In this document: one piece after another, positions 1 through 35,234 of the stretch
Numbering within the stretch: the stretch's first letter is position 1
Layout: each line of letters opens with the position of its first letter
IMG/VR virus record: IMGVR_UViG_3300035070_003112
Location: 1 to 35,234 of that record
Length of the DNA stretch: 35,234 nt
Reading direction: 5' to 3' (one strand)
Source of the DNA: a virus
Position numbers and translations under genes: made by a program
The notes under the pieces: model-generated
The model's database searches: none
What the model was told of the DNA's origin: nothing
Seen by the model: the letters and a program-made list of their open reading frames with translations, nothing else

Positions 1-617
1 TCCTCATCGAGCGCCTCTTGGTGCTTGCCAATATGCCCTTTATGATCTTGAGACTCTTCCACCATCATAAACTGGCCACCAGACAACAACAACGTCTCTA
101 CATCAGCATCCTCTTCAACAAACTCTGCATCTACGCGATTAAGGCCGCCCACATCTACAACATCAGGCACAACGCCTAACTTCTTCACGCCAAAACAAAA
201 ATACGCGTCACGCTGCACCCTTTTATCTTGGTGGCGTTGACGCGTCTCCATCCACAGATCATTAATAAAATCTGCAGCATCGTTCTCTATATCTTGAGGT
301 GATGGCTCGCCGGGTATTAGGTTCTGCTCCTGACTCTTGCCACGTTTCTTCAATACCGCACGAAACTTCGGATCACGTGCATTGCTATTGGCCACGCTCT
401 GATCTATCCATCCAAACACCAACGACGGCTTTGCACGACTGCCCGGGTCCAAAGCTGCATCATCGATCAACTCTTCACGCGTGGTATTTGCTCGATTTTC
501 ATACATAAGACGCAAGCGCACGCCAGCATCTACATACGGCTTCATAAACTTCGTGCTGTAATTAATCTTGCGGAGCCACCACGTAGCCCTATCTTTGTTA
601 TCACTTGGATATGCCAT
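1..617 (-). CDS. Portal protein, N-terminal part (gene crosses the circle joint)
   Basis: This is the first 205 or so codons of the portal gene. ATG is at 617-615, four bases after the terL stop, and the frame stays open to base 1. The sequence then continues in frame in the segment ending at 35157, giving a 656-residue protein. The N terminus begins MAYPSDNKDRATWWLRKI and is followed by a charged helical region. Portal proteins form the dodecameric ring at the capsid vertex through which DNA is packaged and ejected. The assignment rests on position (terS-terL-portal-scaffold-capsid order), on length in the podovirus portal range, and on the acidic and aromatic-rich character of the rest of the protein. 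No short signature motif proves it. It is truncated here only because the linear window cuts the circle. Confidence 0.75.
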   Translation of the reverse strand, partial: MAYPSDNKDRATWWLRKINYSTKFMKPYVDAGVRLRLMYENRANTTREELIDDAALDPGSRAKPSLVFGWIDQSVANSNARDPKFRAVLKKRGKSQEQNLIPGEPSPQDIENDAADFINDLWMETRQRHQDKRVQRDAYFCFGVKKLGVVPDVVDVGGLNRVDAEFVEEDADVETLLLSGGQFMMVEESQDHKGHIGKHQEALDE

Positions 618-620
618 TGT

Positions 621-2066
621 CTACCTATTTGATCTGGCGTAAGGGGCACCCATTATGCTTCGCCTGCCCCTGTTGATGCGTTGCCTGTTCCGTTCAAGAT
701 CCTCAAACGTCAGACCGCGCGGCTTTTCGTCTCGCTTTCTTTCCATCCCACCAATCATCTCACCGAGCATACGGCCAAACAGACTCAACACATCGACTTG
801 GTCATCGTGAGTGCCAGCTGGAAAACGCACCATCTCATCCATTAAGTTATGTGCCCACTGCTTGCCCTTCGGAAAAAACACCTTGCCCATACTCAACCGT
901 GCCTGTATTGCTCTTGCCCTTGTGGCCTTATCAACAGCACTGGCGTATTGCTCACGAACACAATACACACCTTTTTCTCTCATACGTTGCTCAAGGAAAG
1001 GGCCGATGCTTTTTATGATCTGGCCATTTTCTTCTGCCCACTTGCGAGGATTCCACTGCCTCATCATACTAATAGCAATGTTCACCCACTCATCACTGGC
1101 CGTCTGGCCCTTCCACCAATCCAACAGATATATATTGTCTTCATGGTCTACACCTATCACTCCGTGGACCGTATAATCACCGCCGCCATCTGTTACTGCG
1201 TAATCACTGGCACCGTAGATCGCTAACTCATTATATTGTGGCGCTTCATCATACCACTGTATCCACTCACGCTTGAAATAGTCACCCTCATCTGGTGTAG
1301 GTGACTGTTGGTAAAGAGCTGACCACTCTCTGGGCCCTACAGTAGACCGTATCTGCTCCAATGCCTCGATGTTGTACCACTCAGGCCACAAAGGCTTATC
1401 ATCTTCTATCGCCTTTAGCGTGATCACTTCCCACTGATCGCCATCGTGCTCGAGCAAGCGCCCTGCTAAATCATCATCGTGCCATCGCGTCATCACCAAA
1501 ACGACAGCACCACCCGGCATCAATCTTGTAAATGCCGTTGATCGATACCAATCCCAAACCTTCTCGCGGTATATCTCACTGTCGGCATCTTCTCTATTTT
1601 TTACTGGATCATCTATCACCAACAAATGAGCACCACGCCCTGTAATAGATCCACCGACACCAGCTGCGACGTAAGAACCGCCTATATTGGTATTCCATCG
1701 GTGCTTGGCCGTGCTATCAGGTGCCAATGTGACACCGAAAGTGCTCTCAAACTCTGGATCTGATACCAGGTTGCGCACCTCACGCCCAAAATGTGCAGCC
1801 AACTCTTGAGCATATGATGCGCATATAATCTCTTTTTCTGGATGCCTACCGATAAACCACGCAGGGAACTGCATCGATGTTAGTTGACTCTTCCCGTGGC
1901 GTGGTGGCATAAACACCATCAGCCTCTTGCACTCACCATTTGCAACACGCTCTAATGATTCTGCCAAAGTCCTATGATGCTCTGCCACCTGATATGATGG
2001 CATCGTTTGCAGCGTGAAATCAATCAGCGAGATCTTCTTGTTCTGCTTGGGCCTGTCGCTGTGCAC
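621..2066 (-). CDS. terL: Terminase large subunit (packaging ATPase/nuclease)
   Basis: The motor that pumps DNA into the prohead and cuts concatemers. Seen: a Walker A-like PPRHGKS at residues 54-60, a Walker B run LLVIDDP at about 148-154, and a C-terminal nuclease region with YGASDYAVTDGGGDYTV and GTHDDQVDVLSLF, whose aspartates fit the RNase H-like metal site. The open frame extends up to an ATG at 2204, which would overlap terS by 185 bases. I prefer GTG at 2066 (481 aa), because the stretch KISLIDFTLQTMPSYQVAEHH resembles the usual N-terminal region of this family and would be lost if translation began at ATG 2003. No start has a good Shine-Dalgarno, so the start is uncertain. The gene overlaps the end of terS and runs straight into the portal gene. 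Confidence 0.93.
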   Translation of the reverse strand: MHSDRPKQNKKISLIDFTLQTMPSYQVAEHHRTLAESLERVANGECKRLMVFMPPRHGKSQLTSMQFPAWFIGRHPEKEIICASYAQELAAHFGREVRNLVSDPEFESTFGVTLAPDSTAKHRWNTNIGGSYVAAGVGGSITGRGAHLLVIDDPVKNREDADSEIYREKVWDWYRSTAFTRLMPGGAVVLVMTRWHDDDLAGRLLEHDGDQWEVITLKAIEDDKPLWPEWYNIEALEQIRSTVGPREWSALYQQSPTPDEGDYFKREWIQWYDEAPQYNELAIYGASDYAVTDGGGDYTVHGVIGVDHEDNIYLLDWWKGQTASDEWVNIAISMMRQWNPRKWAEENGQIIKSIGPFLEQRMREKGVYCVREQYASAVDKATRARAIQARLSMGKVFFPKGKQWAHNLMDEMVRFPAGTHDDQVDVLSLFGRMLGEMIGGMERKRDEKPRGLTFEDLERNRQRINRGRRSIMGAPYARSNR

Positions 2067-2385
2067 TTGCGAGGGCTGCCAGTTTAGCGTGGGCCTTGTC
2101 TGACATAACTCCGTAGAGAATGGCAAGGTCATCACTTGATTGTTTGGCCAGCCACTCTTTGTCTTGGGTATGCTCTGCAATAGCACTGAGGGTTCTAAGT
2201 TCATTTCTGAGGTGATCTTCTACCAGATCTCCAATCTCTTTTTTCTTGGTGACTTCTGGTGATTTTTTAACCCACTTTAAAACGGTTGTATGATCTACAC
2301 CGTGTTTTTGTGCCGCTTTCCGTATTGACATTCCCAGTGCGATCTCAGTGAGCACCGCAGCTACTTTTAGTTGCCCATATGCCAT
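2020..2385 (-). CDS. terS: Terminase small subunit, HTH DNA-binding
   Basis: A 121-residue protein placed directly before terL, which it overlaps. Residues about 8-35 contain a helix-turn-helix of the resolvase/transposase type (GMSIRKAAQKHGVDHTTVLKW), followed by helical, charged sequence, the usual build of small terminases that recognise the packaging site and recruit TerL. ATG 2385 was chosen over GTG/ATG codons further up because the upstream codons lie in the U-tract of an intrinsic terminator (2395-2437). The ribosome site is weak (GGTAATGAA). The first gene of the late cluster by position. Its family assignment rests on the HTH and the neighbour. Confidence 0.85.
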   Translation of the reverse strand: MAYGQLKVAAVLTEIALGMSIRKAAQKHGVDHTTVLKWVKKSPEVTKKKEIGDLVEDHLRNELRTLSAIAEHTQDKEWLAKQSSDDLAILYGVMSDKAHAKLAALASAQRQAQAEQEDLAD

Positions 2386-2394
2386 TTCATTACC

Positions 2395-2437
2395 AAAACA
2401 AAAAAGGCCCACCAGAGCTGTTACACTCTGATGGGCC
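2395..2437 (-). terminator. Strong intrinsic terminator immediately upstream of terS
   Basis: Read on the minus strand, a 12-bp stem (2426-2437 with 2406-2417, one G-U pair, loop of 8) is followed by TTTTTTGTTTT at 2405-2395. The terS ATG starts only 10 bases beyond the U-tract, so no promoter fits between them. The early transcript should stop here unless it is antiterminated. Confidence 0.9.
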
Positions 2438-2483
2438 AGAATCCTCCACGCGAGTAGAGAAAGAAAGTCTATTGGGCCTCTGA

Positions 2484-2684
2484 TTAAATCCTTTTAGTCA
2501 CGATATTTTTACATCGTCTGCACTTAATGTTAATCTTTGAGCCGGGTGTTATTTTTGCGAGCATCGCATTGCACTTATCACATCTGACATTTCGCCAGGT
2601 ATTGTCTACAATAGGCGTATGTGCGTGCTCTTTAATAAAATGGGCTATTTTTTGTGTATTGTCAACAGTCTTTTTATTTTGCAC
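2484..2684 (-). CDS. Com-like small zinc-finger protein
   Basis: A 66-residue basic protein with GTG start at 2684 behind GGGGA. Four cysteines form a rubredoxin-like knuckle pair: C35-x2-C38 and C55-x2-C58, in the context VRCDKCNAMLAKI and INIKCRRCKNIV. This spacing and wording closely resemble the Com protein of phage Mu and its Pfam family, a zinc finger that activates translation of the mom DNA-modification gene by binding its mRNA. Mu Com is of similar size; here there is an extra roughly 30-residue N-terminal part. No mom-like gene follows, since the next features are the terminator and terS. Two DNA methyltransferases lie upstream in the same operon. Function by family resemblance only. 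Confidence 0.6.
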   Translation of the reverse strand: MQNKKTVDNTQKIAHFIKEHAHTPIVDNTWRNVRCDKCNAMLAKITPGSKINIKCRRCKNIVTKRI

Positions 2685-2778
2685 TGCTATCCCCTATAGC
2701 CTCTGCCACAAGATCAACTCTTACGGTAGGATTGTGTTTCGCTTCCCTCACCTGCTCAATGTCCACTTTGTCGCTCAT
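2674..2778 (-). CDS. Small hypothetical protein, 34 aa
   Basis: ATG 2778 overlaps the stop of the upstream gene (ATGA) and is preceded by AGGAGATGAGCG, a strong and well-spaced ribosome site. The frame encodes 34 residues, mostly acidic with a C-terminal VDLVAEAIGDSSAK, and ends 9 bases inside the Com-like gene. No family is recognised. Tight overlap on both sides is the main support. Confidence 0.5.
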   Translation of the reverse strand: MSDKVDIEQVREAKHNPTVRVDLVAEAIGDSSAK

Positions 2779-3137
2779 CGCTCATCTCCTGTAATGTTTT
2801 TGGAGTCTGAATAAAATGGGTGATGTTTAAATAACTGATCCCTATCCCACTTTTCCCAAGCGTCCAAATCTTCCTCAATATCTTCAAAACTTAACCGCTT
2901 GCGTGTTTTTTGGAGCGTGTAGCCGTGTCGCGCCATATACCACAGAAAAATATCAATAACGTAGATATGTGCCGTCACCCAATCGGGCATTTTGTGTGAG
3001 AGAATATTGTCTTTATTGGCCTCTTTGCGATTTTCAACAAAGACATCTATACGCTTAAATACTCGTTTCTGTTTATGAAAGTCTTGCATAAATTTGGGTA
3101 GATATTTACCGCTTTTTAGCCACTCTTGGACGCTCAT
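2775..3137 (-). CDS. Hypothetical protein, 120 aa, flanked by an 18-bp direct repeat
   Basis: A basic and aromatic-rich soluble protein starting MSVQEWLKSGKYLPKFMQDF and ending in NITGDER. The middle contains a hydrophobic aromatic helix (HIYVIDIFLWYMARHGY) that could be a buried helix rather than a membrane span, given the charged surroundings. ATG 3137 overlaps the TGA of the preceding gene and has GGGAGATGAGCG before it. The same 18 bases surround its stop and its start (2772-2789 and 3131-3148), so the gene sits like a cassette between two copies of one junction. No family is recognised. Confidence 0.7.
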   Translation of the reverse strand: MSVQEWLKSGKYLPKFMQDFHKQKRVFKRIDVFVENRKEANKDNILSHKMPDWVTAHIYVIDIFLWYMARHGYTLQKTRKRLSFEDIEEDLDAWEKWDRDQLFKHHPFYSDSKNITGDER

Positions 3138-3292
3138 CGCTCATCTCCCTGTATGCACCCGTTCAAGCAATACACCTTGCCATCTGTGCCATCTGATTTT
3201 AGGTGGCAGCCACATTGCTTGCATGTCCCGTAATACCGACCACTGGCAAGTATTCCGATGGCTGTTGTAGTCGTTTTAGGATTAATTTTCAT
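3134..3292 (-). CDS. Small zinc-ribbon protein, 52 aa
   Basis: ATG 3292 lies three bases after the stop of the previous gene and the TGA at 3136-3134 overlaps the next ATG. The product has C24-x2-C27-x-C29 and C42-x3-C46, a compact zinc ribbon (YYGTCKQCGCH and VYCLNGC). Its C terminus IQGDER matches the TGDER end of the following protein because both genes end inside the same repeated junction. It may be a nucleic-acid-binding or adaptor peptide; no specific family is recognised. Confidence 0.65.
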   Translation of the reverse strand: MKINPKTTTTAIGILASGRYYGTCKQCGCHLKSDGTDGKVYCLNGCIQGDER

Positions 3293-3294
3293 AG

Positions 3295-3585
3295 TTATGC
3301 GCCAAACTTCGACAAGATCTTTTTATGTGTCTCGTGACACGCGGCCATACGTTTTCTGCGATATTCATCATCCATACGAGACAAGCGCCACTTATCGGGT
3401 GACATCTGTGTCACCTTCGGCACACCATCACCGGCTCGTAAGATCTGGTGCGCATCCTCATACGTGATACCTTGTGATTTGGCATAGGCCCGAACAGCTG
3501 CAGCTACCAAACCTCGATCTTTCATATACCCCAATGTCTTCGGCACGTGCTGAACCGGAGCCACAGTTCCAAATAACGATCTCAT
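3295..3585 (-). CDS. Hypothetical early protein, 96 aa
   Basis: A basic protein (MRSLFGTVAPVQHVPKTLGY at the start, ending KKILSKFGA), predicted mainly helical. ATG 3585 overlaps the stop of the upstream gene by four bases. The region VAAAVRAYAKSQGITYEDAH could be a small helical DNA-binding unit, but it is not a clear HTH. No family is recognised. Support comes from coding continuity and tight packing in the operon. Confidence 0.65.
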   Translation of the reverse strand: MRSLFGTVAPVQHVPKTLGYMKDRGLVAAAVRAYAKSQGITYEDAHQILRAGDGVPKVTQMSPDKWRLSRMDDEYRRKRMAACHETHKKILSKFGA

Positions 3586-3779
3586 TTTATTCCCCTATTC
3601 CAGCTCATAATGAGTAATGGTTTCTTGTCTACGCGATTCTGCACCACCATCACACGCTCATATCTCATTGACTCGATATATTGCACAGCAACTTCTTCGC
3701 ACAAATAGTTCTCGTCAGTATCTTCTGTTTTCCACTCGGCCTTATCGGCAAGGCGCTTGCGTGTGTATAGTGTGAACAT
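3582..3779 (-). CDS. Hypothetical early protein, 65 aa
   Basis: A small acidic-then-basic soluble protein starting MFTLYTRKRLADKAEW. Its ATG overlaps the stop of the cytosine methyltransferase (TGATG). The overlapping second frame of that locus also runs 37 bases into this gene. No family is recognised. The chain of four-base overlaps with its neighbours suggests translational coupling. Confidence 0.6.
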   Translation of the reverse strand: MFTLYTRKRLADKAEWKTEDTDENYLCEEVAVQYIESMRYERVMVVQNRVDKKPLLIMSWNRGIK

Positions 3780-4986
3780 CAGAACCTCTCAGCAAGTTTG
3801 ATAAATGCGTAAGCTGCTTGGACCGGTACAACGCCATTTCCGAGCAATCGCAAGGCATCCCTGCGATGCTCCAAAACTGAGGCCAATTCATCATCCAGTT
3901 CACAAATAGTGGGTTTAACTTCTGGGTTGCTTTGAATGACTTCTGCCCATCCTCTATCGTCGTTTGGAGGTGGTGGGAAAATTCTGATGCTTTTGCTATC
4001 AGATATTTTCGGCCAACCATATGCTTGTAACTCTTGCTCCCTGGTGGACCGACTCCGTGATTGTCGCTTGCCCTCGGAGTCGGCCTGGCCGACTCCGTGA
4101 ATATTTTTGCTTGACCTTGAAGATTCAAGGTCAGCTTGTTCTTGTCTCCCTGTTGGTAGCTGTAATCTCCCGTTGACACTTTTGGAGTCTGCCAAGCAAC
4201 TTGCTCTCGCAAGTTGCTTGGGCGTGTTCTGCCCTCTCTCTGACCACCTGGCCCCATCATCTTTTCCATTGCTTCTTCGCTGCGTTGTGGCAGGTGATCC
4301 ATTGTGTTCGGGGTCGCCCAAAGTTGAGTAGCCACCTGGTCCAGTTGTAAACCGTACTTGGTTCCTGTTGTGTGGCTCCTGTTCTCCCCGTTGGTCAATG
4401 CTCTGGATTTGCCCCTGTCCCCATCTGAACTTTTGGGTGTCGGCCAGGCCGACACCCTTTGCGAGTATAAACAATCGTTTTCTCTGGTGTGTGTTGCCTG
4501 TCTCTGACGCTGTAAACATTCCTGCCTCAACTGCGTAACCCAAATCGTGCAAGTCTCTGACCACTTCGTCGAAGCCAAGACTGAGGTGTCCTGCGACGTT
4601 TTCAAAGAAGCACCAAACAGGTCTGATTGTACCGATGATTCTTTGTATATCTGGCCAAAGGTGCCGTGGGTCATCGCTTCCTCTGCGGTGACCGGCTGCG
4701 GAGAAAGGTTGGCAGGGATAACCACCGGTAAGGATGTCCACTTTTCCGCGCAGATGGTGCCCAACTTCTTTTGCGAATGTCTTAACGTCGCTCCAAATTG
4801 GTGCAGGGGTGATGTGTCCTTCTTCCATTCTTTGAGCAAGTATCGATGCTGCGTAGAGTTCCCTTTCCACGTAGCATTGCGTGATAGTTTCTCCACCATA
4901 GTATTTGATGGCAAGGTCAAGTCCGAGGTCGAGTCCTGCCCCTCCTGAGCAGAGGCTAACCACGTTGTAGGTATATATATCCACAT
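3742..4986 (-). CDS. Overlapping 414-codon frame within the methyltransferase locus
   Basis: A second same-strand frame open for 414 codons, covering all of the cytosine methyltransferase gene and 37 bases beyond. ATG 4986 directly follows the TAG of the upstream gene, with AGGAG about 11 bases before. Unlike an ordinary shadow frame it has phrases I associate with a recurrent phage family: W-x-TP repeats (SAWPTPKSSDGDRG, QLWATPNTMDHLP, VAWQTPKVSTGDY, ARPTPRASDN), RPSNLREQV, and a C-terminal LNPLFVNWMMNWPQFW. These are the same DNA as the LADS phrases of the other frame. Either the locus is doubly coding, or one frame's conservation explains the other. Function is unknown. No other shadow frame in the window approaches this length. 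Confidence 0.45.
   Translation of the reverse strand: MWIYIPTTWLASAQEGQDSTSDLTLPSNTMVEKLSRNATWKGNSTQHRYLLKEWKKDTSPLHQFGATLRHSQKKLGTICAEKWTSLPVVIPANLSPQPVTAEEAMTHGTFGQIYKESSVQSDLFGASLKTSQDTSVLASTKWSETCTIWVTQLRQECLQRQRQATHTRENDCLYSQRVSAWPTPKSSDGDRGKSRALTNGENRSHTTGTKYGLQLDQVATQLWATPNTMDHLPQRSEEAMEKMMGPGGQREGRTRPSNLREQVAWQTPKVSTGDYSYQQGDKNKLTLNLQGQAKIFTESARPTPRASDNHGVGPPGSKSYKHMVGRKYLIAKASEFSHHLQTTIEDGQKSFKATQKLNPLFVNWMMNWPQFWSIAGMPCDCSEMALYRSKQLTHLSNLLRGSDVHTIHTQAPCR
3779..4984 (-). CDS. dcm: DNA (cytosine-5) methyltransferase
   Basis: A C5-MTase with motifs in canonical order: motif I LCSGGAGLD near residue 11, motif IV GYPCQPFSAAG with catalytic Cys at about 91, motif VI FENV at about 127-130, motif VIII QRKRLF at about 167-172, and a C-terminal motif X LLGNGVVPVQAAYAF. 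Between VIII and X lies an unusual target-recognition region with repeated LADT/LADS/ISDSKS phrases. Chosen start: GTG 4984, giving the normal short lead into motif I. A longer frame to 5065 would overlap the upstream gene by 79 bases. Likely modifies phage DNA to escape host restriction. A second frame is open over the entire gene (see 3742-4986), with its ATG two bases before this GTG so that one ribosome site AGGAG serves both. Confidence 0.9.
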   Translation of the reverse strand: MDIYTYNVVSLCSGGAGLDLGLDLAIKYYGGETITQCYVERELYAASILAQRMEEGHITPAPIWSDVKTFAKEVGHHLRGKVDILTGGYPCQPFSAAGHRRGSDDPRHLWPDIQRIIGTIRPVWCFFENVAGHLSLGFDEVVRDLHDLGYAVEAGMFTASETGNTHQRKRLFILAKGVGLADTQKFRWGQGQIQSIDQRGEQEPHNRNQVRFTTGPGGYSTLGDPEHNGSPATTQRRSNGKDDGARWSERGQNTPKQLARASCLADSKSVNGRLQLPTGRQEQADLESSRSSKNIHGVGQADSEGKRQSRSRSTREQELQAYGWPKISDSKSIRIFPPPPNDDRGWAEVIQSNPEVKPTICELDDELASVLEHRRDALRLLGNGVVPVQAAYAFIKLAERF

Positions 4987-5352
4987 CTAAAAAAGTTCTC
5001 CTTGTGCTTGCTTGTGTTTGCGTGCTCGATCGGCATAACTCTGCCGTATCTTTGCCTGTAACCACGCTGGAACCTCCTTCTTTTTTTTGTCCGTCTTCTT
5101 CTCTACACCAGGCAGCGTATCTTGCACCAGCACCGCCATACGCCTACGCACCGGCTGAGTCTTTACGATGTCAGCCAGTTCTGCTCCCAGCTGCACAGCG
5201 TCCAAAATGCTCATCTCTCTTGCAGCGTGCCCACATTGCACACAGTCTGCGACTATATCACTGGACCGGATAAAACCAGACCGCTTATACCTGAGCACTA
5301 TGGGCATCATCTCTTCACATTTATCGCAAAACAGTTTGATCGGATCTTTCAT
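4987..5352 (-). CDS. Zinc-finger protein, 121 aa, upstream of the methyltransferase
   Basis: ATG 5352 follows GGGAGG at good spacing (a GTG at 5355 is possible). The N-terminal half holds C9-x2-C12 (LFCDKCEEMMP) and C37-x2-C40 (DCVQCGH), a zinc ribbon. The C-terminal half is basic with a lysine cluster (KKTDKKKKEVP) and helical, ending KQAQGELF, suggesting nucleic-acid binding. The stop TAG abuts the ATG of the overlapping frame and the GTG of the C5-MTase. A partner role with the methyltransferase is possible from position but not shown. Confidence 0.7.
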   Translation of the reverse strand: MKDPIKLFCDKCEEMMPIVLRYKRSGFIRSSDIVADCVQCGHAAREMSILDAVQLGAELADIVKTQPVRRRMAVLVQDTLPGVEKKTDKKKKEVPAWLQAKIRQSYADRARKHKQAQGELF

Positions 5353-5369
5353 CACATCCTCCCATATAA

Positions 5370-5708
5370 TTACACATCATAATGTGCTACGACAGCATCT
5401 ACAGACTCAAACACAGGTATCTTTAACGATTGAGCTCTGCAAACTTGAACATCAGCGCCAGCACTATCACCTGGTAATCGCAACAAACAATCACACATTG
5501 GCAAAAACGACATATCAATAGCCATCCACTCGTCATAATTTCGAGGTTGATATATATGCAAAAAATGAGACAATAATGGCGTATATGGCGAGATACAATA
5601 ATCCATTAACTTGTGCGCGGCTTCCATTTGCGCACGCACATTTTCAGCACTATCACCTACAGTATACGGCGATGCGATATAACATTTCACAAACCATAAT
5701 GGCATCAC
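5370..5708 (-). CDS. Nucleoside 2-deoxyribosyltransferase-like protein (DUF4406-like)
   Basis: A 112-residue Rossmann-like protein. It opens with a strand and YIASPYT, then a helix NVRAQMEAAHKLMDY, a middle PLLSHFLHIYQPRNYDEWMAIDMSFLPMCD, and a GADVQVCRAQSLKIPVF helix-strand end. This is the layout of the DUF4406/2-deoxyribosyltransferase-like families, in which D and E residues of the middle and GxxxE-type helix act on the N-glycosidic bond of nucleosides. Here the usual E of GxxxE is replaced (GADVQVC), so catalysis is uncertain. Its GTG/ATG start overlaps the preceding gene by four bases. It may take part in nucleotide salvage or base modification beside two methyltransferases. Confidence 0.7.
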   Translation of the reverse strand: MMPLWFVKCYIASPYTVGDSAENVRAQMEAAHKLMDYCISPYTPLLSHFLHIYQPRNYDEWMAIDMSFLPMCDCLLRLPGDSAGADVQVCRAQSLKIPVFESVDAVVAHYDV

Positions 5709-7966
5709 ACCACCTCCGAAAATAGTGTCGGTGTTTCTACAATCTCCTCTGCGCGAGTCAAATTCTGCACCGCAGTATCAAAATACGATCGCTTCAACTC
5801 AATACCTACAAATCGCCGATTCAATTCAATCGACTTGTAGCCTTCAGATCCTATACCAGCAAAAGGTGACAATACCAGATCACCCGGCGCACTCCACAAC
5901 TTAACAGCTCGCTCGATGACGCCCAATTGCAACGGACATAAATGACGCTCATCATCTGTTTCACGGGCCTGCCGAACATTCAGCACATCAGCCTCTTTGA
6001 TGCCACCGGGATAGTCTGGTGTATGTCGATACCATACTGGAGCTGCCCACTCGATCCATTCTTCTTGAGTGATCCATCCCTCGCCATTGCCATACTTCGG
6101 GCTAATACCTGCTTGTATTGGATTGGGATTATCACCTGGTTTGCGAAACTGCAACAAATAATCAGCCAGTGCCATATGCATATGCGAGCTATCATTGGCC
6201 AATGTTTTAAACAACAACCCACGATCCTTTGTCCTGATTGCTTTCAATTGAGGACACTTATCAATGCACACCTCGCCGTAATAAATCCACCCAGCATCTT
6301 GCATTGCCTCGATGGTTTTCCCTCTAAAATCCTTGATCCCTATGTATCCATCTTTACTTTTAAACGCGACTGCTTGAGTCAAATGCATTGCACACGTTCT
6401 GCCTGGCATAGTTACACGTAACAAATCAGACATTAAAAACTTAAAATGATTGATCATCTCATCAAATGACCGTGCATTGCCCATATCACGTGCTGAATTG
6501 GTATACGCATACATCGATGGGAACGGTGGCGAGAATACGCTCAGACCTACACTATCTGTTTCAACTTCTTTAATTCGTTCGCAAGAATCGCCCAGCATTA
6601 AATGCCAGCCATTTCCATATGCATTATCGGTTTGATATGCCATCTCATCTCTCCTTGAATTATCTATTTGAATGTTCAAGCCTCGCATTTCACGAACAAT
6701 AGAGCGTATCATCTCGTTTGATTGCTGTTCTTTGCGCTTTATATTTCGGACAACAGCGCCCTCTGTATCTGCTGTAATGATATACACATCCACATCTGAT
6801 TCTTGACCAAAACGCCAACATCTGCGTATAGCCTGATAAGTCTGCTCAAATGAATCTGACAAACCAACAAACGCGATATTATGGCAGTGTTGCCAGTTCA
6901 TACCAAAACCGCATATAGTAGGCTTACTTATCAACACACGCACATTCCCATTGGTAAAATCCATCAAAGCCTTTTCTTTATGCTCGTTGCTATCAGATCC
7001 TTTCACTTCTACAGCGTCAGGAATAGCACTTTTCAATGATTCTGATTCACTATTGAGATTACACCAAATCAACCACGCATCATTATTGTCATTTACCAAG
7101 TCAGCACAACGAGCCACGCGTTCTTCTTGACTGTCACGTCGAGCATCTCTGCGCTCTTGCAGCGTTTGTGCTTCCATTGGAAATAGAGTCGATAAATTCT
7201 TGCCAGCTACGGTGACAGTCTCTTGTTTGACGTTCAATTTTGGCAACTCGAAACCATCATCAGAAAAACCTAAATCCGATGGCTTTTGCAGAGCCACAGA
7301 CCACGTGGCCATCCAACGCCAAAAGTCCTCACGTGCGTGCCCCTTAAGACGCCATTTGTGTGTCGTGTTACCATCCTGAGTAAAAAACAAAGCCATTATT
7401 TCTTTGCCATTCATTACATCTAAAAACTCAGCGTGATTCGTCAGCTCGATAAGATCATTTGGCGCAGGCGTCGCTGTGCACGCCAGCCGGTAATTGATCT
7501 CCATCGCAAAATCAGTGATTGTCTTTCGGTATTTGCCATCAAACGATTTTAATATGCTCGACTCATCTAACACGATTGCGCCAAAATCACGTGAGTCGTA
7601 ATGATGCAAACGCTCATAGTTTGTCACGTTGATACCTGGCTTAATATCTTGCCCACTCCGGCACAGATTCACAGGGATACCAAACTTATCACCCTCAATC
7701 ACAAACTGCTGGCCAACTGCCAATGGCGTCAGCACTAACACATTGTTATTTGTTTTCCGATATATCTGTGATGCCCACTCCAATGCCATCAATGCCTTAC
7801 CCATACCACAATCAGCAAATATCGCAGCACGGCCGCGTTTTACTGCCCACCGAACAATCTTGCTTTGGAATCTAAACAGTGCTGGATTCACATCCTCATC
7901 ACTTACATCAAAACCTACATCCACTGTTTCTATTCTCTTGCCATCTAAAAACTCTTTATAGTCCAT
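5705..7966 (-). CDS. SNF2-type helicase fused to a DNA N4/N6 methyltransferase
   Basis: 753 residues from ATG 7966, after a purine-rich AGAGAGAC; ATG 7993 has no ribosome site. N-terminal half: superfamily 2 helicase with Walker A-like DCGMGK (about 52-57), LDES box (about 133-136), TATP motif III (about 164-167) and a C-terminal RRCWRFGQ motif VI. From about residue 442: a beta-class amino-methyltransferase with catalytic SPPF (about 479-482) followed much later by the SAM motif SPFAGIGSEGYKS and IELNRRFVGIEL. Order IV then I fits the N4-cytosine/N6-adenine beta group. No nuclease domain is seen, so this is not an obvious restriction enzyme. The combination recalls DarB-type antirestriction proteins of phage P1 (helicase plus methylase), though the order differs. 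A strong internal ribosome site precedes the methyltransferase part. Confidence 0.88.
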   Translation of the reverse strand: MDYKEFLDGKRIETVDVGFDVSDEDVNPALFRFQSKIVRWAVKRGRAAIFADCGMGKALMALEWASQIYRKTNNNVLVLTPLAVGQQFVIEGDKFGIPVNLCRSGQDIKPGINVTNYERLHHYDSRDFGAIVLDESSILKSFDGKYRKTITDFAMEINYRLACTATPAPNDLIELTNHAEFLDVMNGKEIMALFFTQDGNTTHKWRLKGHAREDFWRWMATWSVALQKPSDLGFSDDGFELPKLNVKQETVTVAGKNLSTLFPMEAQTLQERRDARRDSQEERVARCADLVNDNNDAWLIWCNLNSESESLKSAIPDAVEVKGSDSNEHKEKALMDFTNGNVRVLISKPTICGFGMNWQHCHNIAFVGLSDSFEQTYQAIRRCWRFGQESDVDVYIITADTEGAVVRNIKRKEQQSNEMIRSIVREMRGLNIQIDNSRRDEMAYQTDNAYGNGWHLMLGDSCERIKEVETDSVGLSVFSPPFPSMYAYTNSARDMGNARSFDEMINHFKFLMSDLLRVTMPGRTCAMHLTQAVAFKSKDGYIGIKDFRGKTIEAMQDAGWIYYGEVCIDKCPQLKAIRTKDRGLLFKTLANDSSHMHMALADYLLQFRKPGDNPNPIQAGISPKYGNGEGWITQEEWIEWAAPVWYRHTPDYPGGIKEADVLNVRQARETDDERHLCPLQLGVIERAVKLWSAPGDLVLSPFAGIGSEGYKSIELNRRFVGIELKRSYFDTAVQNLTRAEEIVETPTLFSEVV
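6641..6656 (-). promoter_or_regulatory. Internal ribosome binding site and ATG at the methyltransferase domain
   Basis: Within the helicase-methyltransferase gene, AAGGAG (6656-6651) lies seven bases before ATG 6643, in frame. It would start a separate methyltransferase of about 312 residues (MAYQTDNAYGNGWHL...) exactly at the domain border. The spacing is ideal, so both fused and free forms may be made. Confidence 0.6.
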
Positions 7967-7993
7967 CGTCTCTCTCTTCCTCTTAGGGAACAC

Positions 7994-8387
7994 CGTCTTG
8001 CTTCCCCAGCCTATGGTGTCTCTTTGTGTTCACTCGTTTATCTGATGCTGAGTGAAGCTCGAAGTTTTTTAACTGCGTGGTTTAAGGATTGCTATCGTAT
8101 TTGTTTGGTTGCCTGGCATCGATCGTCTGTGGCAACTCAAGAATTTGATGCTGTGAGTCTTTCCCTACCGCACAACCCCGATCTATATTGAATTAAAACG
8201 GCTATAGATTTGGATATGGCTTCGCCAATACGCAATATGGTTTGCGTTAAGTCAGGCAGATACTGCGTTCACCCAAGCCACCGTTGAGCCACTCCTACGG
8301 CCTGTTTGGTTACAAATGCTGCCAGCATATAGGAGTTTAGTCTGTGAACGTCTACCGAGCATCGAGGCTCTATGTTTTACTGCGTTT
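7994..8387 (-). other. 394-bp gene-free stretch with a run of stem-loops; candidate structured RNA or origin
   Basis: No convincing gene is present (the best minus frame is 35 codons without a ribosome site). Instead there is a series of inverted repeats: 8108-8113/8131-8136 (6 bp), 8181-8187/8203-8209 (7 bp), 8217-8220/8224-8227 (4 bp, loop TTC), 8230-8235/8242-8247 (6 bp), 8281-8284/8297-8300 (4 bp), 8316-8320/8324-8328 (5 bp), 8357-8360/8367-8370 (4 bp). It is by far the largest non-coding interval in a genome otherwise packed with overlaps. It lies between two leftward genes, so the minus strand is the likelier transcript; strand and role are inferred. Alternatives are a replication origin or a long leader for the helicase-methyltransferase gene. 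Confidence 0.45.
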
Positions 8388-8645
8388 CTACTGAATTGTT
8401 AGTGCTTTTTGCGTATTCCAATATGACTTGCCAATCACCGGCGCTGTTTTGATCTCTGGCCGTTCCTTTACAAACGCTTTTATCTCAGCTTTGGTGTACA
8501 CCTTCAGCTTATATTCTTCTGCCAGTTCTGTTGTAGCGCGTTTGTTGCACCGGTCATTTTTGGCTTTGCTTATCAGCTCGTTGCGTCTATCGTGTAGTGC
8601 CTGGGCAGTTGGGCTTAATTTCTGTATTCTAAATTGTTTCATCAT
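8388..8645 (-). CDS. Hypothetical early protein, 85 aa
   Basis: A strongly basic, helical protein (MMKQFRIQKLSPTAQALHD at the start) with ATG 8645 or 8642 behind AAAGGG. The C-terminal half TKAEIKAFVKERPEIK suggests a small helical domain. The last gene before the 394-bp non-coding stretch. No family is recognised; nucleic-acid binding is only a guess from charge. Confidence 0.6.
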   Translation of the reverse strand: MMKQFRIQKLSPTAQALHDRRNELISKAKNDRCNKRATTELAEEYKLKVYTKAEIKAFVKERPEIKTAPVIGKSYWNTQKALTIQ

Positions 8646-8648
8646 CGT

Positions 8649-9053
8649 CTATCCCTTTCTGTGCAATTTTCGATGACACCGGCGGCATACAAACAATCCA
8701 TCCCTGACCACATCCTCTTCAAAAAGCGTTTCATATGTGACGTGATGAAACGTCAGCTCAGTTATGTTCTTGGGTGTTTTGTGGCATACCTGGCACTTTC
8801 CGTGTATTGATAGCGCCTCGGCCTTCAACCTCTTGAAATGCGGCGTCTTGTGATACTTGCGCTGCAGCTCTGCACTCGGAGCTCGTTTGGCCCGTGCCAA
8901 CTCCAACGCCTCTTTCATCTTGAGGCCCTGATTGAATGGATTGGAGTCTACGATGTATCGCCATTTTTCTCCTCGCAAGCGTGTCAATCCATCGTCTGTA
9001 AGTTGTTCTATCTGTGTGATGCCATCGTTTATCACTGGTGAGGCTGTAGACAT
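8649..9053 (-). CDS. HNH endonuclease
   Basis: The C-terminal half is an HNH/beta-beta-alpha-metal nuclease: C87-x2-C90 (GKCQVC), the H103-H104 pair (LTFHHVTY), C123-x2-C126-H127 (FVCRRCH) and H131, with the two CxxC pairs binding structural zinc. The preceding KYHKTPHFKRLKAEAL is the helix typical before phage HNH domains. ATG 9053 follows GGGAG at six bases and gives 134 aa; a shorter start at 8918 (AGGG) would leave only the HNH domain. With the longer start the gene overlaps the upstream reading frame by 296 bases. It may be a homing enzyme or a replication/recombination nuclease. It is not next to terS, so a packaging role is less likely. Confidence 0.82.
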   Translation of the reverse strand: MSTASPVINDGITQIEQLTDDGLTRLRGEKWRYIVDSNPFNQGLKMKEALELARAKRAPSAELQRKYHKTPHFKRLKAEALSIHGKCQVCHKTPKNITELTFHHVTYETLFEEDVVRDGLFVCRRCHRKLHRKG

Positions 9054-9363
9054 AGAAGTCTCCCAAATCGTGCGTAAACGCCACGACAAGAGCAGGCACA
9101 TCCAGAGCCTGCGCAACATCCACCATCACATCGCCTTGAACTTTACCAACACGCTTTATAATCGCATCGAGTGCATCCGGCATCTTGTGATATGGCATAA
9201 TCGCTGTCAACTCTATCAATGCAACATAAACACGCTTGCCATCCACAATGCGCCATTCGAGCTGATCAATATCGTGAACATAATCAGTAGGCGCCCATGT
9301 CCGGTGCCAATCTCTGTATGGTGTTGTGCGGTCTGTTGTGTCTGTTTTGCGTGGCTTTGTCAT
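8758..9363 (-). CDS. Hypothetical protein, 201 aa, overlapping the HNH gene
   Basis: ATG 9363 opens a frame whose first 135 residues look like a folded domain: YRDWHRTWAPTDYVHDIDQ, LEWRIVDGKRVYVALIEL, a helix YHKMPDALDAIIKRVG, then FYVYSLTSDKRWHHTD and YRRWIDTL. The D...E-x-strand pattern (DIDQLEWR...VALIEL) recalls PD-(D/E)xK nucleases, but the usual lysine is missing, so this is weak. The last 65 residues are low-complexity and lie over the HNH frame. Either the real protein ends in overlap, or the two frames were once one nuclease fusion split by a frameshift. Confidence 0.6.
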   Translation of the reverse strand: MTKPRKTDTTDRTTPYRDWHRTWAPTDYVHDIDQLEWRIVDGKRVYVALIELTAIMPYHKMPDALDAIIKRVGKVQGDVMVDVAQALDVPALVVAFTHDLGDFYVYSLTSDKRWHHTDRTTYRRWIDTLARRKMAIHRRLQSIQSGPQDERGVGVGTGQTSSECRAAAQVSQDAAFQEVEGRGAINTRKVPGMPQNTQEHN

Positions 9364-9372
9364 CTCAACTCT

Positions 9373-9447
9373 GATTTAAATATTAAACGTAGATTTAAAT
9401 GCTCGGTGGGCAATGGAGGGAATCCCTTTCTTGTAATCCCACCGAGC
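9373..9447 (-). promoter_or_regulatory. Twin GATTTAAAT boxes and a 10-bp inverted repeat in a 105-bp gap
   Basis: The gap holds two direct copies of GATTTAAAT (9373-9381 and 9392-9400) and a perfect 10-bp inverted repeat (9401-9410 with 9438-9447, loop 27) with a small GGGAATCCC inside. There is no U-tract on either strand. It forms the leader of the leftward gene starting at 9363 and may be a regulatory or RNA-processing site. Confidence 0.4.
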
Positions 9448-9474
9448 GTAATGCGTGGCTGTCTGTGGCTCGGA

Positions 9475-9669
9475 TTATAATGAGCGCACCACGCGTTTCA
9501 TCTTTTCTAAAATGTCATCATCTTCTGCGTGTGCATTTTCAGGCAATAGGCCGTGGCGTTGCCAATCTAAAACGATCGTATACGCACGTGCTATTGTTGG
9601 ATGTGACGTTGGATTGCGCTTAAACATTTTCATCGATGCAATATCTATTACCATCTCTTCTTCGGTCAC
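9475..9669 (-). CDS. Hypothetical early protein, 64 aa
   Basis: GTG 9669 overlaps the TGA of the upstream gene (GTGA), with AGGTGG before it. Longer frames to 9711 would overlap more. The product is acidic-helical at both ends with a central YTIVLDWQRHGLLPENAHAEDDD. No family is recognised. Confidence 0.55.
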   Translation of the reverse strand: MTEEEMVIDIASMKMFKRNPTSHPTIARAYTIVLDWQRHGLLPENAHAEDDDILEKMKRVVRSL

Positions 9670-10202
9670 TTGACCACCTCTGCCTCTATATCCGTATCGC
9701 ACGTAGGACAATGCACACGCACAATCTTAGCAATTGGATGTGCCGGCTCTTGTAATGCCACCGTGTCACCTTTCCACTTCGCTATCATATCCGCATCGCT
9801 AAGGCCAGCACCGCCACACTCAGGAGGCAGCAGATCCATCAATATCTCACGATACGTTTCGTCTGTGGCCAGATCTCGGTATTGCTCGAGACGCGAGGCA
9901 TCCACATTGAGCAGCGTTTCAATTTCTGCGCCAAAAAGCGTATGCCACTCAGCAGCTCGGATACGGCGCCGTGCTGTGCGATAGCTCATATTGCAGTTTC
10001 CTACTACATATTCTTTCCACGTGCTATCGGGCTCGAGCAACGAATATGTGGCCTGCAAACTTTCTAAATAGATGCCCTGGTGAATCTCGCAGTTTGATGC
10101 GTCGTGACCCCACGCAATAACGGCCTCTTGTGTTTTGCGTGCTTTGATGATCTCAATAGATTCTTGCACTTGAACTTGCTTTGGGGTTAATTCTTCGAGC
10201 AT
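9666..10202 (-). CDS. DUF3102-like early protein with C-terminal CxxC
   Basis: A 178-residue, mostly helical protein. The centre LEPDSTWKEYVVGNCNMSYRTARRRIRAAEW reads like the DUF3102/phage replication-associated type in which a helical domain is followed by an HTH-like RTARRRIRAAE. The C terminus has a single HCPTCD pair, half of a zinc ribbon. ATG 10202 lies 16 bases inside the SWIM gene. It may be a DNA-binding regulator or replication accessory; the family call is tentative. Confidence 0.6.
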   Translation of the reverse strand: MLEELTPKQVQVQESIEIIKARKTQEAVIAWGHDASNCEIHQGIYLESLQATYSLLEPDSTWKEYVVGNCNMSYRTARRRIRAAEWHTLFGAEIETLLNVDASRLEQYRDLATDETYREILMDLLPPECGGAGLSDADMIAKWKGDTVALQEPAHPIAKIVRVHCPTCDTDIEAEVVK

Positions 10203-10420
10203 ATTGCCTCCATCACATCTTTAGCTGTTTCACCAACAACAGCACCTTGATAATTTCCACCAATCCAATTTTTGCCCGATTTGATCACAGCAGGCCGAGA
10301 TTTGCGATGCAAACCAGCACCAAAAACAGTTTTGAGATGTTTGCACATTTTACCATACCGGCCTGCAGGGCAATCACACGTGCTGTCAAAGTCTGCCAAC
10401 GTAACGCGATACTTAAGCAT
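10187..10420 (-). CDS. SWIM zinc-finger protein, 77 aa
   Basis: ATG 10420 overlaps the end of the Rad52-like gene. Residues 15-28 carry C-x-C-x8-C-x-H (CDCPAGRYGKMCKH), the complete SWIM zinc-finger signature, within an otherwise short basic protein. SWIM domains bind DNA or protein and in bacteria and eukaryotes are linked to recombination and to SWI2/SNF2 ATPases. Here the gene is translationally coupled to an annealing recombinase, which suggests a recombination accessory role. A longer frame to 10492 is less likely because it runs into the upstream gene. Confidence 0.75.
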   Translation of the reverse strand: MLKYRVTLADFDSTCDCPAGRYGKMCKHLKTVFGAGLHRKSRPAVIKSGKNWIGGNYQGAVVGETAKDVMEAICSKN

Positions 10421-10886
10421 CTTTGGCCTCCGGTTTCGGCAACGCCCACGCAGGCAGTGTTGGTGGTGTGGTGATGATAGAAGTGCGTCCACGTTGCTCT
10501 ATTGGGCACCATACCGTCGGCAGATCATACAAATACCTGCCTATGCCAAACTTCACTGCTGCACGTTTGAACGCGTCACTCAGGCCGCCCTTCTCTGCCT
10601 CAAAATCTGTATCACCAGCACCATCGCTTTTAGTAATCCACTCATCTGTGCCCGGGAACCGGACGCTGAGATTGCAGACGATACGGCCCATAACCTCTTT
10701 GTAGTCGTCTGACCAGTTGTGAGGGCCCACTGTGCGATCGAGGCGATTCATCGCATCACGTGCATCGATGTAGGCCAGTGCCATACCTTTGCTGCCATCT
10801 TTTGTTGTGCTGCCCACTCGCCAACTGATAGACTCAGCCGGAAATGGTGCACACAATTTCAAATAGACTTCTTTCAATTCACTCAT
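10413..10886 (-). CDS. Rad52-family single-strand annealing protein
   Basis: 157 residues from ATG 10886 (AAGGA upstream). The signature is GLSDAFKRAAVKFGIGRYLY, with the preceding YIDARDAMNRLDRTVGPHNW and the strand set VMGRIVCNLSVRFP. These are hallmarks of the Rad52/Rad22 annealing fold in its compact phage version. Such proteins coat ssDNA and anneal complementary strands, promoting phage recombination and concatemer formation. No exonuclease partner is obvious nearby; the HNH, SWIM and DUF3102-like genes are the neighbours. The C-terminal tail is proline-rich. Confidence 0.9.
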   Translation of the reverse strand: MSELKEVYLKLCAPFPAESISWRVGSTTKDGSKGMALAYIDARDAMNRLDRTVGPHNWSDDYKEVMGRIVCNLSVRFPGTDEWITKSDGAGDTDFEAEKGGLSDAFKRAAVKFGIGRYLYDLPTVWCPIEQRGRTSIITTPPTLPAWALPKPEAKDA

Positions 10887-10905
10887 TTGCTTTTCCTTTA
10901 TTTTA

Positions 10906-10983
10906 GTGTGAGTGCCATTGTTGCCCTCTTCCCCAAGAATCAACTCAGGCACTCACACCCCGAAGGCAGCTCCCCAACTGCCT
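10906..10983 (-). promoter_or_regulatory. Two hairpins in the leader of the annealing-protein gene
   Basis: An 11-bp perfect inverted repeat (10906-10916 with 10948-10958, loop 31) is preceded on the minus strand by a second 6-bp stem (10964-10969 with 10978-10983). The 116-bp gap holds no gene. There is no U-tract after either stem, so control or RNA processing is likelier than termination. Confidence 0.4.
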
Positions 10984-11002
10984 ATTGACCTTGCTCGGCC
11001 AA

Positions 11003-11476
11003 TTATTTTCGTAATTTATCAACAGCAGCCATCCCCTGCGCTGCCACATTTGCAAGTCGTTGATAATGTATTTCAATATCATCAAGATCTTGTTCATCCA
11101 CTGTGCCATCAGATACAGCAGCCAAGAACGCTTTTTGTAGATCGCCAGACGCAATGCCAGCTTCCAGAACTTCTACTGATAGCCTTTGGTGATTTTTTAC
11201 TGTCGGTATAATTGTGAAGAGTTCTGGCGGTATGGATGACTGAGCCAGCGATTGAGCACTGGCAGGGTCCTCTTCGTGAATCGCTCGGATTAACTTGGGC
11301 CATTCATCGAGGTGAGGCCGTTCTGCACCGCAGCGATATTTGCGGAGCATTGATGGCGCAATGCCGGTTTCTTCAGCAATCTGTGCTTCTGGCTTCTTGT
11401 TGCGTATTTTGTGTAGTGCGTTCGTAAGTGCAATTTGCGAATCCACGAACATTCCTCCAGTTTTCTCCGTTGTCAT
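11003..11476 (-). CDS. CII/CP76-like HTH regulator
   Basis: 157 residues. The N-terminal third is a helix-turn-helix of the phage regulator type: KIRNKKPEAQIAEETGIAPSMLRKYRCGAERPHLDEW. The rest is acidic and helical and probably mediates oligomerisation. Position (second HTH gene in the leftward early operon, after the Cro-like gene) and architecture resemble CII or CP76-type activators that steer lysogeny and replication. ATG 11476 has GGGCGG upstream. It could equally be a replication-initiation helper; no ATPase or helicase signature is present. Confidence 0.6.
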   Translation of the reverse strand: MTTEKTGGMFVDSQIALTNALHKIRNKKPEAQIAEETGIAPSMLRKYRCGAERPHLDEWPKLIRAIHEEDPASAQSLAQSSIPPELFTIIPTVKNHQRLSVEVLEAGIASGDLQKAFLAAVSDGTVDEQDLDDIEIHYQRLANVAAQGMAAVDKLRK

Positions 11477-11513
11477 CTGCCGCCCATCACGTTAATATTT
11501 GATTGAGAGTTTA

Positions 11514-11569
11514 ACGCTGACCGGGTGACTAATCCCGGTCAGCGTGGCTTGAGTAGGTGCCATCTACTC
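11514..11569 (-). promoter_or_regulatory. Two hairpins in a 121-bp gap
   Basis: A perfect 12-bp stem (11514-11525 with 11534-11545, loop 8) and a neighbouring 6-bp stem (11551-11556 with 11564-11569). No run of U follows on either strand. It lies just upstream of the CII-like gene and could attenuate or terminate the early transcript. No gene is seen in the gap. Confidence 0.5.
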
Positions 11570-11597
11570 AGATGCGTTTTGTGCTATGGGATAGCGT

Positions 11598-11801
11598 TTA
11601 CATCACAAAAGAAGCCAGTTCGTCACGGTCGATTATGGAGCAATATTCTACGTTGGGATTTTCAGCACACCGAGTGGTCCATTTATGAGCCATATGTTGT
11701 GCCACTGGCCGGTGCTTGAGTTTGCCACCTTTGAGCTTGTATTGCAGTATTACGGTGTTGTGAGTGTTTGTGGCCGTGTATATCGCATCGCGTGCAGTCA
11801 T
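11598..11801 (-). CDS. Hypothetical early protein, 67 aa
   Basis: A small basic protein starting MTARDAIYTATNTHNTVIL with its ATG overlapping the upstream stop (ATGA). The middle has several His and Lys residues (KLKHRPVAQHMAHKW). No family is recognised. Followed by the hairpin-containing gap. Confidence 0.6.
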   Translation of the reverse strand: MTARDAIYTATNTHNTVILQYKLKGGKLKHRPVAQHMAHKWTTRCAENPNVEYCSIIDRDELASFVM

Positions 11802-11995
11802 ATTAAGAGTGCCTCCGCTTCATCACGTGGGAACTCACCGGCTTTTGTTTTGGCGATCATCGCCATATTTCGATCAAATCTGGCATCACGTTTGTTTTGT
11901 TTTTTTTCTATCGCATCGATGCCATAGTTGAGCTTAGGGCTTGGCAATGATGCGCCTGGTGCCAACTTCTTAGAACTGCTGAATAGTGCGCCCAT
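11798..11995 (-). CDS. Hypothetical early protein, 65 aa
   Basis: A basic N-terminal part (MGALFSSSKKLAPGASLPSP) and a helical charged C-terminal part (EKKQNKRDARFDRNMAMIAK). It overlaps both neighbours, at its start by one base and at its end by four. It resembles no family I can name. Confidence 0.6.
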   Translation of the reverse strand: MGALFSSSKKLAPGASLPSPKLNYGIDAIEKKQNKRDARFDRNMAMIAKTKAGEFPRDEAEALLI

Positions 11996-12237
11996 TATTT
12001 AACTCCCATTTCGATGATGTCGGCCAGTTGGTATGCCGTCAATGTGTCTGCTTGGTCTTGTGTGATTGAACCGAGAATAATCTGACGGTTGATGAGGTTG
12101 GCTTGGAAAAACTTATCCATAAAAGTTTTGTGAGGGTCACTTGCAAACATCCGCAAGCGTTCTGCATCATCGGTATAATCCTCTGGTGACACCAATGGCA
12201 CCTGACTTTCTGCTTGTGCTTGTGTTGCTGTGTTCAT
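11995..12237 (-). CDS. Hypothetical early protein, 80 aa
   Basis: ATG 12237 has AAAGGGAAGAAT in front. The product is acidic and helical with a C-terminal ITQDQADTLTAYQLADIIEMG, and an internal HKTFMDKFFQANLINRQ helix. The second gene of the leftward early operon after the Cro-like gene. Its function is unknown. Confidence 0.65.
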   Translation of the reverse strand: MNTATQAQAESQVPLVSPEDYTDDAERLRMFASDPHKTFMDKFFQANLINRQIILGSITQDQADTLTAYQLADIIEMGVK

Positions 12238-12277
12238 ATTCTTCCCTTTCTCGCGTGGGTTTTCCTACGTGCGTGAT

Positions 12278-12326
12278 GGTGGTTGCGTTTGCGCTCCGCC
12301 AAGATTGCTACGCAACCACCTTTTTT
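12278..12326 (+). terminator. Inverted repeat with U-tract on the plus strand
   Basis: A perfect 10-bp stem (12278-12287 with 12311-12320, loop 23) followed by TTTTTT at 12321-12326 on the plus strand. Its right arm is the end of the Cro-like gene. No rightward gene ends here, so it would stop antisense RNA, or act on the leftward transcript merely as a hairpin. Confidence 0.4.
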
Positions 12327-12517
12327 ACTGTTTTGTGTGCTAAGTCGTTAAAACTAACTTTCCCACCAGTTGCATTGTGAATACCAATTGCAGCATTCAT
12401 TGATGCTTGGATTTTACCCCGTTTTATATCTGATAAATACGCGTGGCTAATCCCTGCTGCTTTCGCTAAATCGCCACCCTTAATTTTGTATACTTTTATA
12501 TAATCTTCTAACGTCAT
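12308..12517 (-). CDS. Cro-like HTH regulator
   Basis: 69 residues from ATG 12517, preceded by the excellent ribosome site AGGAGGTGG. HTH of the Cro/CI family: GGDLAKAAGISHAYLSDIKRGKI. It is the first gene of the leftward early operon and is divergent to the repressor, the classic Cro place. Its recognition helix (ISHAYLSDI) is nearly identical to that of the repressor (ISHAYYSDI), so the two should read the same operators. Longer frames to 12580 would start upstream of the ribosome site and inside the promoter, so are unlikely. Probably represses lysogenic transcription or balances the switch. Confidence 0.85.
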   Translation of the reverse strand: MTLEDYIKVYKIKGGDLAKAAGISHAYLSDIKRGKIQASMNAAIGIHNATGGKVSFNDLAHKTVKKVVA

Positions 12518-12545
12518 TGGTCTCCACCTCCTTTCCTGTGTTTTT

Positions 12546-12574
12546 AATTTAGTAAATAACTTATACAGTGTCAA
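12546..12574 (-). promoter_or_regulatory. Leftward early promoter
   Basis: TTGACA (12574-12569), 17-base spacer, TAAATT (12551-12546): near-consensus sigma-70 promoter for the Cro-like gene and the early operon. The spacer contains the candidate operator GTAAATAACT (12552-12561), so a bound repressor would block RNA polymerase. Confidence 0.8.
12552..12561. promoter_or_regulatory. Candidate operator in the early promoter
   Basis: GTAAATAACT, an imperfect palindrome core, lies between the -35 and -10 of the leftward promoter. The same 10-mer recurs inverted at 13664-13673 before the integrase gene. Binding by the repressor or Cro-like protein is inferred. Confidence 0.4.
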
Positions 12575-12603
12575 CAACAAATTTTAGATAAAAGTGAAAA
12601 AAA

Positions 12604-12632
12604 TTGATGTGTATTTTCAAAGGCATTATAAT
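12604..12632 (+). promoter_or_regulatory. Repressor promoter, leaderless
   Basis: TTGATG (12604-12609), 17-base spacer, TATAAT (12627-12632). The expected transcription start, about seven bases on, falls at 12639, which is the A of an ATG of the repressor frame. The mRNA would be leaderless, as for lambda cI made from PRM. Confidence 0.7.
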
Positions 12633-12638
12633 ATGATT

Positions 12639-13268
12639 ATGGATATACAATACGACAAGGATAAAGCGGCCAAATTAATCAGGGCTTGGCAAAGCGATGC
12701 AAAGATGCGTGGTGGTGATGTAGCAGATAAAGTGGGCATTTCACATGCGTATTATTCTGACATCCGGAATGCCCACGTAAATGGCAGTATCAAGGTGCTC
12801 ACCAAAATAGCAGATGTGCTGGGCCATAGTTTAAATGAACTGATTGGGATTGAAGCAGCTAAGACGGCTCGACTTGACGAAGCCATAAAGGTTATAGATA
12901 AAAAAAGAGTAGAAATAGACACCCTTTCATTTATTCGAGGCCTATTGGATGAGGAACAATTTGAAAATTTACGAGAATTAACAGATAAGGATTCGCAAGG
13001 ACTCCGCCAGTGGTTGTTATCGTTTATAGAACTATCACCAGACTACAAACGTGTAGTTGAGATATTGATATTTGAACTGTTGCAAGCACAATCACCTAAA
13101 AAGAAGCAAGACTTAATAAAAGAAGAGCGTTCAATCTATGATTCATATACCCGTGACAAACTTGATGAATGGTTTATGGTCGATAAATTCATAGATACCA
13201 CGTATGGGGATAAATCACACGAGGGTGTCAGGAGATTGGATAGGAAGGAAGAAGCGCAGAAAGGATAG
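12639..13268 (+). CDS. HTH repressor of the lysogenic switch
   Basis: 209 residues from ATG 12639, the predicted transcription start. ATG 12633 and GTG 12594 lie in or before the -10 box. N-terminal Cro/CI-type HTH: IRAWQSDAKMRGGDVADKVGISHAYYSDIRNAH, then IKVLTKIADVLGHSLNELIGIEA, typical of the HTH_3 end. The remaining 130 residues are helical and charged (LSFIRGLLDEEQFENLREL, VVEILIFELLQAQSPKKK). I see no S24/LexA-type Ala-Gly cleavage site nor Ser-Lys dyad, so RecA-driven self-cleavage is not expected and induction must work another way. The divergent Cro-like gene and downstream membrane protein and integrase define the lysogeny module. Confidence 0.83.
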   Translation: MDIQYDKDKAAKLIRAWQSDAKMRGGDVADKVGISHAYYSDIRNAHVNGSIKVLTKIADVLGHSLNELIGIEAAKTARLDEAIKVIDKKRVEIDTLSFIRGLLDEEQFENLRELTDKDSQGLRQWLLSFIELSPDYKRVVEILIFELLQAQSPKKKQDLIKEERSIYDSYTRDKLDEWFMVDKFIDTTYGDKSHEGVRRLDRKEEAQKG

Positions 13269-13277
13269 TGGTATTGC

Positions 13278-13451
13278 ATGGAAGCATCACCAGAAACGAT
13301 AGCAGAAATAGAAAGAGGTATTCCTTACTTACAAACAGTTCTCCAGTTGATGATAGTATTGTTGCTTTGGAAGTTAGTAAATACCGTTGTTTGGTTATGT
13401 CAACGACTCGATACAATTTATACATATATAAGAAACAGAGACAATAGATGA
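13278..13451 (+). CDS. Small single-pass membrane protein, 57 aa
   Basis: An ATG nine bases after the repressor stop opens a 57-codon frame on the same strand. Residues about 17-42 form a hydrophobic helix (YLQTVLQLMIVLLLWKLV, then NTVVWLCQ) with an acidic N-terminal end and basic C-terminal tail, so probably N-out/C-in single span. No signal peptide is apparent. Co-transcription with the repressor means it would be made in the lysogen, a typical place for superinfection-exclusion or other prophage-expressed protection proteins; that function is inferred. Its stop codon abuts the tRNA-like segment. Confidence 0.6.
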   Translation: MEASPETIAEIERGIPYLQTVLQLMIVLLLWKLVNTVVWLCQRLDTIYTYIRNRDNR

Positions 13452-13484
13452 GTGGCGCAGCTCGGTAGCGCACTATCTTGGGGT
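13452..13484 (+). pseudogene. tRNA-Pro 5' half (positions 8-38), inverted relative to the attP half
   Basis: Reads as T8 to T38 of a tRNA-Pro(GGG): D-arm GCGC...GCGC with GGTA, then the 5' side of the anticodon stem CTATC, and loop TTGGGGT (13478-13484). The acceptor strand before it does not match (AGATGAG), and the sequence leaves tRNA identity right after the loop. It shares CTTGGGGT with the minus-strand 3' half at 13581-13626, so the two halves meet at the same eight anticodon-loop bases but face each other. Confidence 0.7.
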
Positions 13485-13522
13485 ACCCCGTAGCGACCCC
13501 TATCTTATGCCACAAGTGTAGC

Positions 13523-13573
13523 AAAAAAAAAGCCTTGATTCAATAACCATAACAGGTTAAAAAATCAAGGCTT
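13523..13573 (-). terminator. Intrinsic terminator behind the tRNA-Pro 3' half
   Basis: An 11-bp perfect stem (13530-13540 with 13563-13573, loop 22) followed on the minus strand by a U-run at 13531-13523. It lies seven bases after the CCA end of the tRNA 3' half, so after integration it would terminate the rebuilt host tRNA-Pro transcript. Confidence 0.8.
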
Positions 13574-13580
13574 ATGCTTA

Positions 13581-13626
13581 TGGTCGGAGCGACTGGATTT
13601 GAACCAGCGACCCCTATCACCCCAAG
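13581..13626 (-). other. attP core: 3' 46 bases of a tRNA-Pro(GGG) gene
   Basis: On the minus strand: anticodon loop TTGGGGT, stem GATAG, 5-base variable loop, T arm GCTGG-TTCAAAT-CCAGT, acceptor CGCTCCG, A73 and CCA. All tRNA positions from 31 to 76 are present. Identity to a tRNA starts at the anticodon loop, the usual crossover place of tyrosine integrases, and the integrase gene starts 64 bases away. The phage copy restores the 3' end of the host gene on insertion. Confidence 0.85.
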
Positions 13627-13663
13627 AGCAAAAAAACATACCTAACTTAAGGCGTTGCAATAT

Positions 13664-13673
13664 AGTTATTTAC
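13664..13673. promoter_or_regulatory. Second copy of the candidate operator, before the integrase
   Basis: AGTTATTTAC, the reverse complement of 12552-12561, overlaps a weak -10-like TATAGT (13661-13666) 16 bases before the integrase start. It suggests the switch regulators also control the integrase. Confidence 0.35.
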
Positions 13674-13689
13674 AAAAAAGGCGATCTCA

Positions 13690-14568
13690 GTGGTCACTAT
13701 ACATACCGCAGTTCAGATGTTCATACACGATCGCGTTTTGCGTGGTATGGCAGATGCCACAATAGAGGGCTATGACTCCCTGCTCAATAGGATGGTCGAT
13801 AGCATTGGCAAAGGCGTGTATTTAGAAGATGCTCCAATTTTGGAGTATTGTTATGACCTCGCAAAACGTGGCAATGCAAAATCTACCCTATGGAACTATC
13901 TCAAGCAAATACGTGCGTGGCACTCGTGGTGTGTGGAGAGTGAGTTGTGCAAGCCTATTAACATCCCGAAGATGAAACAGCCCAAGTCACAAATACGGCC
14001 CTTATCAATAAAGCAGGTCCGTGCTGTGATCAACTCGTTTGATACTTCTACATACCTCGGCCTACGCAATCAAATGATGACGCGGATGATGTTTACTATG
14101 GGTTTGCGTGTTGGCGAGTGTATCAGGATGCGCCTGGGTGATGTCGATTTGGCGAACAGAAAAGCGCTCATACGTGGCAAGGGTGACAAAGATGCACTCT
14201 TGCCTATACCCAAAAAAACATCCAAGCACCTATGGGATTACATTGTCTTGCGTGAAGCCAGGACAAATGCGCAGTGTGACCGGGTATTCTTAAATCGCAA
14301 TGGTGAAGCAATGACACGAAACGGTGTCAAGATCGTATTCAACAGGCACCTACAAAAAAAGTTTAAATTTGAAGGTGTGCGATTATCCGCGCACACCTTC
14401 AGGCACTCTTTTGCTGTGGCATTTTTACAGCAAGGTGGTGGCAATGTTTTCGAGCTCCAACAACTGCTGCGCCACGAAGATTTAGATATGACACGTAAAT
14501 ATGTATTTTTAGCACAGGCCGATCTTATGAATGCTATGGATCGATCTGGACCAGACAGCCTGATATAA
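13690..14568 (+). CDS. int: Tyrosine integrase
   Basis: 292 residues with GTG start at 13690 (AAGG eight bases upstream). N-terminal SAM-like core-binding domain (about 1-95), then the catalytic domain with all signature residues: R140 (MGLRVGE), K165 (GKGDK), H235-x2-R238 (HTFRHSF), H262 (LLRHEDLDM) and nucleophile Y271 (TRKYVF). It inserts and excises the phage genome at the tRNA-Pro attP just upstream. Short for a lambda-type integrase and without an obvious extra arm-binding domain, closer to XerC/D-like phage enzymes in size. The only other rightward gene besides the repressor and membrane protein. No excisionase is recognised. Confidence 0.95.
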   Translation: MVTIHTAVQMFIHDRVLRGMADATIEGYDSLLNRMVDSIGKGVYLEDAPILEYCYDLAKRGNAKSTLWNYLKQIRAWHSWCVESELCKPINIPKMKQPKSQIRPLSIKQVRAVINSFDTSTYLGLRNQMMTRMMFTMGLRVGECIRMRLGDVDLANRKALIRGKGDKDALLPIPKKTSKHLWDYIVLREARTNAQCDRVFLNRNGEAMTRNGVKIVFNRHLQKKFKFEGVRLSAHTFRHSFAVAFLQQGGGNVFELQQLLRHEDLDMTRKYVFLAQADLMNAMDRSGPDSLI

Positions 14569-14572
14569 AAAA

Positions 14573-14634
14573 CGCCAGCACCCGGAGGCACTGGCGCTGG
14601 GCACAGCGAAGGAAAAGCGAAGGGGCACTGTGCC
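14573..14634. terminator. Hairpins between convergent integrase and late operon
   Basis: Two stems in the 67-bp gap: CGCCAG/CTGGCG (14573-14578 with 14591-14596) and GGCACAG/CTGTGCC (14600-14606 with 14628-14634). No clear U-tract, so termination at this convergent border is inferred from position. Confidence 0.45.
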
Positions 14635-14635
14635 A

Positions 14636-16741
14636 TTATCGCTGTATTCTGCTAATATATGGATTGCCTTTTCCTCTGCGCTTTTTCATCTTCTTCGACT
14701 CTTCACGCAATGCCCGATTAACAGCTTCTGCAACACTCATAGTGGATAGAGCAGCATTTGTCACTTTATGCTTGGTAGTTAGATTGTCGCGCAAATTATC
14801 AAGCTGTTTGACCATATCACCAGCAAGTTTCTCTGTGGCACCCAAACGATAGAAGAAATTGCCCACTGCTCGTGGATTATCAATGGTCACTGACGATAGC
14901 ATACGCCCAACAGCAGAGCCAGCAGAGGCACCTACAAGTGCACCAACATCGCCAAAACCTGCCGCGTGTGCCAATCCAGCACCTACAGCTGCACCGGTGC
15001 CAAAACCACCTGCACCACTTGTGGCCATTGCACGTGCGATGCCTTGTGGTACAAGATCACGCAACTGGATAGCGGCCAGTTCTGTGCTCAAATTACTTGC
15101 ACTGCCAGTTTCTTCTATCAGCGCAGTTTTGAGATCGCCCTGCACATCTGCAAGTTTTCTACCCTCAGATGGGATACCTCGATCTATAGCCATTTCCAAT
15201 AGTTTTTCTTTTGGCATTGCCGCCAGATCATAGCCTGCCTGCTTTAATTGGGAGACTTCTATAATATTGTCGATCTCTTCGACAAGTGCACGATTATAGG
15301 CATTGCTATCGCTCAACCTCTCATTCATCGCATTGCCTATGCGTGTGAGCGTTTTTGTGTTTATAGGCTTGATATTGCCTTCGATGCCGATAAAGTCGAG
15401 AGGACCACGTTGCGGAGTAATACCTAACGCCTTTTCTGTTTCTTCTAAAAACTGCTTCATCTGAGCATATCGCTCTGCTCTGAAGTTATAGCCATCGATC
15501 TTGTTTCCCAATTCATCACGTATTTTTTGCCGCATACCCTGCACAACAGCGTTTACACCAGCATAGTTTGACGAATTGGGCCCACGCTCTACTATCTCGT
15601 CAAGTTGTTGGATCGCTAAATGTGATCCATCGATAGAAGCATCACCCCAATCCTTCATCAACGCAAACGCCTGCCTAATGCGCTCTTGTTTGGCACGTGC
15701 TGGCCCAGTATCACCTGCCCATCGTGTCTTACCAAAGTCTAATTCTATCGTTTGTGTGCCATCAGAATTGACCCTGCGGTCGATTTTGATTCCCCACGTA
15801 TCTTCAAGGTCTTTAGCAATCTCTTTGCGCACATCTACAGGATTTACTGGGTTATCTGAGTCTTTAAATTTTAACCTTGCCGTATCTTCTCTGAATCGCT
15901 CGGCCATCGTAGACTTGCCTGCTTGTATACCACGCTCATAGTCAAGCACCAGGTCCGACATGTCTTTATTACTCTTCAATGTCTCTCTAAATGCTTGCGC
16001 TTGCCCACCGCCGGCTTTACCAGCCTCACGTGCAGCACTTACTCGTAGGGCACCCACACCAGATCGCAAACCTGCTTTTGACTCCATAAAGTCAGACAGT
16101 AGCGATAGGCCCTTTTTGCCACCCTTGCTGACTGCTGTTACTGCAATTTCTGCAGGGTCTACATATTTCAAAAATTTAGCCGCTTTCCCTACATTGCCCA
16201 TACGTGCCAACATTGCAGGCTTTGTAACCGCAGAGAGGTCCAAAATACCACCCACGGGATCCTCTTGTAACGTGCCGGCCGGATCTCTCAGCATACGTGT
16301 TAATTGCTTGCTCAGTTCTTTTGCTATCGCAGCATCCTCTGTTTCTTCTCCCTGAGCAATATCTACAGCCCCTTTTACGCCAGATTTGATAAGTCCGATC
16401 GTTTGCAATGGTGATGTAACCGACTCTACACCACTGACTACTACATCACTCAAACTGCCTGGTATATTACCAATCGCTGTTGATGGCTCAAACGGTGGCT
16501 GCACAGATTCTTGAAAAGATGTTTCACCAGTAAGTGTGTTAAAAATACCCTCTGGTGTGAGTCTACCTTGTGGCCGTGATCCAAATCCTTGTCCTGTTTG
16601 CCCCATTTGAGGATCTACAGGTTGCTCTTGTGGTATACCAAGCGCCAAAGCACGCTCTTCCACTGTCATCGGTGCCTGCTCATTGTCTGGCGATACCGTA
16701 ATACCTGCAAGTGCTTTTTCTTCTGGCGTCAAGCCTGCCAT
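14636..16741 (-). CDS. Putative internal/ejection virion protein, 701 aa
   Basis: The last gene of the late transcript. The N-terminal third is flexible and rich in Pro, Gln and Gly, the centre is helical and charged (for example ERYAQMKQFLEETEKALGI), and residues about 560-620 hold a Gly/Ala-rich amphipathic stretch (ATSGAGGFGTGAAVGAGLA, then ALVGASAGSAVGRML) of glycine-zipper type. The C-terminal tail is very basic. Size, position after the tail genes and membrane-active glycine zippers fit podovirus ejection proteins, which leave the head and form a channel across the host envelope. No lytic transglycosylase motif is seen. Assignment by context. Confidence 0.55.
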   Translation of the reverse strand: MAGLTPEEKALAGITVSPDNEQAPMTVEERALALGIPQEQPVDPQMGQTGQGFGSRPQGRLTPEGIFNTLTGETSFQESVQPPFEPSTAIGNIPGSLSDVVVSGVESVTSPLQTIGLIKSGVKGAVDIAQGEETEDAAIAKELSKQLTRMLRDPAGTLQEDPVGGILDLSAVTKPAMLARMGNVGKAAKFLKYVDPAEIAVTAVSKGGKKGLSLLSDFMESKAGLRSGVGALRVSAAREAGKAGGGQAQAFRETLKSNKDMSDLVLDYERGIQAGKSTMAERFREDTARLKFKDSDNPVNPVDVRKEIAKDLEDTWGIKIDRRVNSDGTQTIELDFGKTRWAGDTGPARAKQERIRQAFALMKDWGDASIDGSHLAIQQLDEIVERGPNSSNYAGVNAVVQGMRQKIRDELGNKIDGYNFRAERYAQMKQFLEETEKALGITPQRGPLDFIGIEGNIKPINTKTLTRIGNAMNERLSDSNAYNRALVEEIDNIIEVSQLKQAGYDLAAMPKEKLLEMAIDRGIPSEGRKLADVQGDLKTALIEETGSASNLSTELAAIQLRDLVPQGIARAMATSGAGGFGTGAAVGAGLAHAAGFGDVGALVGASAGSAVGRMLSSVTIDNPRAVGNFFYRLGATEKLAGDMVKQLDNLRDNLTTKHKVTNAALSTMSVAEAVNRALREESKKMKKRRGKGNPYISRIQR

Positions 16742-16751
16742 ATATCACTCC

Positions 16752-18131
16752 TTAAAATATCAGACCACGTGCTATTCTACGCCGAAACTCAGTCAAAATA
16801 TCTGCTGGTGGGTTATCAGGATCTTTTGCTAATATCTGCTTGATTTTATCGTTTGTCATCCGCTTAGGATCTGCTTCTACATATGTCACTGGCCCGTTTT
16901 CATATGCGTTCTCGATCGTATTTAACGCGGCCTGCCTTTGCACGTCTAATGATACCAACAGATTCTCTTTAGATCCTCTGGTATTGCCAAACAAAGAGTT
17001 ATAAAACTGTTCTTCGCTCATACTCATCGCAGCGCCGGTTCTGTTACGCACCAACAGATCAAAAGCATTTTTCAGTGATGAGAAGAACGCCTGTTGCTCT
17101 GGCTCTAATGCTCCACTATTCAACTTCGCAGTTAATTCCGTCAACGCACCAGGCACAAGGCCCAAATTATCTTGCACCACTGGATTATCTAACAGAGCAT
17201 CAACAGCATCAACAGCATCCAAAAAAGCCTCTTGCTTCAACACCTCAGTCTGCATTGGTCCACTAAAGTTTTCAAAAGCACGTTTTCTGGCAGGCACTTC
17301 AAAAAGTGTAAATATTTTTGCTTTTGACTCTGCCTCTTGAGGCGTCCACTCAATGCCATTGGCTTTTGCTTGCAATTGTGCCTGCTCCAAAGCACCAGCA
17401 ACATCCAACTCCGCGCCTACCAACTTATCAGTAATAGATGCTACCGCCGTGTTATATTTTGAAATTGCCTGACGTGGTGTTTCTGTCACCCTGTTTTTAT
17501 ATGCCTCCGTCAATTCTCCAGTTTCTGGATCACCAATCATCACTGTTGTGGCGCCATTGGCGTCTTTTATTTGGATAAATTGGCCTTTTTGCTTGCCTAC
17601 CTGCATTTGTTCTTGTGTGCCGTCGGGATTTACTTTTAAAACGACATTGCCACTTTGAAAATACTTCGGCGTGCCTCCCGTTTTCGCTGCTCGCTGTTGT
17701 GCTGTTTGTGCCTGTATTTGTGCAGTCTCCGCTTGTGTTTTTGCAATCTGATTTTTTGCATCGAGGGCAGACTGTTCGCGTGCCACTTTTGCCAGCCGTT
17801 GCTCTTCTTCTGCTTTGCCCTTCGTAAACGAGCTACCTACTTGTGCGCCCAACATAGCACCTTGACCACCACCGGCCAGTGCACCGATGGCAGCACCTCC
17901 CAATGTAGGTGCCATCGCCTTTGCAAAGTCGATCAGACCATCTCTAAATCGTGGCACGCCCTTCTCGTCGGGAACACTGTCATTAGGTGATTGTGACGTA
18001 TCTACTGGCGTTTGTGGCCCTGTAGCAATAGGTGGCGGTGTCGTTGTCTGTATCGGTCGCTGCCCACTTATACCCTGACGGATGAGCATGTCCAACGGTT
18101 CCGGTAATATTGATCGTATTCCAAGTGCCAT
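16752..18131 (-). CDS. Putative internal/ejection virion protein with glycine zipper, 459 aa
   Basis: Proline/threonine-rich N-terminal linker (residues about 20-55), then a glycine-zipper hydrophobic segment (LGGAAIGALAGGGQGAMLG, about residues 77-95), then a long coiled coil rich in Ala, Gln and Lys (NQIAKTQAETAQIQAQTAQQ). The remainder is helical and globular with MSMSEEQFYNSLFGN. This combination of a zipper and coiled coil fits an ejection protein acting with its two neighbours. No enzyme motif is seen. Confidence 0.5.
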   Translation of the reverse strand: MALGIRSILPEPLDMLIRQGISGQRPIQTTTPPPIATGPQTPVDTSQSPNDSVPDEKGVPRFRDGLIDFAKAMAPTLGGAAIGALAGGGQGAMLGAQVGSSFTKGKAEEEQRLAKVAREQSALDAKNQIAKTQAETAQIQAQTAQQRAAKTGGTPKYFQSGNVVLKVNPDGTQEQMQVGKQKGQFIQIKDANGATTVMIGDPETGELTEAYKNRVTETPRQAISKYNTAVASITDKLVGAELDVAGALEQAQLQAKANGIEWTPQEAESKAKIFTLFEVPARKRAFENFSGPMQTEVLKQEAFLDAVDAVDALLDNPVVQDNLGLVPGALTELTAKLNSGALEPEQQAFFSSLKNAFDLLVRNRTGAAMSMSEEQFYNSLFGNTRGSKENLLVSLDVQRQAALNTIENAYENGPVTYVEADPKRMTNDKIKQILAKDPDNPPADILTEFRRRIARGLIF

Positions 18132-18148
18132 TGATAAACTCCTCTTTA

Positions 18149-20167
18149 TTACAATCTAAACCCACTCGTTTGCCCACCACCACTGCCAACGCTAAAATTA
18201 AACCCGCTGGTAGGAACATTGCTAAAGTCTGTCTGCCCAGGATTGTTTCTGTTGCCACCAAATACGGTGCCTGCAGTGTTTGCAATGCTTCCTACAAAGG
18301 CCAATAATGTTTGAAGCTCTTGAGCATCCAATTTCTGCAAGTCTAAGTCCAACTTCTGAGCCAGAGCATCTATATCAAAATTCATTTTCTCATTAAACTG
18401 GCGTTTTTGCTCAACAAATTGATCACGCTCTAAACTTGTAACAGGAACAGGAACAGGTTGGCCGTTTGCGTTTAGGCCCCACTTGTGCTTAATAGATCCA
18501 TCATCGTTAAATACAAGACCAGTAGTAAGCGAGTTAAATTCTCGTTTTGCCTGCCCAAACTGCTCGTCAAACTGCCGTGTGGCTTCAGCAAGCCGTGTTT
18601 CCTCAATACCGAAGGCTTGTGCAGCCTCACGAGATGACGCATCCAACTGTTGCTGTGCCAGCGTGCGTCGGCCATCTTCTGGTACAAACTGACGAATACC
18701 ATTGCCCAAGTCAGCACTTTGGCTTGCCAATGCGATAAAGTCTGGAAACTCAAAAACACCATTGCCGTCAATGTCAAACTCTGGTCTAAAGTCTGGATCG
18801 CCAGCTGCTGCACCTATTCGCTGTGTTTCCAATTCTTCAGGTTTAAACGTCACTGAAGGCCCACCACCAAAAAGCTCTGCCTCAGAGAGTCCAAACTGGC
18901 GTGCAAATTCACTGGCACGTTGCCCCAATTCCGCGTTAAATTGCGTATCTTGCTGTCTGAGCTGTTGCAATGCTATTGTTTCACCACCAGCGTCTGTGCC
19001 TGTCAATCCCAATCGTTGCAGTGCGTTGGATTCTTGACGCGCCAAACGTTGCTCTTCTAATGTTTGCGCAAACTGCTGGCCGCGTTGTTGAAACTCTGCA
19101 CCGGCCAATCCCAACTGCCCACGTTGTATCTCTGCATTAAGTGCTTGGGTCGCTTCTGCAATACCCAAATTCCCTAAGCTGACTTGCTCTTGTAAGTCTT
19201 GAGCCCGACCACGCAAAGCAGCATCAGAACTTTGCGCAGCTTCTGCTAACGATTGAGCACGCCCGGCCAGTGTGTCTTGGCCTGCAATCTGGCCAAGTGC
19301 CTGCTGTTGTGCAAACTGTTGCCCAATGTCAAACTGCCTGCCCTGCTCTGCTAATTGTTGTTGTGACAATCCTAATTGACCGCGCTGGACCTCCGCATTA
19401 AGCAGCTGGTTAGCTTGGTCGATATTCAAATTACCCAAGCTAACCTGTTCTTGCAATCGTTGGGCCTGTTGCCGCAAGTTTATATCTGCGCTCTGTGCTG
19501 CCTCTGCCAGATCGATCTGGCGTGTTGTAGCCCCTCGCGCAAATGCACCTGCACGCTCTGACTCAGTTTGTGCACGCTGTCCGAGCCCTATTTGATTTGC
19601 TAACTGACGAGACGCCAACGTATCAACACCGCCGATCTGGCCCAATTGTGATGCGTCAAACTGTCTGGCCTGCTCTGCCTGTCCACTCTCAAACTGTACT
19701 TGATTTTGCAGCGCACCGAGCCCCTGCAATCCTAATTGTGCAGCGTTTAAATTCAAGCCTTGCTGTTGGCCTTGTAATCCCTGCAATGCTCCTAAATTGG
19801 CGCGTGATTCTTGGCCACCACGCAAAGACAGCTCACTCTCAAGCGCTGCTAAGTTGCCAAGCCTGGCACCTTCAATAGCAGAGAATGGCCGTATTGCTGC
19901 ACCCGTTTTTATGCCAGACGGATCGAGCGCAAATGTGCGTGCAATATTCTCTCTGGATTGCTGTGCTTGTTGCTCTAATAGGTTTGTGCGTGCATTGCGT
20001 TCTGCATCGGCATTAAAAGCACCCAAAGATCCACTGAGCGTATCAATTTGTGATTGTAGTGCATCGTTGTTGCCCAATATAGATTTGCGTTGCTCCTCGT
20101 CAAAAGGATCTGCCAGCTTTTTACGCAAAGTGTTTTTTAATGTTGGAGTTGTGGTGTTTAGTGGCAT
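18149..20167 (-). CDS. Gln-rich repetitive virion protein with dockerin-like Ca loop, 672 aa
   Basis: Residues 55-430 are an extended Gln/Ala/Leu-rich helical repeat region, including two copies of a roughly 60-residue unit (about 220-280 and 307-366, both with LQEQVSLGNL and NAEVQRGQLGL/NAEIQRGQLGL). Residues 465-476 (DIDGNGVFEFPD, inside PEFDIDGNGVFEFPDF) match a dockerin/EF-hand loop D-x-D-x-N-G-x5-D. The C-terminal part has another helical region and a Gly/Ser/Asn-rich tail. It is the third member of the putative ejection-protein set and lies next to the endolysin gene. Ribosome spacing to the endolysin stop is tight (five bases). Calcium binding is inferred from the motif. Confidence 0.55.
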   Translation of the reverse strand: MPLNTTTPTLKNTLRKKLADPFDEEQRKSILGNNDALQSQIDTLSGSLGAFNADAERNARTNLLEQQAQQSRENIARTFALDPSGIKTGAAIRPFSAIEGARLGNLAALESELSLRGGQESRANLGALQGLQGQQQGLNLNAAQLGLQGLGALQNQVQFESGQAEQARQFDASQLGQIGGVDTLASRQLANQIGLGQRAQTESERAGAFARGATTRQIDLAEAAQSADINLRQQAQRLQEQVSLGNLNIDQANQLLNAEVQRGQLGLSQQQLAEQGRQFDIGQQFAQQQALGQIAGQDTLAGRAQSLAEAAQSSDAALRGRAQDLQEQVSLGNLGIAEATQALNAEIQRGQLGLAGAEFQQRGQQFAQTLEEQRLARQESNALQRLGLTGTDAGGETIALQQLRQQDTQFNAELGQRASEFARQFGLSEAELFGGGPSVTFKPEELETQRIGAAAGDPDFRPEFDIDGNGVFEFPDFIALASQSADLGNGIRQFVPEDGRRTLAQQQLDASSREAAQAFGIEETRLAEATRQFDEQFGQAKREFNSLTTGLVFNDDGSIKHKWGLNANGQPVPVPVTSLERDQFVEQKRQFNEKMNFDIDALAQKLDLDLQKLDAQELQTLLAFVGSIANTAGTVFGGNRNNPGQTDFSNVPTSGFNFSVGSGGGQTSGFRL
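19070..19510 (-). repeat. Tandem-like internal duplication in the Gln-rich protein gene
   Basis: DNA for residues 220-280 (19510-19328) and 307-366 (19249-19070) encodes near-identical 60-residue units 87 codons apart. The two copies differ at many silent sites, so the duplication is old and selected at protein level. Confidence 0.7.
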
Positions 20168-20172
20168 ATTAC

Positions 20173-20583
20173 CTATCCTTTGTGGTCACTGCCATAATAA
20201 TCCCAAGCCACCGTCTGAGGCTTGCTTGTGTCATTATCCAGATGTATAAAATTTTCACCAATACCGATACGCATAAAATATCTTGTGCTGGCCTTCAAAA
20301 TCTTATATCTCAGCACAGAGTCCTCGCATTTAATATCTACGGCATGTCCTACCACGCCCTCGCCATCGCTCAAATCTGACGGCACATGTGACGATCTGCC
20401 CACGCCACCAATCGCCTTGTTATGCTTCGCACACCGTATGCCTGATGTGATCGTCATTGGCGCACCAACAATATCTCTAATGCGCTGTAATGATTTCACG
20501 ATATACATGCTGATGTTGTCGGCTCCACATCCGCATTGGCAAGCAAACTCACTGCGACTGAAATTTTTTGATAAGTCACCCAC
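20173..20583 (-). CDS. Endolysin, peptidase M15-type
   Basis: 136 residues of the D-Ala-D-Ala carboxypeptidase-like M15 fold. Seen: N-terminal NFSRSEFACQCGCG, RIRDIVGAPMTITSGIRC, zinc ligands H66 (GRSSH), D83 (GHAVDI) and H114 (FIHLD), with D116 nearby. The H66-D83 segment is about ten residues longer than in the common SxHxxGxAxD form because of a VPSDLSDGEGVV insert. It has no signal peptide and no separate cell-wall-binding domain, so it needs a holin to reach the wall peptide cross-links. It overlaps the upstream membrane protein gene by eight bases, forming the lysis cassette. Confidence 0.85.
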   Translation of the reverse strand: MGDLSKNFSRSEFACQCGCGADNISMYIVKSLQRIRDIVGAPMTITSGIRCAKHNKAIGGVGRSSHVPSDLSDGEGVVGHAVDIKCEDSVLRYKILKASTRYFMRIGIGENFIHLDNDTSKPQTVAWDYYGSDHKG

Positions 20584-20944
20584 CGACTTTACCTCTCACC
20601 TCTATGAGTATATCTCGCGTCTGGTCTTGCTTGGCTAAAACCACATTCATACCGTCACGGACGCGATGCGTTTCTTCTTGCAGGTCACGTATCGCATCCG
20701 TAACCAATCGCAATGAATTCGTATTGTCTTTAATTGCATCTCGCAAATCTTGTATGTCGTGCGTAAGATGATTTGTCAGGTGCGTATCAAGTTCCTCTAC
20801 ACGCTCTGCAATCGCACCATCACTTTTTGGCGCAATAAATTTCAAGTATATGAGGCCGAGCGCAATCAGTATCACCAGAAAACGTAACTCTGGTGGTAAC
20901 GATGCTATTGCGCCACCAATCCATGCAAATTCCATCAAACTCAC
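20576..20944 (-). CDS. Membrane protein with coiled coil, probable holin or spanin
   Basis: 122 residues: a single hydrophobic segment at about 20-38 (RFLVILIALGLIYLKFI) and then a long heptad-rich charged coiled coil to the end (VEELDTHLTNHL, DIQDLRDAIKDNTNSL). The type resembles i-spanins or single-span holin-like proteins. Directly upstream of and overlapping the endolysin. No lipobox protein is found nearby, so a two-component spanin is not shown, and the holin role is the better guess from position. Confidence 0.6.
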   Translation of the reverse strand: MSLMEFAWIGGAIASLPPELRFLVILIALGLIYLKFIAPKSDGAIAERVEELDTHLTNHLTHDIQDLRDAIKDNTNSLRLVTDAIRDLQEETHRVRDGMNVVLAKQDQTRDILIEVRGKVGG

Positions 20945-20974
20945 CTATCGATTTAGACTACTTGTTGAATGGCA

Positions 20975-21208
20975 TTATATCCTCTGCAATACGACCATTA
21001 AGACTTCGCTGGCAAATTCAAGCGACTCTTTAGGTGTCCAATCTGATGCACCATCACCATCTGTGTCGTGCTTTGCCTTGAACGAGTCATACAACTGCTC
21101 TATGTCGGAGCGTGAATCCGTAACAGCACCAACCACTTTCTTCACGCCACCGATGATTGGCCCTGCTTTTTTGATGATACCGATAGCACCTGTAATTGCG
21201 CCAAACAT
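20975..21208 (-). CDS. Small amphipathic protein with DxDxDG calcium motif, 77 aa
   Basis: Residues 1-30 are a Gly/Ile/Val/Ala-rich amphipathic helix pair with few charges (GAITGAIGIIKKAGPIIGG), able to insert in membranes. Residues 48-56 read DTDGDGASD, a calcium-loop motif as in EF-hand or thrombospondin type 3 repeats. ATG 21208 is immediately after the TAG of the upstream gene. In the lysis region it might be a holin or antiholin-like peptide; the combination with a Ca motif is unusual. No known family. Confidence 0.55.
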   Translation of the reverse strand: MFGAITGAIGIIKKAGPIIGGVKKVVGAVTDSRSDIEQLYDSFKAKHDTDGDGASDWTPKESLEFASEVLMVVLQRI

Positions 21209-21382
21209 CTATGCCTCCTGAGCCTCTGGCTCTTTGTCATCTACTGCCAACATCGCATTGAGTGTCTTGATATGGTCACTCAGCGTAACGCATACAGCGT
21301 CACTGTTTATAATCTGTTGTGCTCGTTGGTTCACCTGCGTCTGGAGTTCGTCAATCTTCTGCGTGATTTCTTCTGTGGTCAT
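21209..21382 (-). CDS. Small coiled-coil protein, 57 aa
   Basis: ATG 21382 follows the strong site GGGAGGA and the TAG stop abuts the next gene. The product is acidic, helical and heptad-like (ITQKIDELQTQVNQRAQQI) with one Cys. No family is recognised. Expected from its place to be a tail-fibre or lysis accessory. Confidence 0.65.
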   Translation of the reverse strand: MTTEEITQKIDELQTQVNQRAQQIINSDAVCVTLSDHIKTLNAMLAVDDKEPEAQEA

Positions 21383-21396
21383 GCGTTCCTCCCAAG

Positions 21397-21624
21397 TTAT
21401 TTGGATTTTGCGGCTAAGATTGCGGCATCTTTCTGTTCTTCTGTGAGTGCATCAAATTCACGTTGACGTTTGTTCTGGATGTTGCGGTTTGCAATATGGT
21501 CGATTTCGCGTTGGCAGAACTCAGCAACTGTTTCAAATGTGCGGTTGCCTTCACCGTCATCTACCGATGATAATGGTAAAACGTTCTCTTGTTCATCAGT
21601 CAATGTGATAGTATGTGTAGCCAT
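21397..21624 (-). CDS. Hypothetical late protein, 75 aa
   Basis: A small acidic protein with an N-terminal strand (THTITLTDEQENVLPL) and a helical C-terminal half (EFDALTEEQKDAAILAAK). It lies between the fibre gene and the lysis genes, with a normal ribosome site. Could be a fibre chaperone or a small virion component; not recognised. Confidence 0.6.
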   Translation of the reverse strand: MATHTITLTDEQENVLPLSSVDDGEGNRTFETVAEFCQREIDHIANRNIQNKRQREFDALTEEQKDAAILAAKSK

Positions 21625-21634
21625 TGGTTATCTC

Positions 21635-23017
21635 CTAAGTTAATGTGGCGTATTGCCACGCATTAGATACGTGGTCGTATACGTATAAACGATTATTTGT
21701 TGTGTCGTGACATAATGCTGACAAGTTACTCTGGTCTGTTGGTGTGCCACTTGGTGCACCTGCCATTGACGGTATGTAGAGAAAGCCATCTGTTGCTGAT
21801 GTGGAAATTGCGCCTGTGCCAATGACCACGTTGCCACCATCTTGAACAGTAAACACATCAGTTCCAGCGTCACTAATCGTAAAAGCGTCTGCTGTGCCAT
21901 CATTTCTGACAGTAAGCACTGAGCCGCTGTTGTTGTTGCTTCTGACTTCTGTTGCACCATTGGCTTGAATTTGCACATGATTTGTGCCACCACCAGTAAC
22001 GTGAAATAATGTTGATGGCGAACTTGTGCCAATGCCCACGTTGCCAGTATCGCCTTCCACTACAAACGCAGTAGAGTCAATCGTGAAATCGTCACCTGCA
22101 TCGTTGCCCAAACTCACAGCAATAGTGGTATTGTCTGTGAATGTCATTGTTGAGCCAGTGCCAATCGTTATCGTTGTGCCATCACTGGTGATACTGTCAA
22201 GCGCAATGTCACCCACATTCGTGATGTTGCCATCAGACACGCTCAGACTGTCAACAGTTGTTGCGCCCAAATCTGTTGTGGATGAAGAAGTCAATGTCGT
22301 GAACGTGCCAGCACCAGCACTTGCGCCACCAATCGTTACACCATCTACTGTGCCACCGTTTATATCCACTGTTGTCACTGTGCCAAGATCAGACCATGTG
22401 CCAGTTAGCGAGCCACCATTGGTTGCCGTGAGCGCACCAGCAAACGTAACACCTGTTGTGCCTGTGGGTATAGAGATCACTGCTGCATCAGCATCGTTCT
22501 TGATCGTTACATCATTGGTAGAGCCTTGACCAGTGAGGATCAAGCCCTCAGTAGCGGTATAGCCCATCGCAGCATTGTCACCTGCTGATGTATCGCCAGT
22601 AGCCTCTACGGTAGCACCTGTAATAACGCCACTAGCAGTAACAGAAGTTGTTACAGTAATATCATCAACATACAGATTCGCCCATCGGACAGCGTTCGAT
22701 CCCAAGTCATCCGTAGAGTTTGTGTCAGATAGAATGTTTCCACCAGACTGTATTCCACCAGTATGCACTGATTGTGCCGTAAACGTGGCAACACCAGTAA
22801 CAGCAATAGTGCCGGAAAATATCTGATTTGCTGACCACGTATTGGCAGTGCCTAATGTGGCAATCTCTGATGTATTGACGTTTCCTGTGGCAATGTTGCC
22901 GCCCTCAAGAAAGTCAACAATATTTACAAATTGCGTGCGCACCGGCTCACTATTTAAGTCTGCGCCGGTAGCCGGCACTGGATAACCTGTTGCGCGTGGT
23001 ACTGTTGCTGTGCTCAT
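21635..23017 (-). CDS. Tail fibre/receptor-binding protein
   Basis: 460 residues, rich in Thr, Gly, Ser and Val, with repeating short beta segments (TVTTSVTASGVITGATVEA, GGTVDGVTIGGASAGAGTF) as in trimeric beta-helical fibres. The phrase GNVGIGTSSPSTLFHVTG is a common fibre/spike signature. The C-terminal end (TPTDQSNLSALCHDTTNNRLYVYDH) is globular and likely contacts the receptor. No chaperone peptidase triad is identified. Position after the nozzle gene and before lysis genes is normal for a podovirus fibre. Confidence 0.8.
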   Translation of the reverse strand: MSTATVPRATGYPVPATGADLNSEPVRTQFVNIVDFLEGGNIATGNVNTSEIATLGTANTWSANQIFSGTIAVTGVATFTAQSVHTGGIQSGGNILSDTNSTDDLGSNAVRWANLYVDDITVTTSVTASGVITGATVEATGDTSAGDNAAMGYTATEGLILTGQGSTNDVTIKNDADAAVISIPTGTTGVTFAGALTATNGGSLTGTWSDLGTVTTVDINGGTVDGVTIGGASAGAGTFTTLTSSSTTDLGATTVDSLSVSDGNITNVGDIALDSITSDGTTITIGTGSTMTFTDNTTIAVSLGNDAGDDFTIDSTAFVVEGDTGNVGIGTSSPSTLFHVTGGGTNHVQIQANGATEVRSNNNSGSVLTVRNDGTADAFTISDAGTDVFTVQDGGNVVIGTGAISTSATDGFLYIPSMAGAPSGTPTDQSNLSALCHDTTNNRLYVYDHVSNAWQYATLT

Positions 23018-23024
23018 AGATCAC

Positions 23025-24605
23025 CTATTCTGTTGGTCTATATTGAAGTCTATAGCCTATAAATTCAAACTTATCGTTACTGATCCACTGTGGTGCTATC
23101 GTCGATGCCATACGATTAACAAAGAAAAGCGCTTGCCCATTTCTACCACCCGGCCACGTTAGGCCACTATCCCACGTCAATCCACTATCCCACGTCAGAG
23201 ATGTACCAAGTGTGAGATTTGTTGTTCTCTCCTCGATGCCCTGGTCCAAGTCTACAGTCAGTGCGATACTTTGTGTACCACCTGATTGCTCACGATACTC
23301 TGTGATGATGTTAACAATATCTTTTTTCTTACCTGACAACTCCCGTGCCTCTGTTTGTGACAGGTCATTAGGAGCCATCTTTATGTCAGTGGATATTATT
23401 GTGCCGTTATCAGTTGCACCATTATCAGCTTGGTTTACATATCCATCTGTTGTACCCTGTGCATCATATGAAACATCAGACACATAGAACTGTGCTGCAA
23501 AATTGACACTATCAGCAGGCTTTTCTACCCAGATCTGGCCAGTAGTCCAATCATACACCCACACCTCATCGTGGCCTGAGTTGTTGCCATCACCACTGAT
23601 CAACGTGCGCACCTGCGTAGCATCATCACGAAACCAAGACACCGCATACTCTAATCGTGACTTGTTGATATTCTCCCACGCTTCTTCTTGGTGTGGCAAT
23701 ATCACATTTATCATCTGAAAGCCACCGGTGCCACTTGGTGAAATACGATACAAGCCATCACGTGCCACTGCCCACGCAAATTCAGGACGCGCTATAATCC
23801 CATTTTTAGCAATAAAGTCTATACCTCTAACCTGCTCATCTTCAACCATAGTGGCCTCAATAAAGCCAGTCGATGAATCAAAGCGAAGAGGATACATACC
23901 GTCACGCTTAAACACCAGGACACGACCAAAAGCATCGACGCCACCAGTAATAGCGGCGCCATCAGGATATACTTCATAAAAGTTGTCCGTTGGCCACGTA
24001 GTAATATCTATTGTAAATTTTGAAATGCTCGTAATGTCTGGCCATCGCACCCTCGTAGGGTATCGTGTGCCACTTTCTGTAGAATCCAACGCTACCAGCA
24101 AATTTCTATGGCTTAAAATATCTCCGCACGTTGTCCACGGCACACCGCCTAATGCTGATGCATTTCCAGATCCCGTATATGTCCACGTCTCATCGAGACC
24201 ATTTGTGCCCACCAACTGATCTTGTATGAACGCGTGGCGCAGGCGTTTTTCTGCGTTATCTGTCAGCGTCAATGATCCTGTAATATCTGCTCTTGTAGTG
24301 CCATCATCTGTATATACTTTTGTGCCAGCAGTTTCTACATTTACAGTGCTGCCACTTTTAAATGTTACCTGCACAAATCCTGTCAGTGCCTTTGCTGCTG
24401 CTGACTCTGTAATCTGCGCAGAGTTGTAACGCAAAAAACCATTTCTTGTTGCCATCGTGCCAGTGCGCGTCTTGTTGAAGTTTTCAAGCGTAGAGCAATC
24501 TTCTGGCGATAGTGCAGCATCAGGATATTGTACCCCAGAAAATGTCCGAGGTCGGTATAACGGGCTCGTAATCAGCCCGGGCTCACTTCCCAATGGTATG
24601 GCCAT
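23025..24605 (-). CDS. Putative tail nozzle/DNA-stabilising protein, 526 aa
   Basis: A beta-rich structural protein. It opens with MAIPLGSEPGLITSPLYRP and has propeller-like blades with FGRVLVFKRDGMYPLRFDSS, FAWAVARDGLYRISPSG and DEVWVYDWTTGQIWVEKP. The arrangement and size fit P22 gp10-like/short-tail nozzle proteins that follow the gp4-type adaptor gene. Near the C terminus it has a tandem LTWDSGLTWDSGLTWPGG. ATG 24605 overlaps the upstream stop. No enzyme motif. Confidence 0.6.
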   Translation of the reverse strand: MAIPLGSEPGLITSPLYRPRTFSGVQYPDAALSPEDCSTLENFNKTRTGTMATRNGFLRYNSAQITESAAAKALTGFVQVTFKSGSTVNVETAGTKVYTDDGTTRADITGSLTLTDNAEKRLRHAFIQDQLVGTNGLDETWTYTGSGNASALGGVPWTTCGDILSHRNLLVALDSTESGTRYPTRVRWPDITSISKFTIDITTWPTDNFYEVYPDGAAITGGVDAFGRVLVFKRDGMYPLRFDSSTGFIEATMVEDEQVRGIDFIAKNGIIARPEFAWAVARDGLYRISPSGTGGFQMINVILPHQEEAWENINKSRLEYAVSWFRDDATQVRTLISGDGNNSGHDEVWVYDWTTGQIWVEKPADSVNFAAQFYVSDVSYDAQGTTDGYVNQADNGATDNGTIISTDIKMAPNDLSQTEARELSGKKKDIVNIITEYREQSGGTQSIALTVDLDQGIEERTTNLTLGTSLTWDSGLTWDSGLTWPGGRNGQALFFVNRMASTIAPQWISNDKFEFIGYRLQYRPTE

Positions 24606-25606
24606 TAAAACTCTCCAGGCATCACGGTATTGACACCATCAATAGAACCTATGCGAGATCGATCATTTATAAATGTATCGTTTGTAACATTACGAAACCG
24701 TAGAACCAGATTAGGTTTTCTTTGTTGTGTGGCTTTAAACTCCGCAAATTCTCGCTCATAATCGTCTCTCATTGTCACCGCGAGTTGTGGGCGCCCCACC
24801 ATTGGCAAAAGATCCGAACAAGGCCCCGATACCAATAGCCCGTGATAATCTTCATCAAACTGTGGCCAATCAAGATCATTGACCAGTGGCGTTTTTCTCA
24901 TAACACATCGCACAGTAAGTGCACGCACATCATCTGGTGTAGGATACATCTCGATCCATCTATAATTCACTGCATCCATATCAACAGGGATGATCGCCAG
25001 TGTATTTGAGCCACTATCTGTAACTGTTATCTCACCAGTGATCGCAGAGCCATCTTCATTATCCTTGCTAATTGCCTCGATAGGGTATGATGAACTAAAA
25101 GATATAGTGGTGTTTACTTCTGTTGTACCATTGAGAGTCACCGTTTCAGATCTGTAGTTGTTGCTGCCATCGAACCCACTGATTCGCACATATCTATTTG
25201 TCGCATCACTCGTTACACTACTGACAACACCGAGAACGCCTGTTGATGCAGGCTTTGCTTGTGAGCCAAATATGCCATACTGATAATAACGCCGTGCTGT
25301 TCCTGATGCTGTAGTGCCTGATAGATACGTGTCATATTCTGATCTGGTCATCTCACGCACGGGCCATTTAGCTGTTGGATCTTCAATGTTCAAGATACGC
25401 TTAACATTTAACGGCAACCCATACTGCGATTGTGACGCTACCGTGTTAAGCGTAAACTCTCGATGCTCGTTGTCTTGGTCCACAGCGCCCAATATACGAC
25501 GATACCACCTGTTGACTGTGCGCTTTGCCTCTGTTTCAAAGTCAGCACCTGCTGGCTGTCCAGATAATTCCAGTATCTCGGTTATTATGTCTTTGTATAG
25601 ACTCAT
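24605..25606 (-). CDS. Putative head-tail adaptor, 333 aa
   Basis: The N terminus MSLYKDIITEILELSGQ, then FETEAKRTVNRWYRRIL, is a helical bundle as in P22 gp4/T7 gp11-type adaptors that sit under the portal. A beta-sandwich insert (about 120-200) and a C-terminal helical part (LVSGPCSDLLPMVGRP, DDYEREFAEFKATQQRK) follow. It overlaps both neighbours by one to four bases. Assignment by helical N terminus and order. Confidence 0.6.
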   Translation of the reverse strand: MSLYKDIITEILELSGQPAGADFETEAKRTVNRWYRRILGAVDQDNEHREFTLNTVASQSQYGLPLNVKRILNIEDPTAKWPVREMTRSEYDTYLSGTTASGTARRYYQYGIFGSQAKPASTGVLGVVSSVTSDATNRYVRISGFDGSNNYRSETVTLNGTTEVNTTISFSSSYPIEAISKDNEDGSAITGEITVTDSGSNTLAIIPVDMDAVNYRWIEMYPTPDDVRALTVRCVMRKTPLVNDLDWPQFDEDYHGLLVSGPCSDLLPMVGRPQLAVTMRDDYEREFAEFKATQQRKPNLVLRFRNVTNDTFINDRSRIGSIDGVNTVMPGEF

Positions 25607-27144
25607 TGTATCTCCTTCCAGCTCATCGCAACTGCCACATCGTGAGAACCAGAACTGGTTTCTCCTGTTACGTGGAAGGATTCGCCAGGTTCAATATAAA
25701 AATCATATGGTTTCACATCTATCACCTCAGCAGAACCATCTACCAAGCCAGCACCCGATACGATAAACCCACCACTGACAGCGTCGGATGTTACATCATA
25801 AAGTATCATGCTTTGTGTTGCAGAAACAGCTTCTACCATTGACGGTTCTGCTGTGCCTCCTGATATGTCAGCATTTATTCTGAACCGTATCTTCACAGGC
25901 TTATTGCCACTGTTTTGCACTGTGGAGATAATGATATTGTCGAGCCGTATGGTAGACCGATTTTCCTTGCCATTGTATACCAACTTGTTATACACGCTGA
26001 CGATTGGCTCTTCCGATGTTCCCACAGAAGCATTTTCAGCGACAACGCCAGTTCTTACACCATACGGATTATCTATACCTTGAGTAAAGCCACCCATAGA
26101 CGCAGTGTATAACTGTATGTTTGATGTGTTAGATGTGTTCTGCACTTTCGCATGTAATGGCAATGTCGGATTCGTCACTGTCGGCACTGTTGCCGTGTTG
26201 GCATATTTTATTCTGTGAGCGACAATCAAACGTCCTGTCTCTGGATTTTCCACGCAGAACAATACCTGTCCAAATCCTAACCACTGAAACTGTATCTCGT
26301 AGACGTTGCCATTTGTTGGGTCTATAGTAAATCCAGATGATCCTGTGCCATCCAGCTTGTCGCCATTAAAACTTGACGATGCCACCCATGTGTCTGTTGC
26401 TTCTGTGCCAGCAACTTGCTGTGCTACTGTAATAGCAACGCCAGTGGTGTCGGTATCTACAAAGCTAAAAGCACCTGCCATTGCCTCAGCAGTCTCTGAC
26501 ACGAAATACGCTGTCTGACCAATGACTCTGCATTCCCATCCATTGCCGACACTTGACCAATCTACAGCACCTGTTCCACCTGCACATATTTCGTATGCAA
26601 TCTCAGTTGCGTCATTGCCGTTTGTCACCTCAATGGCCTGCGATGTGCCATTAAGTGTGATTGTGATAGTGCCACCTGCGGTTGTGGCACCGTTGGTAAC
26701 GGCAAACGTATGTATCTGTTTCTTGCCGTGTGCTCGCCTTAAGACACCAAATGATGTGCCGTTATAGCCCCAAAAAAATCCATCTTCTACGTTGCCGAGA
26801 CCGATCTCTTGCGAACTGTTTGCAGCACCCGTGGTGAAAATAGACGTAAACCGTGCCGCGATACCTTGGCCGGGATTGTAGTGTATATGCCTTACAGATT
26901 CTAATATCGCTGTGCTGTTTGCACTGGCTGTCGTCTGGAGTAATGCCATGTCATTAGACTGCGTGACTGTTCCACTGCCAGGCGTATATGTATTTACATA
27001 TCGTGAATTTATAGAGTAATGAAAGGCAAGATTTACAAGTGGAGACAATTCCGCGGTCAACTGCTCACCAAATGCAGAAAACGCGATTTCTGAGCCATCC
27101 TCTGGCTTTGTTGTTTGTATGCCTTTGTCTATTCTGATCGCCAT
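25603..27144 (-). CDS. Virion structural protein, beta-rich, 513 aa
   Basis: Long beta-rich protein. The N-terminal third carries FGEQLTAELSPLVNLAFHYS and GTVTQSNDMALLQTTASANS, phrases I associate with a widespread family of marine-phage structural proteins. The middle has FTIDPTNGNVYEIQFQWLGFGQVLFCV, like a lectin/concanavalin-type sandwich. The C-terminal domain ends FYIEPGESFHVTGETSSGSHDV. It could be a tail, collar or head-decorating lectin-like protein. Exact role not determined. Confidence 0.65.
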   Translation of the reverse strand: MAIRIDKGIQTTKPEDGSEIAFSAFGEQLTAELSPLVNLAFHYSINSRYVNTYTPGSGTVTQSNDMALLQTTASANSTAILESVRHIHYNPGQGIAARFTSIFTTGAANSSQEIGLGNVEDGFFWGYNGTSFGVLRRAHGKKQIHTFAVTNGATTAGGTITITLNGTSQAIEVTNGNDATEIAYEICAGGTGAVDWSSVGNGWECRVIGQTAYFVSETAEAMAGAFSFVDTDTTGVAITVAQQVAGTEATDTWVASSSFNGDKLDGTGSSGFTIDPTNGNVYEIQFQWLGFGQVLFCVENPETGRLIVAHRIKYANTATVPTVTNPTLPLHAKVQNTSNTSNIQLYTASMGGFTQGIDNPYGVRTGVVAENASVGTSEEPIVSVYNKLVYNGKENRSTIRLDNIIISTVQNSGNKPVKIRFRINADISGGTAEPSMVEAVSATQSMILYDVTSDAVSGGFIVSGAGLVDGSAEVIDVKPYDFYIEPGESFHVTGETSSGSHDVAVAMSWKEIQ

Positions 27145-27146
27145 TT

Positions 27147-27428
27147 TTATTGCCGTGGGTCAGATATTTCCCACACCCTTACATCAACACTGGTACCAAT
27201 ACCATAGACGGCACCACGGAAAAAAAACTGTGCGGTGCCGCCTTCAAAGTCCATCACAAATAAATCATCTTTAGCGATCTCTATACCTGTGGATGTCGTT
27301 AGATTCGACGCATCCCCAATGAACAGTGTGCCGGTATCTCTGTTTTGTATCACCAGAGATGTCCTGATAGGATTGGCAGCTGCGAGTGTTTGAACAGTGC
27401 CTAAAGATGTAAACTGCGTGTTTGCCAT
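27147..27428 (-). CDS. Small structural protein, 93 aa
   Basis: Beta-sandwich-like: QTLAAANPIRTSLVIQNRD, TLFIGDASNLTTSTGIEIAK, and GGTAQFFFRGAVYGIGTS. This type occurs in phage virions as a small fibre-head or decoration unit. It abuts the next gene by two bases. Function by resemblance and place only. Confidence 0.6.
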   Translation of the reverse strand: MANTQFTSLGTVQTLAAANPIRTSLVIQNRDTGTLFIGDASNLTTSTGIEIAKDDLFVMDFEGGTAQFFFRGAVYGIGTSVDVRVWEISDPRQ

Positions 27429-27613
27429 TACAATCCAAGCTCCGCAAGCTCTTTTTTGGTCACCTTAACCTTAAAAGGCGCCGGTGTCTTATCAACAGGG
27501 TCTACAACGTGCAGAGACACCTCACTACCATATACAGATACTTGCCGGTTCAAAGCCTGAACCTGCACAATCAAATGCTTAAGTAGTTGCATCTCACTTT
27601 TAGACAGTGCCAT
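27428..27613 (-). CDS. Hypothetical late protein, 61 aa
   Basis: An N-terminal helix with heptads (LLKHLIVQVQALNRQVSVYG) followed by a basic strand-rich end (PFKVKVTKKELAELGL). One-base overlaps with both neighbours. No family recognised. Confidence 0.6.
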   Translation of the reverse strand: MALSKSEMQLLKHLIVQVQALNRQVSVYGSEVSLHVVDPVDKTPAPFKVKVTKKELAELGL

Positions 27614-28248
27614 TATTTCTTACCTCTTGTTATTTTTGGCTTACTCTTTTCCATAAGATCTGCCATCTCGCGCATCTGCTCAGGAGTCATCGCATCCATA
27701 ACTTGTTCGGGTGTGACAATACCTGCCTCTAACGGTGCACGCTGCCCTTCTCCCATAAACTCTACCAACTTGGCTAATGATTCTGCCATCAACTGGTTTT
27801 GTGTTTTTTCATTCTTGCGTGCTTTCATCTCGTTTTCAAACGATGCCAAGAGCTCTTCACGCTCTGCAGGTCCATCAGTAGCAACAGCACCAGTGACTCT
27901 TACGTCATAGACGTGGAATCTTGGGATAAACACATTATCATCCAAACGCTCCATCTCTTCAGCCTGCTCATATGACATCTCTGTGCCCATATATCTGCCG
28001 ACTTGCCCACGGAAAGTTGCAACGGTGTCAACGATAATGCCCTCCTCTTCTCCTACATTTAACTGTGGCAAGTCGGCACGTTGATCTACCAAATGTGAAC
28101 CCGGATTGACATCTTGTAGAAAGGCCACATTGAAATATTTACGCTCAATCACCAATTCATTCTTTATGGCGAAATTCAAACGATCCATAGGGTCTTCAAT
28201 CGTCAACACTTCATCAAGAGATGTATCACGTTGTGGTACCATTAACAT
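27613..28248 (-). CDS. Hypothetical structural protein, 211 aa
   Basis: The N-terminal part is mixed alpha/beta with IEDPMDRLNFAIKNELV, then a small beta domain (EEEGIIVDTVATFRG, VRVTGAVATDG). The C-terminal half is a helical charged region rich in Met and Glu (TPEQVMDAMTPEQMREMADLM). The tail is Lys/Arg. Could be a head-completion or connector component; not recognised. Confidence 0.6.
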   Translation of the reverse strand: MLMVPQRDTSLDEVLTIEDPMDRLNFAIKNELVIERKYFNVAFLQDVNPGSHLVDQRADLPQLNVGEEEGIIVDTVATFRGQVGRYMGTEMSYEQAEEMERLDDNVFIPRFHVYDVRVTGAVATDGPAEREELLASFENEMKARKNEKTQNQLMAESLAKLVEFMGEGQRAPLEAGIVTPEQVMDAMTPEQMREMADLMEKSKPKITRGKK

Positions 28249-28272
28249 TGTGCTTCTCCTTTTTATCCCTTT

Positions 28273-28587
28273 TTAACTGTTGTCTTCATTGTAAATCACC
28301 CAACCCTCGGCACCGGTGCCAGAGAGGGTCAGATATATATCTGTCTCAAATCGCACTGGGCCAATGTCACCACTGCTAATACTGCTATTTGCTGTTGCGC
28401 CATCCAATTTCAATTCTGGGCCAGCTGTGCCACTGCCCGTGCCATCAAACAATTGCGCTGTGCCTGCGTTCGTTGTTACAGTAAGCCCAAATGCTTTTAC
28501 ATACCCACCAACGCCTGCTGTTGTCACTGCCCCACTTTCCGTGAGCACCTTAAACGTATAAGGGCCTTGAGGATCTTGCGTTGCCAT
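28273..28587 (-). CDS. Small structural protein, 104 aa
   Basis: A compact all-beta protein with Gly/Thr-rich loops (SGAVTTAGVGGYVKAFGLTV, LTLSGTGAEGWVIYNEDNS), similar in style to the other small beta genes of the cluster. Possibly a decoration or head-fibre protein. No motif. Confidence 0.6.
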   Translation of the reverse strand: MATQDPQGPYTFKVLTESGAVTTAGVGGYVKAFGLTVTTNAGTAQLFDGTGSGTAGPELKLDGATANSSISSGDIGPVRFETDIYLTLSGTGAEGWVIYNEDNS

Positions 28588-28589
28588 AA

Positions 28590-28859
28590 TTACTCCTTAT
28601 TTATCCATCCTATTTTGTGCCTCTTTGCATACCAGGTCATAAAATCAGCATACCACTTACGCCAAAACTTCTCATCGGCAGAATAGAACCACAAACCACA
28701 TTCGTGCCATATCTCTCGTGCTTCATGCCACTCGATCTTAAAAGCATATCCCCATCGCCCACCACCACAATAACTGCACTTTCTCTTGCCTCGTTGCGTA
28801 GCATCTGTGCCCTTGCCACATCGTGCGCATCTATATACGCGAACTTTTACCGCATCCAT
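28590..28859 (-). CDS. Zinc-ribbon protein, 89 aa
   Basis: C11-x2-C14 (RCARCGKG) and C28-x2-C31 (KCSYCGGG) give a zinc ribbon, followed by a Trp-rich helical end (AREIWHECGLWFY, FWRKWYADFMTWYAKRH). The ATG overlaps the methyltransferase gene by 13 bases. In the virion-modification stretch it may help the neighbouring enzymes. Unknown family. Confidence 0.65.
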   Translation of the reverse strand: MDAVKVRVYRCARCGKGTDATQRGKRKCSYCGGGRWGYAFKIEWHEAREIWHECGLWFYSADEKFWRKWYADFMTWYAKRHKIGWINKE

Positions 28860-29515
28860 AAGATGTCAAATCCACAACAGGTTTCTAATTGTATGGCAGG
28901 ATATTTGGCCGCCCACACATCCATAACATCTCTAACATCAGGCCATCCAACATCTCGGCTATTGTCTACCACTACCCAGCACTCTTCTGCACGGTTAAAC
29001 TCCACAAACTCTAACTCTGCCTGCAATACATTGGCCTCGTGGCCACCATCCAAAAATGCAAAGTCAATAACCTCTACATCCCTCTCGTGCATAACCTTTT
29101 GAACTTCATCGAGGGCCCCTGGGCACTCACCTACTATCTGGTGTACCCGATCAGCAACATCACCTACAGCATCTTGCAATGTGCCATAATCATCCTTATC
29201 AACAGTGACCATCCAAGCACCATTATTATTGTCTGCCAATGCTGTAGCTATTGCACGCGTGCTCCGCCCTTTATGCGTTCCCGTCTCAAGCACAAAATTA
29301 GGCATCAGCGCCCTAACTAATCCGTGCAACAGTGCTGCACTTCCCTCATCGATCGATGCTATATCTATCTGACCATCGAGAACAAGAGGAAATAACGCGT
29401 CCACTTGCCACATCTTCTTCTTACCTGGTGGCTGTCGCCCCATTAGAAACGGCGTTGTAACTCGATCCCCGTGCGTCACATTCATCACACTTTTCTGCAA
29501 ATGTGCCTTTCCCAT
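28847..29515 (-). CDS. SAM-dependent methyltransferase (class I)
   Basis: 222 residues with Rossmann motif I FVLETGTHKGRSTRAIATAL, a second acidic strand MVTVDKDDY, and DFAFLDGGHEANVLQAELEF after it. This matches the Methyltransf_24/cephalosporin-hydroxylase-like group that methylates small molecules or glycans. It has no DNA-MTase catalytic NPPY/SPPF or PCQ motif. Placed beside a glycosyltransferase in the structural operon, it probably modifies a sugar on the virion or the host surface. Inferred. Confidence 0.75.
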   Translation of the reverse strand: MGKAHLQKSVMNVTHGDRVTTPFLMGRQPPGKKKMWQVDALFPLVLDGQIDIASIDEGSAALLHGLVRALMPNFVLETGTHKGRSTRAIATALADNNNGAWMVTVDKDDYGTLQDAVGDVADRVHQIVGECPGALDEVQKVMHERDVEVIDFAFLDGGHEANVLQAELEFVEFNRAEECWVVVDNSRDVGWPDVRDVMDVWAAKYPAIQLETCCGFDILWMR

Positions 29516-29544
29516 CGCTTTTCCTTTCTTTATAGCCCCTTCAG

Positions 29545-30531
29545 CTATACCAAACTTGCTGCCGTGCCCTGCTCGATGCTTGTATGGTCACGCCCGGTGT
29601 CTACATCCATCAAGTGTACCCCGGCAGTAACTTTGTCGCGTGCCTTTTGCTCTGCTGCTTTCGTAAACTCTTTTGTGATCACAGGCACAAAGCCTACGTG
29701 ATCAGCAAATACATCTGTATCACAATGGATCTCGATACCTTTGCACCTTGCCCGGTAACACCACAGCATATCCTCTGTGCCTACTTTGGGCATCGTAAAG
29801 TAAGATTTGCCCATATCATCTTCTTCTTTAAACGACAGAGTAGGATCTGGCAACTCTCCAACATTATGATCGAGCACCTTGCGCTCTTCTTCTGTCATCT
29901 CGTCCATCATCTTCTGAAGTGCTGGCGCTATTGGCCGATCGCTCTGGCCGGCACGCTCCAATACGTCATATTTCCACAACTGCGCGTGTGTACCACCACC
30001 ATCGATGGTTATTAATCCCTGGTCCATATCCGCTATTTTTAAATTTCTGTATGATGGCATATTATGAAAGTCACGCAGGCCCTCACCACCGCACTCAGGA
30101 CACATCATTGTATCACGTGGTGTAATGTCATTACCGATTTGCCACTGGTGATCACACGACTTGCAAATATATGCTGTAGCGCTTAACACACCGATCTGAT
30201 ATGGACTCCTACGCATCGGATATGGTGAGATAACAACATCTTTATCGTGGCGTATAAATGCAGGCAGTGTCTCTGGATGAATAATTGCATCATCATCGAG
30301 CCAGAACACGTGCGTATATGGCTGCTCTTTTTCTTGACTGTCTGCTGCCACTTGGCATATCTGCGTGCGTGCAAAGTGCACAAATGTTCTGCCCACCACT
30401 AAAAATTTGAACTTTAAGCCTATGCGCTCCCAATGGCTCACACAGGCAATATGATTGGCGTATACCTCGCTGCTCATCAAGTTTGTATAATTAGGCATAC
30501 CAATCAATACGTTTGCATCTTCTACATTCAT
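29545..30531 (-). CDS. GT-A glycosyltransferase with inserted zinc ribbon
   Basis: 328 residues from ATG 30531 (AAGGAAAGG upstream). The frame extends to 30588 but that would put the start in the UUCG hairpin. GT-A features: N-terminal strand NVLIGMPNYT, and metal-binding triple Asp at 79-81 (FWLDDDAIIHPE). After the acceptor-side helix comes an insert with C123-x2-C126 and C144-x2-C147 (ICKSCDHQW, MMCPECGG), a zinc ribbon not normal for such enzymes. The C-terminal half has GTEDMLWCYRARCKG, typical of the glycan-acceptor domain. Likely glycosylates a virion or host surface component together with the methyltransferase. Confidence 0.75.
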   Translation of the reverse strand: MNVEDANVLIGMPNYTNLMSSEVYANHIACVSHWERIGLKFKFLVVGRTFVHFARTQICQVAADSQEKEQPYTHVFWLDDDAIIHPETLPAFIRHDKDVVISPYPMRRSPYQIGVLSATAYICKSCDHQWQIGNDITPRDTMMCPECGGEGLRDFHNMPSYRNLKIADMDQGLITIDGGGTHAQLWKYDVLERAGQSDRPIAPALQKMMDEMTEEERKVLDHNVGELPDPTLSFKEEDDMGKSYFTMPKVGTEDMLWCYRARCKGIEIHCDTDVFADHVGFVPVITKEFTKAAEQKARDKVTAGVHLMDVDTGRDHTSIEQGTAASLV

Positions 30532-30548
30532 AGCTTTGCCTTTCCTTA

Positions 30549-30576
30549 ATAGGAGAGGCCCGAAGGCCCCTCCTAT
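30549..30576 (-). terminator. 12-bp hairpin with UUCG tetraloop between head and glycosylation genes
   Basis: On the minus strand ATAGGAGGGGCC-TTCG-GGCCTCTCCTAT, one G-U pair, a very stable C(UUCG)G loop. Only UU follows, so it may be a partial terminator or an mRNA 3' stabiliser that keeps head gene messages more abundant than the genes after it. Confidence 0.6.
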
Positions 30577-30587
30577 CCCGTTAAACA

Positions 30588-31061
30588 TTACGCACTGGCA
30601 ATTGTCAATTGCACACGCGCATTTGTTGCGTTGGGGCCATTTTCGAGCGTGAAGCCCACCTGGGCACCGATATAATCAGGTGCTGTTGTTGTGGTCTGCA
30701 CAGCCTCTGTAACATGGCCGATGTTTGTAGCGTTGATGCTGGAAGCAACTACTAAACGCCCTGCAGCAATAGAAGCCGACGCACGCACATTGGCTGGACC
30801 ATTCACCTGCAAGCGCCCAATTTCCGATGTGTTAATAGTTGTCTCAACAACACCAGCAACCGCAGCTGCAATACCCGTTGTGGCATTAACGGCAGTATCA
30901 ACCAATTCTACCAACCGACCTTGATCTGCATCTGTCGTGGTATTGGTGAACTCACACACCTTGCCGGGCTCGAGCACTGCACCCTCGTTATTTTCTACAA
31001 CGATAAAAAGCTGGTCTGCAAAGTCCTCAGACTCATCAAACGTCATGGGTCCTTGTGGCAT
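30588..31061 (-). CDS. Putative head decoration protein, 157 aa
   Basis: ATG 31061 (AAGGAG eight bases before) gives MPQGPMTFDESEDFADQLF; the longer frame overlaps the previous gene. The rest is beta-rich, Ala/Thr/Val-rich with few charges (TGIAAAVAGVVETTINTSEI, ANVRASASIAAGRLVVASS), like DUF2190-type capsid stabilising/decoration proteins that follow capsid genes. The UUCG hairpin lies just after its stop. Confidence 0.6.
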   Translation of the reverse strand: MPQGPMTFDESEDFADQLFIVVENNEGAVLEPGKVCEFTNTTTDADQGRLVELVDTAVNATTGIAAAVAGVVETTINTSEIGRLQVNGPANVRASASIAAGRLVVASSINATNIGHVTEAVQTTTTAPDYIGAQVGFTLENGPNATNARVQLTIASA

Positions 31062-31074
31062 ATCAAAAATCTCC

Positions 31075-31350
31075 TTAAATAATGCAGTCGAGCACGTAAT
31101 TCCACGTATCCGTATCTGATGCTGCCGATACGATATACACAGAACCTGCCTCTGTATCTGCTGTGCCATTGTTACTGTTCAAAACAACTTGGGCACCTTC
31201 CTGATCATCTGCATTTGTCACAACGCAGTTAAGGACGCTGGCGCAGTTAAAATCAATCTCTGTGCCATTAGCGGCCTCACATGTACCCACAATGCGAGTA
31301 GACGAACCAAGATAAGATGTGCCACTGACGGTAAAATCACCTAATGCCAT
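31075..31350 (-). CDS. Small head protein, 91 aa
   Basis: Beta-rich, Asn/Ser/Ala-rich small protein with several Cys (GTCEAANGTEIDFNCASVLN). It directly follows the major capsid gene by 13 bases. Candidate decoration or cement protein. No family recognised. Confidence 0.55.
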   Translation of the reverse strand: MALGDFTVSGTSYLGSSTRIVGTCEAANGTEIDFNCASVLNCVVTNADDQEGAQVVLNSNNGTADTEAGSVYIVSAASDTDTWNYVLDCII

Positions 31351-31363
31351 AGTGCACCTCTTT

Positions 31364-32374
31364 TTAGGTTAAGCCGGTGCCTTTGCCGGTTTTGTTGCGG
31401 AGCTTCGTTACCAAGTTACCTTTGAAGAAGATCTGGCCGATCTTGGCATCTTGGTTAATAGGCTTTTGCAACCCACTGGGGTCCATCTCAAAGTTGCGAT
31501 CACGATACACAACAAGATCCACAAAGCGCGATGCCCACATATAAAACACACCCGTTGTAGTGATATGTGGATCCCACATAATCTCACAGTTTTTGTAATA
31601 CACTTTGCCATTGCCCAAGTTACCACCAGCAGCATTTGGCCCACCACCATCAGCAATGCGATAGCGAGGGTACAACAAAGCCTCAAAACTCTCGTGCACT
31701 GTTTGCGTCGTAAACGCACAATCAGGAACAGCAGAACCTTCGCGCAAAGACCCTTTCGCGATGTCGTTATACAACGAGCGCAAGAATCCCATACCAGCAG
31801 TAGCAACAGCGCCCACAGACGTCTGCACTTGGTTGCGCCACTTGGTATTCACAGATGAATCGATCTGTGCATATGTTCCAGTGGTCGGATCGGTTTTGAT
31901 CATCGCAGGCAATCCTGTGATGTTCTTGGAGCTGTTTCCGGTGCCATCATCTTCTGCGATGTCTGTGCCTACACGGTCAGAGATCGTCAAAGAGGCATTT
32001 TCTACTCGCTCGGTAAGCATATTGACAAATGCCTCTGGCCCACGGTTGCTTGTGGCGTCGTCACCACTGATACCAACAGATACGGCATACAGCTTAGGAG
32101 ACAAAAACCAACGCGTAGACATCTGCTGCAATGTGACGTTAAATTCGTCGGTGCCACTATATGATGTCACGGTGCCATTGCTCTTGTCCATAATGCCACC
32201 AGAAAGACGCTCACCACCAGAGATGATCTTGATGCTGCCCATCTCATTCATCTTATTCAAGATGGCGTTGTTCTCAAATACCGCATCGTATAGCTTGCCA
32301 CTGTCCATAATATTTTCTATGGTCGTAGTCGCTAAATCATAATACGTGCGTGATAATGTGCTTTCTCCAGCCAT
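31364..32374 (-). CDS. Major capsid protein
   Basis: 336 residues with HK97-like character: an N-terminal helical arm (SRTYYDLATTTIENIMDSG), a spine helix (GPEAFVNMLTERVENASLTI), a P-domain/A-domain with FYMWASRFVDLVVYRDRNFEMD near the end, and RYRIADGGGPNAAGGNLG in the A-domain. It follows a scaffold-like gene and precedes decoration candidates. The lack of a protease gene and of an N-terminal delta region suggests a separate scaffold rather than proteolysis. Family by fold-like pattern, size and order. Confidence 0.8.
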   Translation of the reverse strand: MAGESTLSRTYYDLATTTIENIMDSGKLYDAVFENNAILNKMNEMGSIKIISGGERLSGGIMDKSNGTVTSYSGTDEFNVTLQQMSTRWFLSPKLYAVSVGISGDDATSNRGPEAFVNMLTERVENASLTISDRVGTDIAEDDGTGNSSKNITGLPAMIKTDPTTGTYAQIDSSVNTKWRNQVQTSVGAVATAGMGFLRSLYNDIAKGSLREGSAVPDCAFTTQTVHESFEALLYPRYRIADGGGPNAAGGNLGNGKVYYKNCEIMWDPHITTTGVFYMWASRFVDLVVYRDRNFEMDPSGLQKPINQDAKIGQIFFKGNLVTKLRNKTGKGTGLT

Positions 32375-32393
32375 TGTCTTATATCCTCATTTG

Positions 32394-33347
32394 TTACAAG
32401 CCAAGTTTTTTACGGGCTTCTTGCCACGCACGAGCACCTACTGCCTGGAAGCTATCACTCGCTGTGCCCTTCTCACCTCTAATATTTGCCATAGGCTGCG
32501 CCGGTGAAGTCGTAGTTGCCGATGTGGCACCGTTTAGCTTACGTGCGCGTTGATAGTTTGTGTTGCCACCGTCTGTCCTTCCTCGATCTTCAGCAGCTTT
32601 TATAAGCTCATCGAAGTGAGACAACACAAACAGATCCTTGGCGGTTATCGTGCCATATTGCTGTATCCGCTGGTTCTCTGATTTAATCCGATCAAGAGCA
32701 CCCTCAGACAATACAGGCTTGCCATCTTCAACGCGGCCAAACATATCACCAAACCGCTTAACACCATCATCAACAGCTGACGATAGATAATCTTCCAAGC
32801 TCTTTTGCTGGTTTTCGTGCTCAACATCTTCTTTGAGCAAGACACCCATACTGCGCATAACTTCTTTGGCTTGTTCGATCTGCTCAGGTGTGTATGCGCC
32901 GGGCTCTTCTTCCACAACGGCGTGCTCGTCTTGTGCCATAGCCTCTTGAACTGCCGCTTGCACAGCTGACTCCAAGTTTTCTTCTATGGTTTTCACACGA
33001 CCGCGCAAGCTCTGATTGTCTCGAATCTGAGCACGCACAACACCTGCCAAATCTGGGTTATTTTCGTCGAGAAACTGCAATGCCGTATCTATTCCCGGTG
33101 CACCCTTATCCACGTTGGTTGCCTCGTTTGGTTCAGTGCTACTCACGTTGGCATCTGCCTCGTCTGAGCCATCACCTTCCACGTTGGTTGCCTCGTCTGG
33201 ATCTGTTGCTCCCTGCTGACCGACGGCACGGTTAGCATTGTTCAGCATAGTTTCAATTTCACCGGTCAAATACTCTTGCTCCATCGTTGATAGATCAGGT
33301 GTGCCGATGTCATTGACTTCTGCTGTTGAGGTCGTTTCTTCTGCCAT
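32394..33347 (-). CDS. Scaffolding protein
   Basis: 317 residues, very acidic N-terminal half with Thr/Asn/Asp low complexity (two in-frame copies of EATNV), then a long coiled-coil centre (LRGRVKTIEENLESAVQAAV) and helical parts (EQIEQAKEVMRSMG, YLSSAVDDGVKRFGDMFG). The C terminus is basic (WQEARKKLGL), as in scaffolds whose tail binds capsid. It lies directly upstream of the capsid gene. An 18-bp direct repeat (33110-33127 and 33179-33196) codes the two EATNV copies. Confidence 0.75.
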   Translation of the reverse strand: MAEETTSTAEVNDIGTPDLSTMEQEYLTGEIETMLNNANRAVGQQGATDPDEATNVEGDGSDEADANVSSTEPNEATNVDKGAPGIDTALQFLDENNPDLAGVVRAQIRDNQSLRGRVKTIEENLESAVQAAVQEAMAQDEHAVVEEEPGAYTPEQIEQAKEVMRSMGVLLKEDVEHENQQKSLEDYLSSAVDDGVKRFGDMFGRVEDGKPVLSEGALDRIKSENQRIQQYGTITAKDLFVLSHFDELIKAAEDRGRTDGGNTNYQRARKLNGATSATTTSPAQPMANIRGEKGTASDSFQAVGARAWQEARKKLGL

Positions 33348-33365
33348 ATCAATACGCCTTTCCTT

Positions 33366-33800
33366 TTATACTTCTTTGAACACACTGCCAGCCTCTACAC
33401 CTACCGGCAGGTTTTCACGATCACGCGCACGCCCTGCCGTGCGCTCTAATCTTGCCATATCTTGGGTGACATACTGCTTACCCTTCAGCGGCTGCGGCTC
33501 CATATTGTTAGCTTTTGGATCAAAGTCTCTTGCACCGCGCACCCTGTCGCCTGCCTCGATAGCACCTTTATCCCTTAGTATCCGGTCATATTCACGCTTG
33601 GTAGGTATATCACAATCAAACATCTCACTATAGTGAGGCTCCCACACTTGCAACTGCTTAATGGCTTCAACGGGGAACTGCCGTTGCATAACCCTCTGCT
33701 GGCAATATTGGCACTCTTGTGGTCGGTCTACCTTATCCAATGGCACCAGCAACTCTTCAACATTGCCACACATATCACATTTATAATCATACATTGGCAT
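33366..33800 (-). CDS. FmdB-like zinc-ribbon head-cluster protein
   Basis: 144 residues. The N-terminal MPMYDYKCDMCGNVEELLVP and CQYCQQR carry C8-x2-C11 and C30-x2-C33, exactly the FmdB/YP_009-type zinc ribbon (MPxYDYxC). The rest is charged and unstructured. It stands between portal and scaffold, where many podovirus-like phages carry this unexplained zinc-ribbon gene. Its role is not known; possibly a regulator or assembly helper. Confidence 0.8.
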   Translation of the reverse strand: MPMYDYKCDMCGNVEELLVPLDKVDRPQECQYCQQRVMQRQFPVEAIKQLQVWEPHYSEMFDCDIPTKREYDRILRDKGAIEAGDRVRGARDFDPKANNMEPQPLKGKQYVTQDMARLERTAGRARDRENLPVGVEAGSVFKEV

Positions 33801-33803
33801 CGG

Positions 33804-35234
33804 TTATCTCCCTGAGATCGCTTGCTGCATCACGTCTACTTCACTTGTTGTTATGGGCCCCTGTGTTGGTACACCACCAGTGCCATCGACACCTAACGGG
33901 ATGCCTGGTTGCTGTGCAACTGCATTTAACTGCTCTGGCACGCCATCGAGGCCAATTGCAGGCCATAGATCTTCTGGATTGTTGATGTCAAAGCCACGCA
34001 CCAATAACTGCTCGGCAATAGCAGGCAGATTTGGCGGTGGCAAATTCAGCGATAAAGAGATCTCTGTAAGCCCCACAAATGTCTGAAGTAATTCATTCCA
34101 CTGCCTACGCTCAACAGCCGTAGTAACGGACCGGCCTGCAACATCGATCTCAAAACGAAATACATCAGGGAGATCCTCACGACCAAACTCACTCTGTATA
34201 ATCCACATCTTACGAGCAGATGCCGTCTGGTATTCTTCAAACAACTCATCACGGTCATCTTCCCTGGCAGTCACCTTGCGTTCATTGATAGCTGCTTCTG
34301 TTGCTGTATCACCGTCAGACATACCCGGTTGAGGTGTACCCGCTGCCTGATTGAAATTGCCACGCAAAAATTGCGAAAAGTCCATTGCTTCAAAATTGCC
34401 ACTCAACAACTCAAAAGACTGTAATGGCTGAATACCACCAGCAAGACCTTTAATGGGCACTAAAACATTATCTGGACTGTCAACGACCTCCATAGCAGCA
34501 TCTTCACCAATTGCATCTGGATCATATCCAATAACAGTTTTGTGCTTTCTGATCGTGTTCAGCACAGCATCATACATCTCATTCATAATCGCTTGGGTAT
34601 TCTCAGCACCAGCATTAAGCAAATACGGCTTACCAAACCACGACTTATGCACGCCCTGGTTATATGTCAGCAACTCACAGGGATACTCCATCAAATCTTC
34701 AAAGCCCCAGCGTCCGTGCCGTAGCAACATTCCACCATTGTCTTGTTCTGCCACAACAGCCATCAAATTGATACGTCTATTTGGCGATGTATTAAACTGA
34801 CGTGCATATATCTCCCAATACGTCACAAGAGCAAAGTCATCATCACCACCATCAAACGACATAGGCACCGGTGCATCTTTTGGTCTGCCGGTAGGCTTTA
34901 CATCATTACGAGCCTTACGCATAAACGTCTTGTCTGCCCTCACCTCTTCGATAGGCTTAACCACCTTGAAAGCAATCCACTGTGCATCGTTAAGACCGTC
35001 TTGGCTCATCCAATCCATTGCAAAGTCTTCAAATGGCCACCGTGTACCAAACGCTCTACCATACGCCTGGTCCGCATTGATCTTTTCTCCAGCCAAAAAT
35101 GCTTTGTGATCTGCAATATTCTGCTCAAGTGCTGCTATTGCATCCTCTGTCAAGTCATCCTCATCGAGCGCCTCTTGGTGCTTGCCAATATGCCCTTTAT
35201 GATCTTGAGACTCTTCCACCATCATAAACTGGCC
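33804..35234 (-). CDS. Portal protein, C-terminal part (continues from 1-617)
   Basis: The rest of the portal gene; it ends at 33804 and is open through 35157, where it joins base 1 in frame. The 35158-35234 part duplicates 1-77. It contains YGRAFGTRWPFEDFAMDW, a stem-like helical region (AGAENTQAIMNEMYDAVLNTI), GDTATEAAINERKVTARED and a C-terminal DVMQQAISG. The 656-residue total is in the range of podovirus portals. Directly downstream of terL in gene order. Confidence 0.75.
   Translation of the reverse strand, partial: GQFMMVEESQDHKGHIGKHQEALDEDDLTEDAIAALEQNIADHKAFLAGEKINADQAYGRAFGTRWPFEDFAMDWMSQDGLNDAQWIAFKVVKPIEEVRADKTFMRKARNDVKPTGRPKDAPVPMSFDGGDDDFALVTYWEIYARQFNTSPNRRINLMAVVAEQDNGGMLLRHGRWGFEDLMEYPCELLTYNQGVHKSWFGKPYLLNAGAENTQAIMNEMYDAVLNTIRKHKTVIGYDPDAIGEDAAMEVVDSPDNVLVPIKGLAGGIQPLQSFELLSGNFEAMDFSQFLRGNFNQAAGTPQPGMSDGDTATEAAINERKVTAREDDRDELFEEYQTASARKMWIIQSEFGREDLPDVFRFEIDVAGRSVTTAVERRQWNELLQTFVGLTEISLSLNLPPPNLPAIAEQLLVRGFDINNPEDLWPAIGLDGVPEQLNAVAQQPGIPLGVDGTGGVPTQGPITTSEVDVMQQAISGR
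35158..35234. repeat. Terminal 77-bp identity with bases 1-77
   Basis: The last 77 bases equal the first 77. They lie within the portal coding frame, so the ends are not a natural gene boundary. Exactly 77 is a common assembler k-mer size, so this is the overlap of a circular contig, meaning circularly permuted DNA or a circle. Confidence 0.9.

Follow-up and report, generated by a model that had tools for sequence, protein, structure and literature searches.

An overprinted second reading frame in a viral C5-cytosine methyltransferase gene and its predicted role as a subunit of the enzyme

Does a second open reading frame that runs along a whole viral methyltransferase gene encode a protein, and what would that protein do? 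The question is raised by a stretch of 35,234 nucleotides from the IMG/VR virus record IMGVR_UViG_3300035070_003112, hereafter called the window. On its minus strand, the frame of a C5-cytosine methyltransferase (frame A) is overlapped end to end by a same-strand frame in the +1 register (frame B), with approximately 1.2 kb in common. The usual view is that same-strand overlaps of great length are rare and short-lived in DNA genomes. The extents of both frames and their common strand, given earlier in a sequence-only reading of the window, were confirmed, as were the two starts in ATGTGG (ATG of B, GTG of A two bases further on) and the single AGGAG serving both (Table 1). The LADT/LADS/QADS phrases of A were verified to come from the same DNA as the WPTP/WQTP/RPTP phrases of B.

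Table 1. Features of the doubly coding methyltransferase locus (window positions)
Feature	Position	Strand	Remarks
Frame A, C5-cytosine methyltransferase (putative alpha chain)	3779..4984	-	401 aa, GTG start at 4984; motifs I-VIII and X, without motif IX
Frame B, overprinted ORF, +1 register relative to A	3742..4986	-	414 aa, ATG start at 4986, pI 9.4
AGGAG ribosome-binding site, common to both starts	4998..5002	-	11 nt to ATG of B, 13 nt to GTG of A (from the sequence)
Frame A motif I (SAM binding), VVSLCSGGAGLDLG	4922..4963	-	
Frame A motif IV, catalytic cysteine, GGYPCQPFS	4700..4726	-	C91, Q92 region invariant
Frame A motif VI, FENVAG	4589..4606	-	ENV invariant
Frame A motif VIII, THQRKR	4475..4492	-	R168 and R170 invariant
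Frame A motif X, LRLLGNGVVP	3824..3853	-	In 66/67 A relatives
Variable region, motif VIII to motif X	3980..4420	-	A: predicted disordered, LADT/LADS phrases; B: W-x-TP modules
Frame B module 1, WPTP	4435..4446	-	
Frame B module 2, WATP	4309..4320	-	
Frame B module 3, WQTP	4183..4194	-	
Frame B module 4, RPTP	4075..4086	-	
Frame B motif-IX-like segment, LNPLFVNWMMNWPQFW	3871..3918	-	By likeness to the actinophage in-frame segment and to relatives

The sequence-only reading had considered a random frame of this length improbable. The +1 frame of A in the window contained no stop codons, compared with 14.8 expected when codons were redrawn from the codon usage of the window and 8.0 when synonymous codons were permuted within the gene (0/20,000 simulations in each case). 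No other window gene of at least 200 codons had a stop depletion near this in its +1 frame, and other overlapping ORFs in the window reached only about 200 aa, as had also been claimed. In one virion protein gene (window 25603-27144), the +2 frame had 21 stops against 38 expected (0/300 simulations) and no long ORF.

Relatives were fetched from viral contigs by frame A alone (49 in total). Almost all had frame B open along virtually the entire methyltransferase; their +2 frame contained many stops. Stops were summed over distinct copies, with the last 25 codons left out. In the A-selected relatives, 14 stops were found in the +1 frame (203 expected) and 630 in the +2 frame (627 expected). PF00145 methyltransferases that lack B and come from genomes with a B locus differ from the window locus in having no open +1 frame (261 stops, 249 expected). 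The depletion is found in the B-bearing set and not in the B-less enzymes, and the open +1 frame is thus a trait of one methyltransferase branch rather than of the whole family. A chance open frame was ruled out by the window simulations together with the stop counts in relatives. A few relatives had a stop in B and an intact A, with one clear case (L023) and two candidates (L102, L141); in some stop-containing relatives, the stops lay only in codons upstream of the B start. In the clear case (positions 1229-2089), B is broken and A intact, and the sister loci L021 and L022 have B intact.

The substitution test for overlapping genes proposed in the sequence-only reading was run on relatives of the window rather than on near-identical versions of its locus. 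Each site was classed by the effect of a change on the two frames (silent in both, in only one of them, or in neither), and 30 independent pairs were compared with bootstrapping. The dNN/dNS of B was 0.49 over motifs I-VIII (bootstrap 0.39-0.61), 0.11 in the variable region (0.05-0.18), and 0.05 at the C-terminus (0.01-0.12). The +2 control exceeded 1 throughout (1.31, 2.24, and 3.97 for the same three regions), and the +1 frame of flanking genes gave 0.70 (larger set, overlapping pairs). In that larger set, changes synonymous in A and nonsynonymous in B amounted to 0.377 per site for flanking genes and only 0.039 for the variable and C-terminal region. Within the variable region, changes of the opposite kind (nonsynonymous in A, synonymous in B) reached 0.184 per site vs 0.039, and the dNN/dSN of A was 0.51. 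B is more constrained than A there. A simpler count by codon position agreed with constraint on B. Both frames are conserved, and B is under purifying selection as a reading frame of its own; with stop depletion and selection in B beyond what A imposes, the criterion for an overlapping gene was met, in support of the earlier proposal that both frames are genes. Judged from sequence comparison, with no ribosome profiling or mass spectrometry data, the pattern is the signature of a translated second frame.

Frame A matched PF00145 (E=9.8e-30) and phrog_363 (E=3e-54). With motifs I, IV (PCQ), VI (ENV), VIII (QxRxR), and X (GNxVxP), it meets the PF00145 criteria for a C5-methyltransferase. Motif counts in the A and B sets were made by regular expressions, not alignments: motif IX was found in 0/67 A relatives, and motif X, nearly universal in A, in 4/101 B proteins. 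In the AlphaFold2 model of the window A protein, pLDDT was >90 over most of residues 1-188, <50 for most of residues 190-335 (the region between motifs VIII and X), and about 82-98 in the motif X stretch and the helix after it, the C-terminal helices reaching >90. Foldseek against the PDB aligned A to HaeIII and HhaI over about 180 residues. Residues 1-188 thus share the fold and motifs I-VIII with M.HhaI and M.HaeIII, but those enzymes hold motif IX and the recognition domain within one chain. A folded target-recognition domain was not met within the A chain, where most of the VIII-X region had pLDDT <50. Since motif IX is absent and the VIII-X region is predicted to be disordered, A alone resembles a methyltransferase that lacks its recognition domain.

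The B protein of the window matched phrog_1008 (E=2e-17) and phrog_27243 (E=3.5e-11), and the phrog_1008 profile was matched by all 28 aligned B proteins; searches of B against Pfam, NCBIfam, and PDB sequences gave no match. B proteins are basic (family median pI 9.6) and consist of an N-terminal part starting with MW[IL], followed by 1 to 6 W-x-TP modules and a C-terminal LNPxWVEQLMGxPxGW (also written LNPxWVEWLMGxPxGW). This last segment resembles motif IX of C5-methyltransferases (RRLTPRECARLMGF in controls) and was detected in 96/101 B proteins and 0/67 A proteins by regular expressions. Direct profile comparison of B with canonical motif IX was insignificant (E=0.22). The structure model of B was poor (pLDDT 59.5, pTM 0.25), so no fold backs a recognition domain, and Foldseek of this model against viral structures returned one credible match, the uncharacterised phage protein A0A6J5N241. 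Near-invariant residues of the 101 B proteins include no D, E, or H, and B was rejected as a restriction endonuclease. Two plasmid loci (H140, H144) were likewise rejected as restriction-modification systems, with no adjacent annotated restriction gene. H140 lies on a phage-like plasmid with terminase genes and has an HNH endonuclease gene downstream.

Actinophages carry the same parts in other arrangements. In Mycobacterium phage ShiLan, gp70 is a single ORF with motifs I-VIII, then LLPTP modules, then RLAPAFSEWMMGWPAGW, and then IIGNGVVPQQA. The enzyme of Kampy, Juno112, Lilbooboo, Blue7, and Firecracker is divided between two overlapping ORFs (Kampy gp78/gp77 etc.): the first stops soon after motif VIII, and the second, in the +1 register, contains LLPTP modules, the IX-like segment, and motif X, and extends beyond the Dcm ORF. 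When the ShiLan segment was used as a query, it retrieved 572 phage records, nearly all from actinobacterial hosts. The C-terminus of B matched the actinophage in-frame segment by hhalign (97%, E=1.7e-11), and the actinophage segment aligned in register with canonical motifs IX-X, weakly (E=0.013). Given the profile likeness, one lineage thus has the same segment in cis and another has it on a second chain; in most it is overprinted. Rhodococcus phage ReT1v-2 (L263, positions 1565-2764) has LLPTP modules in the +1 frame and an AEWMMG-type segment with motif X in frame A, a mixed layout that can be read as an intermediate between the overprinted and fused forms.

Because motif IX is absent from A, an IX-like segment is present in B, and the actinophage arrangements join the two, B is most likely the recognition and motif-IX subunit. 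B probably supplies what A is missing, and the two are therefore most likely subunits of one enzyme; this role had not been seen in the sequence-only reading, whose proposal of an overprinted target-recognition region is supported. We consider it likely, though not established, that two fully overlapping frames of the locus together encode a C5-cytosine methyltransferase made of two polypeptides, with A as alpha and B as beta chain; separate translation of both chains, their assembly, and target choice by B are inferred. One mRNA with a single Shine-Dalgarno site would be read from two starts two bases apart, AUG for B and GUG for A. The alpha chain would comprise the catalytic and cofactor-binding domain (I-VIII), a flexible linker, and a closing helix with motif X. 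In the basic beta chain, the C-terminal half (W-x-TP modules and IX-like segment) would stand in for the recognition region and motif IX. The chains would assemble after synthesis, and B would select the DNA target. A is strongly constrained over motifs I-VIII and X and weakly between them, and B shows the reverse, a pattern that fits such a division of labour. There is no direct evidence for translation of B or for an A-B complex, and B remains a predicted beta chain whose expression, and the dependence of the enzyme on it, are untested.

Enzymes of this class made of two polypeptides are known: M.AquI is split into I-VIII and IX-X with the recognition region on the second chain, and the larger chain of M.EcoHK31I holds motifs I-VIII and X and a predicted recognition domain, leaving only motif IX to the smaller chain (PMC3404938). 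In the split actinophage pairs, the AquI-type division (alpha with I-VIII; beta with part of the variable region, IX, and X) is met. Like M.AquI, the window locus would have a second polypeptide that holds the recognition region and late motifs, but it does not show this division, since motif X stays on A; its two frames also overlap along almost the whole gene. M.EcoHK31I (YGGCCR) is the closest known case, with the same distribution of motifs over two polypeptides, and its small chain is reportedly read from another frame inside the gene of the large chain. The EcoHK31I-type split was met in the window by regular expression, the profile likeness of B to canonical motif IX being weak. M.EcoHK31I differs in being the enzyme of a single restriction-modification system, with a large chain said to hold the recognition domain; in the window, the VIII-X region of A is predicted to be disordered and the W-x-TP modules are on B (homology of B to the EcoHK31I beta chain was not compared). 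If the reported EcoHK31I overlap is right, the window locus would be a very widely distributed variant of that design in which the small chain carries a recognition region.

The most serious alternative to the two-chain enzyme, itself unlikely, is that the overprinted B is a genuine protein that does something other than form part of the enzyme (e.g. a methyltransferase regulator or a host-acting factor). Its conservation over the full length would agree with this, including the part over motifs I-VIII, as no methyltransferase is known to have a counterpart of the B sequence that precedes the W-x-TP modules, and so would its basic character and the lack of a Pfam or NCBIfam family. However, B was not found away from a C5-methyltransferase in the 159 loci checked, its C-terminal half belongs to the enzyme in actinophages, and A alone would be left without motif IX or a folded recognition region.

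Ribosomal frameshifting could also join the frames, the working enzyme being an A-B or A-B-A fusion and the B start being little used. The A-B-A order of ShiLan gp70 is the product expected of two shifts, and phrog_1008 joins a B-type body to an A-type LGNGVVP end. This explanation is considered very improbable, as motif X is needed in the frame of A and two shifts in opposite directions would be required. B is moreover conserved from its first codons and has a start of its own (MW[IL]) that is conserved: 123 relatives have [AGT]TG-TGG there, with the GTG of A at +2, and in enterobacterial phages B starts inside A, behind its own AGGAG/CGGAG-spacer-ATG within the DERSIEDV codons of A. That B is an untranslated shadow, open only through the amino-acid and codon make-up of A, is scarcely credible: parts of B do mirror conserved parts of A and most annotators record only A, but the effect is abolished by synonymous permutation, actinophages read the B segment as a normal in-frame part of an ORF, and the substitution pattern already contradicts it, with synonymous sites of A frozen where change would alter B and the variable region favouring changes that spare B over the reverse.

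Frame B is widely distributed. A first search for related loci from B alone, with patterns specific to the window, gave no match. Scans with a frame-B profile detected at least 503 relatives in viral contigs. One-per-species genomes yielded 347, including relatives from Bacteroidota, Alphaproteobacteria, Chloroflexota, Planctomycetota, Myxococcota, and archaeal bins; many of the loci on genome contigs are probably prophages, as inferred. Together with the two PHROG matches, this bears out the statement in the sequence-only reading that B belongs to a recurring phage family. On the evidence of these profile matches, the putative double gene recurs hundreds of times, in phages and in the genomes of bacteria from many phyla. 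When the best 80 loci from each scan were inspected, B overlapped Dcm in the same register in 159/159 classifiable loci; no free-standing B gene was found among these, and rare stand-alone copies could have been missed. The earlier reading had stated that it would be refuted if B had no homologues outside Dcm overlaps and carried stops in related phages with a conserved Dcm frame. The first half holds for fully overlapping homologues, found only over Dcm genes, but the second does not, as their frame B is almost free of stops; the actinophage B-type segment, in addition, also occurs in frame within a single ORF or on a second ORF extending past the Dcm end.

Annotators normally record one of the two frames. 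Both are annotated as overlapping CDSs in Escherichia phage K1ind1 (ORF29, methylase; ORF28, 'Mte8-like') and in Xanthomonas phage PhiXhv-18. Only B is annotated in Salmonella phage W5_chr3 and Synechococcus phage Ssp-JY39, and only A in Yong-M2-251, a near relative of the latter. The 'Mte8-like protein' of Guernseyvirinae (phrog_1008) corresponds to B; ORF28 of K1ind1 overlaps its methylase in the same register as in the window. These names, also given to B in some GenBank records, are annotation labels only, and no function or overlap analysis was found for them in the literature searched. A literature search for an overlapping gene within a C5-methyltransferase likewise found no description of the A/B family. 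Prophage-like regions of E. coli also carry the locus. In E. coli Ec1117 (L224, positions 1377-2546), the methyltransferase is annotated as two partial pseudogenes, although A is open without interruption over 404 codons; the annotation was apparently misled by the variable region.

If the two-chain reading is correct, it would account for many phage methyltransferases having no recognisable recognition region in the annotated frame, and for databases listing B as 'hypothetical' or 'Mte8-like'. Cloning of the annotated frame alone may then yield an inactive enzyme, and EcoHK31I, a curiosity of one enzyme, would become a general design. A broader proposal can be put forward only tentatively, as a possibility that we would not yet favour: that a large share of the phage and prophage C5-methyltransferases annotated as single-chain are obligate heterodimers from overlapping frames, each W-x-TP module being a target-recognition unit whose gain or loss changes specificity and rewrites only the disordered linker of A. 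The A/B locus would offer a natural system for studying the co-evolution of two proteins in one sequence.

Elsewhere in the window, three adjacent large proteins (701, 459, and 672 aa; 14636-20167) had no PHROG match. The methyltransferase locus is adjoined by a gene for a nucleoside 2-deoxyribosyltransferase-like protein (5370-5708; phrog_355). A 762-aa protein combining DNA helicase and DNA methyltransferase parts (phrog_16, phrog_67) is encoded at 5705-7993, on the same strand as the locus and just upstream of it.

What the first reader, a model, noticed from the sequence alone, without database searches (positions are those of the whole stretch)
13452..13626. attP carries both halves of a tRNA-Pro, facing each other and sharing the eight anticodon-loop bases
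The plus strand has tRNA-Pro positions 8-38 (13452-13484); the minus strand has positions 31-76 (13581-13626). Both contain CTTGGGGT, as an inverted pair. Flipping the segment between these two copies would join the halves into one nearly complete tRNA-Pro followed by the intrinsic terminator; in the present orientation the gene is broken. A normal attP has only the 3' part. This could be an integrase-driven invertible segment with crossover in the anticodon loop, a relic of aberrant excision, or an assembly fold-back.
Basis: partly seen in the sequence, partly recalled or inferred. Interest (0 to 1): 0.75.

Follow-up and report, generated by a model that had tools for sequence, protein, structure and literature searches.

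The report
Phage attachment site with both tRNA halves
A circular phage genome carries, beside its integrase gene, the usual back half of a host proline tRNA gene and also, facing it, a trimmed front half of the same gene; the front half is most likely a leftover or spare attachment site rather than a working on/off switch.

Summary
In a circular phage genome (77-bp end repeat), + strand 13452-13484 matches positions 7-38 of a tRNA-Pro(GGG) gene (32/33). Minus strand 13627-13581 is the 3' half of the same gene, identical over 47 nt to complete genes in four MAGs titled Latescibacterota or Gemmatimonadota. A third piece, missed before, is a 13-bp copy of the core's right arm (13492-13504). The 3' half, a hairpin with a T-run and an adjacent XerD-like integrase form an ordinary anticodon-loop attP. 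The 5' half is unusual but has precedent. The two closest integrases found here (about 31% identical, L059 and L061) sit beside attPs carrying only the 5' half of this tRNA, and host-phylum genomes hold both 5' and 3' fragments of the gene. I read the window as a working 3'-type attP plus an inverted, non-restoring 5'-type half-site, a relic or an accessory integrase-binding unit. The invertible-switch reading is weak. The acceptor 5' strand is missing, because the fragment starts right after a stop codon. Flipping leaves 3 of 7 acceptor pairs. The shared repeat is 9 bp, and no contig shows the other orientation. Reads were not available. New variant of a known kind, moderate interest.

The parts
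13278..13451 (+). small ORF (57 aa, one hydrophobic stretch); its TGA stop (13449-13451) directly precedes the tRNA 5' fragment and occupies the place of the acceptor 5' strand
   Evidence: no PHROG or Pfam match
13452..13484 (+). 5' fragment of tRNA-Pro(GGG), positions 7-38: D arm, anticodon-stem 5' strand, complete anticodon loop TTGGGGT; no acceptor 5' strand and no predicted promoter
   Evidence: 32/33 to complete tRNA-Pro(GGG) genes; shuffles reach at most 22/33; no promoter-like site on +
13492..13504 (-). extra copy of the core's right arm, GATAGGGGTCGCT (tRNA positions 39-51), inverted relative to the 5' fragment
   Evidence: similar inverted copy downstream of the 5' half in L059 (0 of 1000 shuffles) and weakly in L061
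13523..13573 (-). imperfect 19-bp inverted repeat followed on the minus strand by nine T: probable terminator supplied by the phage for the reconstituted tRNA gene
   Evidence: (I1, 84% complementary) and direct reading; the strict terminator scan did not call it
13581..13627 (-). attP core: 3' half of tRNA-Pro(GGG), from the anticodon loop to the CCA end; the likely working attachment core
   Evidence: 47/47 identical to tRNA-Pro(GGG) in L004, L009, L010 and L012; same kind of 3' half in PaV-LD and about 16 viral contigs
13690..14568 (+). tyrosine integrase, 292 aa, XerD-like two-domain type with no arm-binding domain
   Evidence: PF00589 5.1e-26; phrog_1; PDB profile match to XerD 1a0p over residues 18-272
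12594..13268 (+). HTH_3 (repressor-like) protein on the other side of attP

Best explanation
This is a composite attachment site. The working attP is the minus-strand core next to the integrase. Recombination with the host tRNA-Pro(GGG) at the anticodon loop would join host positions 1-38 to phage positions 39-76 and give an intact tRNA followed by the phage's own hairpin. About 134 bp away and facing it lies a second half-site of the opposite polarity: the tRNA 5' half (7-38) ending exactly at the loop, followed by an inverted copy of the right arm. Related integrases use 5'-half attPs of this same tRNA. The second half-site is therefore most likely a remnant, possibly still binding integrase, of a 5'-type attP or of an integrase-made host/phage junction trapped in the phage. 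The lineage then changed to the 3' polarity. It no longer restores a tRNA, because the acceptor 5' strand is replaced by the end of an ORF. Shown: the sequences, their identity to one tRNA, the circular genome, the closest integrases found having 5'-type sites, and both polarities of fragment in host-phylum genomes. Inferred: which core is used, crossover in the loop, the order of events, and that integrase binds the repeats.
For: The 3' half is 47/47 identical to real tRNA-Pro(GGG) genes, CCA included, and lies by a tyrosine integrase with a hairpin and T-run downstream, the same layout as PaV-LD and its relatives. The 5' half ends exactly at the 3' border of the anticodon loop, and the 3' half starts at its 5' border, as expected of integrase-made boundaries. 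The two best integrase relatives seen (150 and 149 bits, against about 110 bits for the best in 50,697 phage records) have attPs with the 5' half of the same tRNA (same CTATC stem and CTCGGTA loop) between int and the repressor gene. An inverted right-arm copy follows the 5' half in the window and in L059 (0 of 1000 shuffles each; weak in L061). In the 64 genomes of the host-candidate phylum, 3' fragments (L075-L077) and a 5' fragment (L074) of this tRNA both occur, and a TerL 60% identical to the window's is present. 5'-type islands are rare but established (PMC4383910; PMC8371274).
Against: The window's integrase is only about 31% identical to those of L059 and L061, so shared ancestry of the site is not proven. 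In L059 and L061 the 5' half points away from the integrase; in the window it points towards it. The D arm and loop are nearly perfect while the acceptor is wholly gone, which looks like truncation or retention rather than slow decay. No intermediate phage was found. L029, the nearest relative by capsid, lacks the whole lysogeny module.
Confidence: 0.55

Rival explanations
1. Accessory integrase-binding sites: the three direct copies of AGCG(N2-5)CTATC (13467, 13492, 13606) are integrase-binding sites of a simple, Xer-like integrase that lacks an arm-binding domain. The 5' half and the extra arm are a required part of attP, for example for synapsis or directionality.
For: The motif occurs only three times in the genome, all in attP and all in one orientation. 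The integrase is a two-domain XerD-like protein. An inverted right-arm copy also follows the 5' half in L059.
Against: A binding site does not explain the 16-18 nt of D arm beyond the arm that also match the tRNA. The spacing of the extra arm differs: 7 nt after the loop in the window, about 48 in L059. The 3'-type phages inspected have no 5'-half-like sequence within 1 kb.
Confidence: 0.2
2. Invertible segment: integrase recombines the two inverted anticodon-loop copies and flips 13485-13618, in the phage or in the lysogen. In a lysogen this would split or rejoin the host tRNA-Pro(GGG), a tRNA on/off switch.
For: Inverted TCTTGGGGT pair with an integrase gene next to it. ARAGORN calls a tRNA-Pro(ggg) in the flipped stretch. 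In a predicted lysogen the inverted repeat grows to 33 bp. A tyrosine integrase (pTN3) inverts between inverted tRNA sites in vitro, and HK022 Int inverts between attP and a secondary site (PMC5495485).
Against: With the true acceptor 5' strand missing only 3 of 7 pairs form; the ARAGORN call shifts the acceptor into the D arm. The right arm at the 5' copy is replaced by ACCCCGT. No other contig with either half exact was found. Only one orientation is known.
Confidence: 0.12
3. Chance capture of a host tRNA fragment by illegitimate recombination or template switching during aberrant excision, unrelated to integrase polarity and without function.
For: The left end (position 7, after a stop codon) is not an integrase boundary. 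A short perfect palindrome GGGGTACCCC sits at the junction, as template switching can leave.
Against: The other end lies exactly at the loop border used by integrases. The nearest integrases found use 5'-half sites of this very tRNA.
Confidence: 0.1
4. Assembly or amplification artefact (fold-back chimera).
For: Single metagenome contig; reads not available; no second contig with the same arrangement.
Against: The genome closes with a 77-bp repeat. The structural genes on both sides are syntenic with L029, whose homologous segments flank the window's lysogeny module. The piece is 33 bp inserted in otherwise normal sequence, whereas a fold-back would invert everything beyond it.
Confidence: 0.03

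Closest known systems
Anticodon-loop tRNA attP with 3' fragment (the common class; here Planktothrix phage PaV-LD and about 16 IMG/VR relatives at tRNA-Pro(GGG))
   Same: 3' half from the loop to the tRNA end next to an integrase; hairpin with T-run downstream; same tRNA and same crossover region
   Different: none of those inspected has a 5' half or extra arm copy within 1 kb; PaV-LD integrase is only about 21% identical over part of its length
5'-fragment islands (159 of 3919 in Islander) and pTN3-like integrases whose attB is the 5' half of a tRNA gene; here L059 and L061
   Same: a tRNA 5' half ending at the anticodon loop inside the element; L059 and L061 use the same tRNA-Pro(GGG) and have the closest integrases found
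   Different: the window's 5' half lacks positions 1-6 and a promoter, so it cannot restore a tRNA; it is inverted and accompanied by a complete 3' half
Integrase-mediated inversion between inverted att sites (pTN3 Int in vitro; HK022 attP with a secondary site)
   Same: two inverted att-like sites and a tyrosine recombinase
   Different: no evidence of a second orientation; one of the two sites is only a half-site

Membership tests
tRNA-gene attP, 3'-fragment, anticodon-loop class | fragment identical to the host tRNA from the loop to its 3' end | tested here: met
   47/47 to complete tRNA-Pro(GGG) genes
tRNA-gene attP, 3'-fragment, anticodon-loop class | tyrosine integrase gene adjacent | tested here: met
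   integrase at 13690-14568, about 62 bp away
tRNA-gene attP, 3'-fragment, anticodon-loop class | integration restores an intact tRNA | not testable with these tools
   predicted from sequence only; no lysogen of this phage found
5'-fragment attP | fragment reaches position 1 so that integration restores the tRNA | tested here: not met
   match starts at position 7; acceptor 5' strand AGATGAG instead of CGGAGCG
5'-fragment attP | fragment ends at the anticodon loop | tested here: met
   identity ends at TTGGGGT (13484)
5'-fragment attP | promoter upstream of the fragment | tested here: inconclusive
   no sigma-70-like site on + near it; simple consensus scan only, and the host's promoters are unknown
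integrase-driven invertible segment | inverted recombination sites flanking the segment | tested here: inconclusive
   9-bp identical overlap; one site lacks its right arm, the other its tRNA left arm
integrase-driven invertible segment | both orientations occur | not testable with these tools
   no reads; no other contig carries either half exactly
integrase-driven invertible segment | flip creates a functional product | tested here: not met
   acceptor stem 3 of 7 pairs after the flip, 7 of 7 in the host gene

The most novel reading that the evidence does not exclude
A phage carrying two half-sites of opposite polarity for one tRNA, whose integrase can flip the segment between them. In a lysogen this would toggle the host tRNA-Pro(GGG) gene between intact and split; over evolution it would let the phage change which half of the tRNA it carries.
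Probability: 0.1. Interest if true: 0.75.

Novelty: new variant of a known kind. Interest (0 to 1): 0.42.

Why it matters
Elements in tRNA genes nearly always carry the 3' half; 5'-half elements are rare, and how one polarity turns into the other is unknown. A phage carrying both half-sites of one tRNA, with related integrases in 5'-type phages and 3'-type fragments in the same candidate host phylum, is a plausible snapshot of such a change and makes the question testable. The same tRNA-Pro(GGG) also appears to be a hot spot used from both sides in a little-studied bacterial phylum.

Tried and rejected
No Rfam RNA family was credible; the best were sub-threshold matches to antisense RNAs or the tRNA 3' half. 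The local RNA around the 5' half folds no better than shuffles (z -0.18). The low energy of the whole att region (z -3.6) includes the long hairpin at 13530-13573 and the 9-bp pairing of the two loops. A lysogen-only 33-bp hairpin in a read-through transcript is predicted but is a trivial consequence of the inverted repeat, and nothing shows that it acts. A split (trans-spliced) tRNA was rejected because the acceptor 5' strand is missing. Exact searches for either half in viral contigs gave nothing. Integrase searches in viral contigs gave nothing for the window protein alone, and only L059 and L061 with an alignment. The closest relative by capsid (L029, 85% identical) lacks repressor, attP and integrase. 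Host-candidate genomes gave only weak (25-31% identity) integrase hits. The PaV-LD match first suggested a cyanobacterial host; the encoded CCA and the exact 3'-half match point instead to the Latescibacterota-like group. The AlphaFold model of the integrase had low confidence in the catalytic domain (mean pLDDT 56) and was not used for fold search.

Full report
1. The observation. The window is an IMG/VR virus record whose two ends share a 77-bp direct repeat, so it is a closed circle of about 35,157 bp. It is syntenic with another viral contig (L029, re-fetched whole as L046-L047) over most structural genes. On the + strand, 13452-13484 reads GTGGCGCAGCTCGGTAGCGCACTATCTTGGGGT, positions 7-38 of tRNA-Pro(GGG). 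It matches a complete gene at 32 of 33 bases; 200 shuffles reach at most 22. On the minus strand, 13627-13581 reads TCTTGGGGTGATAGGGGTCGCTGGTTCAAATCCAGTCGCTCCGACCA, identical over 47 nt to complete tRNA-Pro(GGG) genes in four MAG contigs titled Latescibacterota or Gemmatimonadota. The two halves share TCTTGGGGT as an inverted pair.

2. A third tRNA-derived piece, AGCGACCCCTATC (13492-13504), is a perfect copy of 13606-13618, the right arm of the core. AGCG(N2-5)CTATC occurs only three times in the genome, all in this region and in one orientation. The 5' fragment starts directly after the TGA of a 57-residue ORF (13278-13451), so tRNA positions 1-6 are not merely mutated: ORF sequence stands in their place.

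3. The ordinary part. The 3' half, a hairpin with a T-run on the tRNA strand (13523-13573) and a tyrosine integrase (13690-14568) form a standard anticodon-loop attP. Planktothrix phage PaV-LD and about 16 viral contigs have the same layout at tRNA-Pro(GGG), none with a 5'-half-like sequence within 1 kb. The integrase is a two-domain XerD-like protein: its profile matches XerD (1a0p) over residues 18-272, so it has no arm-binding domain.

4. The unusual part has relatives. A search for the tRNA-Pro(GGG) 5' half in viral contigs found 15. Several are complete tRNA genes, but L053, L056, L059 and L061 stop being tRNA at the loop. L059 and L061 carry the whole 5' half (1-38 plus GAT), with the same D loop and anticodon stem as the window, between integrase and repressor genes. 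Because the integrase lies upstream of the 5' half and phage genes downstream, this is attP itself and not a host junction. Their integrases are the closest found to the window's: 31% identity, 149-150 bits, against about 110 bits for the best of 50,697 phage records. Downstream of the 5' half, on the opposite strand, both the window and L059 have a copy of the right arm that 1000 shuffles never match; L061 has a weaker one. In L059 the copy overlaps a possible terminator stem, so its meaning there is uncertain.

5. The host side. Among 64 genomes of the phylum of L010 there are complete tRNA-Pro(GGG) genes, isolated 3' halves (L075, identical to the window's; L076, L077) and an isolated 5' half (L074). 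One of these genomes holds a terminase 60% identical to the window's, on a 5.6-kb contig. The host is therefore probably in this group (inference), and its tRNA-Pro(GGG) seems to be used by elements of both polarities.

6. How it works. Most likely only the integrase-proximal 3' core is used: integration joins host 1-38 to phage 39-76 and the phage provides a terminator. The inverted 5' half-site cannot restore a tRNA. It ends at the loop border, as an integrase product does, and so is best read as what remains of a 5'-type attP or of a trapped host/phage junction, perhaps still binding integrase. The event that placed the two facing each other cannot be reconstructed from one genome; an integrase-driven inversion in the past is possible.

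7. The switch idea. Flipping 13485-13618 makes ARAGORN report a tRNA-Pro(ggg), but with an acceptor shifted into the D arm; the real acceptor would form 3 of 7 pairs. Tyrosine integrases can invert between inverted tRNA sites (pTN3, PMC5495485), so the chemistry is possible. In a lysogen the inverted repeat would grow from 9 to 33 bp. No second orientation has been seen, and reads are needed.

8. Comparison with what is known. Islander lists 3760 islands with 3' and 159 with 5' tDNA fragments (PMC4383910). pTN3-like integrases use 5' halves, a situation described as seldom met in bacteria (PMC8371274). I found no paper reporting both halves of one tRNA, facing each other, in one element, but the open library searched is limited. 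Verdict: a real composite attP, a new variant of a known kind, moderately interesting.

Noticed in passing
window 3742-4986 (-) and 3779-5065 (-): Two long ORFs (414 and 428 aa) overlap almost completely in different frames and both match phage protein families: the 428-aa one is a C5 cytosine methyltransferase (phrog_363), the 414-aa one matches phrog_1008 and phrog_27243. L059 has the same kind of pair (120-932 and 182-691, minus strand). Possibly a nearly nested gene pair.
   Followed up: partly
window 5705-7993 (-): A 762-aa protein joins an SNF2-type helicase and an N6/N4 DNA methyltransferase domain; a long ORF lies in the aligned place in the relative L046 (1580-3928).
   Followed up: no
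L046 8204-9336 compared with window 11473-14572: The nearest relative by capsid protein lacks the whole repressor-attP-integrase module, so a temperate and an apparently module-less phage share one backbone.
   Followed up: partly
L059 4119-4157 (-), L061 1797-1838 (+): Phages with a 5'-half tRNA-Pro(GGG) attP, a class described as rare in bacteria.
   Followed up: yes
L053 1769-1804, L056 215-253: Two more viral contigs where a tRNA-Pro(GGG) 5' half stops at the anticodon loop; L053 has an integrase about 550 bp downstream.
   Followed up: partly
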